Positions 1-64,000 of a DNA stretch of 64,000 bases are shown in pieces. Numbering within the stretch: position 1 is the first letter of the stretch; every line of letters starts with the position of its first letter. Both the position numbers and the translations under genes were made by a program. Under the pieces are notes generated by a model. It made no database searches, was not told the origin of the DNA, and saw only the letters and a list, made by a program, of their open reading frames with translations. The stretch is from an uncultured Bacteroidota bacterium (GTDB lineage: Bacteria; Bacteroidota; Bacteroidia; Flavobacteriales; Flavobacteriaceae): contig CACMZR010000003.1 of NCBI GenBank assembly GCA_902618245.1, forward strand, positions 62,001 to 126,000, written 5' to 3'.

Positions 1-257
1 AACATGATACCTTTTTCATTTTCAATTTCATATAATTTGCTGTTTACCTTTATAGGATTTTTAAGTCTTCCAGCATAACGTCCAATAATTGCACCCCTGG
101 ACCATGAATCTGAAATGTATTCATTTAAATTTTTAAGTCCTTGAATTACATTTATGAAGCTTCCATATCTGTTTTTTACCCATAATTCGTGAAGAGTGGC
201 ACCGAATGATAAGAATATCGCTTTTATGTTTCCATTATCTAAGGTGTATGTTTTCAA
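1..257 (-). CDS. galM: Aldose 1-epimerase (galactose mutarotase), N-terminal part
   Basis: Partial gene cut by the left window edge; about 85 codons are visible. The reading frame gives a mutarotase N-terminus: a GATLHELWV segment, then a GRYAGRL motif that matches the GRYANRI signature of the GalM family, followed by the strand region expected before the catalytic histidine. The enzyme interconverts alpha and beta anomers of hexoses. The only plausible start is TTG at 257, which overlaps the msrA stop codon by four bases (TTGA), so translation is probably coupled to msrA. No in-frame ATG was seen near it. Family identity is fairly sure; the sugar specificity cannot be told from this fragment. 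Confidence 0.72.
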   Translation of the reverse strand, partial: MKTYTLDNGNIKAIFLSFGATLHELWVKNRYGSFINVIQGLKNLNEYISDSWSRGAIIGRYAGRLKNPIKVNSKLYEIENEKGIM

Positions 258-907
258 TGTTTTTCCTTTAAAAGCTCTGGGTATTGTTTTTGAAATTTTT
301 TTAATCTAGGAATGGAAACGTTTTTTACATAGGGATTATCGGGATTATTTTTTTCATAATCTTGATGGTAATCTTCAGCGTAATAGAATTTTTCTAATGG
401 TTTAATTTCTGTAATTATCTTGTTTGAAAAATAATTACCATTATTCAAAGTTTTTATATAATTAATAATAGATTCTCTCTCGAATTCATTTGTATAAAAT
501 GCTATCGAACGATATTGAGATCCATAATCTGGTCCTTGTCTATTAGGAGTTGTTGGATCATGAGAACCAAAAAAAACTCTTAAAAGAGTACCATAACTTA
601 CTTGATTCGGGTCATATATAACTTCAACTGATTCCGCATGTCCCGTTCTACCTGTTCCAATTTGATTGTAATTAGGGTTTTTTGTAAAACCCCCTGCATA
701 ACCAGAATGAACTTCTTTAACTCCTTTAATACTTTCATAAATAGCTTCTACACACCAAAAACAACCTGAAGCAAAATATGCTTTTTTTAATCCCTCTTGA
801 TTCATTTCTGGAGGGGTCCAAATTGCTTGGGAACTATTTAAAGGAGCAGTATTTGAAATACATGTTTGTAACGAAATTGAAAATATTAGGGCAAATAGAG
901 CTTTCAT
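254..907 (-). CDS. msrA: Peptide methionine sulfoxide reductase MsrA, lipoprotein form
   Basis: Reduces the S-epimer of methionine sulfoxide in proteins. The 217-residue product has the catalytic GCFWC motif (nucleophile Cys49), followed by VEAIYESIKGV and HSGYAGG, all standard MsrA signatures. The first 16 residues form a hydrophobic signal ending in LQTC, a lipobox, so the enzyme is probably anchored in the envelope and acts in the periplasm. It lies 30 bases after leuB and overlaps the aldose epimerase start by four bases. It could ride on the leu transcript, but a perfect TAnnTTTG element sits just upstream of its start. Two msrB genes are found near 56-57 kb, one also a lipoprotein. Confidence 0.95.
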   Translation of the reverse strand: MKALFALIFSISLQTCISNTAPLNSSQAIWTPPEMNQEGLKKAYFASGCFWCVEAIYESIKGVKEVHSGYAGGFTKNPNYNQIGTGRTGHAESVEVIYDPNQVSYGTLLRVFFGSHDPTTPNRQGPDYGSQYRSIAFYTNEFERESIINYIKTLNNGNYFSNKIITEIKPLEKFYYAEDYHQDYEKNNPDNPYVKNVSIPRLKKFQKQYPELLKEKH

Positions 908-925
908 TTAATTATTTTATTTGTA

Positions 926-933
926 CAAATATA
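926..933 (-). promoter_or_regulatory. Possible -7 promoter element for msrA
   Basis: On the minus strand the sequence TATATTTG matches the Bacteroidota -7 consensus TAnnTTTG exactly and lies about 18 bases from the msrA ATG. No TTG is found at the -33 distance, and such matches arise easily in AT-rich DNA, so this is only a candidate. Confidence 0.25.
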
Positions 934-937
934 TATA

Positions 938-2002
938 TTACCTAATCAGTTCTTTTAAATAATCACCGACTTCAGAGGTAGAAAAAGAATTTTCACCCTT
1001 TTCTGCTAAATCCTTAGTAACTTTTCCTTCAATAAGTGATTTATTTACTGCTTCGCGAATATTAGCTCCCTCATTATGCAAACCAAAGCTCATTTCAAAC
1101 ATCATTGCTGCAGAAAGAATTGTAGCTAAAGGATTTGCAATCCCGAGGCCTGCAGCTTCAGGAAATGATCCATGTATAGGCTCGTATAGAGAATTTTCTA
1201 AACCGACAGATGCTGAAGGCATAAGACCCATTGATCCAGATATAACAGATGCTTCATCAGTTAAAATATCACCGAAGAGATTCTCAGTTACTAAAACATC
1301 ATAAGAATTTGGCCATTGAACAAGTCGCATTGCAACGGCATCAACAAATTCGTATGAAACTTTTACATCTGGGTAATCTTTTTCCATTTCTTGAAATGTT
1401 TCTCTCCATAGTCGAGAACTTTCCAAAACATTTGCTTTATCAACACAACATAGTTTTTTTTTTCTTTTCATAGCCAATTCAAAACCTTTAACAGCTATTC
1501 TTTTTATTTCATCTCGATTATATGTACAAGTATCAAAAGCTGTATTTCCATCATCTTTTCTTCCTCTTTCTCCAAAATAAATTCCTCCCGTTAGCTCCCT
1601 TAGAAAAACTAAATCTGTACCCTCAATACGCTCTTTTTTTAAAGGTGATTTATTTAATAAAGAGGGGAAAGTAAAAGTTGGACGTACATTAGCAAATAGG
1701 CCAAGTTTTTTTCTCATTCTTAAAAGTCCTTGCTCAGGTCTTACTTTTGCTGATGGATCATTATCAAATCGTGGATGTCCAATAGCTCCAAATAGAATTG
1801 CGTCTGAAGCAAGACATATATCATGTGTTTTATTCGGATAAGGATCACCAACCGCATCAATTGCTGCAGCTCCCATTAAAGCTGATTTCCATTCAATATT
1901 GTGATTAAATTTTTTGGCAATTGCTTCTGATACTTTGACAGCTTCATTTATTACCTCAGGTCCAATTCCATCTCCTGCAAGAAGGGCTATTTTTAAATTC
2001 AT
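938..2002 (-). CDS. leuB: 3-isopropylmalate dehydrogenase
   Basis: Oxidises and decarboxylates 3-isopropylmalate to 2-oxoisocaproate with NAD, the third step of leucine synthesis. The 354-residue length is normal. Visible signatures are ALLAGDGIGPEV at the N-terminus, the substrate-binding RELTGGIYFG, and the NAD/Mg region NLFGDILTDEASVISGS followed by EPIHGSFPEAAG. It is the last leu gene of a five-gene leftward operon, 7 bases after the second LeuA-type synthase, and could also process beta-methylmalate if that synthase makes citramalate. Confidence 0.97.
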   Translation of the reverse strand: MNLKIALLAGDGIGPEVINEAVKVSEAIAKKFNHNIEWKSALMGAAAIDAVGDPYPNKTHDICLASDAILFGAIGHPRFDNDPSAKVRPEQGLLRMRKKLGLFANVRPTFTFPSLLNKSPLKKERIEGTDLVFLRELTGGIYFGERGRKDDGNTAFDTCTYNRDEIKRIAVKGFELAMKRKKKLCCVDKANVLESSRLWRETFQEMEKDYPDVKVSYEFVDAVAMRLVQWPNSYDVLVTENLFGDILTDEASVISGSMGLMPSASVGLENSLYEPIHGSFPEAAGLGIANPLATILSAAMMFEMSFGLHNEGANIREAVNKSLIEGKVTKDLAEKGENSFSTSEVGDYLKELIR

Positions 2003-2009
2003 AGGGGCG

Positions 2010-3527
2010 CTATTGTTGTATTATATTTAACATCTTTTCTGTTGCTTTAATTGCTGAAACAGTTTGATCAGAGTCTAATCCTCTAGTTTTAAAATCATTA
2101 GACCCATTATGCCACGTGATTGTGGTTTCACATAAAGCGTCTGAATTACTGCCTGGTGGTATTCTTACAGCATAATCTACTAAAATAGGTAAGCTCCTTT
2201 TTTGCTTTTGGTATACCTTGTTTAAAGCATTCCAAAAAGCATCATATTGACCATCACCTGAAGCATTTTCCTCAAATATTTTATTTTCAATTTTTAATGA
2301 AATGCTTGTAGTTGGTTTTAATCCTTTTGAATGAGTTAATACGTAAGAGTCAATTTTTACTTTATCAGGAATTTCACCACCTAAAACATCTGAAATTATA
2401 AAAGGGAGATCCTCAGCTGTAACACGCTCTTTTCTGTCACCAAGTTCGATAATTCGTTGAGTTACTTTTTTAAGATCTTTATCATTAAGTGTTAAACCTA
2501 ATTCTTGAAGATTTTTTTGAATATTGGCTTTTCCAGATGTTTTTCCTAATGCATATTTTCTTTTTCTATCAAAACGCTCAGGAAGAAGATCATTAAAATA
2601 TAGATTTCTTTTGTGATCACCATCAGCATGAATCCCTGCTGTTTGTGTGAAAACATTTTCACCTACAATTGGTTTATTAGCAGGTATCCTGAATCCGGTA
2701 ATAGTAGCAACAAGTTGGCTAACCTTATGTAATGCATTTTCTTTAATACTTATTTTGACTTCGGGAAGAAAATCATTTATTACAGCGACGACACTTGCTA
2801 ACGGTGCATTACCGGCACGTTCACCCATACCATTTACAGTTAAGTGAACCCCTTTAACTCCCGCTTTTACAGCCTCTAGTACATTTGCAACACTAAGATC
2901 ATAATCATTATGACCGTGAAAATCAAAATGTATATTAGGATAGCGGTTTACCAGCTCAGATAAATATTCAGAAGTCATTTCAGGAGTTAGAACCCCTAAT
3001 GTGTCAGGAAGTAAAACTCTAGCAATATTTTGTTTAGATATAAAATCAAGGTAATTATATACATAATTTCTTGAATCAGCCATTCCATTGCTCCAGTCCT
3101 CTAAATAAACATTTGTATTTAACCCTTCATTTTCTGCAATTTTAATACATTTTAAAATATTTTTAAAATGGTTTTCGGGAGTTTGCTTTAGTTGATATTT
3201 TAGATGATTTAACGACCCTTTTGTAAGTAAATTTTGAACCTTTGCTCCAGCTTTTTTCATCCACTTTATTGATCGTCCATTATCTACAAAAGTTAGAATC
3301 TCGATTCGACTTAGGTAGCCGTTCGATTTTGCCCAATCAGTTATGCCTTTTACTGCTTTTGATTCTCCCTCAGAAACGTGAGCTGATGCGATCTCTATCC
3401 TATCAATATTTAGTTCTTGTAATAAAAGTTGGGCAAGAGTGAGTTTTTCAGAAATAGAAAAAGAAACTCCTGAAGTTTGCTCTCCATCTCTAAGGGTTGT
3501 ATCCATTATCTCTAAATGCTTATTCAT
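2010..3527 (-). CDS. LeuA-type synthase with regulatory domain (citramalate or 2-isopropylmalate synthase)
   Basis: A 505-residue HMGL-like acyltransferase. The barrel starts with [14 protein letters not shown] and carries DFHGHNDYDLSVANV, the metal-binding HGHND motif. From about residue 355 a C-terminal domain of the LeuA dimerisation/regulatory type is visible, with GDGQYDAFWNALNK and the DYAVRIPPGSNSDAL region. Such enzymes condense acetyl-CoA with a 2-oxo acid. It is the second LeuA-like gene of the operon: the first (5559-6707) is short and lacks the regulatory domain. It may be citramalate synthase feeding isoleucine synthesis through LeuCD/LeuB, or a feedback-controlled isopropylmalate synthase; the sequence alone does not decide. 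Confidence 0.85.
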   Translation of the reverse strand: MNKHLEIMDTTLRDGEQTSGVSFSISEKLTLAQLLLQELNIDRIEIASAHVSEGESKAVKGITDWAKSNGYLSRIEILTFVDNGRSIKWMKKAGAKVQNLLTKGSLNHLKYQLKQTPENHFKNILKCIKIAENEGLNTNVYLEDWSNGMADSRNYVYNYLDFISKQNIARVLLPDTLGVLTPEMTSEYLSELVNRYPNIHFDFHGHNDYDLSVANVLEAVKAGVKGVHLTVNGMGERAGNAPLASVVAVINDFLPEVKISIKENALHKVSQLVATITGFRIPANKPIVGENVFTQTAGIHADGDHKRNLYFNDLLPERFDRKRKYALGKTSGKANIQKNLQELGLTLNDKDLKKVTQRIIELGDRKERVTAEDLPFIISDVLGGEIPDKVKIDSYVLTHSKGLKPTTSISLKIENKIFEENASGDGQYDAFWNALNKVYQKQKRSLPILVDYAVRIPPGSNSDALCETTITWHNGSNDFKTRGLDSDQTVSAIKATEKMLNIIQQ

Positions 3528-3544
3528 TTTAAAATTGGATATTT

Positions 3545-4141
3545 CTATAAAGGGGATTTAGATTCAAATTCTTTTATTTTGGATTTCATGCTACACAAAT
3601 AGTCAATATCGTCATAACCATTAATCATATTTTCTTTTTTGTAAGAATTTATTTTAAACTTTTCAGAATGTTTTGAGTCACATATACTTATTAATTGTTT
3701 TGGTAGGTCAATTTTTAATTCTGTTTTTGCATCATTATAAATAGCTTCAAAAATATGGTTTAGAAATGATTGTGATACTTCTACAGGAAGAACGCCAATA
3801 TTTAAGCAGTTATTTTTAAAAATATCAGCAAAGAAACTTGACACAACACACCTAAAGCCATAATCATATATTGCCCATGTTGCGTGCTCCCTTGATGAAC
3901 CTGATCCAAAGTTGTTTCCTCCTACTAATATACTTCCAGAATATGTTGGATTATTTAGTACAAAATCCTTTTTGATACTGTTATCTTGATTAAATCTCCA
4001 GTCCCTAAATAAGTTATCACCAAATCCTTTTCTTTCTGTTGCTTTAAGAAATCTCGCGGGAATTATTTGATCCGTATCTACGTTTTCTATAGGTAATGGG
4101 ACAGCTGAACTTTTTAAAACTTTGAATGAATCGTATGACAT
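3545..4141 (-). CDS. leuD: 3-isopropylmalate dehydratase small subunit
   Basis: Small subunit of isopropylmalate isomerase, which works with LeuC. The 198-residue product contains NVDTDQIIPARFLK near the start and GGNNFGSGSSREHATWA, the classic swivel-domain motif that binds substrate. It lies directly after leuC (5-base gap) and 17 bases before the second LeuA-type gene. Length is typical for Bacteroidota LeuD. Confidence 0.96.
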   Translation of the reverse strand: MSYDSFKVLKSSAVPLPIENVDTDQIIPARFLKATERKGFGDNLFRDWRFNQDNSIKKDFVLNNPTYSGSILVGGNNFGSGSSREHATWAIYDYGFRCVVSSFFADIFKNNCLNIGVLPVEVSQSFLNHIFEAIYNDAKTELKIDLPKQLISICDSKHSEKFKINSYKKENMINGYDDIDYLCSMKSKIKEFESKSPL

Positions 4142-4146
4142 GCTAA

Positions 4147-5541
4147 TTAAATGAAAGATCTTGGATCCGTTATCTTGCCAGTTATTGCAGCTGCTGCAGC
4201 AACAAGTGGACTTGCAAGAAGTGTTCTTGCACCAGGGCCTTGCCTACCTTCGAAGTTTCTATTAGAAGTACTAACTGCATATTTACCAGGAGGTATTTTA
4301 TCATCATTCATAGCCAAGCAAGCTGAACAACCCGGTTCTCTTAATTCAAATTCAGCATCTTTAAAGATTTCTAACAATCCCTCATTCTTAATAGCTTCCA
4401 TAACTTTATGAGAGCCTGGTACAAGCCATGCAGTAACATTTTTAGAACGCTTACGACCACTTACGATACTTGCAAACGCTCTGAAATCCTCAATACGTCC
4501 ATTAGTACAACTTCCTATAAAAACATAGTCAATAGGTTTTCCAATCATACTTTCACCTTCTTTATAACCCATGTAATCTAATGACTTTATATATGTTAAT
4601 TTACCATTATCAACATCTTTAGCTTTTGGAATTGATTTTGTGATACTAATTCCCATTCCAGGATTTGTGCCAAATGTTATCATTGGATCAATTTCTGAAC
4701 CTTTAAAAAAGAACTCTTTGTCAAATTTTGCACCTTTATCTGTGAAAAGTGTACGCCAATACTTTTGTGTTTTTAATAAATCATCTCCTTTTGGAGTGAA
4801 TTCTCTGTCCTTAATGTATTCAAAAGTTTTACTATCTGGAGCAATCATTCCCCCTCTAGCACCCATTTCAATACTGAGATTACAAACTGTCATTCTCCCT
4901 TCCATGCTTAACTCACGGAATACTTCTCCGGAATACTCAACAAAATAGCCAGTTGCTCCTGATGTTGTTAATTTTGAAATTATAAATAATGCAATGTCCT
5001 TTGGAGTAACACCATTATTTAATTTTCCATCAATAGTTATTCTCATTTTTTTTGGTTTTGGTTGCATAATGCACTGGGTTGCAAGTACCATCTCTACTTC
5101 GGATGTTCCAATTCCAAATGCTATTGCACCAAAAGCGCCATGAGTGGAAGTATGTGAATCACCGCAAACTATTGTAGCTCCGGGTTGAGTTATTCCATAC
5201 TCTGGACCTACAACATGCACAATACCATTTTTTTTGTGTCCAAGTCCCCAATAGGAAATACCATGCTCATTTGCATTTTTTTCTAGTGCTTCAAGCTGAT
5301 TTTTTGATTCAGGGTCAGTTATGGGTAAGTGTTGATTTTTAGTAGGTGTATTATGATCTGCTGTTGCAAAAGTTCTTTCGGGATAAAGCACGGAAATTCT
5401 TCTGTTTTTTAAGCCAAGAAAAGCTACAGGGCTTGTGACTTCATGAATCATGTGACGATCAATGAATAAAACGTGTGGTCCGTTTTTAATTCTTTTTACA
5501 ACGTGGGAGTCCCAGACCTTATCAAATAGAGTTTTAGCCAT
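4147..5541 (-). CDS. leuC: 3-isopropylmalate dehydratase large subunit
   Basis: Aconitase-family subunit that isomerises 2- to 3-isopropylmalate using a 4Fe-4S cluster. The 464-residue protein shows [19 protein letters not shown], and the three cluster cysteines are present in GSCTNGR (around residue 344) and [10 protein letters not shown] (around 404-407). The C-terminus with [14 protein letters not shown] is standard. It is placed between leuA and leuD with gaps of 5-17 bases, consistent with co-transcription. Confidence 0.97.
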
Positions 5542-5558
5542 ACATTTTGATTTTATTT

Positions 5559-6707
5559 CTATAGATTACTTGCTTTGATTATTTCTGGGAGATCCTCATC
5601 TCCTATTTCTTTAATTTTATCTGCAACTATTAAAAATTGTTCGTATACACGGTCAAGTTGAAGCTTATCTAGTTCATAACCTATTTTTTTTGCTCGATAT
5701 GCTAAAGCAGCTCTTCCAGATCTTGCAGTTAAAACTATGGATGATTCATTCACACCCACATCCTTTGGATTTATTATTTCATAAGTTTCACGTTTTTTTA
5801 TAACACCATCTTGATGTATACCAGATGAGTGAGCAAAAGCATTTGCACCTACAATTGCTTTATTAGGCTGAACAGGCATTGCCATGCTTTCAGAAACAAG
5901 TTGGCTAGTTAATAAAAGTTGTTTTGATTTTATTCTTGTATCAAGATTCAATTTTGGGTGTTGACGAAGAATCATAACAACCTCTTCTAGAGAAGTATTT
6001 CCTGCACGTTCACCAATACCATTTATTGTACATTCAATTTGTCTAGCTCCATTTTGAACACCTGCTATCGAATTAGCAGTAGCAAGGCCTAAATCATTGT
6101 GACAGTGACATGAAATAATAGCATTATGTATACCTTTTACATTTTCCTTTAGATATTTAATTTTAGATCCATATTCTTCAGGTAAACAATAACCAGTTGT
6201 GTCAGGAATATTTAAAACCGTTGCTCCAGCTTTTACTACTGCTTGACATATTTTAGCTAAAAATTCATTATTTGTTCTTCCCGCATCTTCCGCATAAAAC
6301 TCAACATCCTCTACATAACTTTTAGCATGAGCAACGGCAGCTGTTGCACGTTCGATAATTTTTTCTGGACTTGAATTAAATTTGAATCTGATATGACTTT
6401 CAGATGTACCTATTCCAGTATGAATTCTAGCTCTTTTTGCAAATCTTAATGCGTCAGCTGCTACATCAATATCCTTTTTCACAGCCCTAGTCAAACCACA
6501 AACTTTAGAGTTTTTTACCAACTTAGAAATATTTTCCACAGCTTTGTAATCACCAGGACTTGATATTGGGAAACCAGCTTCTAGAACATCAACTCCTAAT
6601 TCGTCTAACTGTTTCGCTATTGTAAGTTTTGTTGAGGAATCTAATTTACAGCCGGGAACTTGTTCGCCATCGCGTAAAGTAGTGTCAAATATTTCTACAA
6701 ATTCCAT
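5559..6707 (-). CDS. leuA: 2-isopropylmalate synthase, short form without regulatory domain
   Basis: First gene of the leucine operon. The 382-residue product has [23 protein letters not shown] and [15 protein letters not shown] (metal-binding HxHND type), as expected for condensation of acetyl-CoA and 2-oxoisovalerate. Full-length LeuA proteins are about 500 residues; here the sequence stops after the catalytic barrel and linker, so the leucine-sensing domain is missing. This short form is known in Bacteroidota. It might therefore be insensitive to leucine, with regulation left to the second synthase at 2010-3527. Start ATG lies about 23 bases after the predicted transcription start. Confidence 0.93.
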
Positions 6708-6736
6708 ATTATTGATCCTAAGCGGAAATTTACCAT

Positions 6737-6765
6737 CAAACTAAAATATAATTTATGTTTTCCAA
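6737..6765 (-). promoter_or_regulatory. Candidate promoter of the leu operon
   Basis: On the minus strand a TTG (6763-6765) is followed after 18 bases by TTAGTTTG (6737-6744), seven of eight matches to TAnnTTTG. The predicted leader is only about 22 bases, which leaves no room for a leader-peptide attenuator or a T-box. Confidence 0.45.
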
Positions 6766-6860
6766 TAATAAAAATAGCTATTTTTGTATTACAATATTCG
6801 TTGTGAAAAACAAACACCTAACATGCTAATTATAAGTAATTTGTATATAAATAATTTACA

Positions 6861-8435
6861 ATGACAAATGACCAGAAAGATAATTTATTTATTCTTATAA
6901 AGTCTTTGACTAAATCAGAAAAAAGGCAATTTACCTTATATGTGGGAAGAATGGATTCAAATGAAAATTCAAAATTTCTCAATTTATTTCAACTTTTGGA
7001 TAAAATGAATCGCTATGACGAAAAAGTAATTTTAAAAAAGGGAATTGTCACAAAACAACAGTTATCTAACCTGAAGGCTCATTTGTATAAACAAATTTTG
7101 GTTAGCCTACGAATGAATCCAATGCATAAAAATATTCGTATTTTAATAAGAGAGCAGTTAGATTTTGCTACAATTTTATATCAAAAAGGATTGTATAAGC
7201 AAAGTCTAAAAATTCTTGAAAAGTCAAAATTGCTTGCAAATAAACACCAAGAAAAGTATGTAGCTTACGATATAGTAGAGTTAGAAAAGATTATAGAGTC
7301 ACAATATATTACAAGAAGTTTGAGTAATCGTACAGAGACTTTAGTAGCTGAATCTGAAAAACTTCGTACACAAAATAATTTAACTACCAAACTTTCAAAT
7401 CTTTCATTGAAACTCTACGAGCGTTTAATTAAAGCAGGTTATGCAAAAAGTGACCAAGAGTATAGAGAAATAACCCAATTCTTTTATGAAAATTTACCAA
7501 AGTTTGATTATGATAAACTTGGATTTCGTGAAAAACTTTGGTACTACAAAGCCCACGTATGGTATAGTTTTCTCACTCAGGATTTTTTATCAACATATCG
7601 CTATGCATCGAAGTGGGTAAAAATGTTTGATAAAGAACCCTCAATGATTAATATTCATCCGGTTTTTTATTTAAAAGGCAATAATTATCTAATGGAGAGC
7701 TTAGTTTTGATCAAATACCCATCTAAATTCAATGAAACATTAGAACAAATGGTTTATTGGACTAAACACAACAGCTTTCCTAAAAATGATAATTTAAAAG
7801 CACTAATTTTCCAATTTTATTACAGTAATAAACTAAACTTTCATTTTTTAGAAGGAAGTTTTGAAAAGGGACTAATACTTATTCCCGAGATAAAAAAAGG
7901 AATTAAAGATTACCGAAATCAAATTGATCCTCATCATATAATGATGCTTTATTATAAAATTGCTTGTATTTATTTTGGTTCTGAAGACTATGAAAATTGT
8001 ATTTTCTTTTTGGATAAAATTATAAGTAATAAAAGCTTAAAAATGCGTGAAGACCTTTTGTGTTTTTCAAGAGTATTAAACATTTTTGCTCACTATGAAG
8101 CAGGATTTGATTATCATTTAGAAACTCACCTACGTGAAACATACAAGTTTCTGATTAAAATGAACGATCTGCATGAGGTCCAAAAGGCAATGATTAGATT
8201 TGTAAGAGGGCTAGGCGAAATTTATCCACACGAATTAAAAACAGCATTTGAATCTCTGTATAACGAACTAAAGCAGTATGAGAATGATCCCTATGAGAGT
8301 CGTTCATTTTTATATTTGGATATCCTATCATGGTTAGAAAGCAAAATTAAAAATGTACCAATTGCAAGTATTATTCGTCAAAAAGCATCTACAATTAATC
8401 GTAAAGAACGATCTTCCATATCCCCGTATTCATAG
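6861..8435 (+). CDS. Conserved helical protein of unknown function
   Basis: A 524-residue protein without signal peptide or membrane segment. It begins with a charged KSLTKSEKRQFTLYVGR region, and most of its length reads as amphipathic helices rich in Lys, Leu, Tyr and Phe, resembling an alpha-solenoid or TPR-like scaffold, though I cannot point to a clean TPR consensus. The style is that of flavobacterial conserved proteins, and I do not recognise a function. It is a single rightward gene divergent from leuA; its last 41 bases overlap the convergent pseudouridine synthase gene. Confidence 0.8.
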   Translation: MTNDQKDNLFILIKSLTKSEKRQFTLYVGRMDSNENSKFLNLFQLLDKMNRYDEKVILKKGIVTKQQLSNLKAHLYKQILVSLRMNPMHKNIRILIREQLDFATILYQKGLYKQSLKILEKSKLLANKHQEKYVAYDIVELEKIIESQYITRSLSNRTETLVAESEKLRTQNNLTTKLSNLSLKLYERLIKAGYAKSDQEYREITQFFYENLPKFDYDKLGFREKLWYYKAHVWYSFLTQDFLSTYRYASKWVKMFDKEPSMINIHPVFYLKGNNYLMESLVLIKYPSKFNETLEQMVYWTKHNSFPKNDNLKALIFQFYYSNKLNFHFLEGSFEKGLILIPEIKKGIKDYRNQIDPHHIMMLYYKIACIYFGSEDYENCIFFLDKIISNKSLKMREDLLCFSRVLNIFAHYEAGFDYHLETHLRETYKFLIKMNDLHEVQKAMIRFVRGLGEIYPHELKTAFESLYNELKQYENDPYESRSFLYLDILSWLESKIKNVPIASIIRQKASTINRKERSSISPYS

Positions 8436-9078
8436 GTAATACTTTAAAATTCAGTTTTTTTTTGGTAACAGGATGTGATAACGATAAGAATATTGAATGA
8501 AGACTTATACTTTTATCTTTATTTGCTCTCAGAGCTCCATATTTTACATCTCCCTGTATTGGAAAACCAAAGCTACTTAATTGTGCTCTAATTTGGTGGT
8601 GGCGACCACTAAGAAGCTCTATTTCTAGTAAGCAATATTTTTCAAATTCTTTTATTCGTTTTAAATTTAATTGAGCAAACTTACTCTCAGGGACTTTATT
8701 TAAGTGTGCTTTGGACTTATTTTTTTTTCTATTTCTTGTCATCCAATTTGACAAATTATTGCAATCCTTAGGAAATTTTTTATCTACAAGTGCCCAATAT
8801 TTTTTTTTGGTTAACCTTAACTTGAATTGTTCGTTTAATCGAGTAAGTGCTTTTGATGTTTTAGCAAAAACAAGAACACCACTGGTAGGTCTATCTATGC
8901 GGTGAACCACTCCTAGATATGCAGAGCCCTGTTTTTTCTTTTGAATTATTAAATAATTTTTAATTGAATCTGATAGTGATATGTCGCCAGTTTTATCAGA
9001 TTGGACCAATTCTCCAGGTTTTTTATTTATGATAATAATATGATTATCTTCGAAGAGAATACGCTTAATTAATTCCAA
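8395..9078 (-). CDS. RluA-family pseudouridine synthase
   Basis: Isomerises uridine to pseudouridine in rRNA or tRNA. The 227-residue protein has the family's catalytic motif VVHRIDRPTSGVLVFAKT with Asp62 as nucleophile, and the C-terminal GRHHQIRAQLSSFGFPIQGD motif. No S4 RNA-binding domain precedes the catalytic domain, so it is of the short type; the target base cannot be assigned. It lies 3 bases after panB and is probably co-transcribed with it. Its 3' end overlaps the convergent gene at 6861-8435 by 41 bases, which is long for such an overlap. Confidence 0.93.
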   Translation of the reverse strand: MELIKRILFEDNHIIIINKKPGELVQSDKTGDISLSDSIKNYLIIQKKKQGSAYLGVVHRIDRPTSGVLVFAKTSKALTRLNEQFKLRLTKKKYWALVDKKFPKDCNNLSNWMTRNRKKNKSKAHLNKVPESKFAQLNLKRIKEFEKYCLLEIELLSGRHHQIRAQLSSFGFPIQGDVKYGALRANKDKSISLHSIFLSLSHPVTKKKLNFKVLPMNTGIWKIVLYD

Positions 9079-9081
9079 AGA

Positions 9082-9894
9082 TTAATATTGTTCTTTCTTA
9101 TTAGGAAATTTCTCTGACTTTACGTCTTCACTATACTGAGTAATAGCCCTGCAAATAATTTCATCTAAATCACTATACCTTCTTAAAAATCTAGGACTAA
9201 ATTCTTTATTCATGCCCAACATGTCATGTAGAACTAGAACTTGGCCATCAACGTTTTTTCCAGCTCCAATACCAATTGTTGGAATTTTGGTTGATTTTGT
9301 TGCTTTTTCTGCAAGTGCAGCAGGTATTTTTTCAAGGACAACTCCAAAGCAGCCGATTTTTTCCAACATAATTATTTCTTCAAGTAATCGTTTTGCTTCA
9401 AGATTTTCTTTAGCTCTTACATTATAGGATCCAAATTTATATATTGATTGTGGAGTTAGACCCAAATGACCCATAACAGGAATTCCTGCTTGAATTATTC
9501 TTTGAATAGAATCCTTTACTTGATTGCCACCTTCTAATTTTACACCATGAGCCCCAGATTCTTTCATTATTCTTATTGCGGATCTTAGTGCTTCCATTGG
9601 ATCTGATTGATATGATCCAAAAGGTAAATCAACAATTACCAAAGCTCTTTTCGCAGCTCTAACAACACTTGTTGCATGGTAAATCATTTGATCGAGTGTT
9701 ATTGGCAAAGTGGTTTCATGTCCAGCCATAACATTTGAAGCAGAATCTCCTACCAAAATAACGTCAATTTTTGATTTATCGACTAATCCTGCAAAACTAT
9801 AATCATAGGCTGTAACCATTGCAATTTTTTCACCTTTTGACTTCATTTCTTGCAATGATTTAGTTGTAATTCTGGTGTAATTAGTATTTGACAT
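9082..9894 (-). CDS. panB: 3-methyl-2-oxobutanoate hydroxymethyltransferase
   Basis: Transfers a hydroxymethyl group from methylene-tetrahydrofolate to 2-oxoisovalerate, the first step of pantothenate (CoA) synthesis. The 270-residue protein has MVTAYDYSFAGLVD, the VGDSASNVMAGHETTLP metal/substrate region, GAHGVKLEGG and PVMGHLGLTPQS, all characteristic. Length is normal. It is upstream of the pseudouridine synthase gene and divergent from dnaK. A TAATTTTG element at 9910-9917 on the minus strand fits the -7 consensus, but the nearest TTG is 24 bases further upstream, which is rather far. Confidence 0.97.
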   Translation of the reverse strand: MSNTNYTRITTKSLQEMKSKGEKIAMVTAYDYSFAGLVDKSKIDVILVGDSASNVMAGHETTLPITLDQMIYHATSVVRAAKRALVIVDLPFGSYQSDPMEALRSAIRIMKESGAHGVKLEGGNQVKDSIQRIIQAGIPVMGHLGLTPQSIYKFGSYNVRAKENLEAKRLLEEIIMLEKIGCFGVVLEKIPAALAEKATKSTKIPTIGIGAGKNVDGQVLVLHDMLGMNKEFSPRFLRRYSDLDEIICRAITQYSEDVKSEKFPNKKEQY

Positions 9895-10039
9895 AATATT
9901 AAATTAGGACAAAATTATATTTTTTCATGTGACTTTATCTTCAATTTTTGTAAATATAGTGTATTATTTACTCTGCCATACTGTCATATTTGTTGTAAGT
10001 GGCATAATGCTTGGACATTGTTTTCAAAATATAAATAAA

Positions 10040-11950
10040 ATGAGTAAAATTATTGGAATTGATTTAGGAACTACAAATTCATGTGTATCTGTTATGGAAG
10101 GAAACGAACCAGTTGTGATACCAAATGCAGAAGGTAAACGTACAACACCATCTGTAATTGCATTTGTTGAAGGAGGCGAGATTAAAGTTGGAGACCCTGC
10201 AAAAAGACAAGCAGTTACTAATCCTACAAAAACAATAGCTTCTATAAAAAGGTTCATGGGCAACAAGTTTTCTGATTCAAAAAACGACGTTAAATCAGTT
10301 GCATATAAAGTTGTTAAGGGTGATAATGATACACCAAGAGTAGACATAGATGGAAGAAATTATAGCCCACAGGAGCTATCAGCAATGACTTTACAAAAAA
10401 TGAAAAAGACAGCTGAAGATTACTTAGGCCATGACGTAACAGAAGCAGTAATAACAGTTCCAGCTTACTTTAATGATTCACAAAGACAAGCGACAAAAGA
10501 GGCAGGAGAAATTTCAGGATTAAAAGTCCAAAGAATAATTAATGAACCTACAGCTGCAGCTCTAGCATATGGTCTAGACAAGGGTACTTCTGATAAAAAA
10601 ATTGCAGTATATGATTTGGGTGGAGGAACATTTGATATATCAATTCTAGAATTAGGTGATGGGGTGTTTGAGGTATTATCTACAAATGGAGATACTCATC
10701 TTGGTGGTGATGATTTTGACCAAGTAATAATTGATTTTCTTGCTGAAATGTTTCAAAAGCAGGAATCCATTGATCTTCGTAAGGATCCTATGGCCTTACA
10801 AAGACTTAAAGAGGCTGCTGAGAAATCTAAAATTGAACTTTCTTCATCTACCCAAACTGAAATAAATCTTCCTTATGTGACTGCAACTGATTCGGGACCT
10901 AAGCATCTTGTAACAACTTTGACAAGGGCAAATTTTGAAAAACTTGCTGATAGCTTAGTAAAACGTTCTATGAATCCGGTAAAAAAAGCATTAGATGATG
11001 CTGGATTATCAACTGGTGACATTGACGAGGTAATTTTAGTGGGAGGGTCAACTAGAATTCCAATAATTCAAGATGAAGTAGAGAAGTTTTTTGGTAAAAA
11101 ACCCTCAAAAGGAGTTAACCCAGACGAGGTTGTTGCTATTGGAGCAGCTATTCAAGGAGGAGTTCTAACAGGCGATGTTAAGGATGTACTTCTATTGGAT
11201 GTAACTCCTTTGTCTTTAGGGATTGAAACTATGGGCGGAGTTATGACTAAGTTAATAGATGCAAATACTACTATTCCAACAAAAAAATCTCAAATTTTTT
11301 CAACTGCAGCAGATAATCAACCATCAGTTGAAATACATGTTTTACAAGGGGAGCGGTCAATGGCAAGTGACAATAAAACGATAGGCCGATTTCATTTAGA
11401 TGGTATACCTCCAGCACAGAGAGGTACCCCACAAATTGAGGTTACTTTTGATATTGATGCCAACGGAATAATCAAAGTTAGTGCTCTTGATAAGGCTACC
11501 AACAAGTCCCAAGATATTCGTATCGAGGCTTCATCAGGTTTAACAGAAGAGGAGATCGAAAAAATGAAAAAAGAGGCCGAAGCCAATGCTGATGCTGACA
11601 AAAAGGTTAAAGAAGAAGCGGAAAAGCTCAATTCAGCCGACCAAATGATATTCCAAACTGAGAAACAACTAAGTGAATTCGGGGACAAGTTATCTGAAGA
11701 AAAGAAAAAACCAGTCGAAACTGCTCTTGCTGAGTTAAAAAAAGCACATGAGTCAAAAGATCTACAGGCAATTGATAAAGCTTTAGAATTAATTAACGAG
11801 GCTTGGAAAAATGCTTCGGAGGAAATGTATAAAGCACAAGCTGAAAAAGGATCAGCTGATGCAAAAAATGCAAATCCTAAAAAGGGTCCAAAGGCAGAAA
11901 AATCTGGGGATGATGTCCAAGATGTTGATTTTGAAGAAGTGAAAGATTAG
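10040..11950 (+). CDS. dnaK: Chaperone protein DnaK (Hsp70)
   Basis: ATP-dependent protein-folding chaperone. From the ATG at 10040 the product is 636 residues and starts with [21 protein letters not shown], the canonical DnaK N-terminus; the open frame extends upstream to 9929, but those residues are not part of the family. Phosphate-binding [23 protein letters not shown] and [10 protein letters not shown] are present, as is the substrate-binding domain and an acidic C-terminal tail ending in DVDFEEVKD. It is a single gene with its own terminator; no grpE or dnaJ is adjacent. No clear TAnnTTTG promoter with a proper -33 was found upstream. Confidence 0.98.
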
Positions 11951-11988
11951 TAAAATGAGTATTCTATTTTTTGATTGATAAACTTTTG

Positions 11989-12013
11989 AAACCTGCGCAA
12001 AAGCAGGTTTTCT
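11989..12013 (+). terminator. Rho-independent terminator after dnaK
   Basis: An 8-base perfect stem, AAACCTGC (11989-11996) and GCAGGTTT (12003-12010), with a GCAAAA loop is followed by a T-rich stretch. It starts 39 bases after the dnaK stop and is among the clearest terminators in the window. Confidence 0.8.
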
Positions 12014-12034
12014 TATTTAAAATTATATCTATTT

Positions 12035-12443
12035 ATGGACAAAAAACGAGTTCTGGAAATTGCAAATAGTATATCTAAAAACACACTAATGGAAACATTA
12101 GAAATATATTATACCGATGTAGGAGATGGTTTTTTAAAGGCAAGAATGCCTGTTTCAAAAAAGGTTCACCAACCGGATGGAATACTACATGGTGGCGCTA
12201 CAGCCGCACTGGCTGAAAGTGTAGGTAGCGCAGCAGTATATTTTTAATAAAGATCCTAATACAAAAGTTCGTGGTATTGAGATCACAGCCAATCATATAA
12301 AGGGTATCTCAGACGGTTTTGTTTATGCTACTGCTAAGCCAATTCATAGTGGTAAAACTATCCAGTACTGGGAAATAAAAGTCGTAAATCAAAAAGATGA
12401 ATTAATATCTTTATGTAAACTAATCACTTTTACGAAGCGATAA
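12035..12443 (+). pseudogene. menI: MenI-like hotdog thioesterase (DHNA-CoA hydrolase type), frameshifted
   Basis: Two frames together encode one complete hotdog thioesterase of the PaaI/YdiI type. The first part (12035-12244) ends with GILHGGATAALAESVGSAAVYF, then TAA at 12245-12247. The second frame resumes at 12246 with NKDPNTKVRGIEITANH and runs to the TAA at 12441-12443. Removing one T from the T5 run at 12241-12245 restores a 135-residue protein. The HGGA..ALAES and EITANHI motifs resemble E. coli YdiI (MenI), which hydrolyses 1,4-dihydroxy-2-naphthoyl-CoA. The location before a MenA-like and a MenE-like gene supports that role. It may be a real pseudogene, a slippage site or a sequencing error in the homopolymer. 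Confidence 0.85.
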
Positions 12444-12467
12444 CAAAATTTAAATTATTTTTTAGAA

Positions 12468-12475
12468 TATATTTG
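12468..12475 (+). promoter_or_regulatory. Possible -7 promoter element for the PAS-prenyltransferase gene
   Basis: TATATTTG matches TAnnTTTG exactly, 23 bases before the ATG at 12499 and after the frameshifted thioesterase. No TTG is seen at the -33 distance. If active, it would let the downstream menaquinone genes be transcribed independently of the broken gene. Confidence 0.3.
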
Positions 12476-12498
12476 TTTCAAAATTTTAAACAAAAAAA

Positions 12499-13839
12499 AT
12501 GAAAAGCGTAATTATTTGTGATATGGAAGGAGTAATACAGGAGATGAATAATGGAGCTCTTGAAATGTTTGGTTACTCAAAAGACGAATTAGTTGGTATA
12601 AAAAGAGTTTCAATTTTTTCTCCTGGAGAGATTGTAATTCAAAATGTTTTAGGCTGGCTAGAAGAAGCAAATAAACATGGAAAATCTATTGTTAAAACAA
12701 ATTTCATTAGAAAAGACGGATCATATTTCAATGCTGAAATTATCATAACACCAAATTTTGCTAATGGAAAAGATAAACCTCAAACTGGTTATTGCGGAAT
12801 CACAAAAGAGATTAAAGAAGATGTCAATATTCCAATTAGTTTCACGACAAAAATTATAAAAGGAATTGCAATTACAAGGGGCGGTTTTACATTGGCATCT
12901 ATATTACCTATGGTAATCGTTTCATTGATTTTAAGTCAAACAAATTCATTATCATTGACAAATGCATTTCTGTCTATAATTGGAATAATTTGTGCTCATA
13001 TTTTCGGAAATCTATACAATGACTATTTCGATGTAAAATCGGGAACTGATGAAAATAACAATGAATACTTTAATGTTGGTGATAAATCCATAATATTAAG
13101 AGGTGCACAGATTTCTGGAGGAAGTAGGGCTATAGAATTAGGTTTGATTACACTTAAAAAAACTAAATTTTTAGGAAATCTAATGATCATAATCGCATTA
13201 TCATGCATTATTTTACTTTCGGTAAATATATACTTTCAAACAGGATCATTTGATAACATATATGGTGTTGGCTTAATTGGTTTTTTAGGTTTATTCTTGG
13301 CATACTTTTACACAGCTGAACCATTAAAATTTTCTTCTAGAAAAGGACTAGGTGAATTAACTATATTTTTAACCTTTGGACCACTCCTAACTTTAGGAAG
13401 CTTTTTTGCAATGTCAAATACTTCAATTGAAATTTCATTTCAAGTTTTGCAAAATTTTGTTTTGATTGGCATTCCATTGGGTTTACTTACAACAAATATC
13501 CTTTTAATTAATCAGTTTCCAGATTTAAAGTCAGATAAGAAATCTAATAAAATAAATTTGGTTGTTTTATTTGGAAAAAAATATTCTAGATGGTTATATT
13601 TAGTCAACCTTTTTGTTATCTACATTACAACAATTTATTTTTTTAAAGATTCCTTTCAAACTTTCTACTATCCAAATGTTTTATACTTAATTTTCTTATT
13701 ATTAATTATATACGGTATGTATATTTTTGTAGGTCTGTATAAATTTTATGATTCTAGAAAATTAGTTTTCTATAATATCCATACTATTTATTATCAAATT
13801 ATTTTTTGTCTGGGAATTATTTCAACTTTTTATCTTTAG
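12499..13839 (+). CDS. PAS domain fused to a MenA-like UbiA-family prenyltransferase
   Basis: A 446-residue fusion. Residues 1-105 look like a PAS domain: VIICDMEGVIQEMNNGALEMFGYSKDELVG, a KDGSYFNAEIIITP strand pair and a terminal GYCGITKEI. Residues from about 115 are a polytopic membrane prenyltransferase with the first Asp-rich motif NDYFDVKSGTD (Asn174-Asp184) and a second, NQFPDLKSDKKSNK (around residue 338), the arrangement seen in MenA. MenA attaches a polyprenyl chain to 1,4-dihydroxy-2-naphthoate in the membrane. Neighbours are a MenI-like thioesterase and a MenE-like ligase, which supports a menaquinone role. The N-terminal sensor domain is unusual and suggests redox or ligand control; that is inference. 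Confidence 0.85.
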   Translation: MKSVIICDMEGVIQEMNNGALEMFGYSKDELVGIKRVSIFSPGEIVIQNVLGWLEEANKHGKSIVKTNFIRKDGSYFNAEIIITPNFANGKDKPQTGYCGITKEIKEDVNIPISFTTKIIKGIAITRGGFTLASILPMVIVSLILSQTNSLSLTNAFLSIIGIICAHIFGNLYNDYFDVKSGTDENNNEYFNVGDKSIILRGAQISGGSRAIELGLITLKKTKFLGNLMIIIALSCIILLSVNIYFQTGSFDNIYGVGLIGFLGLFLAYFYTAEPLKFSSRKGLGELTIFLTFGPLLTLGSFFAMSNTSIEISFQVLQNFVLIGIPLGLLTTNILLINQFPDLKSDKKSNKINLVVLFGKKYSRWLYLVNLFVIYITTIYFFKDSFQTFYYPNVLYLIFLLLIIYGMYIFVGLYKFYDSRKLVFYNIHTIYYQIIFCLGIISTFYL

Positions 13840-13850
13840 AAGAATAATTG

Positions 13851-14750
13851 ATGTTTCTAAATGAGGCTGAATCCACAAAAAACCCCTTTTGGATGTACCT
13901 TTTGGGTTCACTCATCATAATATTTTTTTCAATACTTGGTCAACTACCATTGACATTTTTCATTTCAGGGGAAAAGTTATTATCCGCTGGTGGTGATCCA
14001 ATTTTAGCTTTGAGAAATCTGGACAAAAATCTACAACTTTTTTTACTCTTAATTCCTTCATTGGTTGGCTTTTCTGGACTAATTTTAGTTGTATATAAAT
14101 TACATGAAAAATCATTAAAAACTATTTCGACCTCAAGAAATAATTTCGATTGGCAGAGAATGTTTTTTGCTTTTTTTTTATGGAGTCTTATTACAGTTTT
14201 GCTTTTGATTGGGGATTACTTTTTTAATCCAACCGATTATCAATGGAATTTTAAATTATTACCTTTTCTAATTCTTTTTATTATTTCTATTACTTTGATA
14301 CCAATTCAAGCAAGCTTTGAAGAATATATATTTAGAGGCTACCTTTTACATGGCTTTACTTCATTTTTTAAAAAGCCCTGGCTTTCATTAGTTATGACAT
14401 CGATCATTTTTGGATGTTTACATTTTTCTAATCCAGAAGTTGAAAAAATTGGTTATGGTATATTGATATATTATATTGGAACTGGATTTTTTTTAGGAAT
14501 TTTAACAATTATTGACAGGGGTATAGAGTTAGCTTTAGGATTTCATATAGCAAATAACTTATTAATATCTTTATTATTAACCTCATCATGGACAGCATTT
14601 CAGACAGAATCAATTTTTTTAGATATTTCTGAACCCTCAATAGGTTTTGAAGTCATTTTCCCTGTTTTAGTCGTATACCCTTTATTCTTATTTATTGTGT
14701 CAAAAAAATACAAATTGTCAGATTGGAAAAATAGATTATTAAATACTTAG
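13851..14750 (+). CDS. CPBP-family intramembrane glutamic endopeptidase
   Basis: Polytopic membrane protein of about 299 residues with the ABI/CPBP protease motifs: FEEYIFRGYL (EExxxR), FGCLHF and the later FHIANNLL, each in a hydrophobic segment. The family contains Rce1-like prenyl-protein proteases and proteins of unknown substrate in bacteria. The ATG at 13851 is chosen over the TTG immediately before it. It follows the PAS-prenyltransferase by 11 bases and precedes the MenE-like gene by 4 bases, so it belongs to the same transcript. Its substrate is unknown. Confidence 0.9.
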   Translation: MFLNEAESTKNPFWMYLLGSLIIIFFSILGQLPLTFFISGEKLLSAGGDPILALRNLDKNLQLFLLLIPSLVGFSGLILVVYKLHEKSLKTISTSRNNFDWQRMFFAFFLWSLITVLLLIGDYFFNPTDYQWNFKLLPFLILFIISITLIPIQASFEEYIFRGYLLHGFTSFFKKPWLSLVMTSIIFGCLHFSNPEVEKIGYGILIYYIGTGFFLGILTIIDRGIELALGFHIANNLLISLLLTSSWTAFQTESIFLDISEPSIGFEVIFPVLVVYPLFLFIVSKKYKLSDWKNRLLNT

Positions 14751-14754
14751 CTTA

Positions 14755-15840
14755 ATGGAAATACCTAAATTTTCAAAAATTCACAATCGTTTTCGCCTCA
14801 ATGGTTATTTTTATGATAGAAATACTCTGAAAGAAGTAGCCTATAATTTCATAAAGGAAGGAGATCTTTATGAAACCTTTTTGGGAGACTTTATTTTAGA
14901 TTGGCTCGATAACTCAGATTCAATTTATCTTAGCACATCAATATCAAAGAAAAATAAGATATTGGTTAAAAAACAGTCGCTTGTTAGCAGCGCAATTTCA
15001 ACTGGAGATTTTTTAAAGGTAAGTGTTGGGGATAGAGCTCTTCATTGTTTACCTACAAACTATATAGCAGGTAAAATGATGTTAATAAGAGCATTAATTT
15101 TAGGTCTTGAAATTGATCTGATTTCTCCATCCAAAAAACCCTTCTATAAAAACAAAAAATTTTACGATTTTGCAGCGATGACCCCGATTCAGGCATTTCA
15201 CTCTATAGCTGATTTAGGTAGAATAAAAAAGTTGATAATTGGAGGTGCTTATCTATCTAACGCACTCCAGCAGGCTTTGATAAAGGCTAAAATAAATGCC
15301 TATGAAACATATGGAATGATGGAGACACTTTCACATATTGCCGTACGTAAGATGACTGATCCTATATCTGAATTCAAGTGTTTGCCAGGAATTTTTGTAG
15401 GACAAGATAATCGCAAATGTTTAACTATTGATGCACCTAGATTAGATATCAAAAATCTTATTACTAATGATCAGGTAGAATTATATGGTCCAACTAAATT
15501 TAGATTGATTGGGAGTATTGATCACATAATTAAACTGGATGGTTTTAATATACACCCTGAGCAAGTTGAACGAAAGTTATCTGAAAAAATATCCTTTCAT
15601 TTTTTTATTGATAAAATAGCCTTAAAATCAAAAAAAGAAAAATTAACTATAGTTATTGAATATAATTCTAAGATCGATTTTAAGAAACTTAAAGATCAGA
15701 TTAAGAGTTGTAAAAAGCTTGAGAAATATGAAATTCCTAAATACATTACCCTACATGAAAAATTCATACAAACATACAGTGGTAAGATAAAGCGAAAGGA
15801 AACAATGAATCAGGAGCCATTTAATGTATTAGACTTGTAA
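14755..15840 (+). CDS. menE: MenE-like AMP-binding ligase with eroded motifs
   Basis: A 361-residue member of the short Bacteroidota MenE (o-succinylbenzoate-CoA ligase) group, which activates o-succinylbenzoate in menaquinone synthesis. Order and overall pattern match: CLPTNYIAGKMMLIRAL, IIGGAYLS, YETYGMMETLSHIAVRK, a hinge region and the C-terminal SGKIKRKE with the likely catalytic Lys344. However, the phosphate-binding loop is not recognisable: at residues 60-70 the sequence is STSISKKNKIL where TSGSTGKPK is expected. The A5 motif reads YGMME instead of YGMTE, and the GRxD hinge motif reads GSID. Function may be altered or lost. Its last 12 bases overlap the convergent carboxylase gene. 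Confidence 0.75.
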   Translation: MEIPKFSKIHNRFRLNGYFYDRNTLKEVAYNFIKEGDLYETFLGDFILDWLDNSDSIYLSTSISKKNKILVKKQSLVSSAISTGDFLKVSVGDRALHCLPTNYIAGKMMLIRALILGLEIDLISPSKKPFYKNKKFYDFAAMTPIQAFHSIADLGRIKKLIIGGAYLSNALQQALIKAKINAYETYGMMETLSHIAVRKMTDPISEFKCLPGIFVGQDNRKCLTIDAPRLDIKNLITNDQVELYGPTKFRLIGSIDHIIKLDGFNIHPEQVERKLSEKISFHFFIDKIALKSKKEKLTIVIEYNSKIDFKKLKDQIKSCKKLEKYEIPKYITLHEKFIQTYSGKIKRKETMNQEPFNVLDL

Positions 15841-17457
15841 TATTCCCATATTAAATTTCTTATCTATTGGAGATTGATTTGCTATTTCAATTCCCATACT
15901 AATCCATGATCGGGTCTCTGCGGGATCTATTACGGCATCAACCCATAACTGAGAAGCTGCAAATACTACATCAGTTTTTTCGTCGTATTTACTTTTTATT
16001 TTTTCTTTAATTAAAGATTCTTTTTTATCGTTAAATATCTCTCCATTTTTTAACGCAGAAGATTTTTCAATTTGTAGTAACACTTCTGCTGCTTGACTTC
16101 CACCCATTACAGCAATTTTTGCTGAAGGCCAAGCGAGTATTAGCCTTGGGTCAAAGGCTTTTCCACACATTGCGTAGTTTCCAGCTCCAAAAGAGTTTCC
16201 AATAATTATAGTAAATTTTGGTACAACTGAATTAGCAACTGCATTTACCATCTTAGCACCATCTTTTATAATTCCGGCGTGTTCTGCTTTACTTCCAACC
16301 ATAAATCCAGTAACATCTTGCAGAAAAACAAGTGGTATATTTTTTTGATTGCAGTTAGCTATAAACCTTGTAGCTTTATCTGCTGCGTCTCCGTATATAA
16401 CACCACCAAACTGCATTTCTCCGTTCTTACTCTTTACCATTTTTCTTTGGTTAGCTACAATTCCAATCGACCATCCATCAATTTTAGCATAACAAGTGAT
16501 TATAGTTTGACCATATTCTTTTTTATATTCATCAATTGAATTCTTATCAACAAGCGTGTCAATCAATTCATATGAATCATAAGGTTGTGTAATTTTCTTT
16601 GGTAAAATTGAATAAATTCTGTCTTTTTCAATTTCAGGTATTATAATTTCTGAGCGTTTAAAGCCCGCTTTTGGGAAAGAACCAATTTTATCAACAATAC
16701 TTCTTATTTTATCCAAAGCAGCTTTATCATCTTTTAATTTATAATCCGTAACCCCACTAATACCGCTGTGAGTATCAGCTCCTCCTAAAAATTCATTATC
16801 AACATTTTCCCCAATAGCTGCTTTAACAAGATAGCTCCCTGCCAAAAAAATACTTCCCGTTTTTTCTACTATAATTGCCTCATCAGACATAATTGGTAGG
16901 TATGCACCTCCTGCAACACAACTTCCCATAACAGCTGCAATTTGGACAATACCCATGCTGCTCATTTTCGCATTATTTCTAAATATTCTACCGAAGTTTT
17001 CTTTATCAGCGAAAAGTTCTTCTTGAAGAGGAAGAAAAATACCAGCACTATCTACTAAATAAATTATTGGAATTCTGTTCTCAATAGCTATTTCTTGCGC
17101 TCTTAAATTTTTTTTAGTTGTCATTGGAAACCAAGCACCAGCTTTTACACTTGGATCATTTGCAACAATTACACAATACCTTCCTGATACCTTACCAATT
17201 ACAACTATAACACCTGCTGATGGACACCCACCATATTCTTTGTACATACCTTCACCAGCTAGAATTCCAATTTCATGTATTGTATTAGGATCGTCAATAA
17301 GATTTTTCACTCTTTCTCTAGCTGATAATTTACCTTGGCTTCTAAGTTTATCAAGACGATTTTTACCTCCTCCTAATTTAATTTTTCTAGCTTTTGACTC
17401 AATTTCTGCCAATGACATTTTCATTGAGTCCTTATTTTTTTCTTTTTCTAGTTCCAT
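15829..17457 (-). CDS. Acyl-CoA carboxylase, carboxyltransferase (beta) subunit
   Basis: A 542-residue crotonase-fold carboxyltransferase. It contains LRSQGKLSARERV, GSCVAGGAYLPIMSDE, FLQDVTGFMVGSKAEHAGI and DGAKMVNAV, closest in style to methylcrotonyl-CoA carboxylase beta subunits (leucine degradation), with propionyl- or geranyl-CoA carboxylases as alternatives. Length is right for MccB. It transfers a carboxyl group from biotin to an acyl-CoA. No biotin-carboxylase alpha subunit is in the window, so the partner must be elsewhere. It is a single leftward gene, convergent with the MenE-like gene. Confidence 0.92.
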   Translation of the reverse strand: MELEKEKNKDSMKMSLAEIESKARKIKLGGGKNRLDKLRSQGKLSARERVKNLIDDPNTIHEIGILAGEGMYKEYGGCPSAGVIVVIGKVSGRYCVIVANDPSVKAGAWFPMTTKKNLRAQEIAIENRIPIIYLVDSAGIFLPLQEELFADKENFGRIFRNNAKMSSMGIVQIAAVMGSCVAGGAYLPIMSDEAIIVEKTGSIFLAGSYLVKAAIGENVDNEFLGGADTHSGISGVTDYKLKDDKAALDKIRSIVDKIGSFPKAGFKRSEIIIPEIEKDRIYSILPKKITQPYDSYELIDTLVDKNSIDEYKKEYGQTIITCYAKIDGWSIGIVANQRKMVKSKNGEMQFGGVIYGDAADKATRFIANCNQKNIPLVFLQDVTGFMVGSKAEHAGIIKDGAKMVNAVANSVVPKFTIIIGNSFGAGNYAMCGKAFDPRLILAWPSAKIAVMGGSQAAEVLLQIEKSSALKNGEIFNDKKESLIKEKIKSKYDEKTDVVFAASQLWVDAVIDPAETRSWISMGIEIANQSPIDKKFNMGILQV

Positions 17458-17529
17458 TAATAAATAAATGATTCTACTAAAGTAATAATTTATATATGTG
17501 TCATTTTAAATAAATGTTCGATATTTGAG

Positions 17530-17721
17530 ATGCAAAAAGTAATGTACTTAAATAAAAATAAAATAGTAGGTATTACTGCATTGATTATGGTTATAATTGG
17601 TACGGCTTTAATTATGGTAGGTGTCTTTAAATATCGAGAATATGCAATAGGATTTTCAATTGCTGGGGTTGGATTTTATGCTATAGCTTGGGCTTTTAAT
17701 GCTTTAAGAGGTAGGATTTAA
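17530..17721 (+). CDS. Small two-helix membrane protein
   Basis: A 63-residue protein with two hydrophobic helices, one from a GITALIMVIIGTALIMVG segment and one from a FSIAGVGFYAIAWAFNAL segment, and an end in RGRI. It resembles the small flavobacterial membrane proteins that NCBI labels CAL67264 family, but I cannot confirm this without a search. A second ATG four codons in is possible. It sits between the divergent carboxylase gene and a convergent acetyltransferase gene. Function unknown. Confidence 0.7.
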   Translation: MQKVMYLNKNKIVGITALIMVIIGTALIMVGVFKYREYAIGFSIAGVGFYAIAWAFNALRGRI

Positions 17722-17754
17722 TTTAGTAAAAGACAAAATTAAATTTAAAGACTA

Positions 17755-18222
17755 TCAGTTTAAATTCAATTCCATTTTTATATTTCCTCTAGAATAAACA
17801 ACATTAGACTCCATTTCCACATCTAAAAAACCATACTTGTAGTACAAATGAATTGAATTCTCTAATTTAGTGTTAGAGTAGAGAACAATTTTTTTCCATT
17901 CATTTTTTTTTGCGAATGAAATTGCGAACTTCATTATAGAGTTTCCATACCCTTGTCCTCTGTAAATTGGATTAATAGCCATTTTACTAAATTCAAAAAC
18001 ACTTTCTTCTATCTTAATAAATGTGAATGTTCCTATAACTTTACTATTTAATTCTACCATAATTATATGCCCTCCAGGATCTAATATTTTTGATTTAGGA
18101 TTGTTGAGAACTAACTCATCTATGGGCTCCACAAAAAAACAACTTTCTAGCCACTCCAGGTTTAAAGACTTAAAAATAGCAGCATCCTTTTTGGAATATT
18201 TTCTAAATTTAATTTTTTTCAT
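17755..18222 (-). CDS. GNAT-family N-acetyltransferase
   Basis: A 155-residue GNAT protein. The acetyl-CoA binding loop is visible as [19 protein letters not shown] (the R/Q-x-x-G-x-G/A motif A), followed by the [19 protein letters not shown] stretch typical of motif B. Substrate unknown. Its start overlaps the fumC 3' end by 14 bases, so the two are probably translated from one message. Confidence 0.88.
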
Positions 18223-19609
18223 TTCCTATCATATCCTCCGGACGAACCCATTTGTCAAATTGTTCTTCCGTCAAATAGCCAAGCTTTAAACTAGCTTCTT
18301 TTAAACTTGTTCCTTCATCATACGCTTTTTTAGCAATTTCAGCAGCTTTATAGTATCCTATTTTTGTATTTAGCGCGGTAACTAACATTAATGAATCCTG
18401 AACCAAGTTTTTAATTCGTTTGTAATTTGGTTCGATACCTTTTATACAATTTTGAGTGAAACTAGAGCATGCGTCTCCAATTAGTTGAGCTGATACAATT
18501 GTGTTAGCAGCCATAAGTGGCTTAAAAACATTTAATTCATAATGACCTTGTGTACCACCAATGGTCACAGCTACATCGTTTCCCATGACTTGTGCACATA
18601 CCATAGTTAATGCTTCACATTGTGTTGGATTAACTTTTCCAGGCATAATAGAACTCCCAGGTTCGTTTGCAGGTAATATTAACTCTCCAATACCAGAGCG
18701 AGGACCTGATGCCATTAATCGAATGTCATTAGCAATCTTATTTAATGAAACCGCAATCTGTTTTAAAGCCGAATGAGATCCAACTATAGCGTCATGAGCA
18801 GCTAATGCCTCAAATTTGTTAGGTGCTGTTTTAAAAGGGAAACCTGTATATTCAGAAATATATGAAGCTACTTTTTCTGAATATCCTTTAGGGGTATTAA
18901 TTCCTGTTCCAACTGCAGTACCACCTAGAGCTATTTCTCCAAGATGATTCAGACTATATTGTAAAGCCTTTATACCATTCTCCAATTGGGTAGAATATCC
19001 AGAGAATTCTTGACCAAGGGTTAGGGGAGTGGCATCCATCAAATGGGTTCTACCAATTTTAACAATATCTTTAAATGCAATTGCTTTTTCATTTAAAGCA
19101 TTTTTTAAATCTTTTAAGCCAGGGATAGTTGTTTCTATTATTTTTTTGTAGCAAGCAATATGCATTGCTGTGGGAAAAGTATCATTTGATGATTGAGATC
19201 GATTTACATCATCGTTTGGTCCAAGGGTTTTTTCTCCTTCACCTAATATTTTTCCTTCTATAACATGAGCTCTATTAGAAATTACTTCATTTACGTTCAT
19301 ATTACTTTGAGTCCCTGATCCAGTTTGCCAAATCACTAATGGAAAATGATCGTCCAATTTTCCTTCTAAAATTTCATCACAAACTTTAACTATCAGATCT
19401 CTTTTTACTTTTGATAAAACACCCAAATCAAAATTTGTATTAGCAGCAGCTTTTTTTAATTGTGCAAATCCATATATTATTTCCATTGGCATAGAACCTG
19501 AAGAACCTATTTTAAAGTTTGTTAGTGAGCGCTCTGTTTGTGGACCCCAGTAAACGTCTTTTGCCACTTTAATCTCTCCAATTGTATCTCTTTCAATACG
19601 ATACTTCAT
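18209..19609 (-). CDS. fumC: Fumarate hydratase class II
   Basis: Hydrates fumarate to malate in the TCA cycle, without an iron-sulfur cluster. The 466-residue product carries the family signature [17 protein letters not shown], the substrate-site [14 protein letters not shown] and [16 protein letters not shown]. Length is typical. It is transcribed leftward, overlaps the acetyltransferase gene and is separated by about 140 bases from the divergent small gene at 19749. Confidence 0.98.
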
Positions 19610-19635
19610 ATTTAATAATTTTATATAAAAATACT

Positions 19636-19653
19636 AGGTTTAACAATAAACCT
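19636..19653. other. Perfect hairpin between divergent genes
   Basis: AGGTTTA (19636-19642) and TAAACCT (19647-19653) form a 7-base perfect inverted repeat with an ACAA loop, 27 bases upstream of the fumC ATG. It could be an operator or an mRNA leader hairpin for fumC. No function can be assigned. Confidence 0.35.
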
Positions 19654-19748
19654 TAATATAACTTAGAATATTTTCTTTTAATAGATTTTAATTATTCAAT
19701 TCTAGCAGTTAAATAAAAAAAATTACCTTTACAAAATAATATAGAATA

Positions 19749-19916
19749 ATGTTTGAATTTGACCAATATTTAGGCTTTCTCGCTTTTTTGAGTATACTTA
19801 CCATAGGCTTCTGGTTGATGATTTTCCTTCTTACTTTTGCAATTCCTTATTGGCTATTTGGTGCTGCTAAAGAACGCTTTGACGAATGGCGAGCTAAAAA
19901 AAAACATACTAAATAA
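19749..19916 (+). CDS. Small membrane protein, 55 residues
   Basis: An ATG at 19749 opens a 56-codon frame to the TAA at 19914-19916. The product starts with MFEFDQYLGF, has one long hydrophobic helix (FLAFLSILTIGFWLMIFLL) and a basic C-terminal tail ending in KKKHTK. The sharp hydrophobic/basic partition and the clean spacing between fumC and the receptor gene suggest a real gene of the small-membrane-protein class, perhaps one helix plus a hairpin. The stretch from 19610 to 19945 holds otherwise only the hairpin at 19636. Function unknown. Confidence 0.6.
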   Translation: MFEFDQYLGFLAFLSILTIGFWLMIFLLTFAIPYWLFGAAKERFDEWRAKKKHTK

Positions 19917-19945
19917 AAAAACATCTGTATTCTGATGCTTTTTTC

Positions 19946-22426
19946 TTAGTAACCATATCCACCATCATTATCACCATCATACCTACTTCGACGGCCTCTT
20001 TGGTTTTTCTTTTGATTTAATCGATAGGTAAAGGTGGCAATATAGGTAGGTTGCCGCCACTGGAATTCAGTATAACTATTAAAGGTGTCGGTGAAGGTGT
20101 CTGAGCGATACTTTTGAGAATTGAATACATCACTAATTCTAAAGGATAAAGTACCTTTGTCTTTTAATATGTCTTTGTTAAATGCAGTAGACAATCCGCC
20201 CAGCGGTTTGCTTCTGGATTGTGCGGTTACCCTTGGTCCACGCAAAAAAAGTTGGTTTTGCCAACTAAGGCCTTTACCAAAATTAATACTCGAAATAAAT
20301 CGTGAAGACCAGCTTATATTTTTGGCGTCAAAGACAAATCCATTGTAGGTTCCAATCACTTCATTGCTGTAAAGATTAAAATTGGCATTTAAGCGAATTT
20401 TTCGATTGGGAGTAAAAGTTAGACTAGCCTCTCCTCCATAGCGTTTATTTTTGGAAAGATTGATAGGGCCTCTTCTTAATACGGGTACAATTACAAGATC
20501 AGAATTTGGATCATTTGGATTACCGCTCAAGACAACTGTTTCTCCTGTATCTTCATTAACAAATTGGAAGTTATTAGTAGTGCGTTGATAATAAATGGAT
20601 CCATTTAAAGTGAATTTTTTGAAGCGCTTAAGGTAACCAAAATCAAAGCTACCGGTACTAGCAGGATCCAAATCAGGATTCCCCTGAAAGAAGTTGGTAA
20701 TACTGTTTCGTGAAGGAAAAGGATTTAAGAAAAATCCTCGGGGACGTCTAATCCTTTTGGCATAGCCTAGTGTAATGCTTTCTTTTTCATCAATTTCAAA
20801 AGAGAGGTTGACTGTAGGAAACCAATTGGTATATCTTTTATTTGTGTAGTCATTGGTTGTTCTTTGGTCAATCACAATGTTAGAATCCTCCATTCGCAAC
20901 CCAAGTAAAAGAGAGAATTTATTAATTTTCTTTCCGAACTGAGTATAGGCAGCATTTACATATTCTTTATACACCAATACGTTTGTTAGGTTGGTATCGA
21001 TGGTACGAATGTTGTTTTCTATGAAAGCAACTTCATAATCGGTTTCAATAGTATTAAAAGTACCACGATATCCTAGCTCTATTTGAGTATTTTCATCTAA
21101 GGGATAGATATAATCTACTTGAGCCAAGATCCTTTTTTGTGACTCTAGTGTTGTCACTTCTTCATTATTGTTAATCCTTATGAAGGGAAAGCTTTGGAGG
21201 CTTGTGATTTGTGCTAGCTCATCTTCCGCACTTTCTTCGTACTGATAGGTTGCACTAATTTCATGCCCTTTGTCATTAAATTTCTTTTCATAAAGCCCTG
21301 AGATTTGAAAAGATTCATCAAGTTCAGGTTCATATTGCTTTCGCTCAACTGTAGAAATGGAGTTTCCACCAATGGAGTTTAGTTCATTAATGGTAACAAC
21401 ACCATCATTAATACCTTTATTGTCTCGGTAAAATCCATTTAAGGTGAAGCTACTAGAATCGTCAATAAAGTATTCCGCTCCTAGAGAAATAAATTTCTGA
21501 TCTCGTTCTCGATTGATTTTTCCTGTTTCAAATAGATAGGAATTGGCTTCTTCTCCATTGAAATACTCATTTTCAGACAATCCATTGCTAATACTAGTCC
21601 TTCGTCCAATAGTATTGGTAGAAAACAGATTTAGTTTCTTTGTTTTCCAATTGACGGTAGCTGTCCCGCGATATGTTTCAGGAACACCACCATTTACATT
21701 AAAGTTACCATTGAAGCCAGAACGTTCTTGTTTTTTTAAAATTATATTGAGAATTCCACCGGTGCCTTCGGCATCGTAACGAGCAGAAGGTGAGGTGATA
21801 ACTTCTACTTTTTCAATGGATTCTGAAGGCAGCTGGCGAAGCCCGTCAGGTCCTGAAATACCTACAAGTCCTGAGGGTTTCCCATTGATTAGAATTCTAA
21901 CATTATTATTACCTCGAAGTGCAATATTTCCTTCAACATCAACAGTGATTGAAGGGATATTACCCAAGACGTCAGCAACACTGCCTCCACGGACTGTAAT
22001 GTCTTTACCCACATTATAGATGCGCTTGTCTAAACGTATTTCAACCTGAGTCTGCTCACCTACGAGCTCAACTTCCTCTAGTTCGTTTGCATTAATTTCC
22101 AGCGCAATTGTTCCCAAATTCAAATTTGACTTAATCAATACATCGTTTTGACTATACGTTGTAAAACTGATGAACTCAATATCGATATCGTATTGTCCTG
22201 GAAAAGATTCGATTCGAAAATTTCCTTCAGCATCCGTGATCCCACCCTGAATAGTGTCAGGACGATTGTCATTTTTAAAAGTAATTGTAGCATACTCTAA
22301 CGGTTGATTGGTTTCTTTATCAATTACCTTACCTGTAATAATGAATTTTGTTGGACCCCCAGGTCTTTGTCCATAAGTGATGAGCATTCCAATAAGGTAC
22401 AGGATTCCAAAGTATTTCTTTTTCAT
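19946..22426 (-). CDS. Outer-membrane beta-barrel receptor, TonB-dependent-receptor-like, with carboxypeptidase-like domain
   Basis: An 826-residue envelope protein. Residues 1-20 are a signal peptide. About 28-115 form a carboxypeptidase-regulatory-like beta domain (TGKVIDKETNQPLEYATITF). About 125-220 are a plug-like domain with GGSVADVLGNIPSITVDVEG and NGKPSGLVG. The remainder is a beta-barrel rich in aromatic and acidic strands, as in the OMP_b-brl_3 group common in Bacteroidota. The C-terminus ends in a basic/Gly/Asp-rich tail (RGRRSRYDGDNDGGYGY). The ligand is unknown, and no SusD partner lies beside it. Its base composition is visibly higher in G+C than flanking genes. Confidence 0.9.
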   Translation of the reverse strand: MKKKYFGILYLIGMLITYGQRPGGPTKFIITGKVIDKETNQPLEYATITFKNDNRPDTIQGGITDAEGNFRIESFPGQYDIDIEFISFTTYSQNDVLIKSNLNLGTIALEINANELEEVELVGEQTQVEIRLDKRIYNVGKDITVRGGSVADVLGNIPSITVDVEGNIALRGNNNVRILINGKPSGLVGISGPDGLRQLPSESIEKVEVITSPSARYDAEGTGGILNIILKKQERSGFNGNFNVNGGVPETYRGTATVNWKTKKLNLFSTNTIGRRTSISNGLSENEYFNGEEANSYLFETGKINRERDQKFISLGAEYFIDDSSSFTLNGFYRDNKGINDGVVTINELNSIGGNSISTVERKQYEPELDESFQISGLYEKKFNDKGHEISATYQYEESAEDELAQITSLQSFPFIRINNNEEVTTLESQKRILAQVDYIYPLDENTQIELGYRGTFNTIETDYEVAFIENNIRTIDTNLTNVLVYKEYVNAAYTQFGKKINKFSLLLGLRMEDSNIVIDQRTTNDYTNKRYTNWFPTVNLSFEIDEKESITLGYAKRIRRPRGFFLNPFPSRNSITNFFQGNPDLDPASTGSFDFGYLKRFKKFTLNGSIYYQRTTNNFQFVNEDTGETVVLSGNPNDPNSDLVIVPVLRRGPINLSKNKRYGGEASLTFTPNRKIRLNANFNLYSNEVIGTYNGFVFDAKNISWSSRFISSINFGKGLSWQNQLFLRGPRVTAQSRSKPLGGLSTAFNKDILKDKGTLSFRISDVFNSQKYRSDTFTDTFNSYTEFQWRQPTYIATFTYRLNQKKNQRGRRSRYDGDNDGGYGY

Positions 22427-22591
22427 TGAATGAAGATAGATTTTATTAGATTAGTTAACTTAACCAAATTACCGAATGGCATACCAATTCTACTTAAAAG
22501 GTAAAACCTGTTTTTTAATATTTATTATCCGTATTGAATACATCGTGATTGCAGTTTTTTTGATATAAAAATTAATAATGTAAGCTTAATG

Positions 22592-22936
22592 TTAAGATAG
22601 AAAAGCTTCCAAAACTTCTATAGGCTCCACCAAAACGCCTTTTTGACCTTTTAATACAATTGGTCTTTTAATGAGTTTGGGATGTTTGGAAAAAATCTCA
22701 AACAATTTTGCATCATCAATTGGTTTGCCTTTATAATCACTTTTCCATAAAGCTTCCTGAGTACGAATCATTTCCTGAGGCAGCTTGCCGATTTGTGAAA
22801 ATAGATTTTTCCACTCTGCTGCAGTCAATGGATTCTTCAAGTATTCAATGATTTTTAAGTCTATATTATTATTTTTTAAGTACTGCAAAGCTTCTCGAGA
22901 TTTGCGACACTTTTTGTTGTGGTAAATCTTTATCAT
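22592..22936 (-). CDS. ArsC-family (arsenate reductase/Spx-like) protein
   Basis: A 114-residue thioredoxin-fold protein. MIKIYHNKKCRKSREAL carries the single catalytic-type Cys10 in a CxxS context as in ArsC, and the C-terminus KRPIVLKGQKGVLVEP contains the RPI motif of ArsC proteins. Either a glutaredoxin-dependent arsenate reductase or a related YfgD/Spx-type protein; no ars genes are nearby, so arsenate resistance is not established. It follows rplT by 55 bases on the same strand. Confidence 0.85.
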   Translation of the reverse strand: MIKIYHNKKCRKSREALQYLKNNNIDLKIIEYLKNPLTAAEWKNLFSQIGKLPQEMIRTQEALWKSDYKGKPIDDAKLFEIFSKHPKLIKRPIVLKGQKGVLVEPIEVLEAFLS

Positions 22937-22959
22937 GACATAAAAATAAAACCCATCTC

Positions 22960-22977
22960 AATCAGGCTTTCTTGATT
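22960..22977 (-). terminator. Weak candidate terminator after rplT
   Basis: A 5-base stem AATCA/TGATT with an 8-base loop is followed, in the direction of transcription, by a GGGTTTTATTTTTA stretch. It lies between rplT and the arsC-like gene. The stem is short, so termination may be partial. Confidence 0.3.
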
Positions 22978-22991
22978 TAGTAGGATTTGAC

Positions 22992-23336
22992 TTATTTTAG
23001 TTTAACCACAATGGCTTTGAAAGCCTCGGGATGATTCATGGCCAAATCAGCTAGTACTTTTCTGTTGAGCTCAATATTATTAGCTTTTATTTTTGCCATA
23101 AACTGGCTGTAGGACATTCCATTAGCTCTAGCACCTGCATTAATTCGTGCAATCCACAAGGATCTAAAATTTCGTTTTTTTACTCTCCTATCTCTGTAAG
23201 AGTAAAGCATTGCTTTTTCAACCGCATTTTTTGCAATAGTCCAAACATTTTTTCTACGTCCGAAATAACCTTTAGCTTGTTTAATTATTTTTTTTCTGCG
23301 TGCTCTTGAGGCAACTGAATTTACTGATCTTGGCAT
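22992..23336 (-). CDS. rplT: 50S ribosomal protein L20
   Basis: A 114-residue, highly basic protein, with [20 protein letters not shown] and [22 protein letters not shown], both standard L20 segments. It binds 23S rRNA early in assembly. It is the last gene of thrS-infC-rpmI-rplT, the order found widely in bacteria. A 40-base hairpin in the 87-base spacer before it could be an autoregulatory site. Confidence 0.98.
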
Positions 23337-23350
23337 TTTAATAGTTTTTT

Positions 23351-23390
23351 GAAGCAGGCGGTAAAAATACTCTTTAAAAAGCCTTACTTC
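23351..23390 (-). promoter_or_regulatory. mRNA hairpin in the rpmI-rplT spacer, possible L20 control site
   Basis: In the mRNA, GAAG-TA-AGGC pairs with GCCT-G-CTTC: two 4-base helices separated by an asymmetric internal loop, closing a roughly 21-base loop. It ends 14 bases before the rplT ATG. L20 is known to repress its own operon through such irregular hairpins in other bacteria. Here the link is inference. Confidence 0.4.
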
Positions 23391-23423
23391 AGGTTAATTT
23401 TATTGTTTCAATAACTTTTTAAA

Positions 23424-23621
23424 TTATACAAGTCGTAATTGTTCTTTTATACTTCTTTTATCGCTATCGTCAACTAATCCAGAGTGGGTTAGTTTTAATT
23501 TACGTTTTTTTGATTTTTTAGTTAAAATATGGTTTTTAAAAGCGTGTTTTCTTTTAATTTTTCCACTACCTGTCAACTTGAAGCGCTTTTTTGCACTTGA
23601 TTTTGTTTTCATTTTTGGCAT
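23424..23621 (-). CDS. rpmI: 50S ribosomal protein L35
   Basis: A 65-residue Lys/Arg-rich protein with the L35 pattern [20 protein letters not shown] and [14 protein letters not shown]. Located between infC (6-base gap) and rplT. Length and context are normal. Confidence 0.97.
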
Positions 23622-23627
23622 AATTTG

Positions 23628-24182
23628 TTATTTTTTCTTAGGGGTAATAAACATAATCATCTTTTTTCCTTCTAACTCTGGCATCTGTTCAACTTTTCCA
23701 ATTTCTTCGAGATCTTGTGCTAGGCGCAAAAGGAGTATTTGGCCTTTTTCTTTAAAAATAATGGAACGGCCTTTAAAAAAAACAAATGCCTTAAGCTTTG
23801 CTCCATCTTTGAGAAATTTTTCTGCGTGTTTCTTTTTAAATTCATAGTCGTGTTCGTCAGTATTTGGTCCGAAACGTATCTCTTTTACAATAATTTTAGT
23901 TGATTTCGCCTTAAGAGCCTTCTCTCTTTTTTTCTGTTCATACAAGAACTTTTTATACTCCAATATTTTGCATACTGGCGGTGTAGCCTTTGGCGAAATC
24001 TCAACAAGATCTAGCTCTAAGTCCTGTGCTATGTTCAAAGCCTTATTTAGAGTATAAACTCCAACATCTACATTATCACCTACAAGACGTATTTCGTGTG
24101 CTGTAATCTTTTCATTTATCCTATGCGGATCCTCTTTAAACACTCTACCTGGACGGCTTGATCTTCTTCTTCGTATTGCTAT
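23628..24182 (-). CDS. infC: Translation initiation factor IF-3, probable AUA start
   Basis: IF-3 keeps the 30S subunit free and checks start-codon pairing. The sequence contains [38 protein letters not shown] and the C-terminal [14 protein letters not shown], all diagnostic. The first standard start codon is GTG at 24143, but the frame is open to the in-frame TAA at 24195-24197. The residues [12 protein letters not shown] before that GTG resemble the N-terminus usual in flavobacterial IF-3 (MAIRxR type). The codon at the matching position is ATA (24180-24182), 16 bases after the thrS stop. Rare non-AUG starts for infC are known and allow IF-3 autoregulation. Confidence 0.9.
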
Positions 24183-24198
24183 ATCTTTCTTTTTTTAA

Positions 24199-26145
24199 TT
24201 AAACTTTAAAGGTAGCTTTACTTTCCTTTATCTCTCTATTAATCAGCTTAACAACTGATCTTAAATCAAAGCTTCCAATATCTCCTTTTTGATGTTTACG
24301 TAAAGAGACGGTTTGGCTTTGGACCTCTTTTTCTCCCAGAATAATCATGAAAGGCGTTTTCGAAATCTCTGATTCTCTAATTTTTTTTCCTATTGTTTCA
24401 TTTCGGTCATCTAGGAGGGCGCGAATTTCGTGATTTTCCAAGAATTTTGAAACTTTTTGCGCGTAATTTTTATGTTTTTCACTTACGCAAAGTATATTTA
24501 TTTGGATTGGTGAAAGCCAAATGGGAAAATTTCCTGCTGTATGTTCTAAAAGAATGGCAACAAAACGTTCCATACTTCCAAAAGGAGCTCTATGAATCAT
24601 GACTGGTCTGTGTAGATTATTATCACTACCCTTATAAGTTAAATCAAAGCGCTCCGGTAAATTATAGTCTACCTGAATGGTCCCAAGTTGCCATCTGCGT
24701 CCTAGTGCATCTTTCACCATAAAATCAAGTTTGGGTCCATAAAAAGCAGCTTCACCTTTTTCAATGTTATAATTTAATTTTTTTTCTATAGCAGCACTTA
24801 TAATTGCATTTTCAGCCATTTCCCAATTTTTGACACTACCAATATACTTTTCAGGATTTTCAGGATCTCTTAAAGACACCTGAGTTGTAAAATCTTTAAA
24901 ACCGAGAGATTTAAAAACATATAAAACTAGATCAATAACTTTTTTAAACTCCTCATTTAGTTGTTCAGAGGTGCAAAAGATATGTGCATCGTCTTGGGTG
25001 AACCCTCTAACTCTGGTTAATCCATGTAATTCTCCGCTTTGCTCATAACGATAAACAGTTCCAAACTCAGCATATCGTTTCGGTAAATCACGATAACTCC
25101 AAGGTTTTGTTTTATATATTTCACAGTGGTGTGGACAATTCATGGGTTTAAGGAGAAATTCTTCTCCGTCTGCAGGAGTTTTAATTGGCTGAAAACTATC
25201 GGCTCCATATTTTTCATAATGTCCAGAGGTAACATATAATTCCTTATTTCCAATATGAGGAGAAATTACTTGTTCGTAACCTGCTAAGGTTTGAGCATTT
25301 TTAAGAAAATTTTCAAGTCTTTCACGAAGATCTGCTCCCTTTGGAAGCCATAGAGGTAATCCTTGACCTACTTTTTTTGAGAATGTAAAAAGTTCAAGTT
25401 CTTTACCAAGTTTTCTATGGTCACGTTTTTTAGCTTCTTCAAGTAATGTCAAATATTCACTAAGTTCTTTTTGTTTAGGAAATGAAATACCATAAATTCT
25501 TGTAAGTTGTTTTTTTGATTCGTCACCTCTCCAATACGCACCCGCGACATTTAATAATTTTACTGCTTTGATATATCCTGTGTTTGGGATGTGCCCTCCT
25601 TTACATAAATCAGTAAAATCCGCATGATCACAAAAACTTATTTCACCGTCTTTCAAATTTTCAATTAGTTCTAATTTGAAAGGATTTTTTTCTTTTTTAT
25701 AATACTTAACTGCATCCGATTTTGAGCACATCCGCATTTTGAATTCAAATTTTTCTCGTGCATAGCTTAGAAATTGTTTTTCTAGAGGGATCAAATCTTT
25801 TTCTGTAAATGAATAATCACCAAAATCAACATCGTAATAAAAACCATTTTCAATCGAAGGACCTATAGTAAGTTTAGCCTTTGGATAAAGTGATAATATG
25901 CTTTGAGCTAAAATATGAGCAGACGAATGCCAAAATGCAGCTTTCCCCTCAGGATCTTTCCATGTAAACAGTTTAATATCTCCGTTTTTTTCAAGAGGTG
26001 TTGAAACTTCAATAATATTTTCATTAAAAGAAGATGACAAGACATTTCTTGCAAGGCCCTCACTTATACTTTGGGCGATCTCAAACGGTGTAGTACCTTT
26101 TTTGAAAGAACGTTTTGACTTATCTGGAAAAGAAATTTCAATCAT
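24199..26145 (-). CDS. thrS: Threonine-tRNA ligase
   Basis: Charges tRNA-Thr. The 648-residue protein has an N-terminal TGS domain (about 1-62), an editing domain with HSSAHILAQ and CKGGHI, the class II catalytic core with motif 2 in GTVYRYEQSGELHGLTRVRG, and a C-terminal anticodon-binding domain. It heads the infC operon behind a good Bacteroidota promoter. Its predicted leader is only about 13 bases, so no T-box or operator hairpin of the E. coli thrS type fits. Confidence 0.98.
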   Translation of the reverse strand: MIEISFPDKSKRSFKKGTTPFEIAQSISEGLARNVLSSSFNENIIEVSTPLEKNGDIKLFTWKDPEGKAAFWHSSAHILAQSILSLYPKAKLTIGPSIENGFYYDVDFGDYSFTEKDLIPLEKQFLSYAREKFEFKMRMCSKSDAVKYYKKEKNPFKLELIENLKDGEISFCDHADFTDLCKGGHIPNTGYIKAVKLLNVAGAYWRGDESKKQLTRIYGISFPKQKELSEYLTLLEEAKKRDHRKLGKELELFTFSKKVGQGLPLWLPKGADLRERLENFLKNAQTLAGYEQVISPHIGNKELYVTSGHYEKYGADSFQPIKTPADGEEFLLKPMNCPHHCEIYKTKPWSYRDLPKRYAEFGTVYRYEQSGELHGLTRVRGFTQDDAHIFCTSEQLNEEFKKVIDLVLYVFKSLGFKDFTTQVSLRDPENPEKYIGSVKNWEMAENAIISAAIEKKLNYNIEKGEAAFYGPKLDFMVKDALGRRWQLGTIQVDYNLPERFDLTYKGSDNNLHRPVMIHRAPFGSMERFVAILLEHTAGNFPIWLSPIQINILCVSEKHKNYAQKVSKFLENHEIRALLDDRNETIGKKIRESEISKTPFMIILGEKEVQSQTVSLRKHQKGDIGSFDLRSVVKLINREIKESKATFKV

Positions 26146-26164
26146 TATATTTTAAAAAGCTTAA

Positions 26165-26195
26165 CAAAGATAGTGGGTCTTTATGAGTGTTACAA
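26165..26195 (-). promoter_or_regulatory. Promoter of the thrS-infC-rpmI-rplT operon
   Basis: On the minus strand TTG (26193-26195), a 20-base spacer and TATCTTTG (26165-26172), a perfect TAnnTTTG, form a standard Bacteroidota sigma-ABfr promoter. The start of transcription would be about 26158, giving a leader of roughly 13 bases. Confidence 0.7.
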
Positions 26196-26202
26196 TCATG
26201 TG

Positions 26203-26436
26203 TCAAATATTCCTTTTTTTTTTCTCACCCAAAAATGATTTAGCAATAGCCATGATACCTTTGAATCCGGTATAAAGAGCAATTAATAAAAATAATAATC
26301 CAATACTGAGGACAAAATAATATAAAGGATGATCTTTATTTTTAAATGATTGATAAACAATTACTGGTCCAATAAAGCAACTAAAAATTGAAATAGATAC
26401 TAATTTGAATCCTTTTTTTAATAAATATTTGTCCAA
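26203..26436 (-). CDS. Small two-helix membrane protein (DUF6095-like)
   Basis: A 77-residue protein with two hydrophobic helices (SIFSCFIGPVIVYQSF region and FVLSIGLLFLLIALYTGF region), a conserved-looking FKNKDHPLYY connector and a basic tail GEKKKRNI. It matches my memory of the flavobacterial DUF6095 family, usually found next to murQ as here (42-base gap, same strand). Function unknown; a role in the envelope or peptidoglycan recycling is only suggested by context. Confidence 0.75.
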   Translation of the reverse strand: MDKYLLKKGFKLVSISIFSCFIGPVIVYQSFKNKDHPLYYFVLSIGLLFLLIALYTGFKGIMAIAKSFLGEKKKRNI

Positions 26437-26478
26437 TTAATCTAAGATTTAATAACATTTCACGTATTCAACAAAAAA

Positions 26479-27294
26479 TTAATTCTTATTAATTTCATCA
26501 ATTGCTTTACGAACACTACCGTGAATTTTTAAGTATTTTTTTATTGAATTAATATCAATTCCTGTTGCATCATAAACAATTTTTTCTGCTCTCCCTTGAA
26601 GTTTGCTATTTGTTAGTTGCATATCAACCATTTTATTTCCTCTGACATGGCCCAATTGAATCATAGTTGCTGTTGTTATACTATTAAGAATAAGTTTTTG
26701 TGCTGTTCCTGCCTTCATTCTTGAACTACCGGTTAAAAATTCAGGTCCTACAACAACTTCTATAGGAAAATCACTAAAATCAGCAAGTGGACTATTAATA
26801 TTACACACAATGCAACCTGTTGTAATTCCATTTTTTTGAGCTTCTTTTAAACCGCCAACTACATAAGGTGTTGTACCAGAAGCTGCAATACCTATCACAA
26901 TATCTTTATTATTAATTTCAAATTTTTTTAAATCTTCCCATGCTTGTTTAGTATCATCTTCAGCTTTTTCAATAGAGCTTCTCAAAGCGTGGTCTCCACC
27001 AGCAATAAGTCCAATAACTTTCTCTGATGAAATCCCAAATGTGGGGGGGCACTCTGATGCATCTAAAACTCCTAGCCTACCACTAGTACCAGCACCAATG
27101 TAGAAAAGGCGACCATCACTTTTTAGAAGCTCCACAACTTTAGAAATTAGTTTAGCAGTCTTATCTTTTATCATACCGACGGCTTTAACAGCATTCTTGT
27201 CCTCTTGGTGCATTCCGTCTAACAGTTCAATGATAGTTTTTTTTTCTAAGTCACTGTGGTGCGATTCAGATTCAGTTATTTTTTCAAAAGCCAT
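26479..27294 (-). CDS. murQ: N-acetylmuramic acid 6-phosphate etherase
   Basis: Cleaves the lactyl ether of MurNAc-6-phosphate to give GlcNAc-6-phosphate in peptidoglycan recycling. The 271-residue SIS-domain protein shows YIGAGTSGRLGVLDASECPP, IAASGTTPYV and TGSSRMKAGTAQKL, the family signatures. It is shorter at the C-terminus than the roughly 300-residue E. coli enzyme. It is upstream of the small membrane protein gene. A G7 run on the + strand lies inside the SECPPTFG codons. Confidence 0.95.
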   Translation of the reverse strand: MAFEKITESESHHSDLEKKTIIELLDGMHQEDKNAVKAVGMIKDKTAKLISKVVELLKSDGRLFYIGAGTSGRLGVLDASECPPTFGISSEKVIGLIAGGDHALRSSIEKAEDDTKQAWEDLKKFEINNKDIVIGIAASGTTPYVVGGLKEAQKNGITTGCIVCNINSPLADFSDFPIEVVVGPEFLTGSSRMKAGTAQKLILNSITTATMIQLGHVRGNKMVDMQLTNSKLQGRAEKIVYDATGIDINSIKKYLKIHGSVRKAIDEINKN

Positions 27295-27329
27295 TTAGCA
27301 AAAATTTAATCAACTAAATATACGAGACC

Positions 27330-28556
27330 TCATCCAATTTTTGATTCAAGATTTGTTTTCAATTCTGAAAGAAATTGTTGCGTTGTAAGATAATGGGAAC
27401 TATCTGTCTTTTTTCCATGAATTAAGACTGCTAGATCTTTGGTCATTTTCCCACTTTCTACAGTTTCAACACAAACTTTTTCAAGTGTTAAACAAAAATC
27501 AATTAAATTTTTATTACCATCAAGTTTACCCCTATGAGCAAGTCCGCGAGTCCATGCAAAAATTGATGCAATTGGGTTTGTTGATGTTTCTTTTCCCTGT
27601 TGATATTGTCTATAATGACGTGTTACTGTTCCGTGAGCTGCTTCTGCTTCCATAGTTTTTCCGTCAGGTGTTACCAGTGTAGAAGTCATTAGTCCTAAAG
27701 AACCAAAGCCTTGGGCTACGGTATCTGACTGTACATCACCATCATAGTTTTTACATGCCCAAACAAAGCCACCGCTCATCTTCATAGCTGCAGCTACCAT
27801 ATCATCGATTAGACGATGTTCATATTTTATTCCAGCAGTTTTAAAATTATCCTTAAACTCGTTATCATAAACCTCTTGGAAAATATCTTTAAAGCGACCA
27901 TCATATGCTTTAAGTATTGTATTCTTTGTGGATAAATATAAAGGCCATTTTTTGTCTAGCGCTCTATTCATACAAGATCTTGCAAATCCATATATGGAGG
28001 AATCTATATTATACATACTCATCGCAACACCATTTTCTTTAAAATGATATACTTCCCATGTTTTTGGAGTTCCTCCGTCATCTGGTGTAAACGTCATCGT
28101 AAGTTTACCCTTCCCATTGGTTACTGTGTCTGCAGCTTTATATTGATCCCCAAAAGCATGTCGCCCTATGCAAATTGGCTTTGTCCAACCTTGGACATAA
28201 CGCGGTACATTTTTCATGATAATTGGCTCACGAAATACAGTTCCACCTACGATATTTCTTATTGTTCCATTTGGTGATCTCCACATATTGGAAAGGTTAA
28301 ATTCTTTAACTCTATCTTCGTCTGGAGTTATTGTAGCGCACTTTATGCCTACATTATATTTTTTTACGGCATGAGCGGCTTGAATGGTAATTTTATCTTC
28401 AGTGGCATCTCGAGAAGTAACAGAAAGGTCATAATATTCGATTTTTATATCTAAATAGGGTAGTATAAGTTGTTCTTTGATAAATTTCCAGATTATCCTA
28501 GTCATCTCATCTCCATCCATTTCGACTACTGGGTTAACAACTTTTATTTTTGTCAT
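27330..28556 (-). CDS. icd: NADP-dependent isocitrate dehydrogenase
   Basis: TCA-cycle enzyme that makes 2-oxoglutarate and NADPH. The 408-residue product starts [16 protein letters not shown] and is of the eukaryote-like (type II) homodimeric IDH group; [19 protein letters not shown] and [15 protein letters not shown] are diagnostic. Length fits that group. It is a single gene between rplS and murQ on the minus strand. Confidence 0.97.
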
Positions 28557-28651
28557 TAGTTTAAAATTTTGGTTTTTGTAAAGCGTTAAGTGTGGACTAA
28601 ATAACTTAAACTAAACTTTCCTAAAAATAAAACGGAAATAGCTTAATTTTA

Positions 28652-28996
28652 TTATAATTCTTTAATTCTTGCCTTTTTACCTCTCAGGTTTTTAAAGTAG
28701 TAAATTCTTGATTTTCTGACCTTACCTTTTTTATTAACCTCAATCTTTTCAATCGTTGGCAAATTAATTGGGAATATACGTTCTACACCAATGGTGCCTG
28801 ACATTTTTCTAATGGTAAAAGTTTTCGATAGACCCTGTCCTTTTATTTGTATGACGGTTCCTTTGAAAAACTGTGTACGAACTTTTTCTCCTTCTTTAAT
28901 TTGATAATAAACAGTTATTGTATCACCTGCACTAAATTGTGGGAGACTCTTTTTTGTTAAGAACTCGTTTTGAACATAATTTAAAAGTGGTTCCAT
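28652..28996 (-). CDS. rplS: 50S ribosomal protein L19
   Basis: A 114-residue protein with FSAGDTITVYYQIKEG, TFTIRKMSGTIGVERIFP and RKSRIYYFKNLRGKKARIKE, the standard L19 regions. L19 sits at the subunit interface. It follows trmD, its usual neighbour, but has its own promoter in the 138-base spacer. Confidence 0.98.
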   Translation of the reverse strand: MEPLLNYVQNEFLTKKSLPQFSAGDTITVYYQIKEGEKVRTQFFKGTVIQIKGQGLSKTFTIRKMSGTIGVERIFPINLPTIEKIEVNKKGKVRKSRIYYFKNLRGKKARIKEL

Positions 28997-29062
28997 GCGA
29001 AATCAAGTTTTAAATCACAGCCTTATTACAATAGAATTAAAAGATTATGATTAATTTGATGG

Positions 29063-29093
29063 CAAAATTAAACTTTATTTTTGATGTAAACAA
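29063..29093 (-). promoter_or_regulatory. Promoter of rplS
   Basis: On the minus strand TTG (29091-29093), a 20-base spacer and TAATTTTG (29063-29070), a perfect TAnnTTTG, form a Bacteroidota-type promoter between trmD and rplS. The predicted leader to the ATG is about 60 bases. Confidence 0.65.
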
Positions 29094-29134
29094 TAGGCTT
29101 AAAAAATATTATTTGATCATTATGACTCTAAAAA

Positions 29135-29809
29135 TCATTTTAAAAGATCGGGCCTACGTTTTAGAGTATTTTTTAAAGATTTTTCCTCACGCCAATTATT
29201 TATCAATGATGAATTTCCCGACAACAACACATCAGGTACCTTCCAACCCTTATAATTTGCTGGGCGAGTATATATTGGTGCGGCTAAAAGATCATCTTGA
29301 AAACTATCAGTAAGGGCAGATGATTCGTCACCAAGTACACCAGGAATTAATCGGACAATACAATCACACAAAATTGTTGCTGCTAATTCACCTCCAGAAA
29401 GAACAAAATCTCCTATTGATACTTCATCTGTAATAAGGTAATCACGTACACGTTGGTCTACACCTTTATAATGTCCACATAACATTATTATATTTTCTAA
29501 TGTTGAGAAATGATTGATTTTTTTTTGGTTAAGTTTCTCCCCATCAGGTGTTAGATAGATTATTGAGTCATAATTTCTGCTTTTCTTCAGCATCTTTATG
29601 CAACGGTCTATTGGCTGGACCATCATAACCATCCCTGCTCCACCTCCAAAAGGGTAGTCGTCGACTTGTTTGTGTTTATTTGTTGCATAATTTCTTAAGT
29701 TATGAAAATGAATATCAGCTTTCCCAGAATTTATTGCCCTTTTAAGGATAGACGATTCAAAAGGACTTTTAATAAGATCGGGGAATAATGTAATGATATC
29801 TATGCGCAT
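29135..29809 (-). CDS. trmD: tRNA (guanine-37-N1)-methyltransferase
   Basis: Methylates G37 of tRNAs reading CNN codons and prevents frameshifts. The 224-residue SPOUT-fold protein has GGGAGMVMMVQPI, the knot region LCGHYKGVDQRV and DEVSIGDFVLSGGELAA, all typical. The length is slightly short but usual for Bacteroidota. It lies 69 bases after htrA and upstream of rplS. Confidence 0.97.
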   Translation of the reverse strand: MRIDIITLFPDLIKSPFESSILKRAINSGKADIHFHNLRNYATNKHKQVDDYPFGGGAGMVMMVQPIDRCIKMLKKSRNYDSIIYLTPDGEKLNQKKINHFSTLENIIMLCGHYKGVDQRVRDYLITDEVSIGDFVLSGGELAATILCDCIVRLIPGVLGDESSALTDSFQDDLLAAPIYTRPANYKGWKVPDVLLSGNSSLINNWREEKSLKNTLKRRPDLLK

Positions 29810-29878
29810 TACTATCTATTTTATTCAAAGATAAAAAGGGATTTAAGAACTTTAAACAATTGTCTTTCAATTAAATTT

Positions 29879-31267
29879 CTAGAATTGTAATATTATTTTT
29901 TCTTTTTCACCATTTGGGTTCAAAAATAATATGCTTTCCAAATCACTTACTTTATAACCTTTAACATCTGACAAGACATTCACTTTTTCCCCATTAACTT
30001 CTAATATTATGTATCCACTATCAATACCATTTTGGTAAAGTCTTCGGTTGTTCATATTTGAAATGTAGAGACCATAATCTGTATTAAATTTTTGTCTTTG
30101 TTCTGAACTTAGTTCTCTCACCTCCATATAAAAGAAAATAGCTCGGTTAATTTTCTCTAATCGAACATTTACTTTTTTCTCTTTTCCGTCACGTTTATAT
30201 AAGACTGTAACCTTTTCTCCAGGTCTTTTACTAGCTAGATAACCTGACAAATCCGCAAACTTATTTATAGAAATACCATCAACACTTTTAATTATATCTC
30301 CAGATTTCAGTCCAGCTAAATCTGCTCCTAACCCTTTTTCTAAATCTGTAATATAAAAACCTTCTGTTTCGTCAACTTTGAAACGTGCAGCTGATTGTGC
30401 GTCCAATGCCTGACCCACAACTCCTAAAAGACCTTTTTGAACGTCTCCGTATTCAATTAGATCTTCAAAAACTTTTCTTGCTACATTACTTGGTACAGCA
30501 AAAGAATAACCAACAAATCCACCAGAAACAGAAGTAATGGCAGTATTAATGCCAATCAATTCACCCTGGGTATTTACTAATGCTCCTCCACTATTTCCTC
30601 TATTTACTGCAGCATCTGTTTGGATGTATGATTCATTAACTCCATCTCTTTTATTAAGATCTCTTGATTTAGCACTTATGATACCCGCAGTTACAGTAGA
30701 ATTTAAATTAAAAGGATTACCAACAGCTAATACCCATTCTCCAATTCTAGTTGCATCAGAATTTCCGAAAAATATGTATGGCAGTTTTTTATCAGTATCA
30801 ATCTTGAGAACAGCTATATCTGTATCCGGATCAGTTCCGATTATAGTTGCCTTAAAAGACCTATTATCATTTGTAGTTATTTCAATTTCGTTGCTATTTT
30901 CTATAACATGGTTATTTGTAATTATATAACCATCAGGAGATACGATAACACCCGAACCTGTACCAATTCTTTCAGGTAATTCCTCTTCGTCGTAAAAATA
31001 TCTGTAAAAAGATGGTAAGCTTGAACTAGATGAGCTGGTATTTTTAACATGCACTACAGCATTTATAGTTTTCGACGCAGCAACAGTAAAATCTGTACTT
31101 TCAGCTGGTATGGTAGAGGTGTTTATTTTATAATTAGCTGGAATTAAACTATGATTCTTTTGGTTATTTAGGTCTATTTTCGATTTTAGAAAATAATTAT
31201 CATATACAAAAATTGAAGAAATAGCGCTAAAACTTGCGATTATAAAGATTTTTAAGAATAATTTCAT
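29879..31267 (-). CDS. htrA: Periplasmic serine protease, DegP/HtrA family
   Basis: Envelope quality-control protease of 462 residues. It has an N-terminal hydrophobic signal/anchor (about residues 3-22). The trypsin-like domain has the triad His120 (ITNNHVIE), Asp150 (DPDTDIAVLKI) and Ser225 (NRGNSGGAL). A PDZ domain follows (about 275-370, with AGLKSGDIIKSVDG) and then a degenerate second PDZ-like region. A TAAATTTG element at 31284-31291 (minus strand) fits the -7 consensus upstream of the ATG, but the -33 part is not visible. Confidence 0.96.
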   Translation of the reverse strand: MKLFLKIFIIASFSAISSIFVYDNYFLKSKIDLNNQKNHSLIPANYKINTSTIPAESTDFTVAASKTINAVVHVKNTSSSSSSLPSFYRYFYDEEELPERIGTGSGVIVSPDGYIITNNHVIENSNEIEITTNDNRSFKATIIGTDPDTDIAVLKIDTDKKLPYIFFGNSDATRIGEWVLAVGNPFNLNSTVTAGIISAKSRDLNKRDGVNESYIQTDAAVNRGNSGGALVNTQGELIGINTAITSVSGGFVGYSFAVPSNVARKVFEDLIEYGDVQKGLLGVVGQALDAQSAARFKVDETEGFYITDLEKGLGADLAGLKSGDIIKSVDGISINKFADLSGYLASKRPGEKVTVLYKRDGKEKKVNVRLEKINRAIFFYMEVRELSSEQRQKFNTDYGLYISNMNNRRLYQNGIDSGYIILEVNGEKVNVLSDVKGYKVSDLESILFLNPNGEKEKIILQF

Positions 31268-31363
31268 TTTTCAAATTTTTCTACAAATTTAATGAAATAA
31301 AGTATTAATGATTTTGCTTTAACTACTCTTTAACACCTTTTAAAATGACTACATTTGTCTCAG

Positions 31364-32149
31364 ATGATTTTAAAATTTGACAAATACCAAGGAGCTGGAA
31401 ATGACTTTATAATTTTGAATAATTTAGATGGTTTATTTTCAAAATTAAGTGAACACCAATTTAGAGAGATGTGTGATCGTCATAATGGGATTGGTGCAGA
31501 CGGTATTATTCTACTTAAACCTGCAAATAATGTTGACTTTGAAATGGAATATTACAATTCTGATGGTAAGCTTAGTTCTCTCTGTGGAAATGGTGCAAGA
31601 TGTGCCGTTTTATATGCTTATAAAAATAAGTCAATTGGTGAAAAAACTAAATTTAGGGCAATTGACGGTATACATGAGGCTTGGATAAAAAGTTCTGAAA
31701 AGGTGAAAATTCAGATTAATGAGATAAAAAAAATTTTAAAGCATAAAGAATCATTTGTATTAAATACAGGGTCACCTCATTATGTTAAGATTATGGATAA
31801 TATTTCAGATCTAAATGTAAAGAAAAGAGGTTCAGAGATTCGTTATTCTAAAGATTTTATTCCTGAAGGAATAAATGTAAATTTTCTACAGAAAAGGAAT
31901 AATTCTAATTTTTTAATTAGAACTTATGAGCGTGGAGTTGAAGACGAAACTCTTGCATGCGGTACAGGAGCAGTAGCAGCAGCTATTGTTATGCACAATA
32001 TTGGTGAGACATCAGGAAACACTAATTTAGAAATAGAGACTCTTGGTGGAACCTTAAGTGTTAATTTTGATTTTCAAAACTCTGTCTACAAAAATATTTT
32101 TTTAGAAGGCCCCGCTAGATATGTTTTTTCTGGCACATACAAAATATGA
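31364..32149 (+). CDS. dapF: Diaminopimelate epimerase
   Basis: Converts LL- to meso-diaminopimelate for lysine and peptidoglycan. From the ATG at 31364 the product is 261 residues: MILKFDKYQGAGNDFIIL at the start, the two catalytic cysteines at Cys74 (LCGNGARC) and Cys199 (TLACGTGA). Upstream in-frame TTG at 31355 is not needed. A perfect -7 element TACATTTG (31350-31357) would place the transcription start at or next to the ATG, so a leaderless message is possible. It overlaps the next gene by four bases (ATGA). Confidence 0.96.
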   Translation: MILKFDKYQGAGNDFIILNNLDGLFSKLSEHQFREMCDRHNGIGADGIILLKPANNVDFEMEYYNSDGKLSSLCGNGARCAVLYAYKNKSIGEKTKFRAIDGIHEAWIKSSEKVKIQINEIKKILKHKESFVLNTGSPHYVKIMDNISDLNVKKRGSEIRYSKDFIPEGINVNFLQKRNNSNFLIRTYERGVEDETLACGTGAVAAAIVMHNIGETSGNTNLEIETLGGTLSVNFDFQNSVYKNIFLEGPARYVFSGTYKI

Positions 32150-32658
32150 AAATTGAAGATATTTTTTTGAGGGCATTAGAACCATCTGATATTAAGATTT
32201 TGATGCAATTAGAAAATGATGAGAGTTATTGGAAATATTCAAATACAACCGAACCATTTTCAAAAAAACTACTTACAAGTTTCATAGCAGAACAAAAGCG
32301 TGATATTTTTGAAGTAAAACAAAAAAGATATGTAATTTCTAACCAAAATATCCCAACTTTGGGTTTTATAGACCTATTTAATTTTGAGCCCTTACACAGA
32401 AGAGCAGGTGTTGGGATTCTAATCATTGAAAAATTTAGGGGTAAAGGGTTAGGTAAGAAAGCACTTGATTTGTTAATCAGCCACTCTAAAAAAAATTTAA
32501 ATATAAATTGTCTTTTTGCAAATATTGCTTTTGAAAATAAAGCTAGTATCAGTTTATTTAAATCTTCTGGTTTTATTAAAGTTGGTTTGAAAAAATCATG
32601 GAACTTTTACCACAATAGTTTTCATGACGAATATCTTTATCAAAAATTGTTGTCTTAA
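32146..32658 (+). CDS. GNAT-family acetyltransferase, RimJ/RimL-like
   Basis: A 170-residue protein with LRALEPSDIKILMQLEND at the start, RAGVGILIIEKFRGKGLGKKAL (acetyl-CoA loop) and a final SFHDEYLYQKLL, as in ribosomal-protein or antibiotic GNAT acetyltransferases. Substrate unknown. It overlaps dapF by four bases and abuts mltG without a gap, so the three genes form one translationally linked unit. Confidence 0.9.
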   Translation: MKIEDIFLRALEPSDIKILMQLENDESYWKYSNTTEPFSKKLLTSFIAEQKRDIFEVKQKRYVISNQNIPTLGFIDLFNFEPLHRRAGVGILIIEKFRGKGLGKKALDLLISHSKKNLNINCLFANIAFENKASISLFKSSGFIKVGLKKSWNFYHNSFHDEYLYQKLLS

Positions 32659-33702
32659 ATGAATAAACGGAGAGTCCTAGTTTTATTAAGCCTATTACTT
32701 TCAGTTGTTGGTTTTTATTTCTTGATTCGTTTTTATCAAGTTTTTTTTTGGTCAAATACAAAATTCAATAATAAATATTCATTCGTTTTTATTGACAGAG
32801 ACGATAACGTAGATTCACTCTTAACTAAAGTTAAACCATTGTTAAAATCTTTAAAAGATTTCACAATAGCGGCTGAAAAAAAAGGATATTTTTCAAAAAT
32901 CCGACCTGGTAAGTATAAAATTAAAAGGAGTATGGGTAACAATAACATTGTAAATGTCCTCCGTTCCGAGCGTCTTACAACCAAAGTTACCTTTAACAAT
33001 CAAGAACGTCTAGAAAATTTAGCAGGTCGAATATCTCAGCAAATTGAGGCAGATAGTATTGAATTATTAAATGCCTTTAAAGATGAACAGTTTTTAAAAT
33101 TGAATGGATTTTCTTCTACTACTGCTCTTGCTATGTATCTCCCAAATACATACAATTTATTTTGGGATGTAACTGTTGAGGATTTTAGAAAAAGGATGCT
33201 GGAATATTACAATTTATTTTGGAACCAGGAAAGAATTCAAAAAGCAAATGCTTTAAAATTGAATCCGATTCAAGTTTATATTTTAGCCTCAATAGTCCAA
33301 AAAGAATCTTTACGTTCAGAAGAACAGAATAAAATTGCAGGAGTTTATATTAATCGTTTAAATAAAAATATGAAACTTCAGGCTGATCCAACTGTTATAT
33401 ATGCTATAAAAAAGAAAGAAGATAATTTTAACAAAGTTATTAGAAGGGTTCTGTATAAAGACCTAAAATTAAATTCACCTTACAACACCTATCGTTACAG
33501 TGGTTTAACCCCAGGACCTATATGTATGCCAAACCTTTCAACTATAGAAGCAGTACTAAATCCAGAAAGTCATGATTATCTTTATTTTGTAGCATCTCCA
33601 ACTAATCCAGGTTATCATCTTTTTTCAAAAAATCTTTCAGAACATAATAAAAATAAAAGGCTTTACACTAGATGGTTAAATAGCAAAAAATTATTTCGTT
33701 AA
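32659..33702 (+). CDS. mltG: Endolytic murein transglycosylase MltG
   Basis: Cuts nascent glycan strands in the inner membrane and sets chain length. The 347-residue protein has a short cytosolic tail, one membrane helix (about residues 6-24), a LysM-like part and the YceG domain: YLPNTYNLFWDVTVEDF, the catalytic Glu216 in SIVQKES, then RYSGLTPGPICMPNL and HDYLYFVA. It overlaps the convergent methylase gene by four bases. Confidence 0.96.
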   Translation: MNKRRVLVLLSLLLSVVGFYFLIRFYQVFFWSNTKFNNKYSFVFIDRDDNVDSLLTKVKPLLKSLKDFTIAAEKKGYFSKIRPGKYKIKRSMGNNNIVNVLRSERLTTKVTFNNQERLENLAGRISQQIEADSIELLNAFKDEQFLKLNGFSSTTALAMYLPNTYNLFWDVTVEDFRKRMLEYYNLFWNQERIQKANALKLNPIQVYILASIVQKESLRSEEQNKIAGVYINRLNKNMKLQADPTVIYAIKKKEDNFNKVIRRVLYKDLKLNSPYNTYRYSGLTPGPICMPNLSTIEAVLNPESHDYLYFVASPTNPGYHLFSKNLSEHNKNKRLYTRWLNSKKLFR

Positions 33703-34427
33703 CTCCCTCTTTCAATAATAAAAATACAAGGGCGTTTATTTAGATTAAGTTTATTTTTTTTCCATTCTTGAACAGTTTGCGTTTTTATATATTCAGAGTC
33801 AAGGCTGAGATCACATGCAACACAAAATCTAGTATTATTATTTAGTACTCTGAGTGCATCCAAAAAAAAGGTATCGCTCCTGTAAGGCGTTTCTATGAAT
33901 ATTTGAGTTTGATTTTTGCTAATTGCAATTTGTTCGAGTTTTTTTAAATCTTTTAATTTTTGTTTTTTTTCTATTGGAAGGTATCCATTAAAAGAAAAGT
34001 TTTGTCCATTCATTCCAGAACTCATCAATGCTAAAATTATTGAGGAAGGACCAACGTGAGGTTTTACTATTATACCTGATTTGTGAGCTTTTGATATAAT
34101 TAAAGCGCCTGGATCAGCAATTCCAGGACATCCAGCATCAGAAAGAAGACCCATTGAGATTCCACTAAAACATGGATTTAAATAATTATCCAGCTCAGTT
34201 TTAGATGTAAATTTGTTTAATATTAAAATATTTAACTCATCTTGATTTTTCTTTGGAATAATTTTCTTAATAAATCGGCGAGCATTACGTTCACTTTCAA
34301 CGATAAAATTGGTTAAGCTTGAAATTTCTTTTTTTAATGAAATTGGAATGACCTGAAAGGGGGGGGTGTTCCCAATTGGAGTTGGAAATAAATGCAAGAT
34401 ACCTTTTCTAATTTTTTTCCTTTCCAT
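33699..34427 (-). CDS. RsmI-like SAM-dependent methyltransferase (tetrapyrrole-methylase fold)
   Basis: A 242-residue member of the RsmI group, which 2'-O-methylates 16S rRNA C1402 in E. coli. LFPTPIGNTPP at the start, GLLSDAGCPGIADPGALII in the SAM pocket and FIETPYRSDTFFLDAL are visible. Bacteroidota often carry this divergent short form beside the canonical one, so the target is not certain. A run of eight G (+ strand 34369-34376) encodes the NTPPF codons near the start and is a possible slippage site. Confidence 0.85.
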   Translation of the reverse strand: MERKKIRKGILHLFPTPIGNTPPFQVIPISLKKEISSLTNFIVESERNARRFIKKIIPKKNQDELNILILNKFTSKTELDNYLNPCFSGISMGLLSDAGCPGIADPGALIISKAHKSGIIVKPHVGPSSIILALMSSGMNGQNFSFNGYLPIEKKQKLKDLKKLEQIAISKNQTQIFIETPYRSDTFFLDALRVLNNNTRFCVACDLSLDSEYIKTQTVQEWKKNKLNLNKRPCIFIIERGS

Positions 34428-34500
34428 AATTAAAAACAGTTCTTTATTGGCTGAAAGGAGGCTTTGTTAAAAATTATAAATGATGAGTTTTGAAATCTTG

Positions 34501-34523
34501 CATGAGAAAAAAAGCATCTCATG
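34501..34523. terminator. Hairpin after dnaA, weak terminator candidate
   Basis: CATGAGA (34501-34507) and TCTCATG (34517-34523) form a 7-base perfect stem with a 9-base A-rich loop, just after the dnaA stop. No strong T run follows on the minus strand, so it may only protect the 3' end. Confidence 0.35.
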
Positions 34524-34533
34524 GTATAAGTAT

Positions 34534-35961
34534 CTAAGGTGATAGTTTTTGACTCAAATCCTCTACATATTTACGAAACTGTTTATCAGTAAATGTCAAA
34601 TTATCTACAGTTTTGCATGCATGAAGAACTGTAGCATGATCTCTTTTACCAATTTGACTTCCAATACTTGCCAAGGAGGCCTTTGTAAACTTTTTTGCAA
34701 AGTACATTGCAAGTTGTCGGGCCTGAACAATATGCCTCCTACGAGTTTTTGATTGAAGAGTTTCTATATCCATTTGAAAGTAGTCTGAAACTACTTTTTG
34801 TATATAATCAATAGAAACCTCTCTCTTTGTGTTCTTCACAAATTTCATCACTATATCTTGAGCGAGTTCTTGAGTAATTTCTACTTTATTAAAAGAAGAT
34901 TGGGCAATTAGAGAAATTATTGCACCCTCTAATTCACGAACATTAGTTTTTATATTTTTTGCAACATATTCAACTACGTCGTCGTTTATTGTTACACCAT
35001 CTCTGAAGAGCTTGTTTTTTAAGATTGATATACGAGTTTCGAAATTTGGTAATTGGAGTTCTGCGGATAGACCCCACTTAAACCTAGAGAGAAGACGTTG
35101 CTCAATATCTTGCATATCAACCGGTGCTTTATCTGATGTAAGAACTACTTGTTTTCCATTTTGGTGTAAGTGGTTGAAAATGTGAAAGAATACATCTTGA
35201 GTCCCTGTTTTCCCTGAGAGGAATTGAACATCATCTATAATAAGTACGTCTAACAATTGGTAAAAATGGATAAAATCATTTCTTGTATTTTTTTTAACCG
35301 CTTCAATATATTGTTGGGTAAACTTTTCTGCTGCAATATAAAGAACTGTTCTGTCTTGATATTTTTCCTTTATCTCTACTCCGATAGCATGTGCAAGATG
35401 AGTTTTTCCCAAACCTACGCCACCAAAAATTAGAAGAGGGTTAAAAGATGTTCCGCCTGGTTTAGAGGCTACAGCTAAAGCCGCTGAGCGAGCTAGCCTG
35501 TTTGAATCACCTTCTAAAAAATTCTCAAAATTATAACTTGGATTTAGCTGAGACTCAATTTGAAGATTTTTTATACCAGGAATTACAAAGGGGTTTTTTA
35601 GTTCAGAGATTTGAGAATTTAGGGGTGCTTCAACGTTTTGTGGAGATAGTCCAGCTTTATTGTTACTAGGGATATTTTCTGTAAAAGCAACCTTACTGCC
35701 AAAAGTATTTTCCATCCTAATTGAGTAAATCAAACGAGCATCTTCTCCTAACTCTTTTTGTAAAGCAGTTTTTAATAACTTAATATAATGCTCCTCTAGC
35801 CATTCATAAAAAAATTTACTTGGAACTTCTATACTGAGAACATTATCGTTAAGCCTAACCGGTTTAATTGGTAAAAACCATGTTTTATATGCTTGGGGTT
35901 GTATGTTATCTTTAATAAAAGCAAGGCATTTATCCCAAACAGAGGAGGCACTAATGTTCAT
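34534..35961 (-). CDS. dnaA: Chromosomal replication initiator protein DnaA
   Basis: The 475-residue initiator has domain I at the N-terminus (VWDKCLAFIKDNIQPQAYKTWFLP region), a variable linker, the AAA+ domain with IFGGVGLGKTHLAHAIG (Walker A) and VLIIDDVQFLSGK (Walker B), and the DNA-binding domain IV with GKRDHATVLHACKTV. Length is normal. dnaN is not adjacent, as often in Bacteroidota, and I found no cluster of DnaA boxes beside it. Confidence 0.98.
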   Translation of the reverse strand: MNISASSVWDKCLAFIKDNIQPQAYKTWFLPIKPVRLNDNVLSIEVPSKFFYEWLEEHYIKLLKTALQKELGEDARLIYSIRMENTFGSKVAFTENIPSNNKAGLSPQNVEAPLNSQISELKNPFVIPGIKNLQIESQLNPSYNFENFLEGDSNRLARSAALAVASKPGGTSFNPLLIFGGVGLGKTHLAHAIGVEIKEKYQDRTVLYIAAEKFTQQYIEAVKKNTRNDFIHFYQLLDVLIIDDVQFLSGKTGTQDVFFHIFNHLHQNGKQVVLTSDKAPVDMQDIEQRLLSRFKWGLSAELQLPNFETRISILKNKLFRDGVTINDDVVEYVAKNIKTNVRELEGAIISLIAQSSFNKVEITQELAQDIVMKFVKNTKREVSIDYIQKVVSDYFQMDIETLQSKTRRRHIVQARQLAMYFAKKFTKASLASIGSQIGKRDHATVLHACKTVDNLTFTDKQFRKYVEDLSQKLSP

Positions 35962-36156
35962 TTATTTTTTATTCTTTTTTTATTAGAGTTATGGTTAATT
36001 AGAACATGTATCGTTCAACACAAATATTGATTAAAAAAACAAAAAAAAAAAATGAAATAGCTATTGAATTTTAAGTTTTTTTTTTAGATATTCTGACGAG
36101 CTAGTTTTCTCGTAAAAATTGCTTTAATCTCACCATATTCTAAAATTTTAAATTAT

Positions 36157-36552
36157 ATGAATTATACTACGAAAGATATTAAGGTTCGTTATGTTGAAAC
36201 TGATCAGATGAGCTTTGTCCATCATAGTAATTATTTAAAATATTTTGAATTAGCTAGGTTAGAATGGCTAAACGTTCTAGGTATATCATACTCGTATCTT
36301 GAGGAAAGTGGAATTTTGATGCCTGTAGTTAGAGCCTCAGCCCAATATATTAATCCACTTTTTTTTGATGAAAATTTTAAAATTACTATTTCTTTAACGG
36401 ATCCCCCAAAATCAACTTTGAAATTCAAATATCTAGTTTTTAAAAATAAAAATGTAATTGTATGTAAAGGAGAAACTGTTCTCGCATTTTTATCTAAAAA
36501 AAATAATCGTCCAACAAGATGTCCATTAATTTTGAGGGATAAGTTCAGTTAA
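36157..36552 (+). CDS. YbgC/FcbB-type acyl-CoA thioesterase (hotdog fold)
   Basis: A 131-residue hotdog protein. VRYVETDQMSFVHHSNYLKY contains the catalytic-type Asp and the YVHHxxY-like motif of 4-hydroxybenzoyl-CoA thioesterase relatives, and ARLEWLNVLG follows as expected. It probably hydrolyses an acyl-CoA. The 195-base spacer to the divergent dnaA is very AT-rich, with an A13 and a T10 run and a small hairpin (ACGAG/CTCGT, 36096-36113). The gene's 3' end overlaps ribD by eight bases. Confidence 0.92.
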   Translation: MNYTTKDIKVRYVETDQMSFVHHSNYLKYFELARLEWLNVLGISYSYLEESGILMPVVRASAQYINPLFFDENFKITISLTDPPKSTLKFKYLVFKNKNVIVCKGETVLAFLSKKNNRPTRCPLILRDKFS

Positions 36553-37594
36553 AGTAAAAATCTAACTGATCTCCTTTAACATTCTTTGAAAAGGATACTT
36601 TTTTATTGATATTTGGTGAGCTAATTCCATTTTCTATTTTTTTTGAACTTGTAAAAACTCTTGCCTCATCCCAATACCCCGAATCAATGAATTTTTCTAG
36701 TGTTGTCTTTCCTCCCTCAATAATAACTGACTGTATGTCATTTGCACAACAAAACAAGAAAAAACTTCTAATGTTGTAAGGTTTTATAATAATATACTTT
36801 TTACCATTTATTAAATCCATTTGTTTTTCCTTATTAAAAAAAATTGTTGGTTCTTTATCTTCAATAACAAATGATTTAGCGGGTGTTCTGTTATTTGGAT
36901 CAAAAACTAATCTTAGGGGATTGTTTCCTTTATAGTGTCTGTTTGTTAACTTTGGATTGTCATTTATAACTGTTTGAACACCAACAAGAATTGCAGCCTC
37001 TTGACTGCGCCATTTGTGTACAATTTTTCGAGAGTAAGCATTAGATATCCAAAACACTTTTCTTGATTTTTTTTCTTTATCTATCGGAGCTATAAAATCA
37101 TCAGCTGTCTTAGCCCATTTTAGAATAATATATGGACGTTTTTTTTGGTAAAATGTTAAAAAACGTCTGTTAGCAAAGTCAGTTTTCTTCTTCAACACAC
37201 CATACTTTACAATGCAACCTGACTTCTGAAGAATTTTTACTCCATTACCGCTAACTTTCGGATTTGGATCAATTGAACCGATCACTACTTTTGGGATTGA
37301 GAACTTTTTGATAGTATCAACACAAGGCGGAGTTTTACCATGATGGGCACAAGGTTCTAAATTAACATACATTGTACTTTTTGGAAGAAGAGATTTATCT
37401 TTTACATTAGAAATAGCTTTTATTTCAGCATGATGCTCACCTGCTTTTTCATGCCAACCTTTACCTATAATTTTATTTTTATAAACGATTATTGCCCCAA
37501 CAATGGGGTTAGGATAAGTTTTTCCTAGACCATTTTCTGCTAAATCCAGGCATCGCTTCATGAAATATTCATCGGTAAAACTTTTTGAAGCCAT
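36545..37594 (-). CDS. ribD: Bifunctional riboflavin deaminase/reductase
   Basis: Performs the second and third steps of riboflavin synthesis. The 349-residue protein starts at the ATG at 37594 (the TTG two codons earlier is in frame but unnecessary). The deaminase half has the zinc motif HHAEIKAI and EPCAHHGKTPPCVD; the reductase half follows after about residue 145, with RPYIILKWAKTADDF and VIIEGGKTTLEKFI. No FMN riboswitch was seen upstream. Confidence 0.95.
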   Translation of the reverse strand: MASKSFTDEYFMKRCLDLAENGLGKTYPNPIVGAIIVYKNKIIGKGWHEKAGEHHAEIKAISNVKDKSLLPKSTMYVNLEPCAHHGKTPPCVDTIKKFSIPKVVIGSIDPNPKVSGNGVKILQKSGCIVKYGVLKKKTDFANRRFLTFYQKKRPYIILKWAKTADDFIAPIDKEKKSRKVFWISNAYSRKIVHKWRSQEAAILVGVQTVINDNPKLTNRHYKGNNPLRLVFDPNNRTPAKSFVIEDKEPTIFFNKEKQMDLINGKKYIIIKPYNIRSFFLFCCANDIQSVIIEGGKTTLEKFIDSGYWDEARVFTSSKKIENGISSPNINKKVSFSKNVKGDQLDFYFN

Positions 37595-37810
37595 AATCAA
37601 ATTTGTTTTATTTCTAAAAAAATCATTTAGTGTGTCAGTATGAATATAAATTTAACAGAAATAAAAATTCATAAATATTAGGGTGAAGTTATTATAATAG
37701 TATTTTAAAAGACTAATATTTTGTGAACTAAAATATTTTTATTTAAATCTGTATAAATATCCTACTATAAATGAAAAATAACAACTTTTTTAAAAAAGAG
37801 ATAAATAAGA

Positions 37811-40665
<2,855 letters not shown>

Positions 40666-40760
40666 GCATCGAAAATTACTATATTTATAACAAATAAAAA
40701 TTTATTCTTAACACAATCTAAATTTTTTAATAACCGAATTGGTTAAAATATATTTATAGA

Positions 40761-41285
40761 ATGATTAATTTTTTAAAAGATATTTTTTTAAAATATAAGT
40801 TGAATAAAAGACTCAAAGTACTAAAATTTCAATCAAAAGGTGAAATTAAATCTTTAGATTCGATGTTAATTTTGACTTCAAATAATGAGTTTGATGAAAA
40901 CATTTTTTTTTCTTTAGCGAAATCATTAAAAATTTCAACCAAAAAAATTACTCTTGTTGTGATTAGTGACAAAAAATTACCTAAGGCCATATCAAAATTT
41001 GGGCAAATTATAAATCTAACTAAAGAAAGAGTAAGTTTGTTTGGGACATTTGACAAGGAGATGCATAAATTTTTTGACCAAAAATTTGACCTTTTAATAA
41101 ACTATTTTTCTTTAAGTGGAATATTTCCAGAATTTATTAGTGCCAGTTGTTCTTCTAAATTACGACTTGGTTTTTATGAAGTCAACCATGAAATCAGTGA
41201 TATTGTATTTAATTTAAATCTACAAGATAAACAAGCTTTTTTGAATGAATCGATAAATTATTTAAACTCTTTTCTAAAAAAATGA
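40761..41285 (+). CDS. Conserved flavobacterial protein, DUF6913-like
   Basis: A 174-residue protein without signal peptide. The N-terminus is basic (FLKDIFLKYKLNKRLKVLK), then alternating strand/helix segments with DLLINYFSLSGIFPEFISA and KLRLGFYEVNHE. It resembles the protein that sits between ligA and dapA in flavobacteria and is labelled DUF6913 there. Overlaps dapA by four bases. Function unknown. Confidence 0.7.
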   Translation: MINFLKDIFLKYKLNKRLKVLKFQSKGEIKSLDSMLILTSNNEFDENIFFSLAKSLKISTKKITLVVISDKKLPKAISKFGQIINLTKERVSLFGTFDKEMHKFFDQKFDLLINYFSLSGIFPEFISASCSSKLRLGFYEVNHEISDIVFNLNLQDKQAFLNESINYLNSFLKK

Positions 41286-42178
41286 ATTTTAAGGGATTGG
41301 GTGTAGCAATGATTACACCATTTGATGATAAAGGTAAAGTCGATTATGATTCTATCCCTCCAATTGTTGAAAATATAATTTCTGGTGGTGCTGATTATTT
41401 AGTTTTAATGGGTACCACAGCAGAAGTCCCATGTCTTTCAAGTAAAGAAAAGAAGAATATTGTTAAAATAGTTTCTAAGGTAAACCACAATAGGTTACCG
41501 ATGATTATTGGGATTGGAGGAAATAACACATCTGGAGTTATTTCTGAAATTAGTCAAACTGATTTATCATTTTTTGAAGCAATACTATCAGTTTCGCCAT
41601 ATTATAATAAACCATCGCAACAAGGTATTTATTCCCATTTTTCAGAGATTGCAAAAATTAGTCCACTTCCAATTATTGTTTATAATGTACCATCAAGAAC
41701 TGGTAGCTCAGTAAACCCTTCAACTTTTATTCGTTTGTGTAACGATAGTGAAAAAATTTTTGCGATAAAAGAATCAAGTGGTGATTTATCGCTTGCAAAA
41801 GAAATAATAAATAGTTCGTCTCCAGAAATTCAAGTTATATCGGGAGATGATGCTATGACTTTACCCATACTTTTAACTGGAGGAGTTGGTACTATATCTG
41901 TTTTGGCAAATGCTTTACCAAAACCAATTGTGAACTTATTCAAGCATATTAAAAATGGAAATCTAAATGAAGCTTATGAATTAAATCACCGTTTAATGGA
42001 TATCATTAGACTATTATTTGAGGAGGGTAATCCTGTTGGAATAAAGTGCCTGATGGAACTCATGGGCATTTGTAAAAAAAATGTTCGTCTTCCTCTCGTA
42101 AGTGCTTCGTCAGATTTGATTAATAAAATGGAAGAGCTTTTAAACAACAGCATTTTAAATATTTCCGGAGTTCAATAA
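41282..42178 (+). CDS. dapA: 4-hydroxy-tetrahydrodipicolinate synthase
   Basis: Condenses pyruvate with aspartate semialdehyde, the first step specific to lysine/DAP synthesis. The 298-residue TIM-barrel protein has GTTAEVPCLSSKEKK, the Tyr in IIVYNVPSRTG and the Schiff-base lysine in FAIKESSGDLS. Length is normal. It precedes bamD; dapF is in another cluster of this window. Confidence 0.97.
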   Translation: MNFKGLGVAMITPFDDKGKVDYDSIPPIVENIISGGADYLVLMGTTAEVPCLSSKEKKNIVKIVSKVNHNRLPMIIGIGGNNTSGVISEISQTDLSFFEAILSVSPYYNKPSQQGIYSHFSEIAKISPLPIIVYNVPSRTGSSVNPSTFIRLCNDSEKIFAIKESSGDLSLAKEIINSSSPEIQVISGDDAMTLPILLTGGVGTISVLANALPKPIVNLFKHIKNGNLNEAYELNHRLMDIIRLLFEEGNPVGIKCLMELMGICKKNVRLPLVSASSDLINKMEELLNNSILNISGVQ

Positions 42179-42220
42179 TTTATAATTTCGATTATTGTCG
42201 ATAATTAGTAATTTTGTGGC

Positions 42221-43063
42221 ATGAACAAAAAGCTTGTATTTTTAATCATTTCAGTTTGCTTTTCAAATATTTTCTTTTCTTGTAGTGATTATCAGAAACT
42301 ATTAAATAGCGATGATGCATCAGAAAAATACAAACAAGCTGAAGTATATTACAATGCTGGGGAATATCGAAAGGCTAATCGTCTTTTTGAACAAATTATC
42401 CCTAAATATCGTGGAAGACCACAGTCACAAAGAATAATCTTTTTTTTTGCAGAAACCTATTTTCAAACAAAAAGTTATAGCCTTGCTGCATACCAATATG
42501 AGAATTTTGTTAAAAGTTATCCCAAGAGTGAGCGAGTACTGGAAGCAATATTTAAAGCAGCAAAATGCTTTTATCTACAATCCCCATCTTATAGTCTTGA
42601 CCAAGAAGAAACTTACAATGCTATAGAAAAACTTCAAGTTTTCATAAATTTATACCCGGATTCTGAATATACACCTGAAGCAAATCAGATGATATCAGAA
42701 TTGCAAGAAAAGTTAGAAAAAAAAGATTTTGAAATAGCAAAACAATATTTTACCATACGCGATTATAGAGCAGCTATAAAAGCAAATGAAAACTTTATTG
42801 CTGGTTTTCCTGGGACAAAGTTTAGGGAAGAATCAATGTATATTAAATTCTTATCGTTATACGAAATAGCGATTAATAGTATTTTATCTAAAAAGAAAAA
42901 GAGATTAAATGAATTAAAACAACAATACGACTTAATTTTACGTTATTACCCTGAAACACTTTTTTTGGAAGATTTAAATAAGAAAATGGAAAGGGTAAAC
43001 ATTGAATTATTAAACTTTAATTTAACAACAAAAATATCAATAAATAATAATGACAAAGTATAG
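42221..43063 (+). CDS. bamD: Outer-membrane assembly lipoprotein BamD
   Basis: Part of the BAM complex that inserts outer-membrane proteins. The 280-residue product has a signal ending in IFFSC (lipobox), then TPR-type helices starting ASEKYKQAEVYYNAGEYRKANRLF and a series of YPKSERVLEA and YPDSEYTPEA repeats. It overlaps rpoZ by 14 bases, a typical Bacteroidota arrangement. Confidence 0.94.
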   Translation: MNKKLVFLIISVCFSNIFFSCSDYQKLLNSDDASEKYKQAEVYYNAGEYRKANRLFEQIIPKYRGRPQSQRIIFFFAETYFQTKSYSLAAYQYENFVKSYPKSERVLEAIFKAAKCFYLQSPSYSLDQEETYNAIEKLQVFINLYPDSEYTPEANQMISELQEKLEKKDFEIAKQYFTIRDYRAAIKANENFIAGFPGTKFREESMYIKFLSLYEIAINSILSKKKKRLNELKQQYDLILRYYPETLFLEDLNKKMERVNIELLNFNLTTKISINNNDKV

Positions 43064-43376
43064 AGAATCAAAAGCAGCACATACAACAAAAACATATAAT
43101 CGTAATGAGTTGGAAATAAAAACCAAAAATATTTATGAAGCCCTTTCGATTATAGCTAAAAGATCACAACAGATTAATTTGGAAATAAAAAAAGAATTAC
43201 ATGAAAAACTTGATGAATTTGCAACGCATAATGACAGTTTAGAAGAGATTTTTGAAAACAAAGAGCAAATAGAGGTTTCCAGATTTTATGAAAGATTGCC
43301 TAAACCACACGCAATGGCTATTGAGGAGTGGTTAAAAGACAAAATTTATTCTCGTAAGACTGATGATTCCAAATAA
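43050..43376 (+). CDS. rpoZ: RNA polymerase omega subunit, Bacteroidota type
   Basis: A 108-residue protein with NIYEALSIIAKRSQQINLEIKKE, the helix that binds the beta' subunit in the Bacteroidota version of omega, and a C-terminal RFYERLPKPHAMAIEEWL. The genomic position between bamD and coaBC is the usual one. Start overlaps the bamD 3' end by 14 bases. Confidence 0.9.
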   Translation: MTKYRESKAAHTTKTYNRNELEIKTKNIYEALSIIAKRSQQINLEIKKELHEKLDEFATHNDSLEEIFENKEQIEVSRFYERLPKPHAMAIEEWLKDKIYSRKTDDSK

Positions 43377-43382
43377 TATCCC

Positions 43383-44582
43383 ATGAGTCTTTTAGGAGGC
43401 AAAAAAATTATCTTGGGGATTTCTGGAGGTATAGCTGCATATAAGACTCCGATTCTTGTTCGTGAACTTATAAAACAAGAAACTAATGTAAGAGTTGTTA
43501 TGACCCCAGCATCAAAAAAGTTTGTAACTCCATTAACTCTTTCTACAGTATCTAAAAACCCCGTACTTTCATCATTTGAATCTTACAATAAAGATAATCC
43601 AATATGGAATGATCATGTTGAAATCGGATCATGGGCTGATCTTTTACTCATAGCGCCTGCAACATCAAATACTATTTCGTCAATGGTTAATGGACGCTGT
43701 AATAATTTATTGTTAGCTGTGTATCTATCTGCTAAATGTAAAACTTTTATTGCCCCATCTATGGATTTAGATATGTATGACCACCCCTCAAATCAAAAAA
43801 ATCTAAAAAAATTAAAAACTTACGGGAACATTATTATGCCAGTCGGAAAAGGTCAGCTAGCAAGTGGTCTCTATGGAAATGGGAGAATGCTTGAACCAAA
43901 TCAAATTATATCTTTTTTGATTAACCATTATAAATCAAACCTACCCTTAACCGGTAAAAATGTTTTGATAACATCCGGTCCAACTTATGAGCAAATTGAT
44001 CCTGTTCGCTTTATTGGTAATAACTCATCAGGAAAAATGGGCTTTGCACTTGCCGAAGTAGCTGCAAGCCAAGGAGCTAATGTTATTCTTATTACAGGAC
44101 CTACGAATGAAAAAATTCATAACTCTTTGATCAAAGTTCATCCAGTGCTTAGTGCTGATAACATGTATGAAGCGGTTAAAAAACACTACGCTGATTGTGA
44201 CATTGCCATTGCATCAGCGGCAGTCTCAGATTTTAGAGTTAAGTCTCCAGAAAAGAAAAAACTTAAAAAATCTCAAGGTAAAAGAAGTCTTGAACTAGTG
44301 CCTACGAAAGACATTTTGGCTTACATGGGGCGAAATAAAAAAAATCAGTTTCTAGTTGGTTTCGCATTAGAGACAGACAACGAACTCGAAAATGCAAAAA
44401 TTAAGTTAAAGGAAAAAAATTTAAATGCAATTGTTCTAAATTCTTTAAATGACAAAGGAGCTGGTTTTTCCTCTAATACTAATAAGATTTCTTACATTAA
44501 AAAGAATGAATTAGTAAAAAAATTTCCACTTCAATCAAAATTAGAGTGCGCCAAAAGTATATTTGAACAAATATTATCTTAA
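43383..44582 (+). CDS. coaBC: Bifunctional phosphopantothenoylcysteine decarboxylase/synthase
   Basis: Makes 4'-phosphopantetheine in CoA synthesis. The 399-residue protein has the flavoprotein half (GGIAAYKTPILVREL, a NGRCNNLLLAVYL region) and the synthetase half with NVLITSGPTYEQIDPVRFI, NNSSGKMGFALAE and SAAVSDFRVK. Length is right. The stop overlaps the next ATG by one base (TAATG). Confidence 0.97.
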   Translation: MSLLGGKKIILGISGGIAAYKTPILVRELIKQETNVRVVMTPASKKFVTPLTLSTVSKNPVLSSFESYNKDNPIWNDHVEIGSWADLLLIAPATSNTISSMVNGRCNNLLLAVYLSAKCKTFIAPSMDLDMYDHPSNQKNLKKLKTYGNIIMPVGKGQLASGLYGNGRMLEPNQIISFLINHYKSNLPLTGKNVLITSGPTYEQIDPVRFIGNNSSGKMGFALAEVAASQGANVILITGPTNEKIHNSLIKVHPVLSADNMYEAVKKHYADCDIAIASAAVSDFRVKSPEKKKLKKSQGKRSLELVPTKDILAYMGRNKKNQFLVGFALETDNELENAKIKLKEKNLNAIVLNSLNDKGAGFSSNTNKISYIKKNELVKKFPLQSKLECAKSIFEQILS

Positions 44583-45472
44583 TGAAAAAAATTTTATGTG
44601 TATTATTTTCTTGTGTTCTTAGTTTTCAAGTTACTTCCCAAGAGTTAAATGCTCAAGTCATAGTAAATTCAGATCTAGTAAATCAAACAAATCAACAGAT
44701 ATTTAAGACCCTAGAACGCGCCCTTAAAGAATTTATTAATACTCAAGTTTGGACAGAAAAAGTTTTTTTAAATCAAGAAAAAATTAACTGCTCTTTTGTA
44801 TTTAATCTTTCTGCCTATAGTAACGATCAATTTGAAGCTACACTTCAAGTCCAATCTGAAAGACCTGTATATCAAACAAGTTATGATAGTCCTGTTTTAA
44901 ATTTTTTAGACAAGGATATTACTTTTTCTTATCAAGAGTTTCAACCCCTTTTTTTTAATGAATCTAGTTTTGAATCCAATTTAATTTCTTTGATTAGCTT
45001 TTATGCATATGTAATAATTGGTCTTGATGCGGATACTTTTCTGCAGAATGGAGGTAACAGATATTTTGAAAAAGCTAGGCAAGTTGTAAATCTTGCACAG
45101 AGTTCTGTTAGAAAAGGATGGAAACCCGGAGATGGTCTTAGGAATAGATTTTGGTTAATTGATTCTTTAAGGTCAAATACTTTTAAAGAATACCGTCAGA
45201 CCATGTATAATTATCATCGTTCTGGATTAGACCAAATGACAAATGACCCTATAGCTGGAAAAAAAGCTCTAATGCTTTCAATTCAAGACTTAGAACCATT
45301 ATTTCAGAGAAGACCTAATGCATTTTTACTTCAATTATTTTTTGATGCTAAGGTTGAAGAAATAGTAAATTTATTCCAAGAAGGACCAAAGATAGATTTT
45401 AAAAAAACAGAAGACGTTTTAAAGAAAATTGCTCCGTTTTTTGGAGGTAGATGGAAGCAAATCAAAGCATAA
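44582..45472 (+). CDS. porD: Type IX secretion protein PorD (DUF4835 family)
   Basis: A 296-residue protein with a signal peptide (about 1-20, ending SFQVTSQ). It has the family patterns INCSFVFNLSAYSNDQFEA, VQSERPVYQTSYDSPVLNF, FYAYVIIGLDADTF and GNRYFEKARQVVN. The DUF4835/PorD family is required for the type IX secretion system in Bacteroidota, where it is found between coaBC and recN, as here. It implies that this organism has T9SS-based secretion and perhaps gliding; other T9SS genes are not in the window. Confidence 0.88.
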   Translation: MKKILCVLFSCVLSFQVTSQELNAQVIVNSDLVNQTNQQIFKTLERALKEFINTQVWTEKVFLNQEKINCSFVFNLSAYSNDQFEATLQVQSERPVYQTSYDSPVLNFLDKDITFSYQEFQPLFFNESSFESNLISLISFYAYVIIGLDADTFLQNGGNRYFEKARQVVNLAQSSVRKGWKPGDGLRNRFWLIDSLRSNTFKEYRQTMYNYHRSGLDQMTNDPIAGKKALMLSIQDLEPLFQRRPNAFLLQLFFDAKVEEIVNLFQEGPKIDFKKTEDVLKKIAPFFGGRWKQIKA

Positions 45473-45505
45473 TTTTGTATATTTTATTTTTAAAAAAAAT
45501 CAGAT

Positions 45506-47158
45506 TTGCTTACTAAATTAAAAATAAAAAACTTCGCTATAATTGAAGATTTAGAGGTTGATTTTTCTGGAGGTATGACATGTATTACAGGTGAGACAGG
45601 TGCTGGCAAATCAATCCTATTAGGAGGCTTATCTCTTGTTTTAGGAAAACGTGCTGACCTATCAAACATGTTTGATTCATCAAGAAAATGTATAGTTGAA
45701 GCAGTATTTCAAATTAATCAATACACTCTTAAGCCATTATTTGATAAATATGATCTAGATTATTATGATGAAACAGTTTTAAGACGTGAAATTTTACCTC
45801 ATGGTAAATCAAGAGCTTTTGTTAATGATACGCCCGTTAATTTAAATTTATTAGAAAAGATAAGTCTAAATTTAATTGATATTCATTCCCAAAATGATAC
45901 ACAAACATTGTTGGAAAATGAATATCAAATTGAAGTATTAGATGCTTTAGCTGGTAACGAAGAATTACTAAAGAAATATCAAAATACATTGATTTCGTTT
46001 AAAAACTGTGTCAAAGAGTATAAGAAACTATATTTTTCTCAATCTCAAGTTCAAAAAACATATGAGCTTGATAAATTTTTACTAGAAGAGTTAAACTCTT
46101 CCAAATTAGAAATTGGAATGCAAGAAGAACTTGAGGAAAACATAAATGAATTGAGTAGTGTTGAGTATTTGCAAAAAACTATAGCAAATTCAATACAAAT
46201 GATCGAATCAGAGTCCTTTGGACTTTTAGATAAATTTAAGGAGCTTGTTAAAAATGTTAATGGGATTTACAAAAAATCAAAGAAATATGAGGATTTAAAT
46301 AATCGTGTTGGTATTTTATCAATTGAATTAGAGGATATTTTAGAGAGTCTTAAATCACAATTTGACATTTTAGAAACCAATCCAGAAAAATTAGATGAAT
46401 TAAATTCAAGGATTGATCATTTAAATTCACTTTATCAAAAACATAAAGTCAAAAATGTAGACGATTTAATTTTCATAAAACAAAAGCTTGAAAAAACCAT
46501 TTATCACAATTCGAAATTTGAAGAAAATTTACTTCATCTTGAAAAAAAACAGAAAGATCTAGAAAATACTTTAAGAAAATATAGCAGTGAACTATCATTC
46601 AATCGAAAAAAGACTATATCAATTTTAGAAAAAGAACTTAAATTGTTAGTTACTAAGATGGGTATGGATCAAGCTACATTCAAAATTCAATTAGATAAAG
46701 GGAGTGAGTTCTATAATAATGGTACTGATGAAATTTCATTTATGTTTAGTGCTAATAGAGGAAGTGATTTTAAAACATTAAAAAAAGTTGTTTCGGGTGG
46801 TGAATTATCGCGAATTATGTTAGCTATAAAGGCAATATTGTCACAATATAAAAAATTACCAACACTAGTATTTGATGAAATTGATTCGGGTGTATCTGGT
46901 AAAATTTCAAATAGCATTGCTGAAGTTATGGGAACTATATCTACAAAATTGCAGGTGTTTACAATTACACATCTACCCCAGGTTGCCGCAAAAGGAAATC
47001 ATCATTTTAGAGTTGAGAAAAAGTTAGATAATGGTAAAACAACAACTTTTTTAGAGTTTTTAAATGAGAAATCACGAATACAGGAAATTGCTAAAATGTT
47101 ATCTGGAAATAAGGTAACCAAATCAGCAATTGAGCATGCAAAACAATTAATGAATTAA
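45506..47158 (+). CDS. recN: DNA repair protein RecN
   Basis: SMC-like ATPase of double-strand break repair, 550 residues. It has the Walker A GETGAGKSILLGG, a long coiled-coil middle region, the ABC signature SGGELSRIMLAIK and Walker B PTLVFDEIDSGVSG. The start is TTG at 45506: the frame is closed by TAA at 45491-45493 and no ATG lies before the conserved LTKLKIKNFAIIEDLEV. A low-efficiency start fits a repair protein kept at a low level. Confidence 0.95.
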   Translation: MLTKLKIKNFAIIEDLEVDFSGGMTCITGETGAGKSILLGGLSLVLGKRADLSNMFDSSRKCIVEAVFQINQYTLKPLFDKYDLDYYDETVLRREILPHGKSRAFVNDTPVNLNLLEKISLNLIDIHSQNDTQTLLENEYQIEVLDALAGNEELLKKYQNTLISFKNCVKEYKKLYFSQSQVQKTYELDKFLLEELNSSKLEIGMQEELEENINELSSVEYLQKTIANSIQMIESESFGLLDKFKELVKNVNGIYKKSKKYEDLNNRVGILSIELEDILESLKSQFDILETNPEKLDELNSRIDHLNSLYQKHKVKNVDDLIFIKQKLEKTIYHNSKFEENLLHLEKKQKDLENTLRKYSSELSFNRKKTISILEKELKLLVTKMGMDQATFKIQLDKGSEFYNNGTDEISFMFSANRGSDFKTLKKVVSGGELSRIMLAIKAILSQYKKLPTLVFDEIDSGVSGKISNSIAEVMGTISTKLQVFTITHLPQVAAKGNHHFRVEKKLDNGKTTTFLEFLNEKSRIQEIAKMLSGNKVTKSAIEHAKQLMN

Positions 47159-47193
47159 TTAAAACGTATATTTAAAAAACTAACAAAAAAACA

Positions 47194-48012
47194 ATGTCAT
47201 ACAAAATCTTAGAAGGTAAAAAGGGAATTATTTTTGGAGCTTTAGACGAAAATTCTATTGCCTGGAAAACAGCTGAATCAATAACTGAAGCAGGAGGTAG
47301 CTACGTGCTTACTAATGCACCGGTTGCTTTAAGAATGGGAAACATAAATATTCTAGCAGAAAAAACTGGTTCCAAGGTAATCGCTGCTGATGCAACTAAT
47401 ACCGAAGATTTAGAGAAGTTAATTATCCAATCACAAGAAATTCTTGGATCTAAACTGGACTTTGTATTGCATTCAATCGGAATGTCACTAAACGTAAGAA
47501 AAGGAAGACATTACACTAATTTGGATTACGGATGGATGACAAAAGGTTGGGATATTTCTGCTTTATCGTTTCATAAATTGATGCAATGTTTATACCAAAA
47601 AGATGCAATGAATACTTGGGGTAGTATTGTCGCATTAACATATGTTGCTGCGCAAAGAACTTTTCCTAATTACAATGACATGGCAGACAACAAAGCATAT
47701 TTAGAATCAATCGCAAGAAGCTTTGGATATTTTTTCGGAAAAGATAAAAAGGTACGCGTTAATACAATTTCTCAGTCACCAACCTTAACTACAGCTGGAA
47801 AAGGAGTTGCAGGGCTTGACGGATTCCTTAAATATGCAGAAAAAATGTCTCCATTAGGAAATGCCACAGCAAAGGAATGTGCAGATTATACAGTTACTTT
47901 ATTTTCAGATTTAACAAGAAAAGTTACACTTCAAAATTTGTATCACGATGGTGGATTTTCAAGTGTAGGTGTTAGCCAGGAAATTATTGATTCTATAAAC
48001 CCCTCTGATTAA
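47194..48012 (+). CDS. fabI: Enoyl-ACP reductase FabI
   Basis: NADH-dependent last step of fatty-acid elongation. The 272-residue short-chain reductase has GKKGIIFGALDENSIAW (nucleotide site), the LHSIGMS strand, and PNYNDMADNKAYLESIARSF containing the Tyr/Lys catalytic pair. Length fits FabI. It follows recN by 35 bases. Confidence 0.95.
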   Translation: MSYKILEGKKGIIFGALDENSIAWKTAESITEAGGSYVLTNAPVALRMGNINILAEKTGSKVIAADATNTEDLEKLIIQSQEILGSKLDFVLHSIGMSLNVRKGRHYTNLDYGWMTKGWDISALSFHKLMQCLYQKDAMNTWGSIVALTYVAAQRTFPNYNDMADNKAYLESIARSFGYFFGKDKKVRVNTISQSPTLTTAGKGVAGLDGFLKYAEKMSPLGNATAKECADYTVTLFSDLTRKVTLQNLYHDGGFSSVGVSQEIIDSINPSD

Positions 48013-48029
48013 AATCCTATTTTTATAAA

Positions 48030-48992
48030 ATGTTAAAGGGAACTGAAGGAAATAGTAGATTTAAAAAAAAATTACCTTCAAAAAATCGTCTTCGTTTTTT
48101 TTTATTATTTGTTTTTATTTCATTTTCCTTTTGGTTGAGTACAAAACTCTCAAACTCATATACAGTCGAACAAACTTTTAATATCGAGTGGATTAATATA
48201 CCAGAAGGAGTTATAATTCCTAATAATGATCAAAAATTAAATACTTCTATAACCGCTAGTGGTATTGAAATTCTTTTATATCGGCTATTCAATGATATTT
48301 TAAAAATTGATATAAATCAAGCTGACTTTGGAAGAGAAACATTTGAATTAAATGTTGAGAATCAAAAATTTTTTATTCTGCAACAACTTTATAATAACAC
48401 ATCACTTAACCTAATTAATCCATCCTCTTTTAAAATTAAGTATAGTCGCTTAAATGAAAAAAAACTTCCGGTTTTCCCACGAACTAAAATAAATTTGAGA
48501 GCTGGATATTTGACTGATTATGGTGTTATTAGTAAACCAGATAGTGTAATTATTAGAGGCCCAAAAGTGCTGTTAGATTCCATTTACTTTGTCGAAACAG
48601 AAATATATTATGAAAAAGACGTTTTTAAATCGATATCAAAAAAAATAAATCTTAAACCTATACAAGGAGTTAATTTTTCAAAAGCTATTGTAGATATAGA
48701 AGTTTCAGTTTCCCGCTATTCTGAAAAAGAGTTAAATATACCCATTGAATTAATAAATCAACCAAACGGAATCAAGGTAAAACTATTTCCTGCTAAGTCA
48801 AAAATAAGGGCCACAATACCCATGAAAATTATTGGTAATGTTGGGGTTTCAGATTTTAGATTAATTGCTGACTATAATAAAATATTAGAAGGGCAAACTC
48901 AAAAATTAGAATTATATGTTCAAAAGAAACCTGCGGGCGTAAAACAAATAATTTTAGAACCAAAAGAAGTAAATTATCTAATAAGAAAATGA
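48030..48992 (+). CDS. YbbR/CdaR-like envelope protein
   Basis: A 320-residue protein with one membrane segment near the N-terminus (RFFLLFVFISFSFWLS) and a beta-rich outer part with repeated YbbR-like units (GVISKPDSVIIRGPKVLLDS, and KIRATIPMKIIGNVGVSDF). In Firmicutes YbbR/CdaR controls c-di-AMP cyclase; in flavobacteria the homologue sits before coaE as here, and its role is not known to me. Overlaps coaE by four bases. Confidence 0.8.
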   Translation: MLKGTEGNSRFKKKLPSKNRLRFFLLFVFISFSFWLSTKLSNSYTVEQTFNIEWINIPEGVIIPNNDQKLNTSITASGIEILLYRLFNDILKIDINQADFGRETFELNVENQKFFILQQLYNNTSLNLINPSSFKIKYSRLNEKKLPVFPRTKINLRAGYLTDYGVISKPDSVIIRGPKVLLDSIYFVETEIYYEKDVFKSISKKINLKPIQGVNFSKAIVDIEVSVSRYSEKELNIPIELINQPNGIKVKLFPAKSKIRATIPMKIIGNVGVSDFRLIADYNKILEGQTQKLELYVQKKPAGVKQIILEPKEVNYLIRK

Positions 48993-49582
48993 TTATAGTT
49001 GGTCTTACTGGAGGAATAGGTAGTGGGAAATCTACAATTTTAAATTATTTCAGAGAGCGCGGCTATCCATGTTTTGAATCTGACGAAGTTGGCAAAAAAC
49101 TTTTAGAGGTGGAATTGAAAGAAACTGTAGTAAAGTTATTTGGTGAGGAAGTTTACAATACAAAAGGAATTTTAGATAGAAAAGTCATATCAAAAAAAGT
49201 ATTTTCCAATTCAAAATTACTTGAAACATTAAATAATATCGTTCATCCTGCTGTAAATGAAGCTTTTGAAAAATTTAAAAAGAAATATCAAGACTCTCCT
49301 ATAATAGTTAAAGAGGCAGCTATTTTAATTGAAAGTGGAAGCTATAAATCATGTGATATCATTATACTAGTTAAAGCACCACTAGATGAAAGAATAAAAA
49401 GAATAATGGCTAGAGACTCTGCTAATAAATCTGAAGTAATAGCTAAGATCAGTAACCAATGGGAAGATAAAAAAAAAGAAAAATATGCTGATTATGTTGT
49501 TGAAAATATTAGTATACAGGAAACGCATGAGAAAGTAAAAAATCTTATTAAAAAGTTAAACAATAAAGAGAATTTTTACTAA
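48989..49582 (+). CDS. coaE: Dephospho-CoA kinase
   Basis: Last step of CoA synthesis. The 197-residue P-loop kinase starts MIIVGLTGGIGSGKSTI and continues with CFESDEVGKKLL and VHPAV, a KEAAILIESG region and the lid with RIMARDSANKSEV. Length is typical. It ends the long rightward gene series that began at prmC. Confidence 0.96.
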   Translation: MIIVGLTGGIGSGKSTILNYFRERGYPCFESDEVGKKLLEVELKETVVKLFGEEVYNTKGILDRKVISKKVFSNSKLLETLNNIVHPAVNEAFEKFKKKYQDSPIIVKEAAILIESGSYKSCDIIILVKAPLDERIKRIMARDSANKSEVIAKISNQWEDKKKEKYADYVVENISIQETHEKVKNLIKKLNNKENFY

Positions 49583-49673
49583 GACAACTTTAATATTTAT
49601 TTTTGTATTAAATCTTAATTAATTAAGAGTACAGTTTTGAATAAAGCCCCTCTTGATTTAAAAGTATTAATTG

Positions 49674-51257
49674 ATGAAAAAAAATCTTTTCATTTCATTA
49701 GTAAGCTTTATGATAATCTCAATCCTTGGCATCTTAATACTTCAAGGATATTGGATTTTTTCAGCTTGGAACGATAAAGAAGAAGAGTTCTCATTGGCAG
49801 TACAACAGTCTCTTATTAGAGTTGCTGAAGAAATAGAAGAGCGTGAGTTGACAGATTATATAAAAGCTTATGAGAAATTAATTGATTCAATTGGGACTCC
49901 TGACGATGCCAGTTTTGCAAACATATTTTTGTTTTTGGATGAAGATAAAACTAACAATCTAGTTTCTTATTATGCCTTCGGTATTCTTGAACAAGATTTT
50001 AAAATAGCACCTTATTTAGATCCAAAACTTGGAGATACTTTGACAAAATTGACAGACGTTAAACAAGTTCGTAATACAACAATAATTAATAAAAATGATG
50101 TTTTTAATCGTGAAAATAATATAGCTGTCTCAGTTGAAAAAATTAAAACTATTGAAAGAATGAATATTGCAAATCAGAGAATCAGATCCACTTTTAAAGA
50201 TTATACTGCAAATACACCTATACATAAAAGACTTAACGTAAATGAACTAGATTATGTATTAAAAAAAGAATTTGACTCTAAAATGATTGTAACAAGCTAT
50301 GAGTTTGGTATATACGATAATGGATTAGCTACTAAAATCATGTCAAATAATTATATCGAGATACAAGAAGGATATAAATATTCAATACCAATTTTTCAAG
50401 ATGATAAAAGTTTACGTAAATATGAGTTAATAGTTTCTTTTCCAGAAAAAGATAAATATGTTTTTTCTTCTATATTGAGTGTAGGCGGACTTTCGTTATT
50501 TTTAACTCTTTTCATTGTTCTAGTGTCTTCAAGCGCACTATATCAAATTATTCGTCAAAAGAAAATATCTGAAATCAAAACTGATTTCATAAATAATATG
50601 TCACACGAATTTAAGACGCCAATAGCTACAATCAACTTGGCATTAGATGCTATATCAAATCCAAAAGTATCTAAAACACCTCAAAAGATTCTTAGATATG
50701 TAAAAACAATACGTGAAGAAAATATTAGAATGTTATCGCAAGTCGAAAATGTATTACGTATATCTCAATTGGATCGAACTAACGAACCAATTCAAAAAAC
50801 AAAAATTGACATTCATAACGTCATAAAAGAGGCCGTCGGGCATATACAATTAATTTTAAATGATAAATCAGGTAAATTGATCACAGATTTTAAAGCCAAA
50901 AAACATGTGATTAGTGGTAATAAAAATCACCTCGTTAATATAATAGTAAATTTACTTGATAATTCTATAAAATATAGTAATCGAGAACCTTACGTCAGAA
51001 TTTTAACTTTTAATCAAGACAAAAATTTTGTCTTAAAAATAAAAGATAATGGTATTGGTATGAGTCCTGCTATTCAGCGAAAAGTATTTGATAAATTTTA
51101 TAGGGCCGAATCGGGAGATATACACAACGTGAAAGGCCACGGATTAGGCTTAGCATATGTAAAAAAAATTGTAGATCTCCACAGAGGTAAAATAAATTTG
51201 AGTAGTAAATACAGTATTGGAACTACATTTACCATTTATTTACCAAGTAACTATTAA
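49674..51257 (+). CDS. Sensor histidine kinase
   Basis: A 527-residue membrane kinase. A first helix (about residues 5-27) and a second (about 265-292) flank a roughly 240-residue periplasmic domain with no recognised fold. The HisKA box is NNMSHEFKTPIATINLALD; the ATPase has VNIIVNLLDNSIKYSN (N box), KIKDNGIGM (G1) and VKGHGLGLAYVKKIV (G2). The ATG at 49674 follows an in-frame TTG. The arrangement resembles the RprX kinases of Bacteroidota. It is followed after 23 bases by its response regulator. Confidence 0.95.
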   Translation: MKKNLFISLVSFMIISILGILILQGYWIFSAWNDKEEEFSLAVQQSLIRVAEEIEERELTDYIKAYEKLIDSIGTPDDASFANIFLFLDEDKTNNLVSYYAFGILEQDFKIAPYLDPKLGDTLTKLTDVKQVRNTTIINKNDVFNRENNIAVSVEKIKTIERMNIANQRIRSTFKDYTANTPIHKRLNVNELDYVLKKEFDSKMIVTSYEFGIYDNGLATKIMSNNYIEIQEGYKYSIPIFQDDKSLRKYELIVSFPEKDKYVFSSILSVGGLSLFLTLFIVLVSSSALYQIIRQKKISEIKTDFINNMSHEFKTPIATINLALDAISNPKVSKTPQKILRYVKTIREENIRMLSQVENVLRISQLDRTNEPIQKTKIDIHNVIKEAVGHIQLILNDKSGKLITDFKAKKHVISGNKNHLVNIIVNLLDNSIKYSNREPYVRILTFNQDKNFVLKIKDNGIGMSPAIQRKVFDKFYRAESGDIHNVKGHGLGLAYVKKIVDLHRGKINLSSKYSIGTTFTIYLPSNY

Positions 51258-51280
51258 TTAAATCCGATAAATAAATTGTA

Positions 51281-51985
51281 ATGAAAAATCAGACTAAGAA
51301 AATCTTAATAGTAGAAGATGATCCTAACTTTGGTAAAATTTTAAAAGAATATTTAACTCTCAACGATTATGAAATTGTTCTTGCCAAGAATGGTATTGAA
51401 GGCTTTGAAAAGTTTAATAAATCTGATTTTGACTTATGCATTCTAGATATTATGATGCCTTATAAAGACGGCTTCACCCTAGCCAAGGAAATAAGAGAGA
51501 AAAATGATGAAGTTCCAATTTTTTTTCTCACTGCCAAACATTTAAAAGAAGACGTTTTAAAGGGCTTTAAGATAGGAGGTGATGATTACATGACTAAACC
51601 CTTTGATTCAGAAGTTCTTTTAGCAAAAATAAAAGCAACATTAAATCGTAACAAAAAATCTTTTACTCCTGACAATGATATTTTTGAATTTGACTTTAGT
51701 GACTTTAATTTTAATTCTAAGCTTCGCATCCTAACTTATAAGGGTGGGAAAGATATTAAACTTTCACCGAAAGAGAGTCAGCTATTACGTCTACTAGTTC
51801 TCCATATAAATGACTTACTTCCTCGAGAAACAGCACTCAATAAAATTTGGCGTGATGATAATTATTTTACATCTAGAAGTATGGATGTATATATTGCAAA
51901 GCTTCGAAAGTATCTTGTTAGAGACAAAAAAGTTCAGATTTTAAATATTCATGGTGAGGGTTTTCGTCTTGTAATTAATAATTAG
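51281..51985 (+). CDS. OmpR-family response regulator
   Basis: A 234-residue regulator: receiver domain with EDDPNFGKIL, the phospho-acceptor Asp56 in CILDIMMP, and Lys106 in YMTKPFDS. A winged-helix DNA-binding domain follows (LSPKESQLLRLLV, and YIAKLRKYL). It is the partner of the kinase just upstream and resembles RprY. Targets cannot be told. It overlaps the convergent xerD by four bases. Confidence 0.95.
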   Translation: MKNQTKKILIVEDDPNFGKILKEYLTLNDYEIVLAKNGIEGFEKFNKSDFDLCILDIMMPYKDGFTLAKEIREKNDEVPIFFLTAKHLKEDVLKGFKIGGDDYMTKPFDSEVLLAKIKATLNRNKKSFTPDNDIFEFDFSDFNFNSKLRILTYKGGKDIKLSPKESQLLRLLVLHINDLLPRETALNKIWRDDNYFTSRSMDVYIAKLRKYLVRDKKVQILNIHGEGFRLVINN

Positions 51986-52884
51986 TTTTCACTTCTTGGG
52001 TGAAATTTTCTGATAATTTGTTTTAAGTGTTGTGTATCTAAATGAGTATAGATCTCTGTAGTTGTAATACTTTCGTGTCCAAGTAAAATTTGTATTGTTC
52101 TAAGATCTGCGCCATTTTCTAAAAGGTGTGTTGCAAAAGAATGCCTAAACGTGTGTGGACCAATTTTTTTATCAATCTTAGCTTTTGATCCCAAAGTCCG
52201 AATCAATGTAAAAATCATTTGTCTTGTTAACTTCTTCCCATTTCTATTTAAGAAAACAAGGTCTTTATATTTATTATCTATTTTTTGAAAGTTTCGAACT
52301 TGTTTAATATATACTTCAAGGTGTTTTTTTGAAACACTACCCATAGGAACTAATCTCTGCTTATTTCCTTTGCCTGTGACTTGTATAAGTGATTCTTTGA
52401 AAAATAAATTAGATAAATTCAAATTTACTATTTCTGACACTCTAAGTCCACTTCCATAAAGAGTCTCAATAATTGCTCGATTTCTGTGTCCTTGAGGGTG
52501 GCTCAAATCTAAATTTTTAAGGATTAATTCAATTTCACTAATTGATAAAACATCAGGTAATTTTTTTCCTAATTTTGGGGCTTCTACTAAATCAGTAGGA
52601 TTAGTTGACCTATATTTTTCAAAGATTAAATAATCAAAAAAACTCCTAAGTCCAGAAATTCTTCTAGCTTGAGTATGTTCGCTTAATATCTTAGCTGTTT
52701 CATATATATATTTTTTTACTGTTTCTTGTTTACAGTTTAAGGGTGTTTCATCAATTTTTTGATCGCAGAGAAAGTCCTTAAAAGATTTAATATCTAAACT
52801 ATAGTTTTCTATTGAATTTTGAGAAAGGCCTCTTTCTATTTTAAGATACATTCTAAAATTATCGAGAGCTTTTTGCCAATTCAT
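51982..52884 (-). CDS. xerD: Tyrosine recombinase XerD/XerC type
   Basis: Resolves chromosome dimers at dif. The 300-residue protein has an N-terminal SAM-like domain (LKIERGLSQNSIENYSLDI) and the catalytic domain with Arg in LYGSGLRVSEIVNL, HTFRHSFATHLLENGADL and the nucleophile Tyr in TTEIYTHLD. No mobile element surrounds it, so it is the housekeeping recombinase rather than an integrase. It is divergent from aroQ, with only 58 bases between. Confidence 0.93.
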   Translation of the reverse strand: MNWQKALDNFRMYLKIERGLSQNSIENYSLDIKSFKDFLCDQKIDETPLNCKQETVKKYIYETAKILSEHTQARRISGLRSFFDYLIFEKYRSTNPTDLVEAPKLGKKLPDVLSISEIELILKNLDLSHPQGHRNRAIIETLYGSGLRVSEIVNLNLSNLFFKESLIQVTGKGNKQRLVPMGSVSKKHLEVYIKQVRNFQKIDNKYKDLVFLNRNGKKLTRQMIFTLIRTLGSKAKIDKKIGPHTFRHSFATHLLENGADLRTIQILLGHESITTTEIYTHLDTQHLKQIIRKFHPRSEN

Positions 52885-52942
52885 AATTTTTTATTTTTAT
52901 GACAATAATTTGAATTTATATACATTTACTAAAATAATAAAA

Positions 52943-53359
52943 ATGAAAATCAGCATTATTAATGGACCAAATTTAAATCTCATTGGTACGAGAGAACCTA
53001 ATTTTTATGGTAATCAAACATTTGATGAATATTATTTGAACTTAAAAAAAAGATATTCAAATATTGTATTCGATTATTTCCAATCTAATGTTGAGGGTGA
53101 GTTGATAAATCGCTTGCAAGAAGTTGGATTCACTTCGGACTTAATATTACTTAATGCCGGTGGTTATACCCATACATCTGTTGCCATAGGAGATGCCATT
53201 AAGAGTATTGATTCATCAGTTATCGAAATTCACATCACAAACACCTTTGCTAGAGATGATTTTAGACATGTGTCCTATATTACTCCAGTTGCGAAGGGTT
53301 TAATTGTCGGTTTTGGGCTTGATTCATATCGAATTGCTATTGAAAGTGCTTTAAATTAA
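52943..53359 (+). CDS. aroQ: 3-dehydroquinate dehydratase type II
   Basis: Third step of the shikimate pathway. From the ATG at 52943 the product is 138 residues: MKISIINGPNLNLIGTREPN, FYGNQTFDEY, LNAGGYTHTSVAIGDAI and IEIHITN are standard for type II dehydroquinase. The frame is open 11 codons further upstream, but those residues precede the conserved start. Confidence 0.96.
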   Translation: MKISIINGPNLNLIGTREPNFYGNQTFDEYYLNLKKRYSNIVFDYFQSNVEGELINRLQEVGFTSDLILLNAGGYTHTSVAIGDAIKSIDSSVIEIHITNTFARDDFRHVSYITPVAKGLIVGFGLDSYRIAIESALN

Positions 53360-53365
53360 AAAATG

Positions 53366-53423
53366 AAAACATCAAGCTTACAAAATAATGAACCAATTTA
53401 AGCTTAGCCAAAATTGATGTTTT
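53366..53423. terminator. Candidate bidirectional terminator between aroQ and the DUF2490 gene
   Basis: A 10-base inverted repeat AAAACATCAA (53366-53375) and TTGATGTTTT (53414-53423) encloses a second one, GCTTA/TAAGC (53376-53380, 53399-53403). The A/T-flanked symmetrical form fits a terminator for both convergent genes. It covers the last codons and the stop of the DUF2490 gene. Confidence 0.45.
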
Positions 53424-54064
53424 GATATTTGATGGAGTAATGATTGATTTCTATAGTCCAAACCAAATTCAAATTTGTTTTGATCTGAAAATTTAAATCC
53501 TAAAAGGGGAGAGGATCGGAATTCTAGATTATACTTTTTGTTTTTATAACAATTTACAAATTCATTATTTAGTTTTAAATACCATTCGTCATTATCAATT
53601 GATCTACCATTTATAGGTAATTCAAATGTAGTCCTGTAGCGAAATCTAATCTCAAAGGGTTTATTTACTCTTATCGTTTGATCAAGCAATAAACGTTGAG
53701 CAATTCTAAAAAAAGTATATTGATTGACAAATGTCAACTGTTGAATATATCTGCTCTTAAAATATTTATCACCTGAACGTAATAATAGTCCTCCTGCTAA
53801 AGAATTACTTAGACCTATTCGTTTTGAAAAAATTATACTATAACCAGTATTAATATGTTGAAATTTGTTTAAATTTTGAAATTCTTTACCAAATTCAAAA
53901 AATTTATTTCGTGATTCAATTTTTAGATTAAGACGCCATTTTTCAGATAAAATTTTATTAATATTCAACTGGGGAATACCACCAAGGGTTTTGTTTTGAG
54001 AAAAAATTAAGTTATTAAATAATAAGAATAGAGTTAAACTCCATAGTCCAAACTTAGTATTCAA
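53378..54064 (-). CDS. DUF2490-family outer-membrane protein
   Basis: A 228-residue secreted protein with a signal peptide (about 1-22) and beta-strand-rich body: LNINKILSEKWRLNLKIESR, FRIAQRLLLDQ, FRYRTTFELP and a C-terminal HQFWLSLNWFIIL that ends in an aromatic residue pattern as outer-membrane barrels do. This corresponds to the DUF2490 family of Bacteroidota. Function unknown. It overlaps the next upstream gene by 11 bases. Confidence 0.8.
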   Translation of the reverse strand: MNTKFGLWSLTLFLLFNNLIFSQNKTLGGIPQLNINKILSEKWRLNLKIESRNKFFEFGKEFQNLNKFQHINTGYSIIFSKRIGLSNSLAGGLLLRSGDKYFKSRYIQQLTFVNQYTFFRIAQRLLLDQTIRVNKPFEIRFRYRTTFELPINGRSIDNDEWYLKLNNEFVNCYKNKKYNLEFRSSPLLGFKFSDQNKFEFGLDYRNQSLLHQISKHQFWLSLNWFIIL

Positions 54065-54629
54065 GATTATCAGTGTTTTTGATCATGATAGTCGCTTTTT
54101 GTTCAAATCTTCCTTCATTAGAAAATAAATATTCCATCATTTGATATTTTTTATTTTCTTTCCCTTTTAAAACGATTTCATATTTTCTTGTTAGTTTTTG
54201 ATTCTGATTTATATCCTTTAAGATATTAATTAAATTTTCTGGTTTTCCAGTGTACTGAATCTGCACTTTTACAATTTTCTTTTTTTTATATATGCTATCG
54301 AGATAAAAGTCTATATTTTTTTTTGTAGACTCAGGAATACTTTTCCATTCAATTTTAAATTCTACATCTTCAATTATTCCTAATGAATCAAATTCAATGC
54401 TAAAATTTAAATTATTATGAAAAGTTTTTGCTTCATAAGTGTATTTACTAAGTGCTTCGTCTTTGTACCATTTTATTCTATTTTTAAAAGTAATTGGATT
54501 AAGATATGATTTGATATTTTCGGGAATATTATCCTCTTTAATACGGTATTCTTTTTCAAATTTGACTTGAGTAAAAGCAAAGTTGAAATATAAACATGAA
54601 AAGCATAAAACACACGAAATTAGTCTCAT
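54054..54629 (-). CDS. Secreted protein of unknown function
   Basis: A 191-residue protein with a signal peptide (about 1-20), then a repeated helix-strand pattern (IPENIKSYLNPITFK, and NNLNFSIEFDSLGIIEDVEF) reminiscent of PepSY-like domains, though no motif is decisive. It is paired with the DUF2490 gene through an 11-base overlap, so the two probably act together in the envelope. Confidence 0.72.
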   Translation of the reverse strand: MRLISCVLCFSCLYFNFAFTQVKFEKEYRIKEDNIPENIKSYLNPITFKNRIKWYKDEALSKYTYEAKTFHNNLNFSIEFDSLGIIEDVEFKIEWKSIPESTKKNIDFYLDSIYKKKKIVKVQIQYTGKPENLINILKDINQNQKLTRKYEIVLKGKENKKYQMMEYLFSNEGRFEQKATIMIKNTDNLEY

Positions 54630-54719
54630 AATAAAAGATTCAATGAGTACAAATCTCCGAATAACAAATAAATTATTCTAAAACTATTGTAAAATTTTAG
54701 ATTAAATAAGATGTTACGT

Positions 54720-56108
54720 TTATATATGAATTACCTCATCGTATGCGTCTGCGACAGCTTCCATAACAGCTTCACTCATAGTAGGGTGTGGGTGGACAGT
54801 TTTTAAGACTTCTTGTCCCGTTGTTTCAAGTTTTCTTCCAATTACTGCCTCAGCAATCATGTCTGTAACACCAGAACCAATCATGTGACAACCTAGCCAT
54901 TCTCCATATTTTGCATCAAATATAACTTTGACAAATCCGTCCGGATTACCCCCTGCTTGAGCTTTACCTGATGCGGAAAAAGGAAATTTCCCAACCTTTA
55001 TTTCATAGCCCTTATCTTTTGCCTGAACTTCTGTCATCCCAACAGACGCAACTTCGGGAGTACAATAAGTACAACCTGGTATATTTCCGTAATCCAAAGG
55101 TTCCAGGTTATGTCCTGCAATTTTTTCAACACATAATATACCCTCTGCAGAGGCAACATGAGCTAAAGATTGTCCTCTTGTTACATCACCTATTGCATAA
55201 TAACCTGGTAAGTTTGTTTGATAAAAATTATTAACCATAATTTTGTCATTGTCAATTGCTATACCAACATCTTCGAGCCCTATATTTTCAATATTTGTTT
55301 TAATTCCGACAGCAGAGAGAACAATGTCAGCATTAATTATTTCCTCGTTACTTTTCGTTTTTATTGTAACATCAACAGACTTATTCTTTGTTTCAACTTT
55401 TTTTACTTCAGCATTTGTGTGAATTTTAATCCCACTCTTTTTAAATGAGCGCTCTAGCTGTTTTGATATTTCTTCATCTTCAACTGGTAAAATTCGATCA
55501 AGGTATTCTACAATCACGACTTCTGTACCCATAGCATTATAGAAATATGCAAATTCAACGCCAATAGCTCCGGAACCAACAACAATAAGTTTTTTTGGTT
55601 GTTTTTCTAAAGTCATTGCTTTTCGATAACCAATAACATTTTTGCCATCCTGTGGTATAGATGGTAATTCTTTTGATCTTGCACCAGTTGCAATAATAAT
55701 ATGGTTTGCCGAGTATTCATTAGTTTTTTTTCCGTTAGAAACACTTACTTTTTTTCCTGGGAGAACTTTCCCATGTCCATTAATAATATCAATCTTATTT
55801 TTTTTCATTAAAAATTGAACCCCTTTACTCATTCCTGCTGCAACTTCTCTACTCCGATTAATAACTGATTTAAAGTCTTTATCAAATTCTTTAATTGTAA
55901 GCCCATAATTTTCGGCATGTTTTAAATAATCGAAAACTTGAGCTGATTTTAATAAAGCTTTTGTTGGAATACAACCCCAATTCAGGCAAATACCACCAAG
56001 GTTTTCTTTTTCTACTATTGCAGTTTTAAATCCTAATTGTGAAGATCGAATTGCGGTAACATATCCTCCTGGACCGCTACCTATAATTATGATGTCATAT
56101 TCAGTCAT
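54720..56108 (-). CDS. lpdA: Dihydrolipoyl dehydrogenase
   Basis: E3 component shared by pyruvate and 2-oxoglutarate dehydrogenase complexes. The 462-residue protein has the FAD site IIIGSGPGGYVTAI, the redox disulfide Cys41/Cys46 in GGICLNWGCIPTK, the NAD-binding VVGSGAIGVEFAY and the C-terminal HPHPTMSEAVMEA with the catalytic His. Length is typical. No E1 or E2 genes are close. Confidence 0.97.
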   Translation of the reverse strand: MTEYDIIIIGSGPGGYVTAIRSSQLGFKTAIVEKENLGGICLNWGCIPTKALLKSAQVFDYLKHAENYGLTIKEFDKDFKSVINRSREVAAGMSKGVQFLMKKNKIDIINGHGKVLPGKKVSVSNGKKTNEYSANHIIIATGARSKELPSIPQDGKNVIGYRKAMTLEKQPKKLIVVGSGAIGVEFAYFYNAMGTEVVIVEYLDRILPVEDEEISKQLERSFKKSGIKIHTNAEVKKVETKNKSVDVTIKTKSNEEIINADIVLSAVGIKTNIENIGLEDVGIAIDNDKIMVNNFYQTNLPGYYAIGDVTRGQSLAHVASAEGILCVEKIAGHNLEPLDYGNIPGCTYCTPEVASVGMTEVQAKDKGYEIKVGKFPFSASGKAQAGGNPDGFVKVIFDAKYGEWLGCHMIGSGVTDMIAEAVIGRKLETTGQEVLKTVHPHPTMSEAVMEAVADAYDEVIHI

Positions 56109-56160
56109 TAGATGTCATTTAAATTCGTTTATAAATTTACAAAATATGGGTAATAAATTT

Positions 56161-56574
56161 TTAAAATTTATTTTCGTCAGAAAACTTGATACTAGCAGAA
56201 TTAACACAATATCTTTTTCCAGATGGGGTGGGACCATCATTAAATATGTGTCCCTGGTGACCACCACATTGAGCACAAACTATCTCAATACGCTGCATCC
56301 CGTGGCTTGAATCTTTAATGTACTCAATAGCACCAGGTATAGCCATGTCATAACTTGGCCAACCACAGTGACTGTCAAATTTATTTTCAGATCTGTATAG
56401 AGGTGCACTACAACCTTTACATTTGTATATCCCCTTTTCAAAATGATTGTTGTATTTACCACTAAAAGGACGTTCAGTTCCCTTTTCCCTTAAAATATGA
56501 AATTCATCAGGTTTTAATAACTTTTTCCAATCTGCTTCAGATTTTGAAATAGGAAATTTTTTAGGATTACTCAT
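56161..56574 (-). CDS. msrB: Peptide methionine-R-sulfoxide reductase MsrB, cytoplasmic form
   Basis: From the ATG at 56574 the product is 137 residues without a signal peptide. It has the two zinc CxxC pairs (YKCKGCSAPLY, VCAQCGGH), GWPSYD and the catalytic Cys in KRYCVNSASIKF. It reduces the R-epimer of methionine sulfoxide. It overlaps the second msrB by eight bases. Confidence 0.94.
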   Translation of the reverse strand: MSNPKKFPISKSEADWKKLLKPDEFHILREKGTERPFSGKYNNHFEKGIYKCKGCSAPLYRSENKFDSHCGWPSYDMAIPGAIEYIKDSSHGMQRIEIVCAQCGGHQGHIFNDGPTPSGKRYCVNSASIKFSDENKF

Positions 56575-57049
56575 TTGCAGGAACAAAAATTAATGCAGCA
56601 GAATTTATACAGTGTCTCTGTCCAGTTGTATTTTTTGGACCATCATTAAACATGTGCCCTAAATGTCCTCCACATTTGTTACATTTTAATTCTGATCTTG
56701 GATAACCAATTTTATAATCAACATCATATTCAAGATTTTCTTCAATTCCTCTATCAAAAGATGGCCAACCGGAACCTGATTCATATTTATATTTGGAATC
56801 ATATAATGGTGCTTTGCATCCCGCACAAACATATATACCCTTTTTTTTATTGTAGTTTAAAATACCTGTAAATGCTCTCTCAGTTCCTGCTTCTCTTAGA
56901 ACATAATATGACATTTTTGATAACTCTGATTTCCATTCGTCCTCTGTCTTGCTGACATCGTATTTTTTATCATGTTTGTTCTTACTTTGAGATTTAACTT
57001 TACATGATACTAAATATATTAAGAGTAATAAAATTGGAATTATTCTCAT
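56567..57049 (-). CDS. msrB: Peptide methionine-R-sulfoxide reductase MsrB, lipoprotein form
   Basis: A 160-residue MsrB with a signal peptide ending in IYLVSC (lipobox, Cys17), so probably envelope-anchored. The zinc CxxC pairs (VCAGCKAPLY, LKCNKCGGH), GSGWPSFD and the catalytic Cys in RHCINSAALIF are present. It is the first of two tandem msrB genes; the pair covers envelope and cytoplasm, and the lipoprotein MsrA at 254-907 supplies the S-epimer activity. Confidence 0.94.
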   Translation of the reverse strand: MRIIPILLLLIYLVSCKVKSQSKNKHDKKYDVSKTEDEWKSELSKMSYYVLREAGTERAFTGILNYNKKKGIYVCAGCKAPLYDSKYKYESGSGWPSFDRGIEENLEYDVDYKIGYPRSELKCNKCGGHLGHMFNDGPKNTTGQRHCINSAALIFVPANE

Positions 57050-57173
57050 AGTAATTTTTGTTCAAAAATACTTTTTTTAGTTAAAAAAATTACAATTTGA
57101 AATTAAACTTTATCATTATACTTCATCCAGTATAACAGTATTTTATTACTTTGGTAAATCAAATTCTAAATCG

Positions 57174-58487
57174 ATGATTACAAAAACTCCTTTAAAAAAG
57201 GGGAGTAGTAAACTTATAAATGCTTGGGCATTTTATGATTGGGCTAATTCAGTTTATTCTCTTGTGATATCATCTGCTATATTTCCAATATATTACGGTG
57301 CAATTTTTTCTGATATAAACACTATAAATATTTTAGGATATCAGATAAAAAATACAGCAGTTATAAGTTTTTTGACTGCTGTTGCTTTTTTGATCATTGC
57401 TTCTTTATCACCTATTTTATCTGGTATTGCTGATTATATAGGTAATAAAAAAAAATTCATGAAAATTTTTGTTTACTTAGGCTCCTTGTCTTGTATAGGA
57501 TTATATTGGTTTGAATTAGAAACAATTTATTTAGGGTTATTTTTTTATTTTTTGGCGATGATAGGCTTGTGGTCTAGCTTAGTTTTCTATAATTCTTACC
57601 TACCTGACATAGCATATCCCGAGCAGCAGGATAGAGCAAGTGCCAGAGGTTTTTCTTACGGATATGTAGGAAGTGTAATTTTACTACTTGCAAATTTAGC
57701 TATGATAATGCAGCCTAATTTATTTGGAATTGATGGAAACAAAACAGATGCCTCACTTCAGGCGATGAAATTTTCTTTTGTTTCTGTAGGAATTTGGTGG
57801 GCTTTATTTAGTCAATATTCATTTTATTTTTTGCCGAAAAGTAATCATAAGTCAAAAATAACGAAGCACATATTATTAAATGGTTACAGAAAACTTAAAT
57901 CTGTTTTTATCCAACTAAAAAATCTTTCAAGATTAAGGCGATTTTTACCCGCTTTTTTTCTTTACAGTATGGCCTTACAGACGGTTTTATTGGTAGCAGC
58001 TTATTTTGGTGAAGAAGAGATATCTTGGGCAGACTCAAATCAAAAAACAATAGGTTTAATTGTAAGTATTTTATTAATTCAAATTGTTGCAATCTTTGGA
58101 GCAATCTTAACTGCAAGAGCTTCCGAAAAATTTGGAAATATTAGAGTTTTAATAGCAATAAACATTATTTGGATTATCCTTTGTATTCTTGCGTATAATG
58201 TAAAAACACCATCTCAATTTTATTCCATCGCAGGATTAGTAGGTATGGTAATGGGTGGATTACAATCGTTATCTAGATCCACTTATTCAAAATTATTACC
58301 GAAAACTTTGGATACAACTTCATTTTTTAGTTTTTATGACGTAACAGAAAAAATTGGAATTGTAATTGGAATGCTATGTTTTGGATTGATTGACCAAATA
58401 TCAGGAAGCATGAGAAATGGAATTTTATTTTTTATTGCATTTTTCTTTCTAGGAGCTTTAATGTTAGCTAGAATACCAAAAAAATAA
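57174..58487 (+). CDS. MFS transporter, UMF1 (Atg22-like) family
   Basis: A 437-residue polytopic membrane protein with about 12 helices. It starts INAWAFYDWANSVYSLVI, the signature of the UMF1/Atg22 transporters, and has SPILSGIADYIGNKKKFMK (the MFS loop 2-3 motif) and GLVGMVMGGLQSLSRS. Substrate unknown; amino-acid efflux is known for Atg22. It is divergent from the msrB pair by 124 bases. Confidence 0.9.
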   Translation: MITKTPLKKGSSKLINAWAFYDWANSVYSLVISSAIFPIYYGAIFSDINTINILGYQIKNTAVISFLTAVAFLIIASLSPILSGIADYIGNKKKFMKIFVYLGSLSCIGLYWFELETIYLGLFFYFLAMIGLWSSLVFYNSYLPDIAYPEQQDRASARGFSYGYVGSVILLLANLAMIMQPNLFGIDGNKTDASLQAMKFSFVSVGIWWALFSQYSFYFLPKSNHKSKITKHILLNGYRKLKSVFIQLKNLSRLRRFLPAFFLYSMALQTVLLVAAYFGEEEISWADSNQKTIGLIVSILLIQIVAIFGAILTARASEKFGNIRVLIAINIIWIILCILAYNVKTPSQFYSIAGLVGMVMGGLQSLSRSTYSKLLPKTLDTTSFFSFYDVTEKIGIVIGMLCFGLIDQISGSMRNGILFFIAFFFLGALMLARIPKK

Positions 58488-58715
58488 AGTCAATTTTTTA
58501 AAAATAAAAACAAAAAAGAGATCTTTCAAAAGATTTTAATTTTATACCGTTCACTTTGTTAAAATTTAAACACTGAACTTAGTTACTAAAAAAACTTAAA
58601 TGGCATAACTATTGTCTATATATATCTATCACAATATTACCATAATATTTATTTGTTATTGGATATTTATCCAGAAATGACAAACAAAATATGACAAAAT
58701 GACTTATATTATCCG

Positions 58716-61175
58716 ATGGCTCAATCTTTTTTTAGCAACTTAGACAATTTGTCGCTTCGTGATATTGAATCAGAAGCAGATTTAATACCTCTAATGACTA
58801 CAGAGGATGAAGAAGCGTTAGAAAGTGAATCATTACCTGAAATTGTTCCAATTTTACCTTTGAGAAATACGGTATTATTTCCTGGAGTTGTAATACCGAT
58901 AACTGCTGGACGAGATAAATCTATAAAACTAATAAAAGACGCAAATGCTACAAACAAAATCATTGGTGTGGTTGCACAACAAAACGAGGCTATAGAAAAT
59001 CCAAATTTAGAAGATATTCATAAGATAGGAACTGTTGCTCAGATTTTAAGAGTTTTAAAAATGCCAGATGGTAATACAACGATTATAATACAAGGCAAGA
59101 AACGTTTTAAAATAAAAAGTATTATAGAAGAGAAGCCTTACATGAAAGCTTCTATTGAGTCAATAAAGGAGAGTTTCTTGAAAAAAAATGACAAAAAATT
59201 TACTGCAACAATTGATTCAATTAAAGACTTAGCTTTACAAATTATTAATGAAAATCCGAATATTCCGTCCGAAGCTTCTTTTGCAATAAAAAATATACAA
59301 ACCCCTTCATTCTTGATAAATTTTGTTGCATCCAATATGAATGTTAATGTTACTGACAAGCAAAAAATACTTTCAGAATTAGATTTGTTTCAAAGAGCAA
59401 CCATGTGCTTAAAATACATGAATCAAGAATATCAAAAGTTGGCTTTGAAAAATGACATTCAATCTCGGGTTCGTTCAGAAATAGATTCTCAGCAACGTGA
59501 ATATTATTTGCATCAACAAATGAAAACTATTCAAGAGGAATTAGGAGGTGTTTCGTATGAGGAAGAAGTTGAGGAAATGAGAAATAAAGCCAAAAATAAA
59601 AAATGGAATATTGATGTAAAAAACCATTTTGATAAAGAATTAATTAAGATGCAGAGAATGAATCCTCAAGTGGCTGAATACTCAATTCAAAGAAATTATC
59701 TGGATTTATTTTTAGACCTTCCTTGGAATGAATTTTCAGAAGACAATTTTGATTTAAACCGTGCTGAAAAAATTCTTAATAGAGACCACTTTGGTTTAGA
59801 TCAAGTCAAAAAAAGAGTTATAGAATATTTGGCAGTTCTAAAACTTAGAAATGATATGAAATCACCTATTCTTTGTTTGTTTGGACCACCTGGTGTAGGT
59901 AAAACTTCCTTAGGGAAGTCAATTTCTGAAGCACTTGGCAGAAAATATGTTCGTATCTCACTTGGGGGCATGAGAGATGAAGCTGAAATTAGGGGACATA
60001 GAAAAACATATATAGGTGCTCTTCCAGGAAGAATTTTACAAAGTTTAAAAAAAGCAGGAACATCAAATCCAGTTTTTGTTTTAGATGAGATTGATAAAAT
60101 ATCTTCTAGCTTTCAGGGTGACCCTGCTTCGGCATTACTTGAGGTTCTAGATCCAGAACAAAATACAGACTTTTACGATAATTTTTTGGAAATGGGTTTT
60201 GATCTTTCAAAAGTAATGTTTATTGCTACTGCTAATAGCTTAGATCCAATCAGTAGTGCATTGAGAGATAGAATGGAAATGATTAATGTGAGTGGTTACA
60301 CCATTGAAGAAAAAACTTCTATTGCTCAAAAATTCTTGTTGCCTAAACAACTTAAGGAGCATGGTATGGAAAAAAAACACTTAAAATTGAAAAGATCTGT
60401 TTTAGAAAAAATCACTGAAAGTTATACAAGAGAGTCTGGAGTAAGGGCATTAGAGAAACAAGTTGCTAAGGCTGTTCGTTTTGCTGCAAAGTCTCTTGCC
60501 ATGAACCAAGATTACAATAAAAATCCTGATATCAAAGACTTATTCAAAATTTTAGGACCTGTGAAAGTTCATAGAGATTTTTACGAGAATAATCATGTAG
60601 CAGGAGTTGTTACCGGCCTCGCTTGGACTGCTGTGGGCGGAGATATACTCTTCATTGAATCTGCTATATCCTTAGGTAAAGGTAATCTCACAATAACTGG
60701 TAACTTAGGTAAAATTATGAAGGAATCGGCTACAATAGCGATGGAATATATCAAAGCTAATGCGAGTGAATTGGGTATTTCAAAATTTAATTTTGACATT
60801 TATAATTACCATATTCATGTCCCAGAAGGTGCAACCCCAAAAGATGGTCCAAGTGCAGGAATCACAATGCTAACTTCCCTAGTTTCTTTACTAACTCAAA
60901 AACGGGTAAAAAAGAATTTAGCCATGACTGGTGAAATAACACTTAGAGGAAAAGTCCTTCCAGTTGGAGGAATAAAAGAAAAGATTCTTGCAGCTAAGAG
61001 ATCTAAAATTAAAGAGATAATAATATGTGAGGAAAACAAAAAGGACATCGAAGAAATTGATAAGAGTTATTTAAAAGGACTTAAATTTCATTTTGTCAAA
61101 GAGATGAAAGAAGTAATTGAAATTTCAATAACTAGTCAAAAGGTGAGAGGAGCAAAAAATTTCACAGCAATTTAG
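58716..61175 (+). CDS. lon: ATP-dependent protease Lon
   Basis: An 819-residue protease of damaged and regulatory proteins. It has the N-terminal substrate domain ([20 protein letters not shown]), the AAA+ domain with [17 protein letters not shown] (Walker A) and [12 protein letters not shown] (Walker B), and the protease domain with catalytic Ser in [11 protein letters not shown] and Lys in [17 protein letters not shown]. The 228-base spacer before it is AT-rich; I see only a weak hairpin (ATCTT/AAGAT around 58520-58533) and no convincing promoter. Confidence 0.98.
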
Positions 61176-61190
61176 TTGCAAATAAATTTT

Positions 61191-61871
61191 ATGGCAAATC
61201 CTAAAAAATTTATAATTACCCTTGATGGTCCTGCCTCCACAGGGAAAAGTTCCCTTGCTAAACGCTTGTCAAATAAATTGGGATATATTCATATTGACTC
61301 AGGTTCAATGTATCGAGCTGCTACGCTTTTTGCATTAAGATTAGATCCCGAAAGAATATTAAGACCAAATATTTTTGTGAAATATTTATCTGAAATAAAA
61401 ATCGACTTTAAAAAAAATCATGAAGAACAAAAAATATTTTTAAATAATGAAGATGTTAGTCATGAAATTCGTAAGACTTACATAACAAATGAGGTGAGTA
61501 ACGTGGCAAAAATACCAGAGTTGCGCACATTTTTGGTAAATAAACAGAAAGAATTTGGAAAAAATAAAGGAGTTATTATGGATGGAAGAGATATTGGTAC
61601 TATTGTTTTTCCAAATGCAGAATGTAAGTTTTTTCTCACTGCAAAAGTTGAAGTTAGAGCTAAAAGAAGATATTTAGAACAATTAAAACAAGGAATTAAT
61701 CAGACATATAAAATGGTACTAGATAACTTAATAATGCGAGATGGCTTAGATACGAAAAGAGTAAATAGCCCTCTCAAAAAAGCAGTTGACGCTATAGAAA
61801 TCGATGTAAGTAATATGACATTGGACGATGTTTACAAAAAGTTATTGACCCATATAAAAAAAATCAAATAG
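61191..61871 (+). CDS. cmk: Cytidylate kinase
   Basis: Phosphorylates CMP and dCMP. From the ATG at 61191 the product is 226 residues: the P-loop is LDGPASTGKSSLAKRL, then HIDSGSMYRAATLFAL, and MDGRDIGTIVFPNAE, all family signatures. The open frame begins at a TTG right after lon, but the conserved part starts at the ATG. cmk-rpsA is a widely conserved gene pair. Confidence 0.96.
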   Translation: MANPKKFIITLDGPASTGKSSLAKRLSNKLGYIHIDSGSMYRAATLFALRLDPERILRPNIFVKYLSEIKIDFKKNHEEQKIFLNNEDVSHEIRKTYITNEVSNVAKIPELRTFLVNKQKEFGKNKGVIMDGRDIGTIVFPNAECKFFLTAKVEVRAKRRYLEQLKQGINQTYKMVLDNLIMRDGLDTKRVNSPLKKAVDAIEIDVSNMTLDDVYKKLLTHIKKIK

Positions 61872-61899
61872 TATTAAAATGAAAAAAAAAAAAATATTA

Positions 61900-61930
61900 T
61901 TTGAAGTTCGAACCATTACTGTTATATTTG
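61900..61930 (+). promoter_or_regulatory. Near-consensus promoter of rpsA
   Basis: TTTG (61900-61903), a 19-base spacer and TATATTTG (61923-61930) match the Bacteroidota consensus TTTG-N19/20-TAnnTTTG without mismatch. Transcription would start near 61937, giving an rpsA leader of about 100 bases. Confidence 0.75.
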
Positions 61931-61936
61931 CACGCT

Positions 61937-62036
61937 TTTAATTAGTTCGGAACACCGAAAGCAGTTAAAATTTTTAAAACCTCTTCTACCTTGGTAATTT
62001 AAGGTTTCCCCAACGGTAGGATACAAAAAAATAGAA
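61937..62036 (+). promoter_or_regulatory. Structured 5' leader of rpsA
   Basis: Two helices are visible: a perfect hairpin TTCGG-AACA-CCGAA (61946-61959), and a longer one in which CTACCTTGG (61986-61994) pairs with CCAA-C-GGTAG (62010-62019) with one bulged C. A shorter alternative helix CCTT/AAGG (61989-62004) would compete with the second. The helix ends 17 bases before the ATG. S1 autoregulation through its leader is known in E. coli; here a similar role is inference. Confidence 0.5.
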
Positions 62037-64000
62037 ATGGCTAAGAAATCCATTGAAGACAAGGCTGTTAAAAAGACAACAGCAAAGTCAGCTACAGAGA
62101 AAAAAGCAACTACTAAAGCGATATCTGTTGAGAAAACAACAGCAAAATCAACTACAGCGAAAAAAACAACTACTAAAGCAGCATCTGCTAATAAGACAAC
62201 ATCAAAGTCAAGTTCAGCGAAAAAAACAACTACTAAAGCAGCATCTGCTAAGAAGACAACATCAAAGTCAAGTGCTGCGAAAAAAACAACTACTAAAGTA
62301 ACATCTGCTAAGAAGACAACAGCTAAGTAAACTGCTGCGAAAAAAACAACTACTAAAGCAGCATCTGCTAAGAAGACAACGTCAAGGTCAACTACAGCGA
62401 AAAAAACAACTACTAAAGCTGCTTCTGCTACAAAGACAACAGTTGAATTATCAAACTCGAAAACGAATACTGAGACTGAATTAACCAAAAATGTAGACAG
62501 TGAAAAATCTTCAATATCTAGGACAGAAAAAAAATCCGAGTTTTTGGATAACTTTAATTGGAAAAGTTATGCAGAAGGTATCGAGGTTATTGACAATAAA
62601 AAACTTGAGGAGTTTGAGAAATTAGTCAAAGATAATTTTGTTGATACATCAGATGAGGATGTTATAGAAGGTACAGTAGTTTATATGACTGACAGGGAGG
62701 CAATTATAGATATTAATGCTAAATCTGAGGGAGTAATATCTCTTAATGAATTTAGATATAATCCTGAATTAAAGGTTGGAGACAAAGTAGAGGTTATTGT
62801 CGACACACGTGAAGACAGAACAGGTCAATTGGTTCTTTCTCATAGGAAGGCCAGAGTAATAAAAGCTTGGGATAGAGTGAATAATGCCCATGATAATTCT
62901 GAAATTGTTAGTGGATTTGTAAAATGTAGGACCAAAGGGGGAATGATTGTTGATGTATTTGGCATTGAAGCTTTTTTACCTGGTTCACAAATTGACGTCA
63001 AACCTATCAGAGATTATGATCAATATGTGAATAAAACAATGGAATTTAAAGTGGTAAAAATTAATCACGAATTCAAAAACGTCGTAGTTTCTCATAAAGC
63101 GCTAATTGAAGCTGATATTGAAGAACAAAAGAAAGAAATTATAGGTCAATTAGAAAAAGGCCAAGTACTCGAGGGAATAGTTAAAAATATAACATCATAC
63201 GGAGTATTTATTGATCTTGGTGGCGTTGACGGATTAATCCATATAACAGATCTTTCGTGGAGCAGAATAAATCACCCAAGTGAAATTTTAGAGCTGGATC
63301 AAAAATTAAATGTAGTAATACTTGATTTTGATGATAATAAATCTCGCATACAATTAGGACTCAAACAATTAAGTGATCACCCATGGGATAAACTTTCAAA
63401 AGATCTAAAAGAGGGAGATAAAGTTAAAGGGAAAGTTGTAATTATTGCAGATTACGGTGCTTTCATCGAAATAGAGGAAGGAGTTGAAGGACTTGTGCAT
63501 GTTTCCGAAATGTCCTGGTCTACTCATTTGCGCTCTGCACAAGATTTTGTTAAAGTGGGAGATGAAGTCGACGCTGTTATTTTATCACTTGATAGGGAAT
63601 CAAGAAAAATGTCTCTTGGAATAAAGCAGATTTCACCAGATCCATGGACAGACATCACATCAAAATATCCACTAGGATCAAAACATACAGGATTAGTAAG
63701 AAACTTTACGAATTTTGGAGTTTTCATTGAACTTGAAGAAGGAATTGACGGGTTGGTATATATTTCAGATTTATCTTGGACTAAAAAAGTAAAACATCCA
63801 TCAGAAGTTTTAACACTGGGAGAAAAAATTGATGTTATTGTTCTTGAATTAGATGTAGACGGGCGTAAACTTAGTTTAGGTCACAAACATACTAAAGAAA
63901 ATCCATGGGATAAGTATGAGAAAGATTTTGCCTTAAACACTACACATGAAGGTGAGATTTTTGAAGTTTTAGACAAAGGAGCTACTATCCAATTTAACGA
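62037..64000 (+). CDS. rpsA: 30S ribosomal protein S1, 3' part outside the window, with in-frame TAA
   Basis: S1 unwinds mRNA and recruits it to the 30S subunit. The frame starts at the ATG at 62037 with a Lys/Thr/Ala/Ser-rich extension made of 20-residue repeats. At 62328-62330 a TAA interrupts it; the equivalent codon in neighbouring repeats is TCA (Ser). Behind it the same frame continues with the repeats, a short acidic linker (FLDNFNWKSYAEG), then S1 motifs: VIEGTVVYMTDREAII, IVSGFVKCRTKGGMIV, VLEGIVKNITSYGVFIDL, KVKGKVVIIADYGAFIEI and KHTGLVRNFTNFGVFIEL; a sixth begins at the window edge. The only initiator-like codon after the TAA and before the S1 domains is TTG at 62544. Whether the stop is real, read through or an error is open. 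Confidence 0.85.
62097..62456 (+). repeat. Six 60-base tandem repeats in the rpsA N-terminal extension
   Basis: Units begin with GCG/GAG AAA AAA at 62097, 62157, 62217, 62277, 62337 and 62397. Each encodes about 20 residues of the type AKKTTTKAASAKKTTSKS. Units 2-5 differ at only a few positions; the first and last are more diverged. The preceding 60 bases contain a weaker copy. Unit 4 carries the TAA. The period is a multiple of three, so unit gain or loss would keep the frame. Confidence 0.9.

Follow-up and report, generated by a model that had tools for sequence, protein, structure and literature searches.

Within the window, by which we mean the whole 64,000-nucleotide stretch of DNA analysed here, a gene encoding a PAS domain fused to a UbiA prenyltransferase domain lies between a menI-type thioesterase gene and genes for a CPBP/Rce1-like membrane protease and a MenE-like acyl-CoA ligase (Table 1). 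The ORF (12499-13839) starts with ATG, has no internal stops and occupies exactly the coordinates given in the initial annotation. At the far end of the window, a long reverse-strand frame (61922-62488) has a low-complexity, repeat-like translation and is perhaps the antisense of repetitive sequence.

Table 1. Features of the fusion gene and its neighbours, in window coordinates
Feature	Position	Strand	Basis or remark
menI-type hotdog thioesterase gene	12035..12443	+	frameshift in this assembly; close relatives carry an unbroken copy
PAS-UbiA fusion protein	12499..13839	+	446 aa; domain profiles and homologous fusions
PAS domain, aa 1-108 (PAS_9 match aa 3-92)	12499..12822	+	Pfam, structure, dN/dS ~0.05
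Cys7, PAS strand 1	12517..12519	+	45/45 aligned fusions, partly by construction
Cys99, last PAS strand	12793..12795	+	44/45 aligned fusions (L074 has Ile)
Linker aa 109-130, runs into first membrane helix	12823..12888	+	strongly constrained, dN/dS ~0.03
UbiA prenyltransferase domain, aa 136-414	12904..13740	+	Pfam profile, tree
First Asp-rich motif, N174 D175 ... D178 ... G182 T183 D184	13018..13050	+	
Second Asp-rich motif, D342 ... D346	13522..13536	+	
CPBP/Rce1-like membrane protease gene	13848..14750	+	constant neighbour at the locus in the genus
MenE-like acyl-CoA ligase gene	14755..15840	+	purifying selection, ATP-binding motif missing
Place of lost MenE P-loop (canonical sisters: TSGTTA-PK/R)	14935..14958	+	

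The PAS and UbiA domains of the fusion

The architecture first noted from the letters, a PAS domain joined to a UbiA-family enzyme with intact Asp-rich motifs, was recovered in full by profile searches, with PF13426 (PAS_9) matching aa 3-92 (E = 1.4e-9; 38.6 bits against a cut-off of 27) and PF01040 (UbiA) matching aa 136-414 (E = 2.3e-24; 86.5 bits against a cut-off of 34.2); the gathering scores of both profiles were also exceeded in all ten further fusions tested. The motifs read NDYFD...GTD (aa 174-184) and PDLKSD (aa 341-346), and N174, D175, D178, D184, D342 and D346 are invariant in the alignment of 45 full-length fusions, so that the PF01040 score and both motifs place the protein in the UbiA superfamily. 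An assembly artefact as the source of the fusion was ruled out, because the same one-frame fusion recurs in many other assemblies and in five other families.

Among the NCBIfam models, those of MenA (NF004751 and TIGR00751) score best with the fusions, in line with the MenA type assigned initially, but the scores stay far below the cut-offs: the window protein reaches at best 80.0 of 264 bits, and 61.6 of 102.15 bits with TIGR00751, and the MenA cut-offs were reached by none of the ten fusions scored (the window protein and nine others), unlike the free-standing proteins of L180 and L233, which pass both models. A tree was built from 20 fusion UbiA domains, 10 MenA, 6 MqnP, 14 CyoE and 13 other proteins. 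In it, the fusions group in a single clade of their own (99/99), which lies towards MenA and away from MqnP and CyoE; between the fusions and MenA come three further UbiA proteins, encoded in genomes of family f29, whose placement is weakly supported (85/75). This separate clade and the profile scores ruled out an MqnP identity, the L092 fusion reaching 29.3 of 420 bits with the MqnP model and the window protein's matches including no MqnP model.

Structure prediction is in keeping with the PAS fold initially proposed for the N-terminus. Secondary structure predicted for aa 1-112 follows the PAS topology, and the AlphaFold model of the full-length protein (13 aligned relatives; mean pLDDT 59.9, pTM 0.59, that is, a moderate model) shows the PAS topology first and then the helices that a UbiA protein should have. 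The PAS-only model, of moderate confidence (mean pLDDT 66.4), could be superposed on experimentally determined PAS structures (best Z 10.9, over 106 residues with rmsd 3.3), including NifL (2gj3; Z 9.7) and Aer (8dik; Z 9.5), with pocket details unreliable because the alignments behind the models are shallow. Foldseek searches with the full-length model returned UBIAD1 in the first row, archaeal UbiA proteins and many PAS domains, and UBIAD1 (PDB 8djk) is also the best solved UbiA relative by sequence (5.5e-8). A match to 7rdr was set aside: this is a repeat protein, and no single stretch was significant alone.

Conservation was assessed on 45 of the 51 distinct fusion sequences, the six shorter than 380 aa being left out. 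The commonest residue has a mean frequency of 0.75 over aa 1-108 and of 0.63 over aa 131-446. Across the genus and close relatives, dN/dS comes to ~0.05 in the PAS domain, ~0.03 in the linker and ~0.12 in UbiA, values obtained with nearly saturated synonymous sites; the PAS domain and linker are more strongly constrained than the enzyme. The presence of Cys7 in all 45 aligned fusions is partly a matter of construction, because the motif used to find them contained this residue. That motif caught 63 of the 68 loci, and the only full-length fusion among the five missed (L084), checked separately, has both Cys7 and Cys99. No His reaches a frequency of at least 60% within aa 1-108 of the 45 aligned fusions, and a FixL-type heme PAS was ruled out on this set, which has no conserved His ligand.

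The men locus and ring-forming genes in fusion genomes

The men locus reads menF-menD-menB-menA-menC-CPBP-menE in six canonical congeners, with menI upstream where the stretch reaches, and dnaK-menI-fusion-CPBP-menE in the fusion genomes of the genus. Comparison of the two orders shows that the five genes from menF to menC were replaced in place by the fusion; both arrangements retain the CPBP/Rce1-like protease gene. The names menF, menB, menC, menI and mqnB rest on reading of the sequences and on gene order rather than on profiles, although the copy of menI in a relative (L035) matches Pfam 4HBT. The gene does sit within a menaquinone cluster, as first described, but this cluster is a remnant and not a working set: menF, menB and menC, whose presence was judged at the locus only, are gone from the window's men locus, and the MenE P-loop is lost. 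The remnant is smaller still in L044, which has no menE, and in L038, which has neither menI nor menE, and no MenE-like ORF of at least 100 aa was found in either stretch.

The ATP-binding motif of MenE (TSGTTA-PK/R) is present in all six canonical sequences and lost in nine of the ten fusion genomes examined (the exception being L012), and the same nine carry YGMME in place of YGMTE. Among the fusion genomes of the genus, the median dN/dS of MenE is 0.098 (26 pairs) as against 0.125 in the canonical ones (8 pairs), ratios that are rough because synonymous sites are near saturation. Purifying selection within the genus ruled out a dead relic; a MenE that remains under such selection despite the lost P-loop may therefore be a retained pseudo-enzyme, possibly with a new role.

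MenD exceeded its cut-off in none of the 42 fusion genomes searched, many of them incomplete, comprising 11 of the genus and 31 from outside it (18 of the 27 order-sample and 10 of the 11 phylum-sample fusion genomes other than the window's own, and three genomes of named loci); this outside set also served for the UbiA, PF02621 and MenG searches. By comparison, 23 of the 27 non-fusion congeners have MenD (21 over the cut-off and 2 in pieces), a within-genus contrast with a Fisher P-value of ~1e-6 that ignores kinship. Canonical MenA, defined by score and locus, follows the same pattern within the genus: 21 of the 27 non-fusion genomes have it, as against none of the 11 that carry the fusion, and all 21 are among the 23 genomes with MenD. 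Outside the genus, MenD was over the cut-off in 0/31 fusion and 5/9 non-fusion genomes, and the pooled Fisher value is ~2e-14, again ignoring kinship. Because the non-fusion genomes without MenD in this comparison (G043, G046, G050 and G058) all have PF02621 pairs, the contrast within the genus is the clean one, and the overall correlation partly reflects lineage. In the window genome (85.8% complete) MenD was not found, the one match (a 582-aa frame with 52.8 bits against 244.2) looking like acetolactate synthase. Overall, weak matches (~45-57 of 244.2 bits, in frames of ~570-580 aa) occur in ten of the genus's 11 fusion genomes; such frames are also seen in MenD-bearing genomes, and we take the matches for acetolactate synthase.

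As to the futalosine pathway, PF02621 (MqnA/MqnD) was found in none of the 38 genomes of the genus; the same was true of all six f6 genomes, all three genomes of genus g63 in family f11, G130, G143, G286 and the genomes behind the three named loci (L038, L039 and L044). Two PF02621 proteins over the cut-off are present in 5 of the 31 fusion genomes outside the genus (G082, G107, G159, G183 and G198) and one in G216; the pairs in f11 and f15 genomes were taken as MqnA and MqnD, and the MqnA loci there carry an adjacent gene that reads as mqnB-like. Because the f29 fusion genomes have one PF02621 match each (100 and 70 bits), and those of f39 weak matches (two just over the cut-off and two below it) or none, a divergent futalosine pathway is possible in these two families.

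MenG/UbiE was over the cut-off in 34 of the 42 fusion genomes (9/11 in the genus and 25/31 elsewhere), with no match in the other 2/11 and 6/31, among them G098 and G103 (95% complete). In the window genome, COX3, COX4 and SCO1 genes lie beside cyoE, which suggests that the organism has a respiratory need.

Other UbiA proteins and distribution of the fusion

A search of the window genome with PF01040 for other PRENYLTRANSFERASES returned only CyoE (heme O synthase; TIGR01473, 252.4 bits against a cut-off of 210.3) and the fusion. A second MenA, which together with a different substrate for the fusion would have refuted the initial annotation, was looked for there and none was found, CyoE being the sole other UbiA protein. 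Within the genus, two of the 11 fusion carriers (G027 and G035) encode a third UbiA protein of ~300 aa, and G016 has a weak extra match. G484, a single contig rated 100% complete, has CyoE (226.3 bits), the fusion and two further members, one resembling decaprenyl-phosphate phosphoribosyltransferase (NF006088, 360.8 bits against a cut-off of 351) and one matched by no NCBIfam model. None of its UbiA proteins scores as MenA or MqnP, and this genome has MenG and heme O synthase, with MenD and PF02621 not found.

Elsewhere, the fusion coexists with established types. MqnP-type enzymes were seen in five of the six f11/f15 fusion genomes with PF02621 (G082, G107, G183, G198 and G216, none in G159), these members being UbiA-like or MqnP-like by score and below the MqnP cut-offs. 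In family f39, a free-standing MenA passes the cut-off of 264 bits in G455 (316.8) and G509 (280.6), and a gene that reads as similar lies beside MenG in G525 and G764. Members were assigned to MqnP or CyoE by profile score where one was obtained, as for L175, and otherwise from the tree and from reading of the sequences. In the f11, f15 and f39 genomes with an MqnP-type enzyme or MenA, the fusion is therefore an addition; overall, some genomes have no candidate besides it, whereas in others it comes on top of a known type. In G455 (L180:2589-5640), MenA and MenG adjoin a flavin amine-oxidase-like gene and MenD was not found, another hint of an unexplained source of the ring.

Searches among relatives and in samples of the order and the phylum found the fusion in the genus and five further families. 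It was present in 13 of 60 relatives (one truncated), 11 of them in the genus, the window's own genome included, and two in family f6. Matches numbered 28 of 395 genomes in the order sample (own included, some partial; families f6, f11 and f15) and 12 of 395 in the phylum sample (own included; families f39 and f29). The window's own genome is the only match from its family, f1, among the 395 genomes of the order sample, for which the count of f1 genomes is not given. The fusion thus spans six Bacteroidota families, the window's own and five others, and the family of fusions is old. The earlier surmise of a lineage-wide architecture holds in that many relatives share it, but it is not general in flavobacteria, being found in 11 of the 38 genomes of the genus. 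Where records are named, they belong to uncultured Bacteroidetes sequenced from single cells or metagenomes, several bearing marine names, and no match was found in the plasmid records searched. The fusion genomes of f39 and f29 measure 2.2-3.3 Mb.

The surroundings of the gene vary outside the genus. In f6, it lies beside a gene, read away from it, for a large protein with a CTECH stretch and a Kunitz domain (L106:4686-7013 and L109:7837-10170); in some f39 loci, genes that read as homogentisate-dioxygenase-like lie a few kb away; and in one f11 locus a pterin dehydratase adjoins it. The fusion genes of G107 and G130 are broken by stops (L118:6274-7625 and L115:4969-6261), and G107 keeps futalosine-type genes.

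Possible roles and relation to known systems

The fusion is a PAS-fused prenyltransferase standing in place of the core of the men operon, in cells in which no recognised ring synthesis was found. On balance, we lean towards its being a PAS-gated, MenA-like membrane enzyme that adds the isoprenoid tail to the ring of a respiratory quinone without ring synthesis by the Men or futalosine pathway. The fusion would have taken over from MenA in the window's lineage and apparently from MqnP in others, the host cells would no longer make the ring by either pathway and would take it up ready-made or produce it by an undescribed route, the N-terminal PAS domain would gate the prenyltransferase, and MenG would then methylate the prenylated product. 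We infer that the substrate is a quinone ring and the reaction its prenylation, that the fusion made the gene losses possible and that the PAS senses something; that a distant enzyme took the place of MenA further suggests a ring, or a form of it, other than DHNA.

The source of the ring separates two versions of this scheme. Uptake of a ready-made naphthoquinone ring or of short-chain menaquinone, re-tailed by the fusion, with the PAS matching activity to ring supply, is a possible source, though not a probable one; it would fit the retention of MenG in most genomes that lost MenD, as well as the likeness to UBIAD1, the best solved relative by sequence and the top Foldseek match. There is precedent in Streptococcus agalactiae, which according to the excerpted text of PMC6030563 keeps menA without other men genes and forms DMK-10 from outside DHNA or short-chain quinones, and in Porphyromonas gingivalis, which in the excerpts of PMC12502741 grows on naphthoquinones from others, about one third of its genomes having no complete menaquinone pathway. 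Salvage alone, however, leaves unexplained why native MenA gave way to a distantly related enzyme, given that the known salvager manages with MenA, and the f39 and f29 fusion genomes, at their size, are not obviously those of dependent cells. A de novo route of a new kind, in which the fusion would be the prenyltransferase of a third menaquinone pathway or act on another head group, we hold to be unlikely. G484 speaks for it, being rated complete and having MenG and CyoE but no MenD, no PF02621 match and no UbiA protein that scores as MenA or MqnP; moreover, the pathway lost differs between lineages, being Men in the genus and probably futalosine in g63 and G130, which have f11/f15 relatives that retain the latter, and according to the excerpted part of a recent survey many lineages encode none of the quinone pathways known so far (PMC13386864). 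No further candidate gene was found, and the neighbours of the fusion differ between families, which speaks against such a route. If it did exist, the PAS-UbiA fusion would mark an undescribed quinone route of Bacteroidota, leading to menaquinone by a third pathway or to a respiratory quinone of a new kind, with the tailing step switched by the built-in PAS as redox sensor, which we regard as unlikely; it is just as doubtful that, under that reading, the fusion displaced Men in a marine flavobacterial genus and futalosine in other lineages.

Two readings place the enzyme outside this scheme. Direct control of ordinary menaquinone synthesis, as initially proposed, by a plain MenA under PAS control with the other genes missed, draws on the best-scoring NCBIfam models and the position at the men locus, but we consider it very improbable: MenD is over the cut-off in none of the 42 fusion genomes, menF, menB and menC are gone from the locus, the MenE motif is lost in nine of ten genomes, with no MenE-like ORF of at least 100 aa in L038 and L044, and all ten fusions scored fall below the MenA cut-offs. 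Rather unlikely, too, is a prenylated product other than a respiratory quinone, complete quinones being obtained by other means. Acceptors vary among UbiA members, and the occurrence of the fusion alongside MenA or an MqnP-type enzyme in some genomes of f11, f15 and f39 would suit a separate product; against it, the fusion in the genus occupies the place of menA and the ring-forming genes, and in several genomes it is the only candidate quinone prenyltransferase found. The part played by the PAS is independent of these readings. Because two nearly invariant cysteines lie on its first and last strands and no His is conserved, we think it most likely that the PAS senses a redox or ligand state tied to the quinone pool; control by a ligand, oxygen or redox state is plausible, judging from the conservation and from the quinone-linked cysteines of the ArcB and EvgS PAS domains. 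A PAS fold alone is no proof of sensing, and the domain might be a purely structural module for dimerisation or folding, but this seems doubtful, as many residues including both cysteines are nearly invariant and the PAS evolves more slowly than the enzyme, which is evidence of constraint and not proof of sensing.

As initially supposed, the architecture appears to be uncharacterised: among the papers listed for PAS, UbiA, prenyltransferase or menaquinone, none describes such a fusion, and a literature search for menaquinone auxotrophy in marine single-cell genomes found none. In its excerpted text, a 2026 survey of quinones across 26,264 bacterial genomes notes many lineages without any known quinone pathway, the production of menaquinone or phylloquinone by Gloeobacter without a recognised pathway, and the possibility that other quinones await discovery (PMC13386864). 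PAS-UbiA offers a specific, testable handle on such lineages within Bacteroidota, and as one genus contains both the fusion and the Men state, the change can be dissected by comparison. The enzyme itself is a variant of known prenyltransferases; the route that it serves may be new.

With MenA, the fusion shares the UbiA fold, the Asp-rich motifs, the best-scoring family and the side of the tree; it differs in its N-terminal PAS, its scores below the MenA cut-offs, its own clade and the missing ring-forming men genes, the DHNA-forming Men pathway expected in the same cell having left no MenD over the cut-off in any of the 42 fusion genomes, many of them incomplete. MqnP, which has a quinone role as the prenyltransferase of the futalosine pathway, also belongs to the UbiA superfamily but to a distant clade, coexisting with the fusion in some genomes; PF02621 is absent from all 38 genomes of the genus and paired in only 5 of the 31 fusion genomes elsewhere. 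UBIAD1, the closest solved UbiA relative, prenylates menadione and has no PAS. On the sensory side, NifL and Aer, whose PAS domains bind FAD, share the PAS fold with the fusion, a likeness of fold only. A functional parallel may be the cytoplasmic PAS redox switches of ArcB and EvgS, in which, according to the excerpted text of PMC8174306, functional cysteines are tied to quinones; these act on histidine kinases, whereas the PAS of the fusion would act on a biosynthetic enzyme, and the cysteine positions may not be equivalent. A sensor fused to the quinone-tailing enzyme itself would amount to direct control over the respiratory pool.
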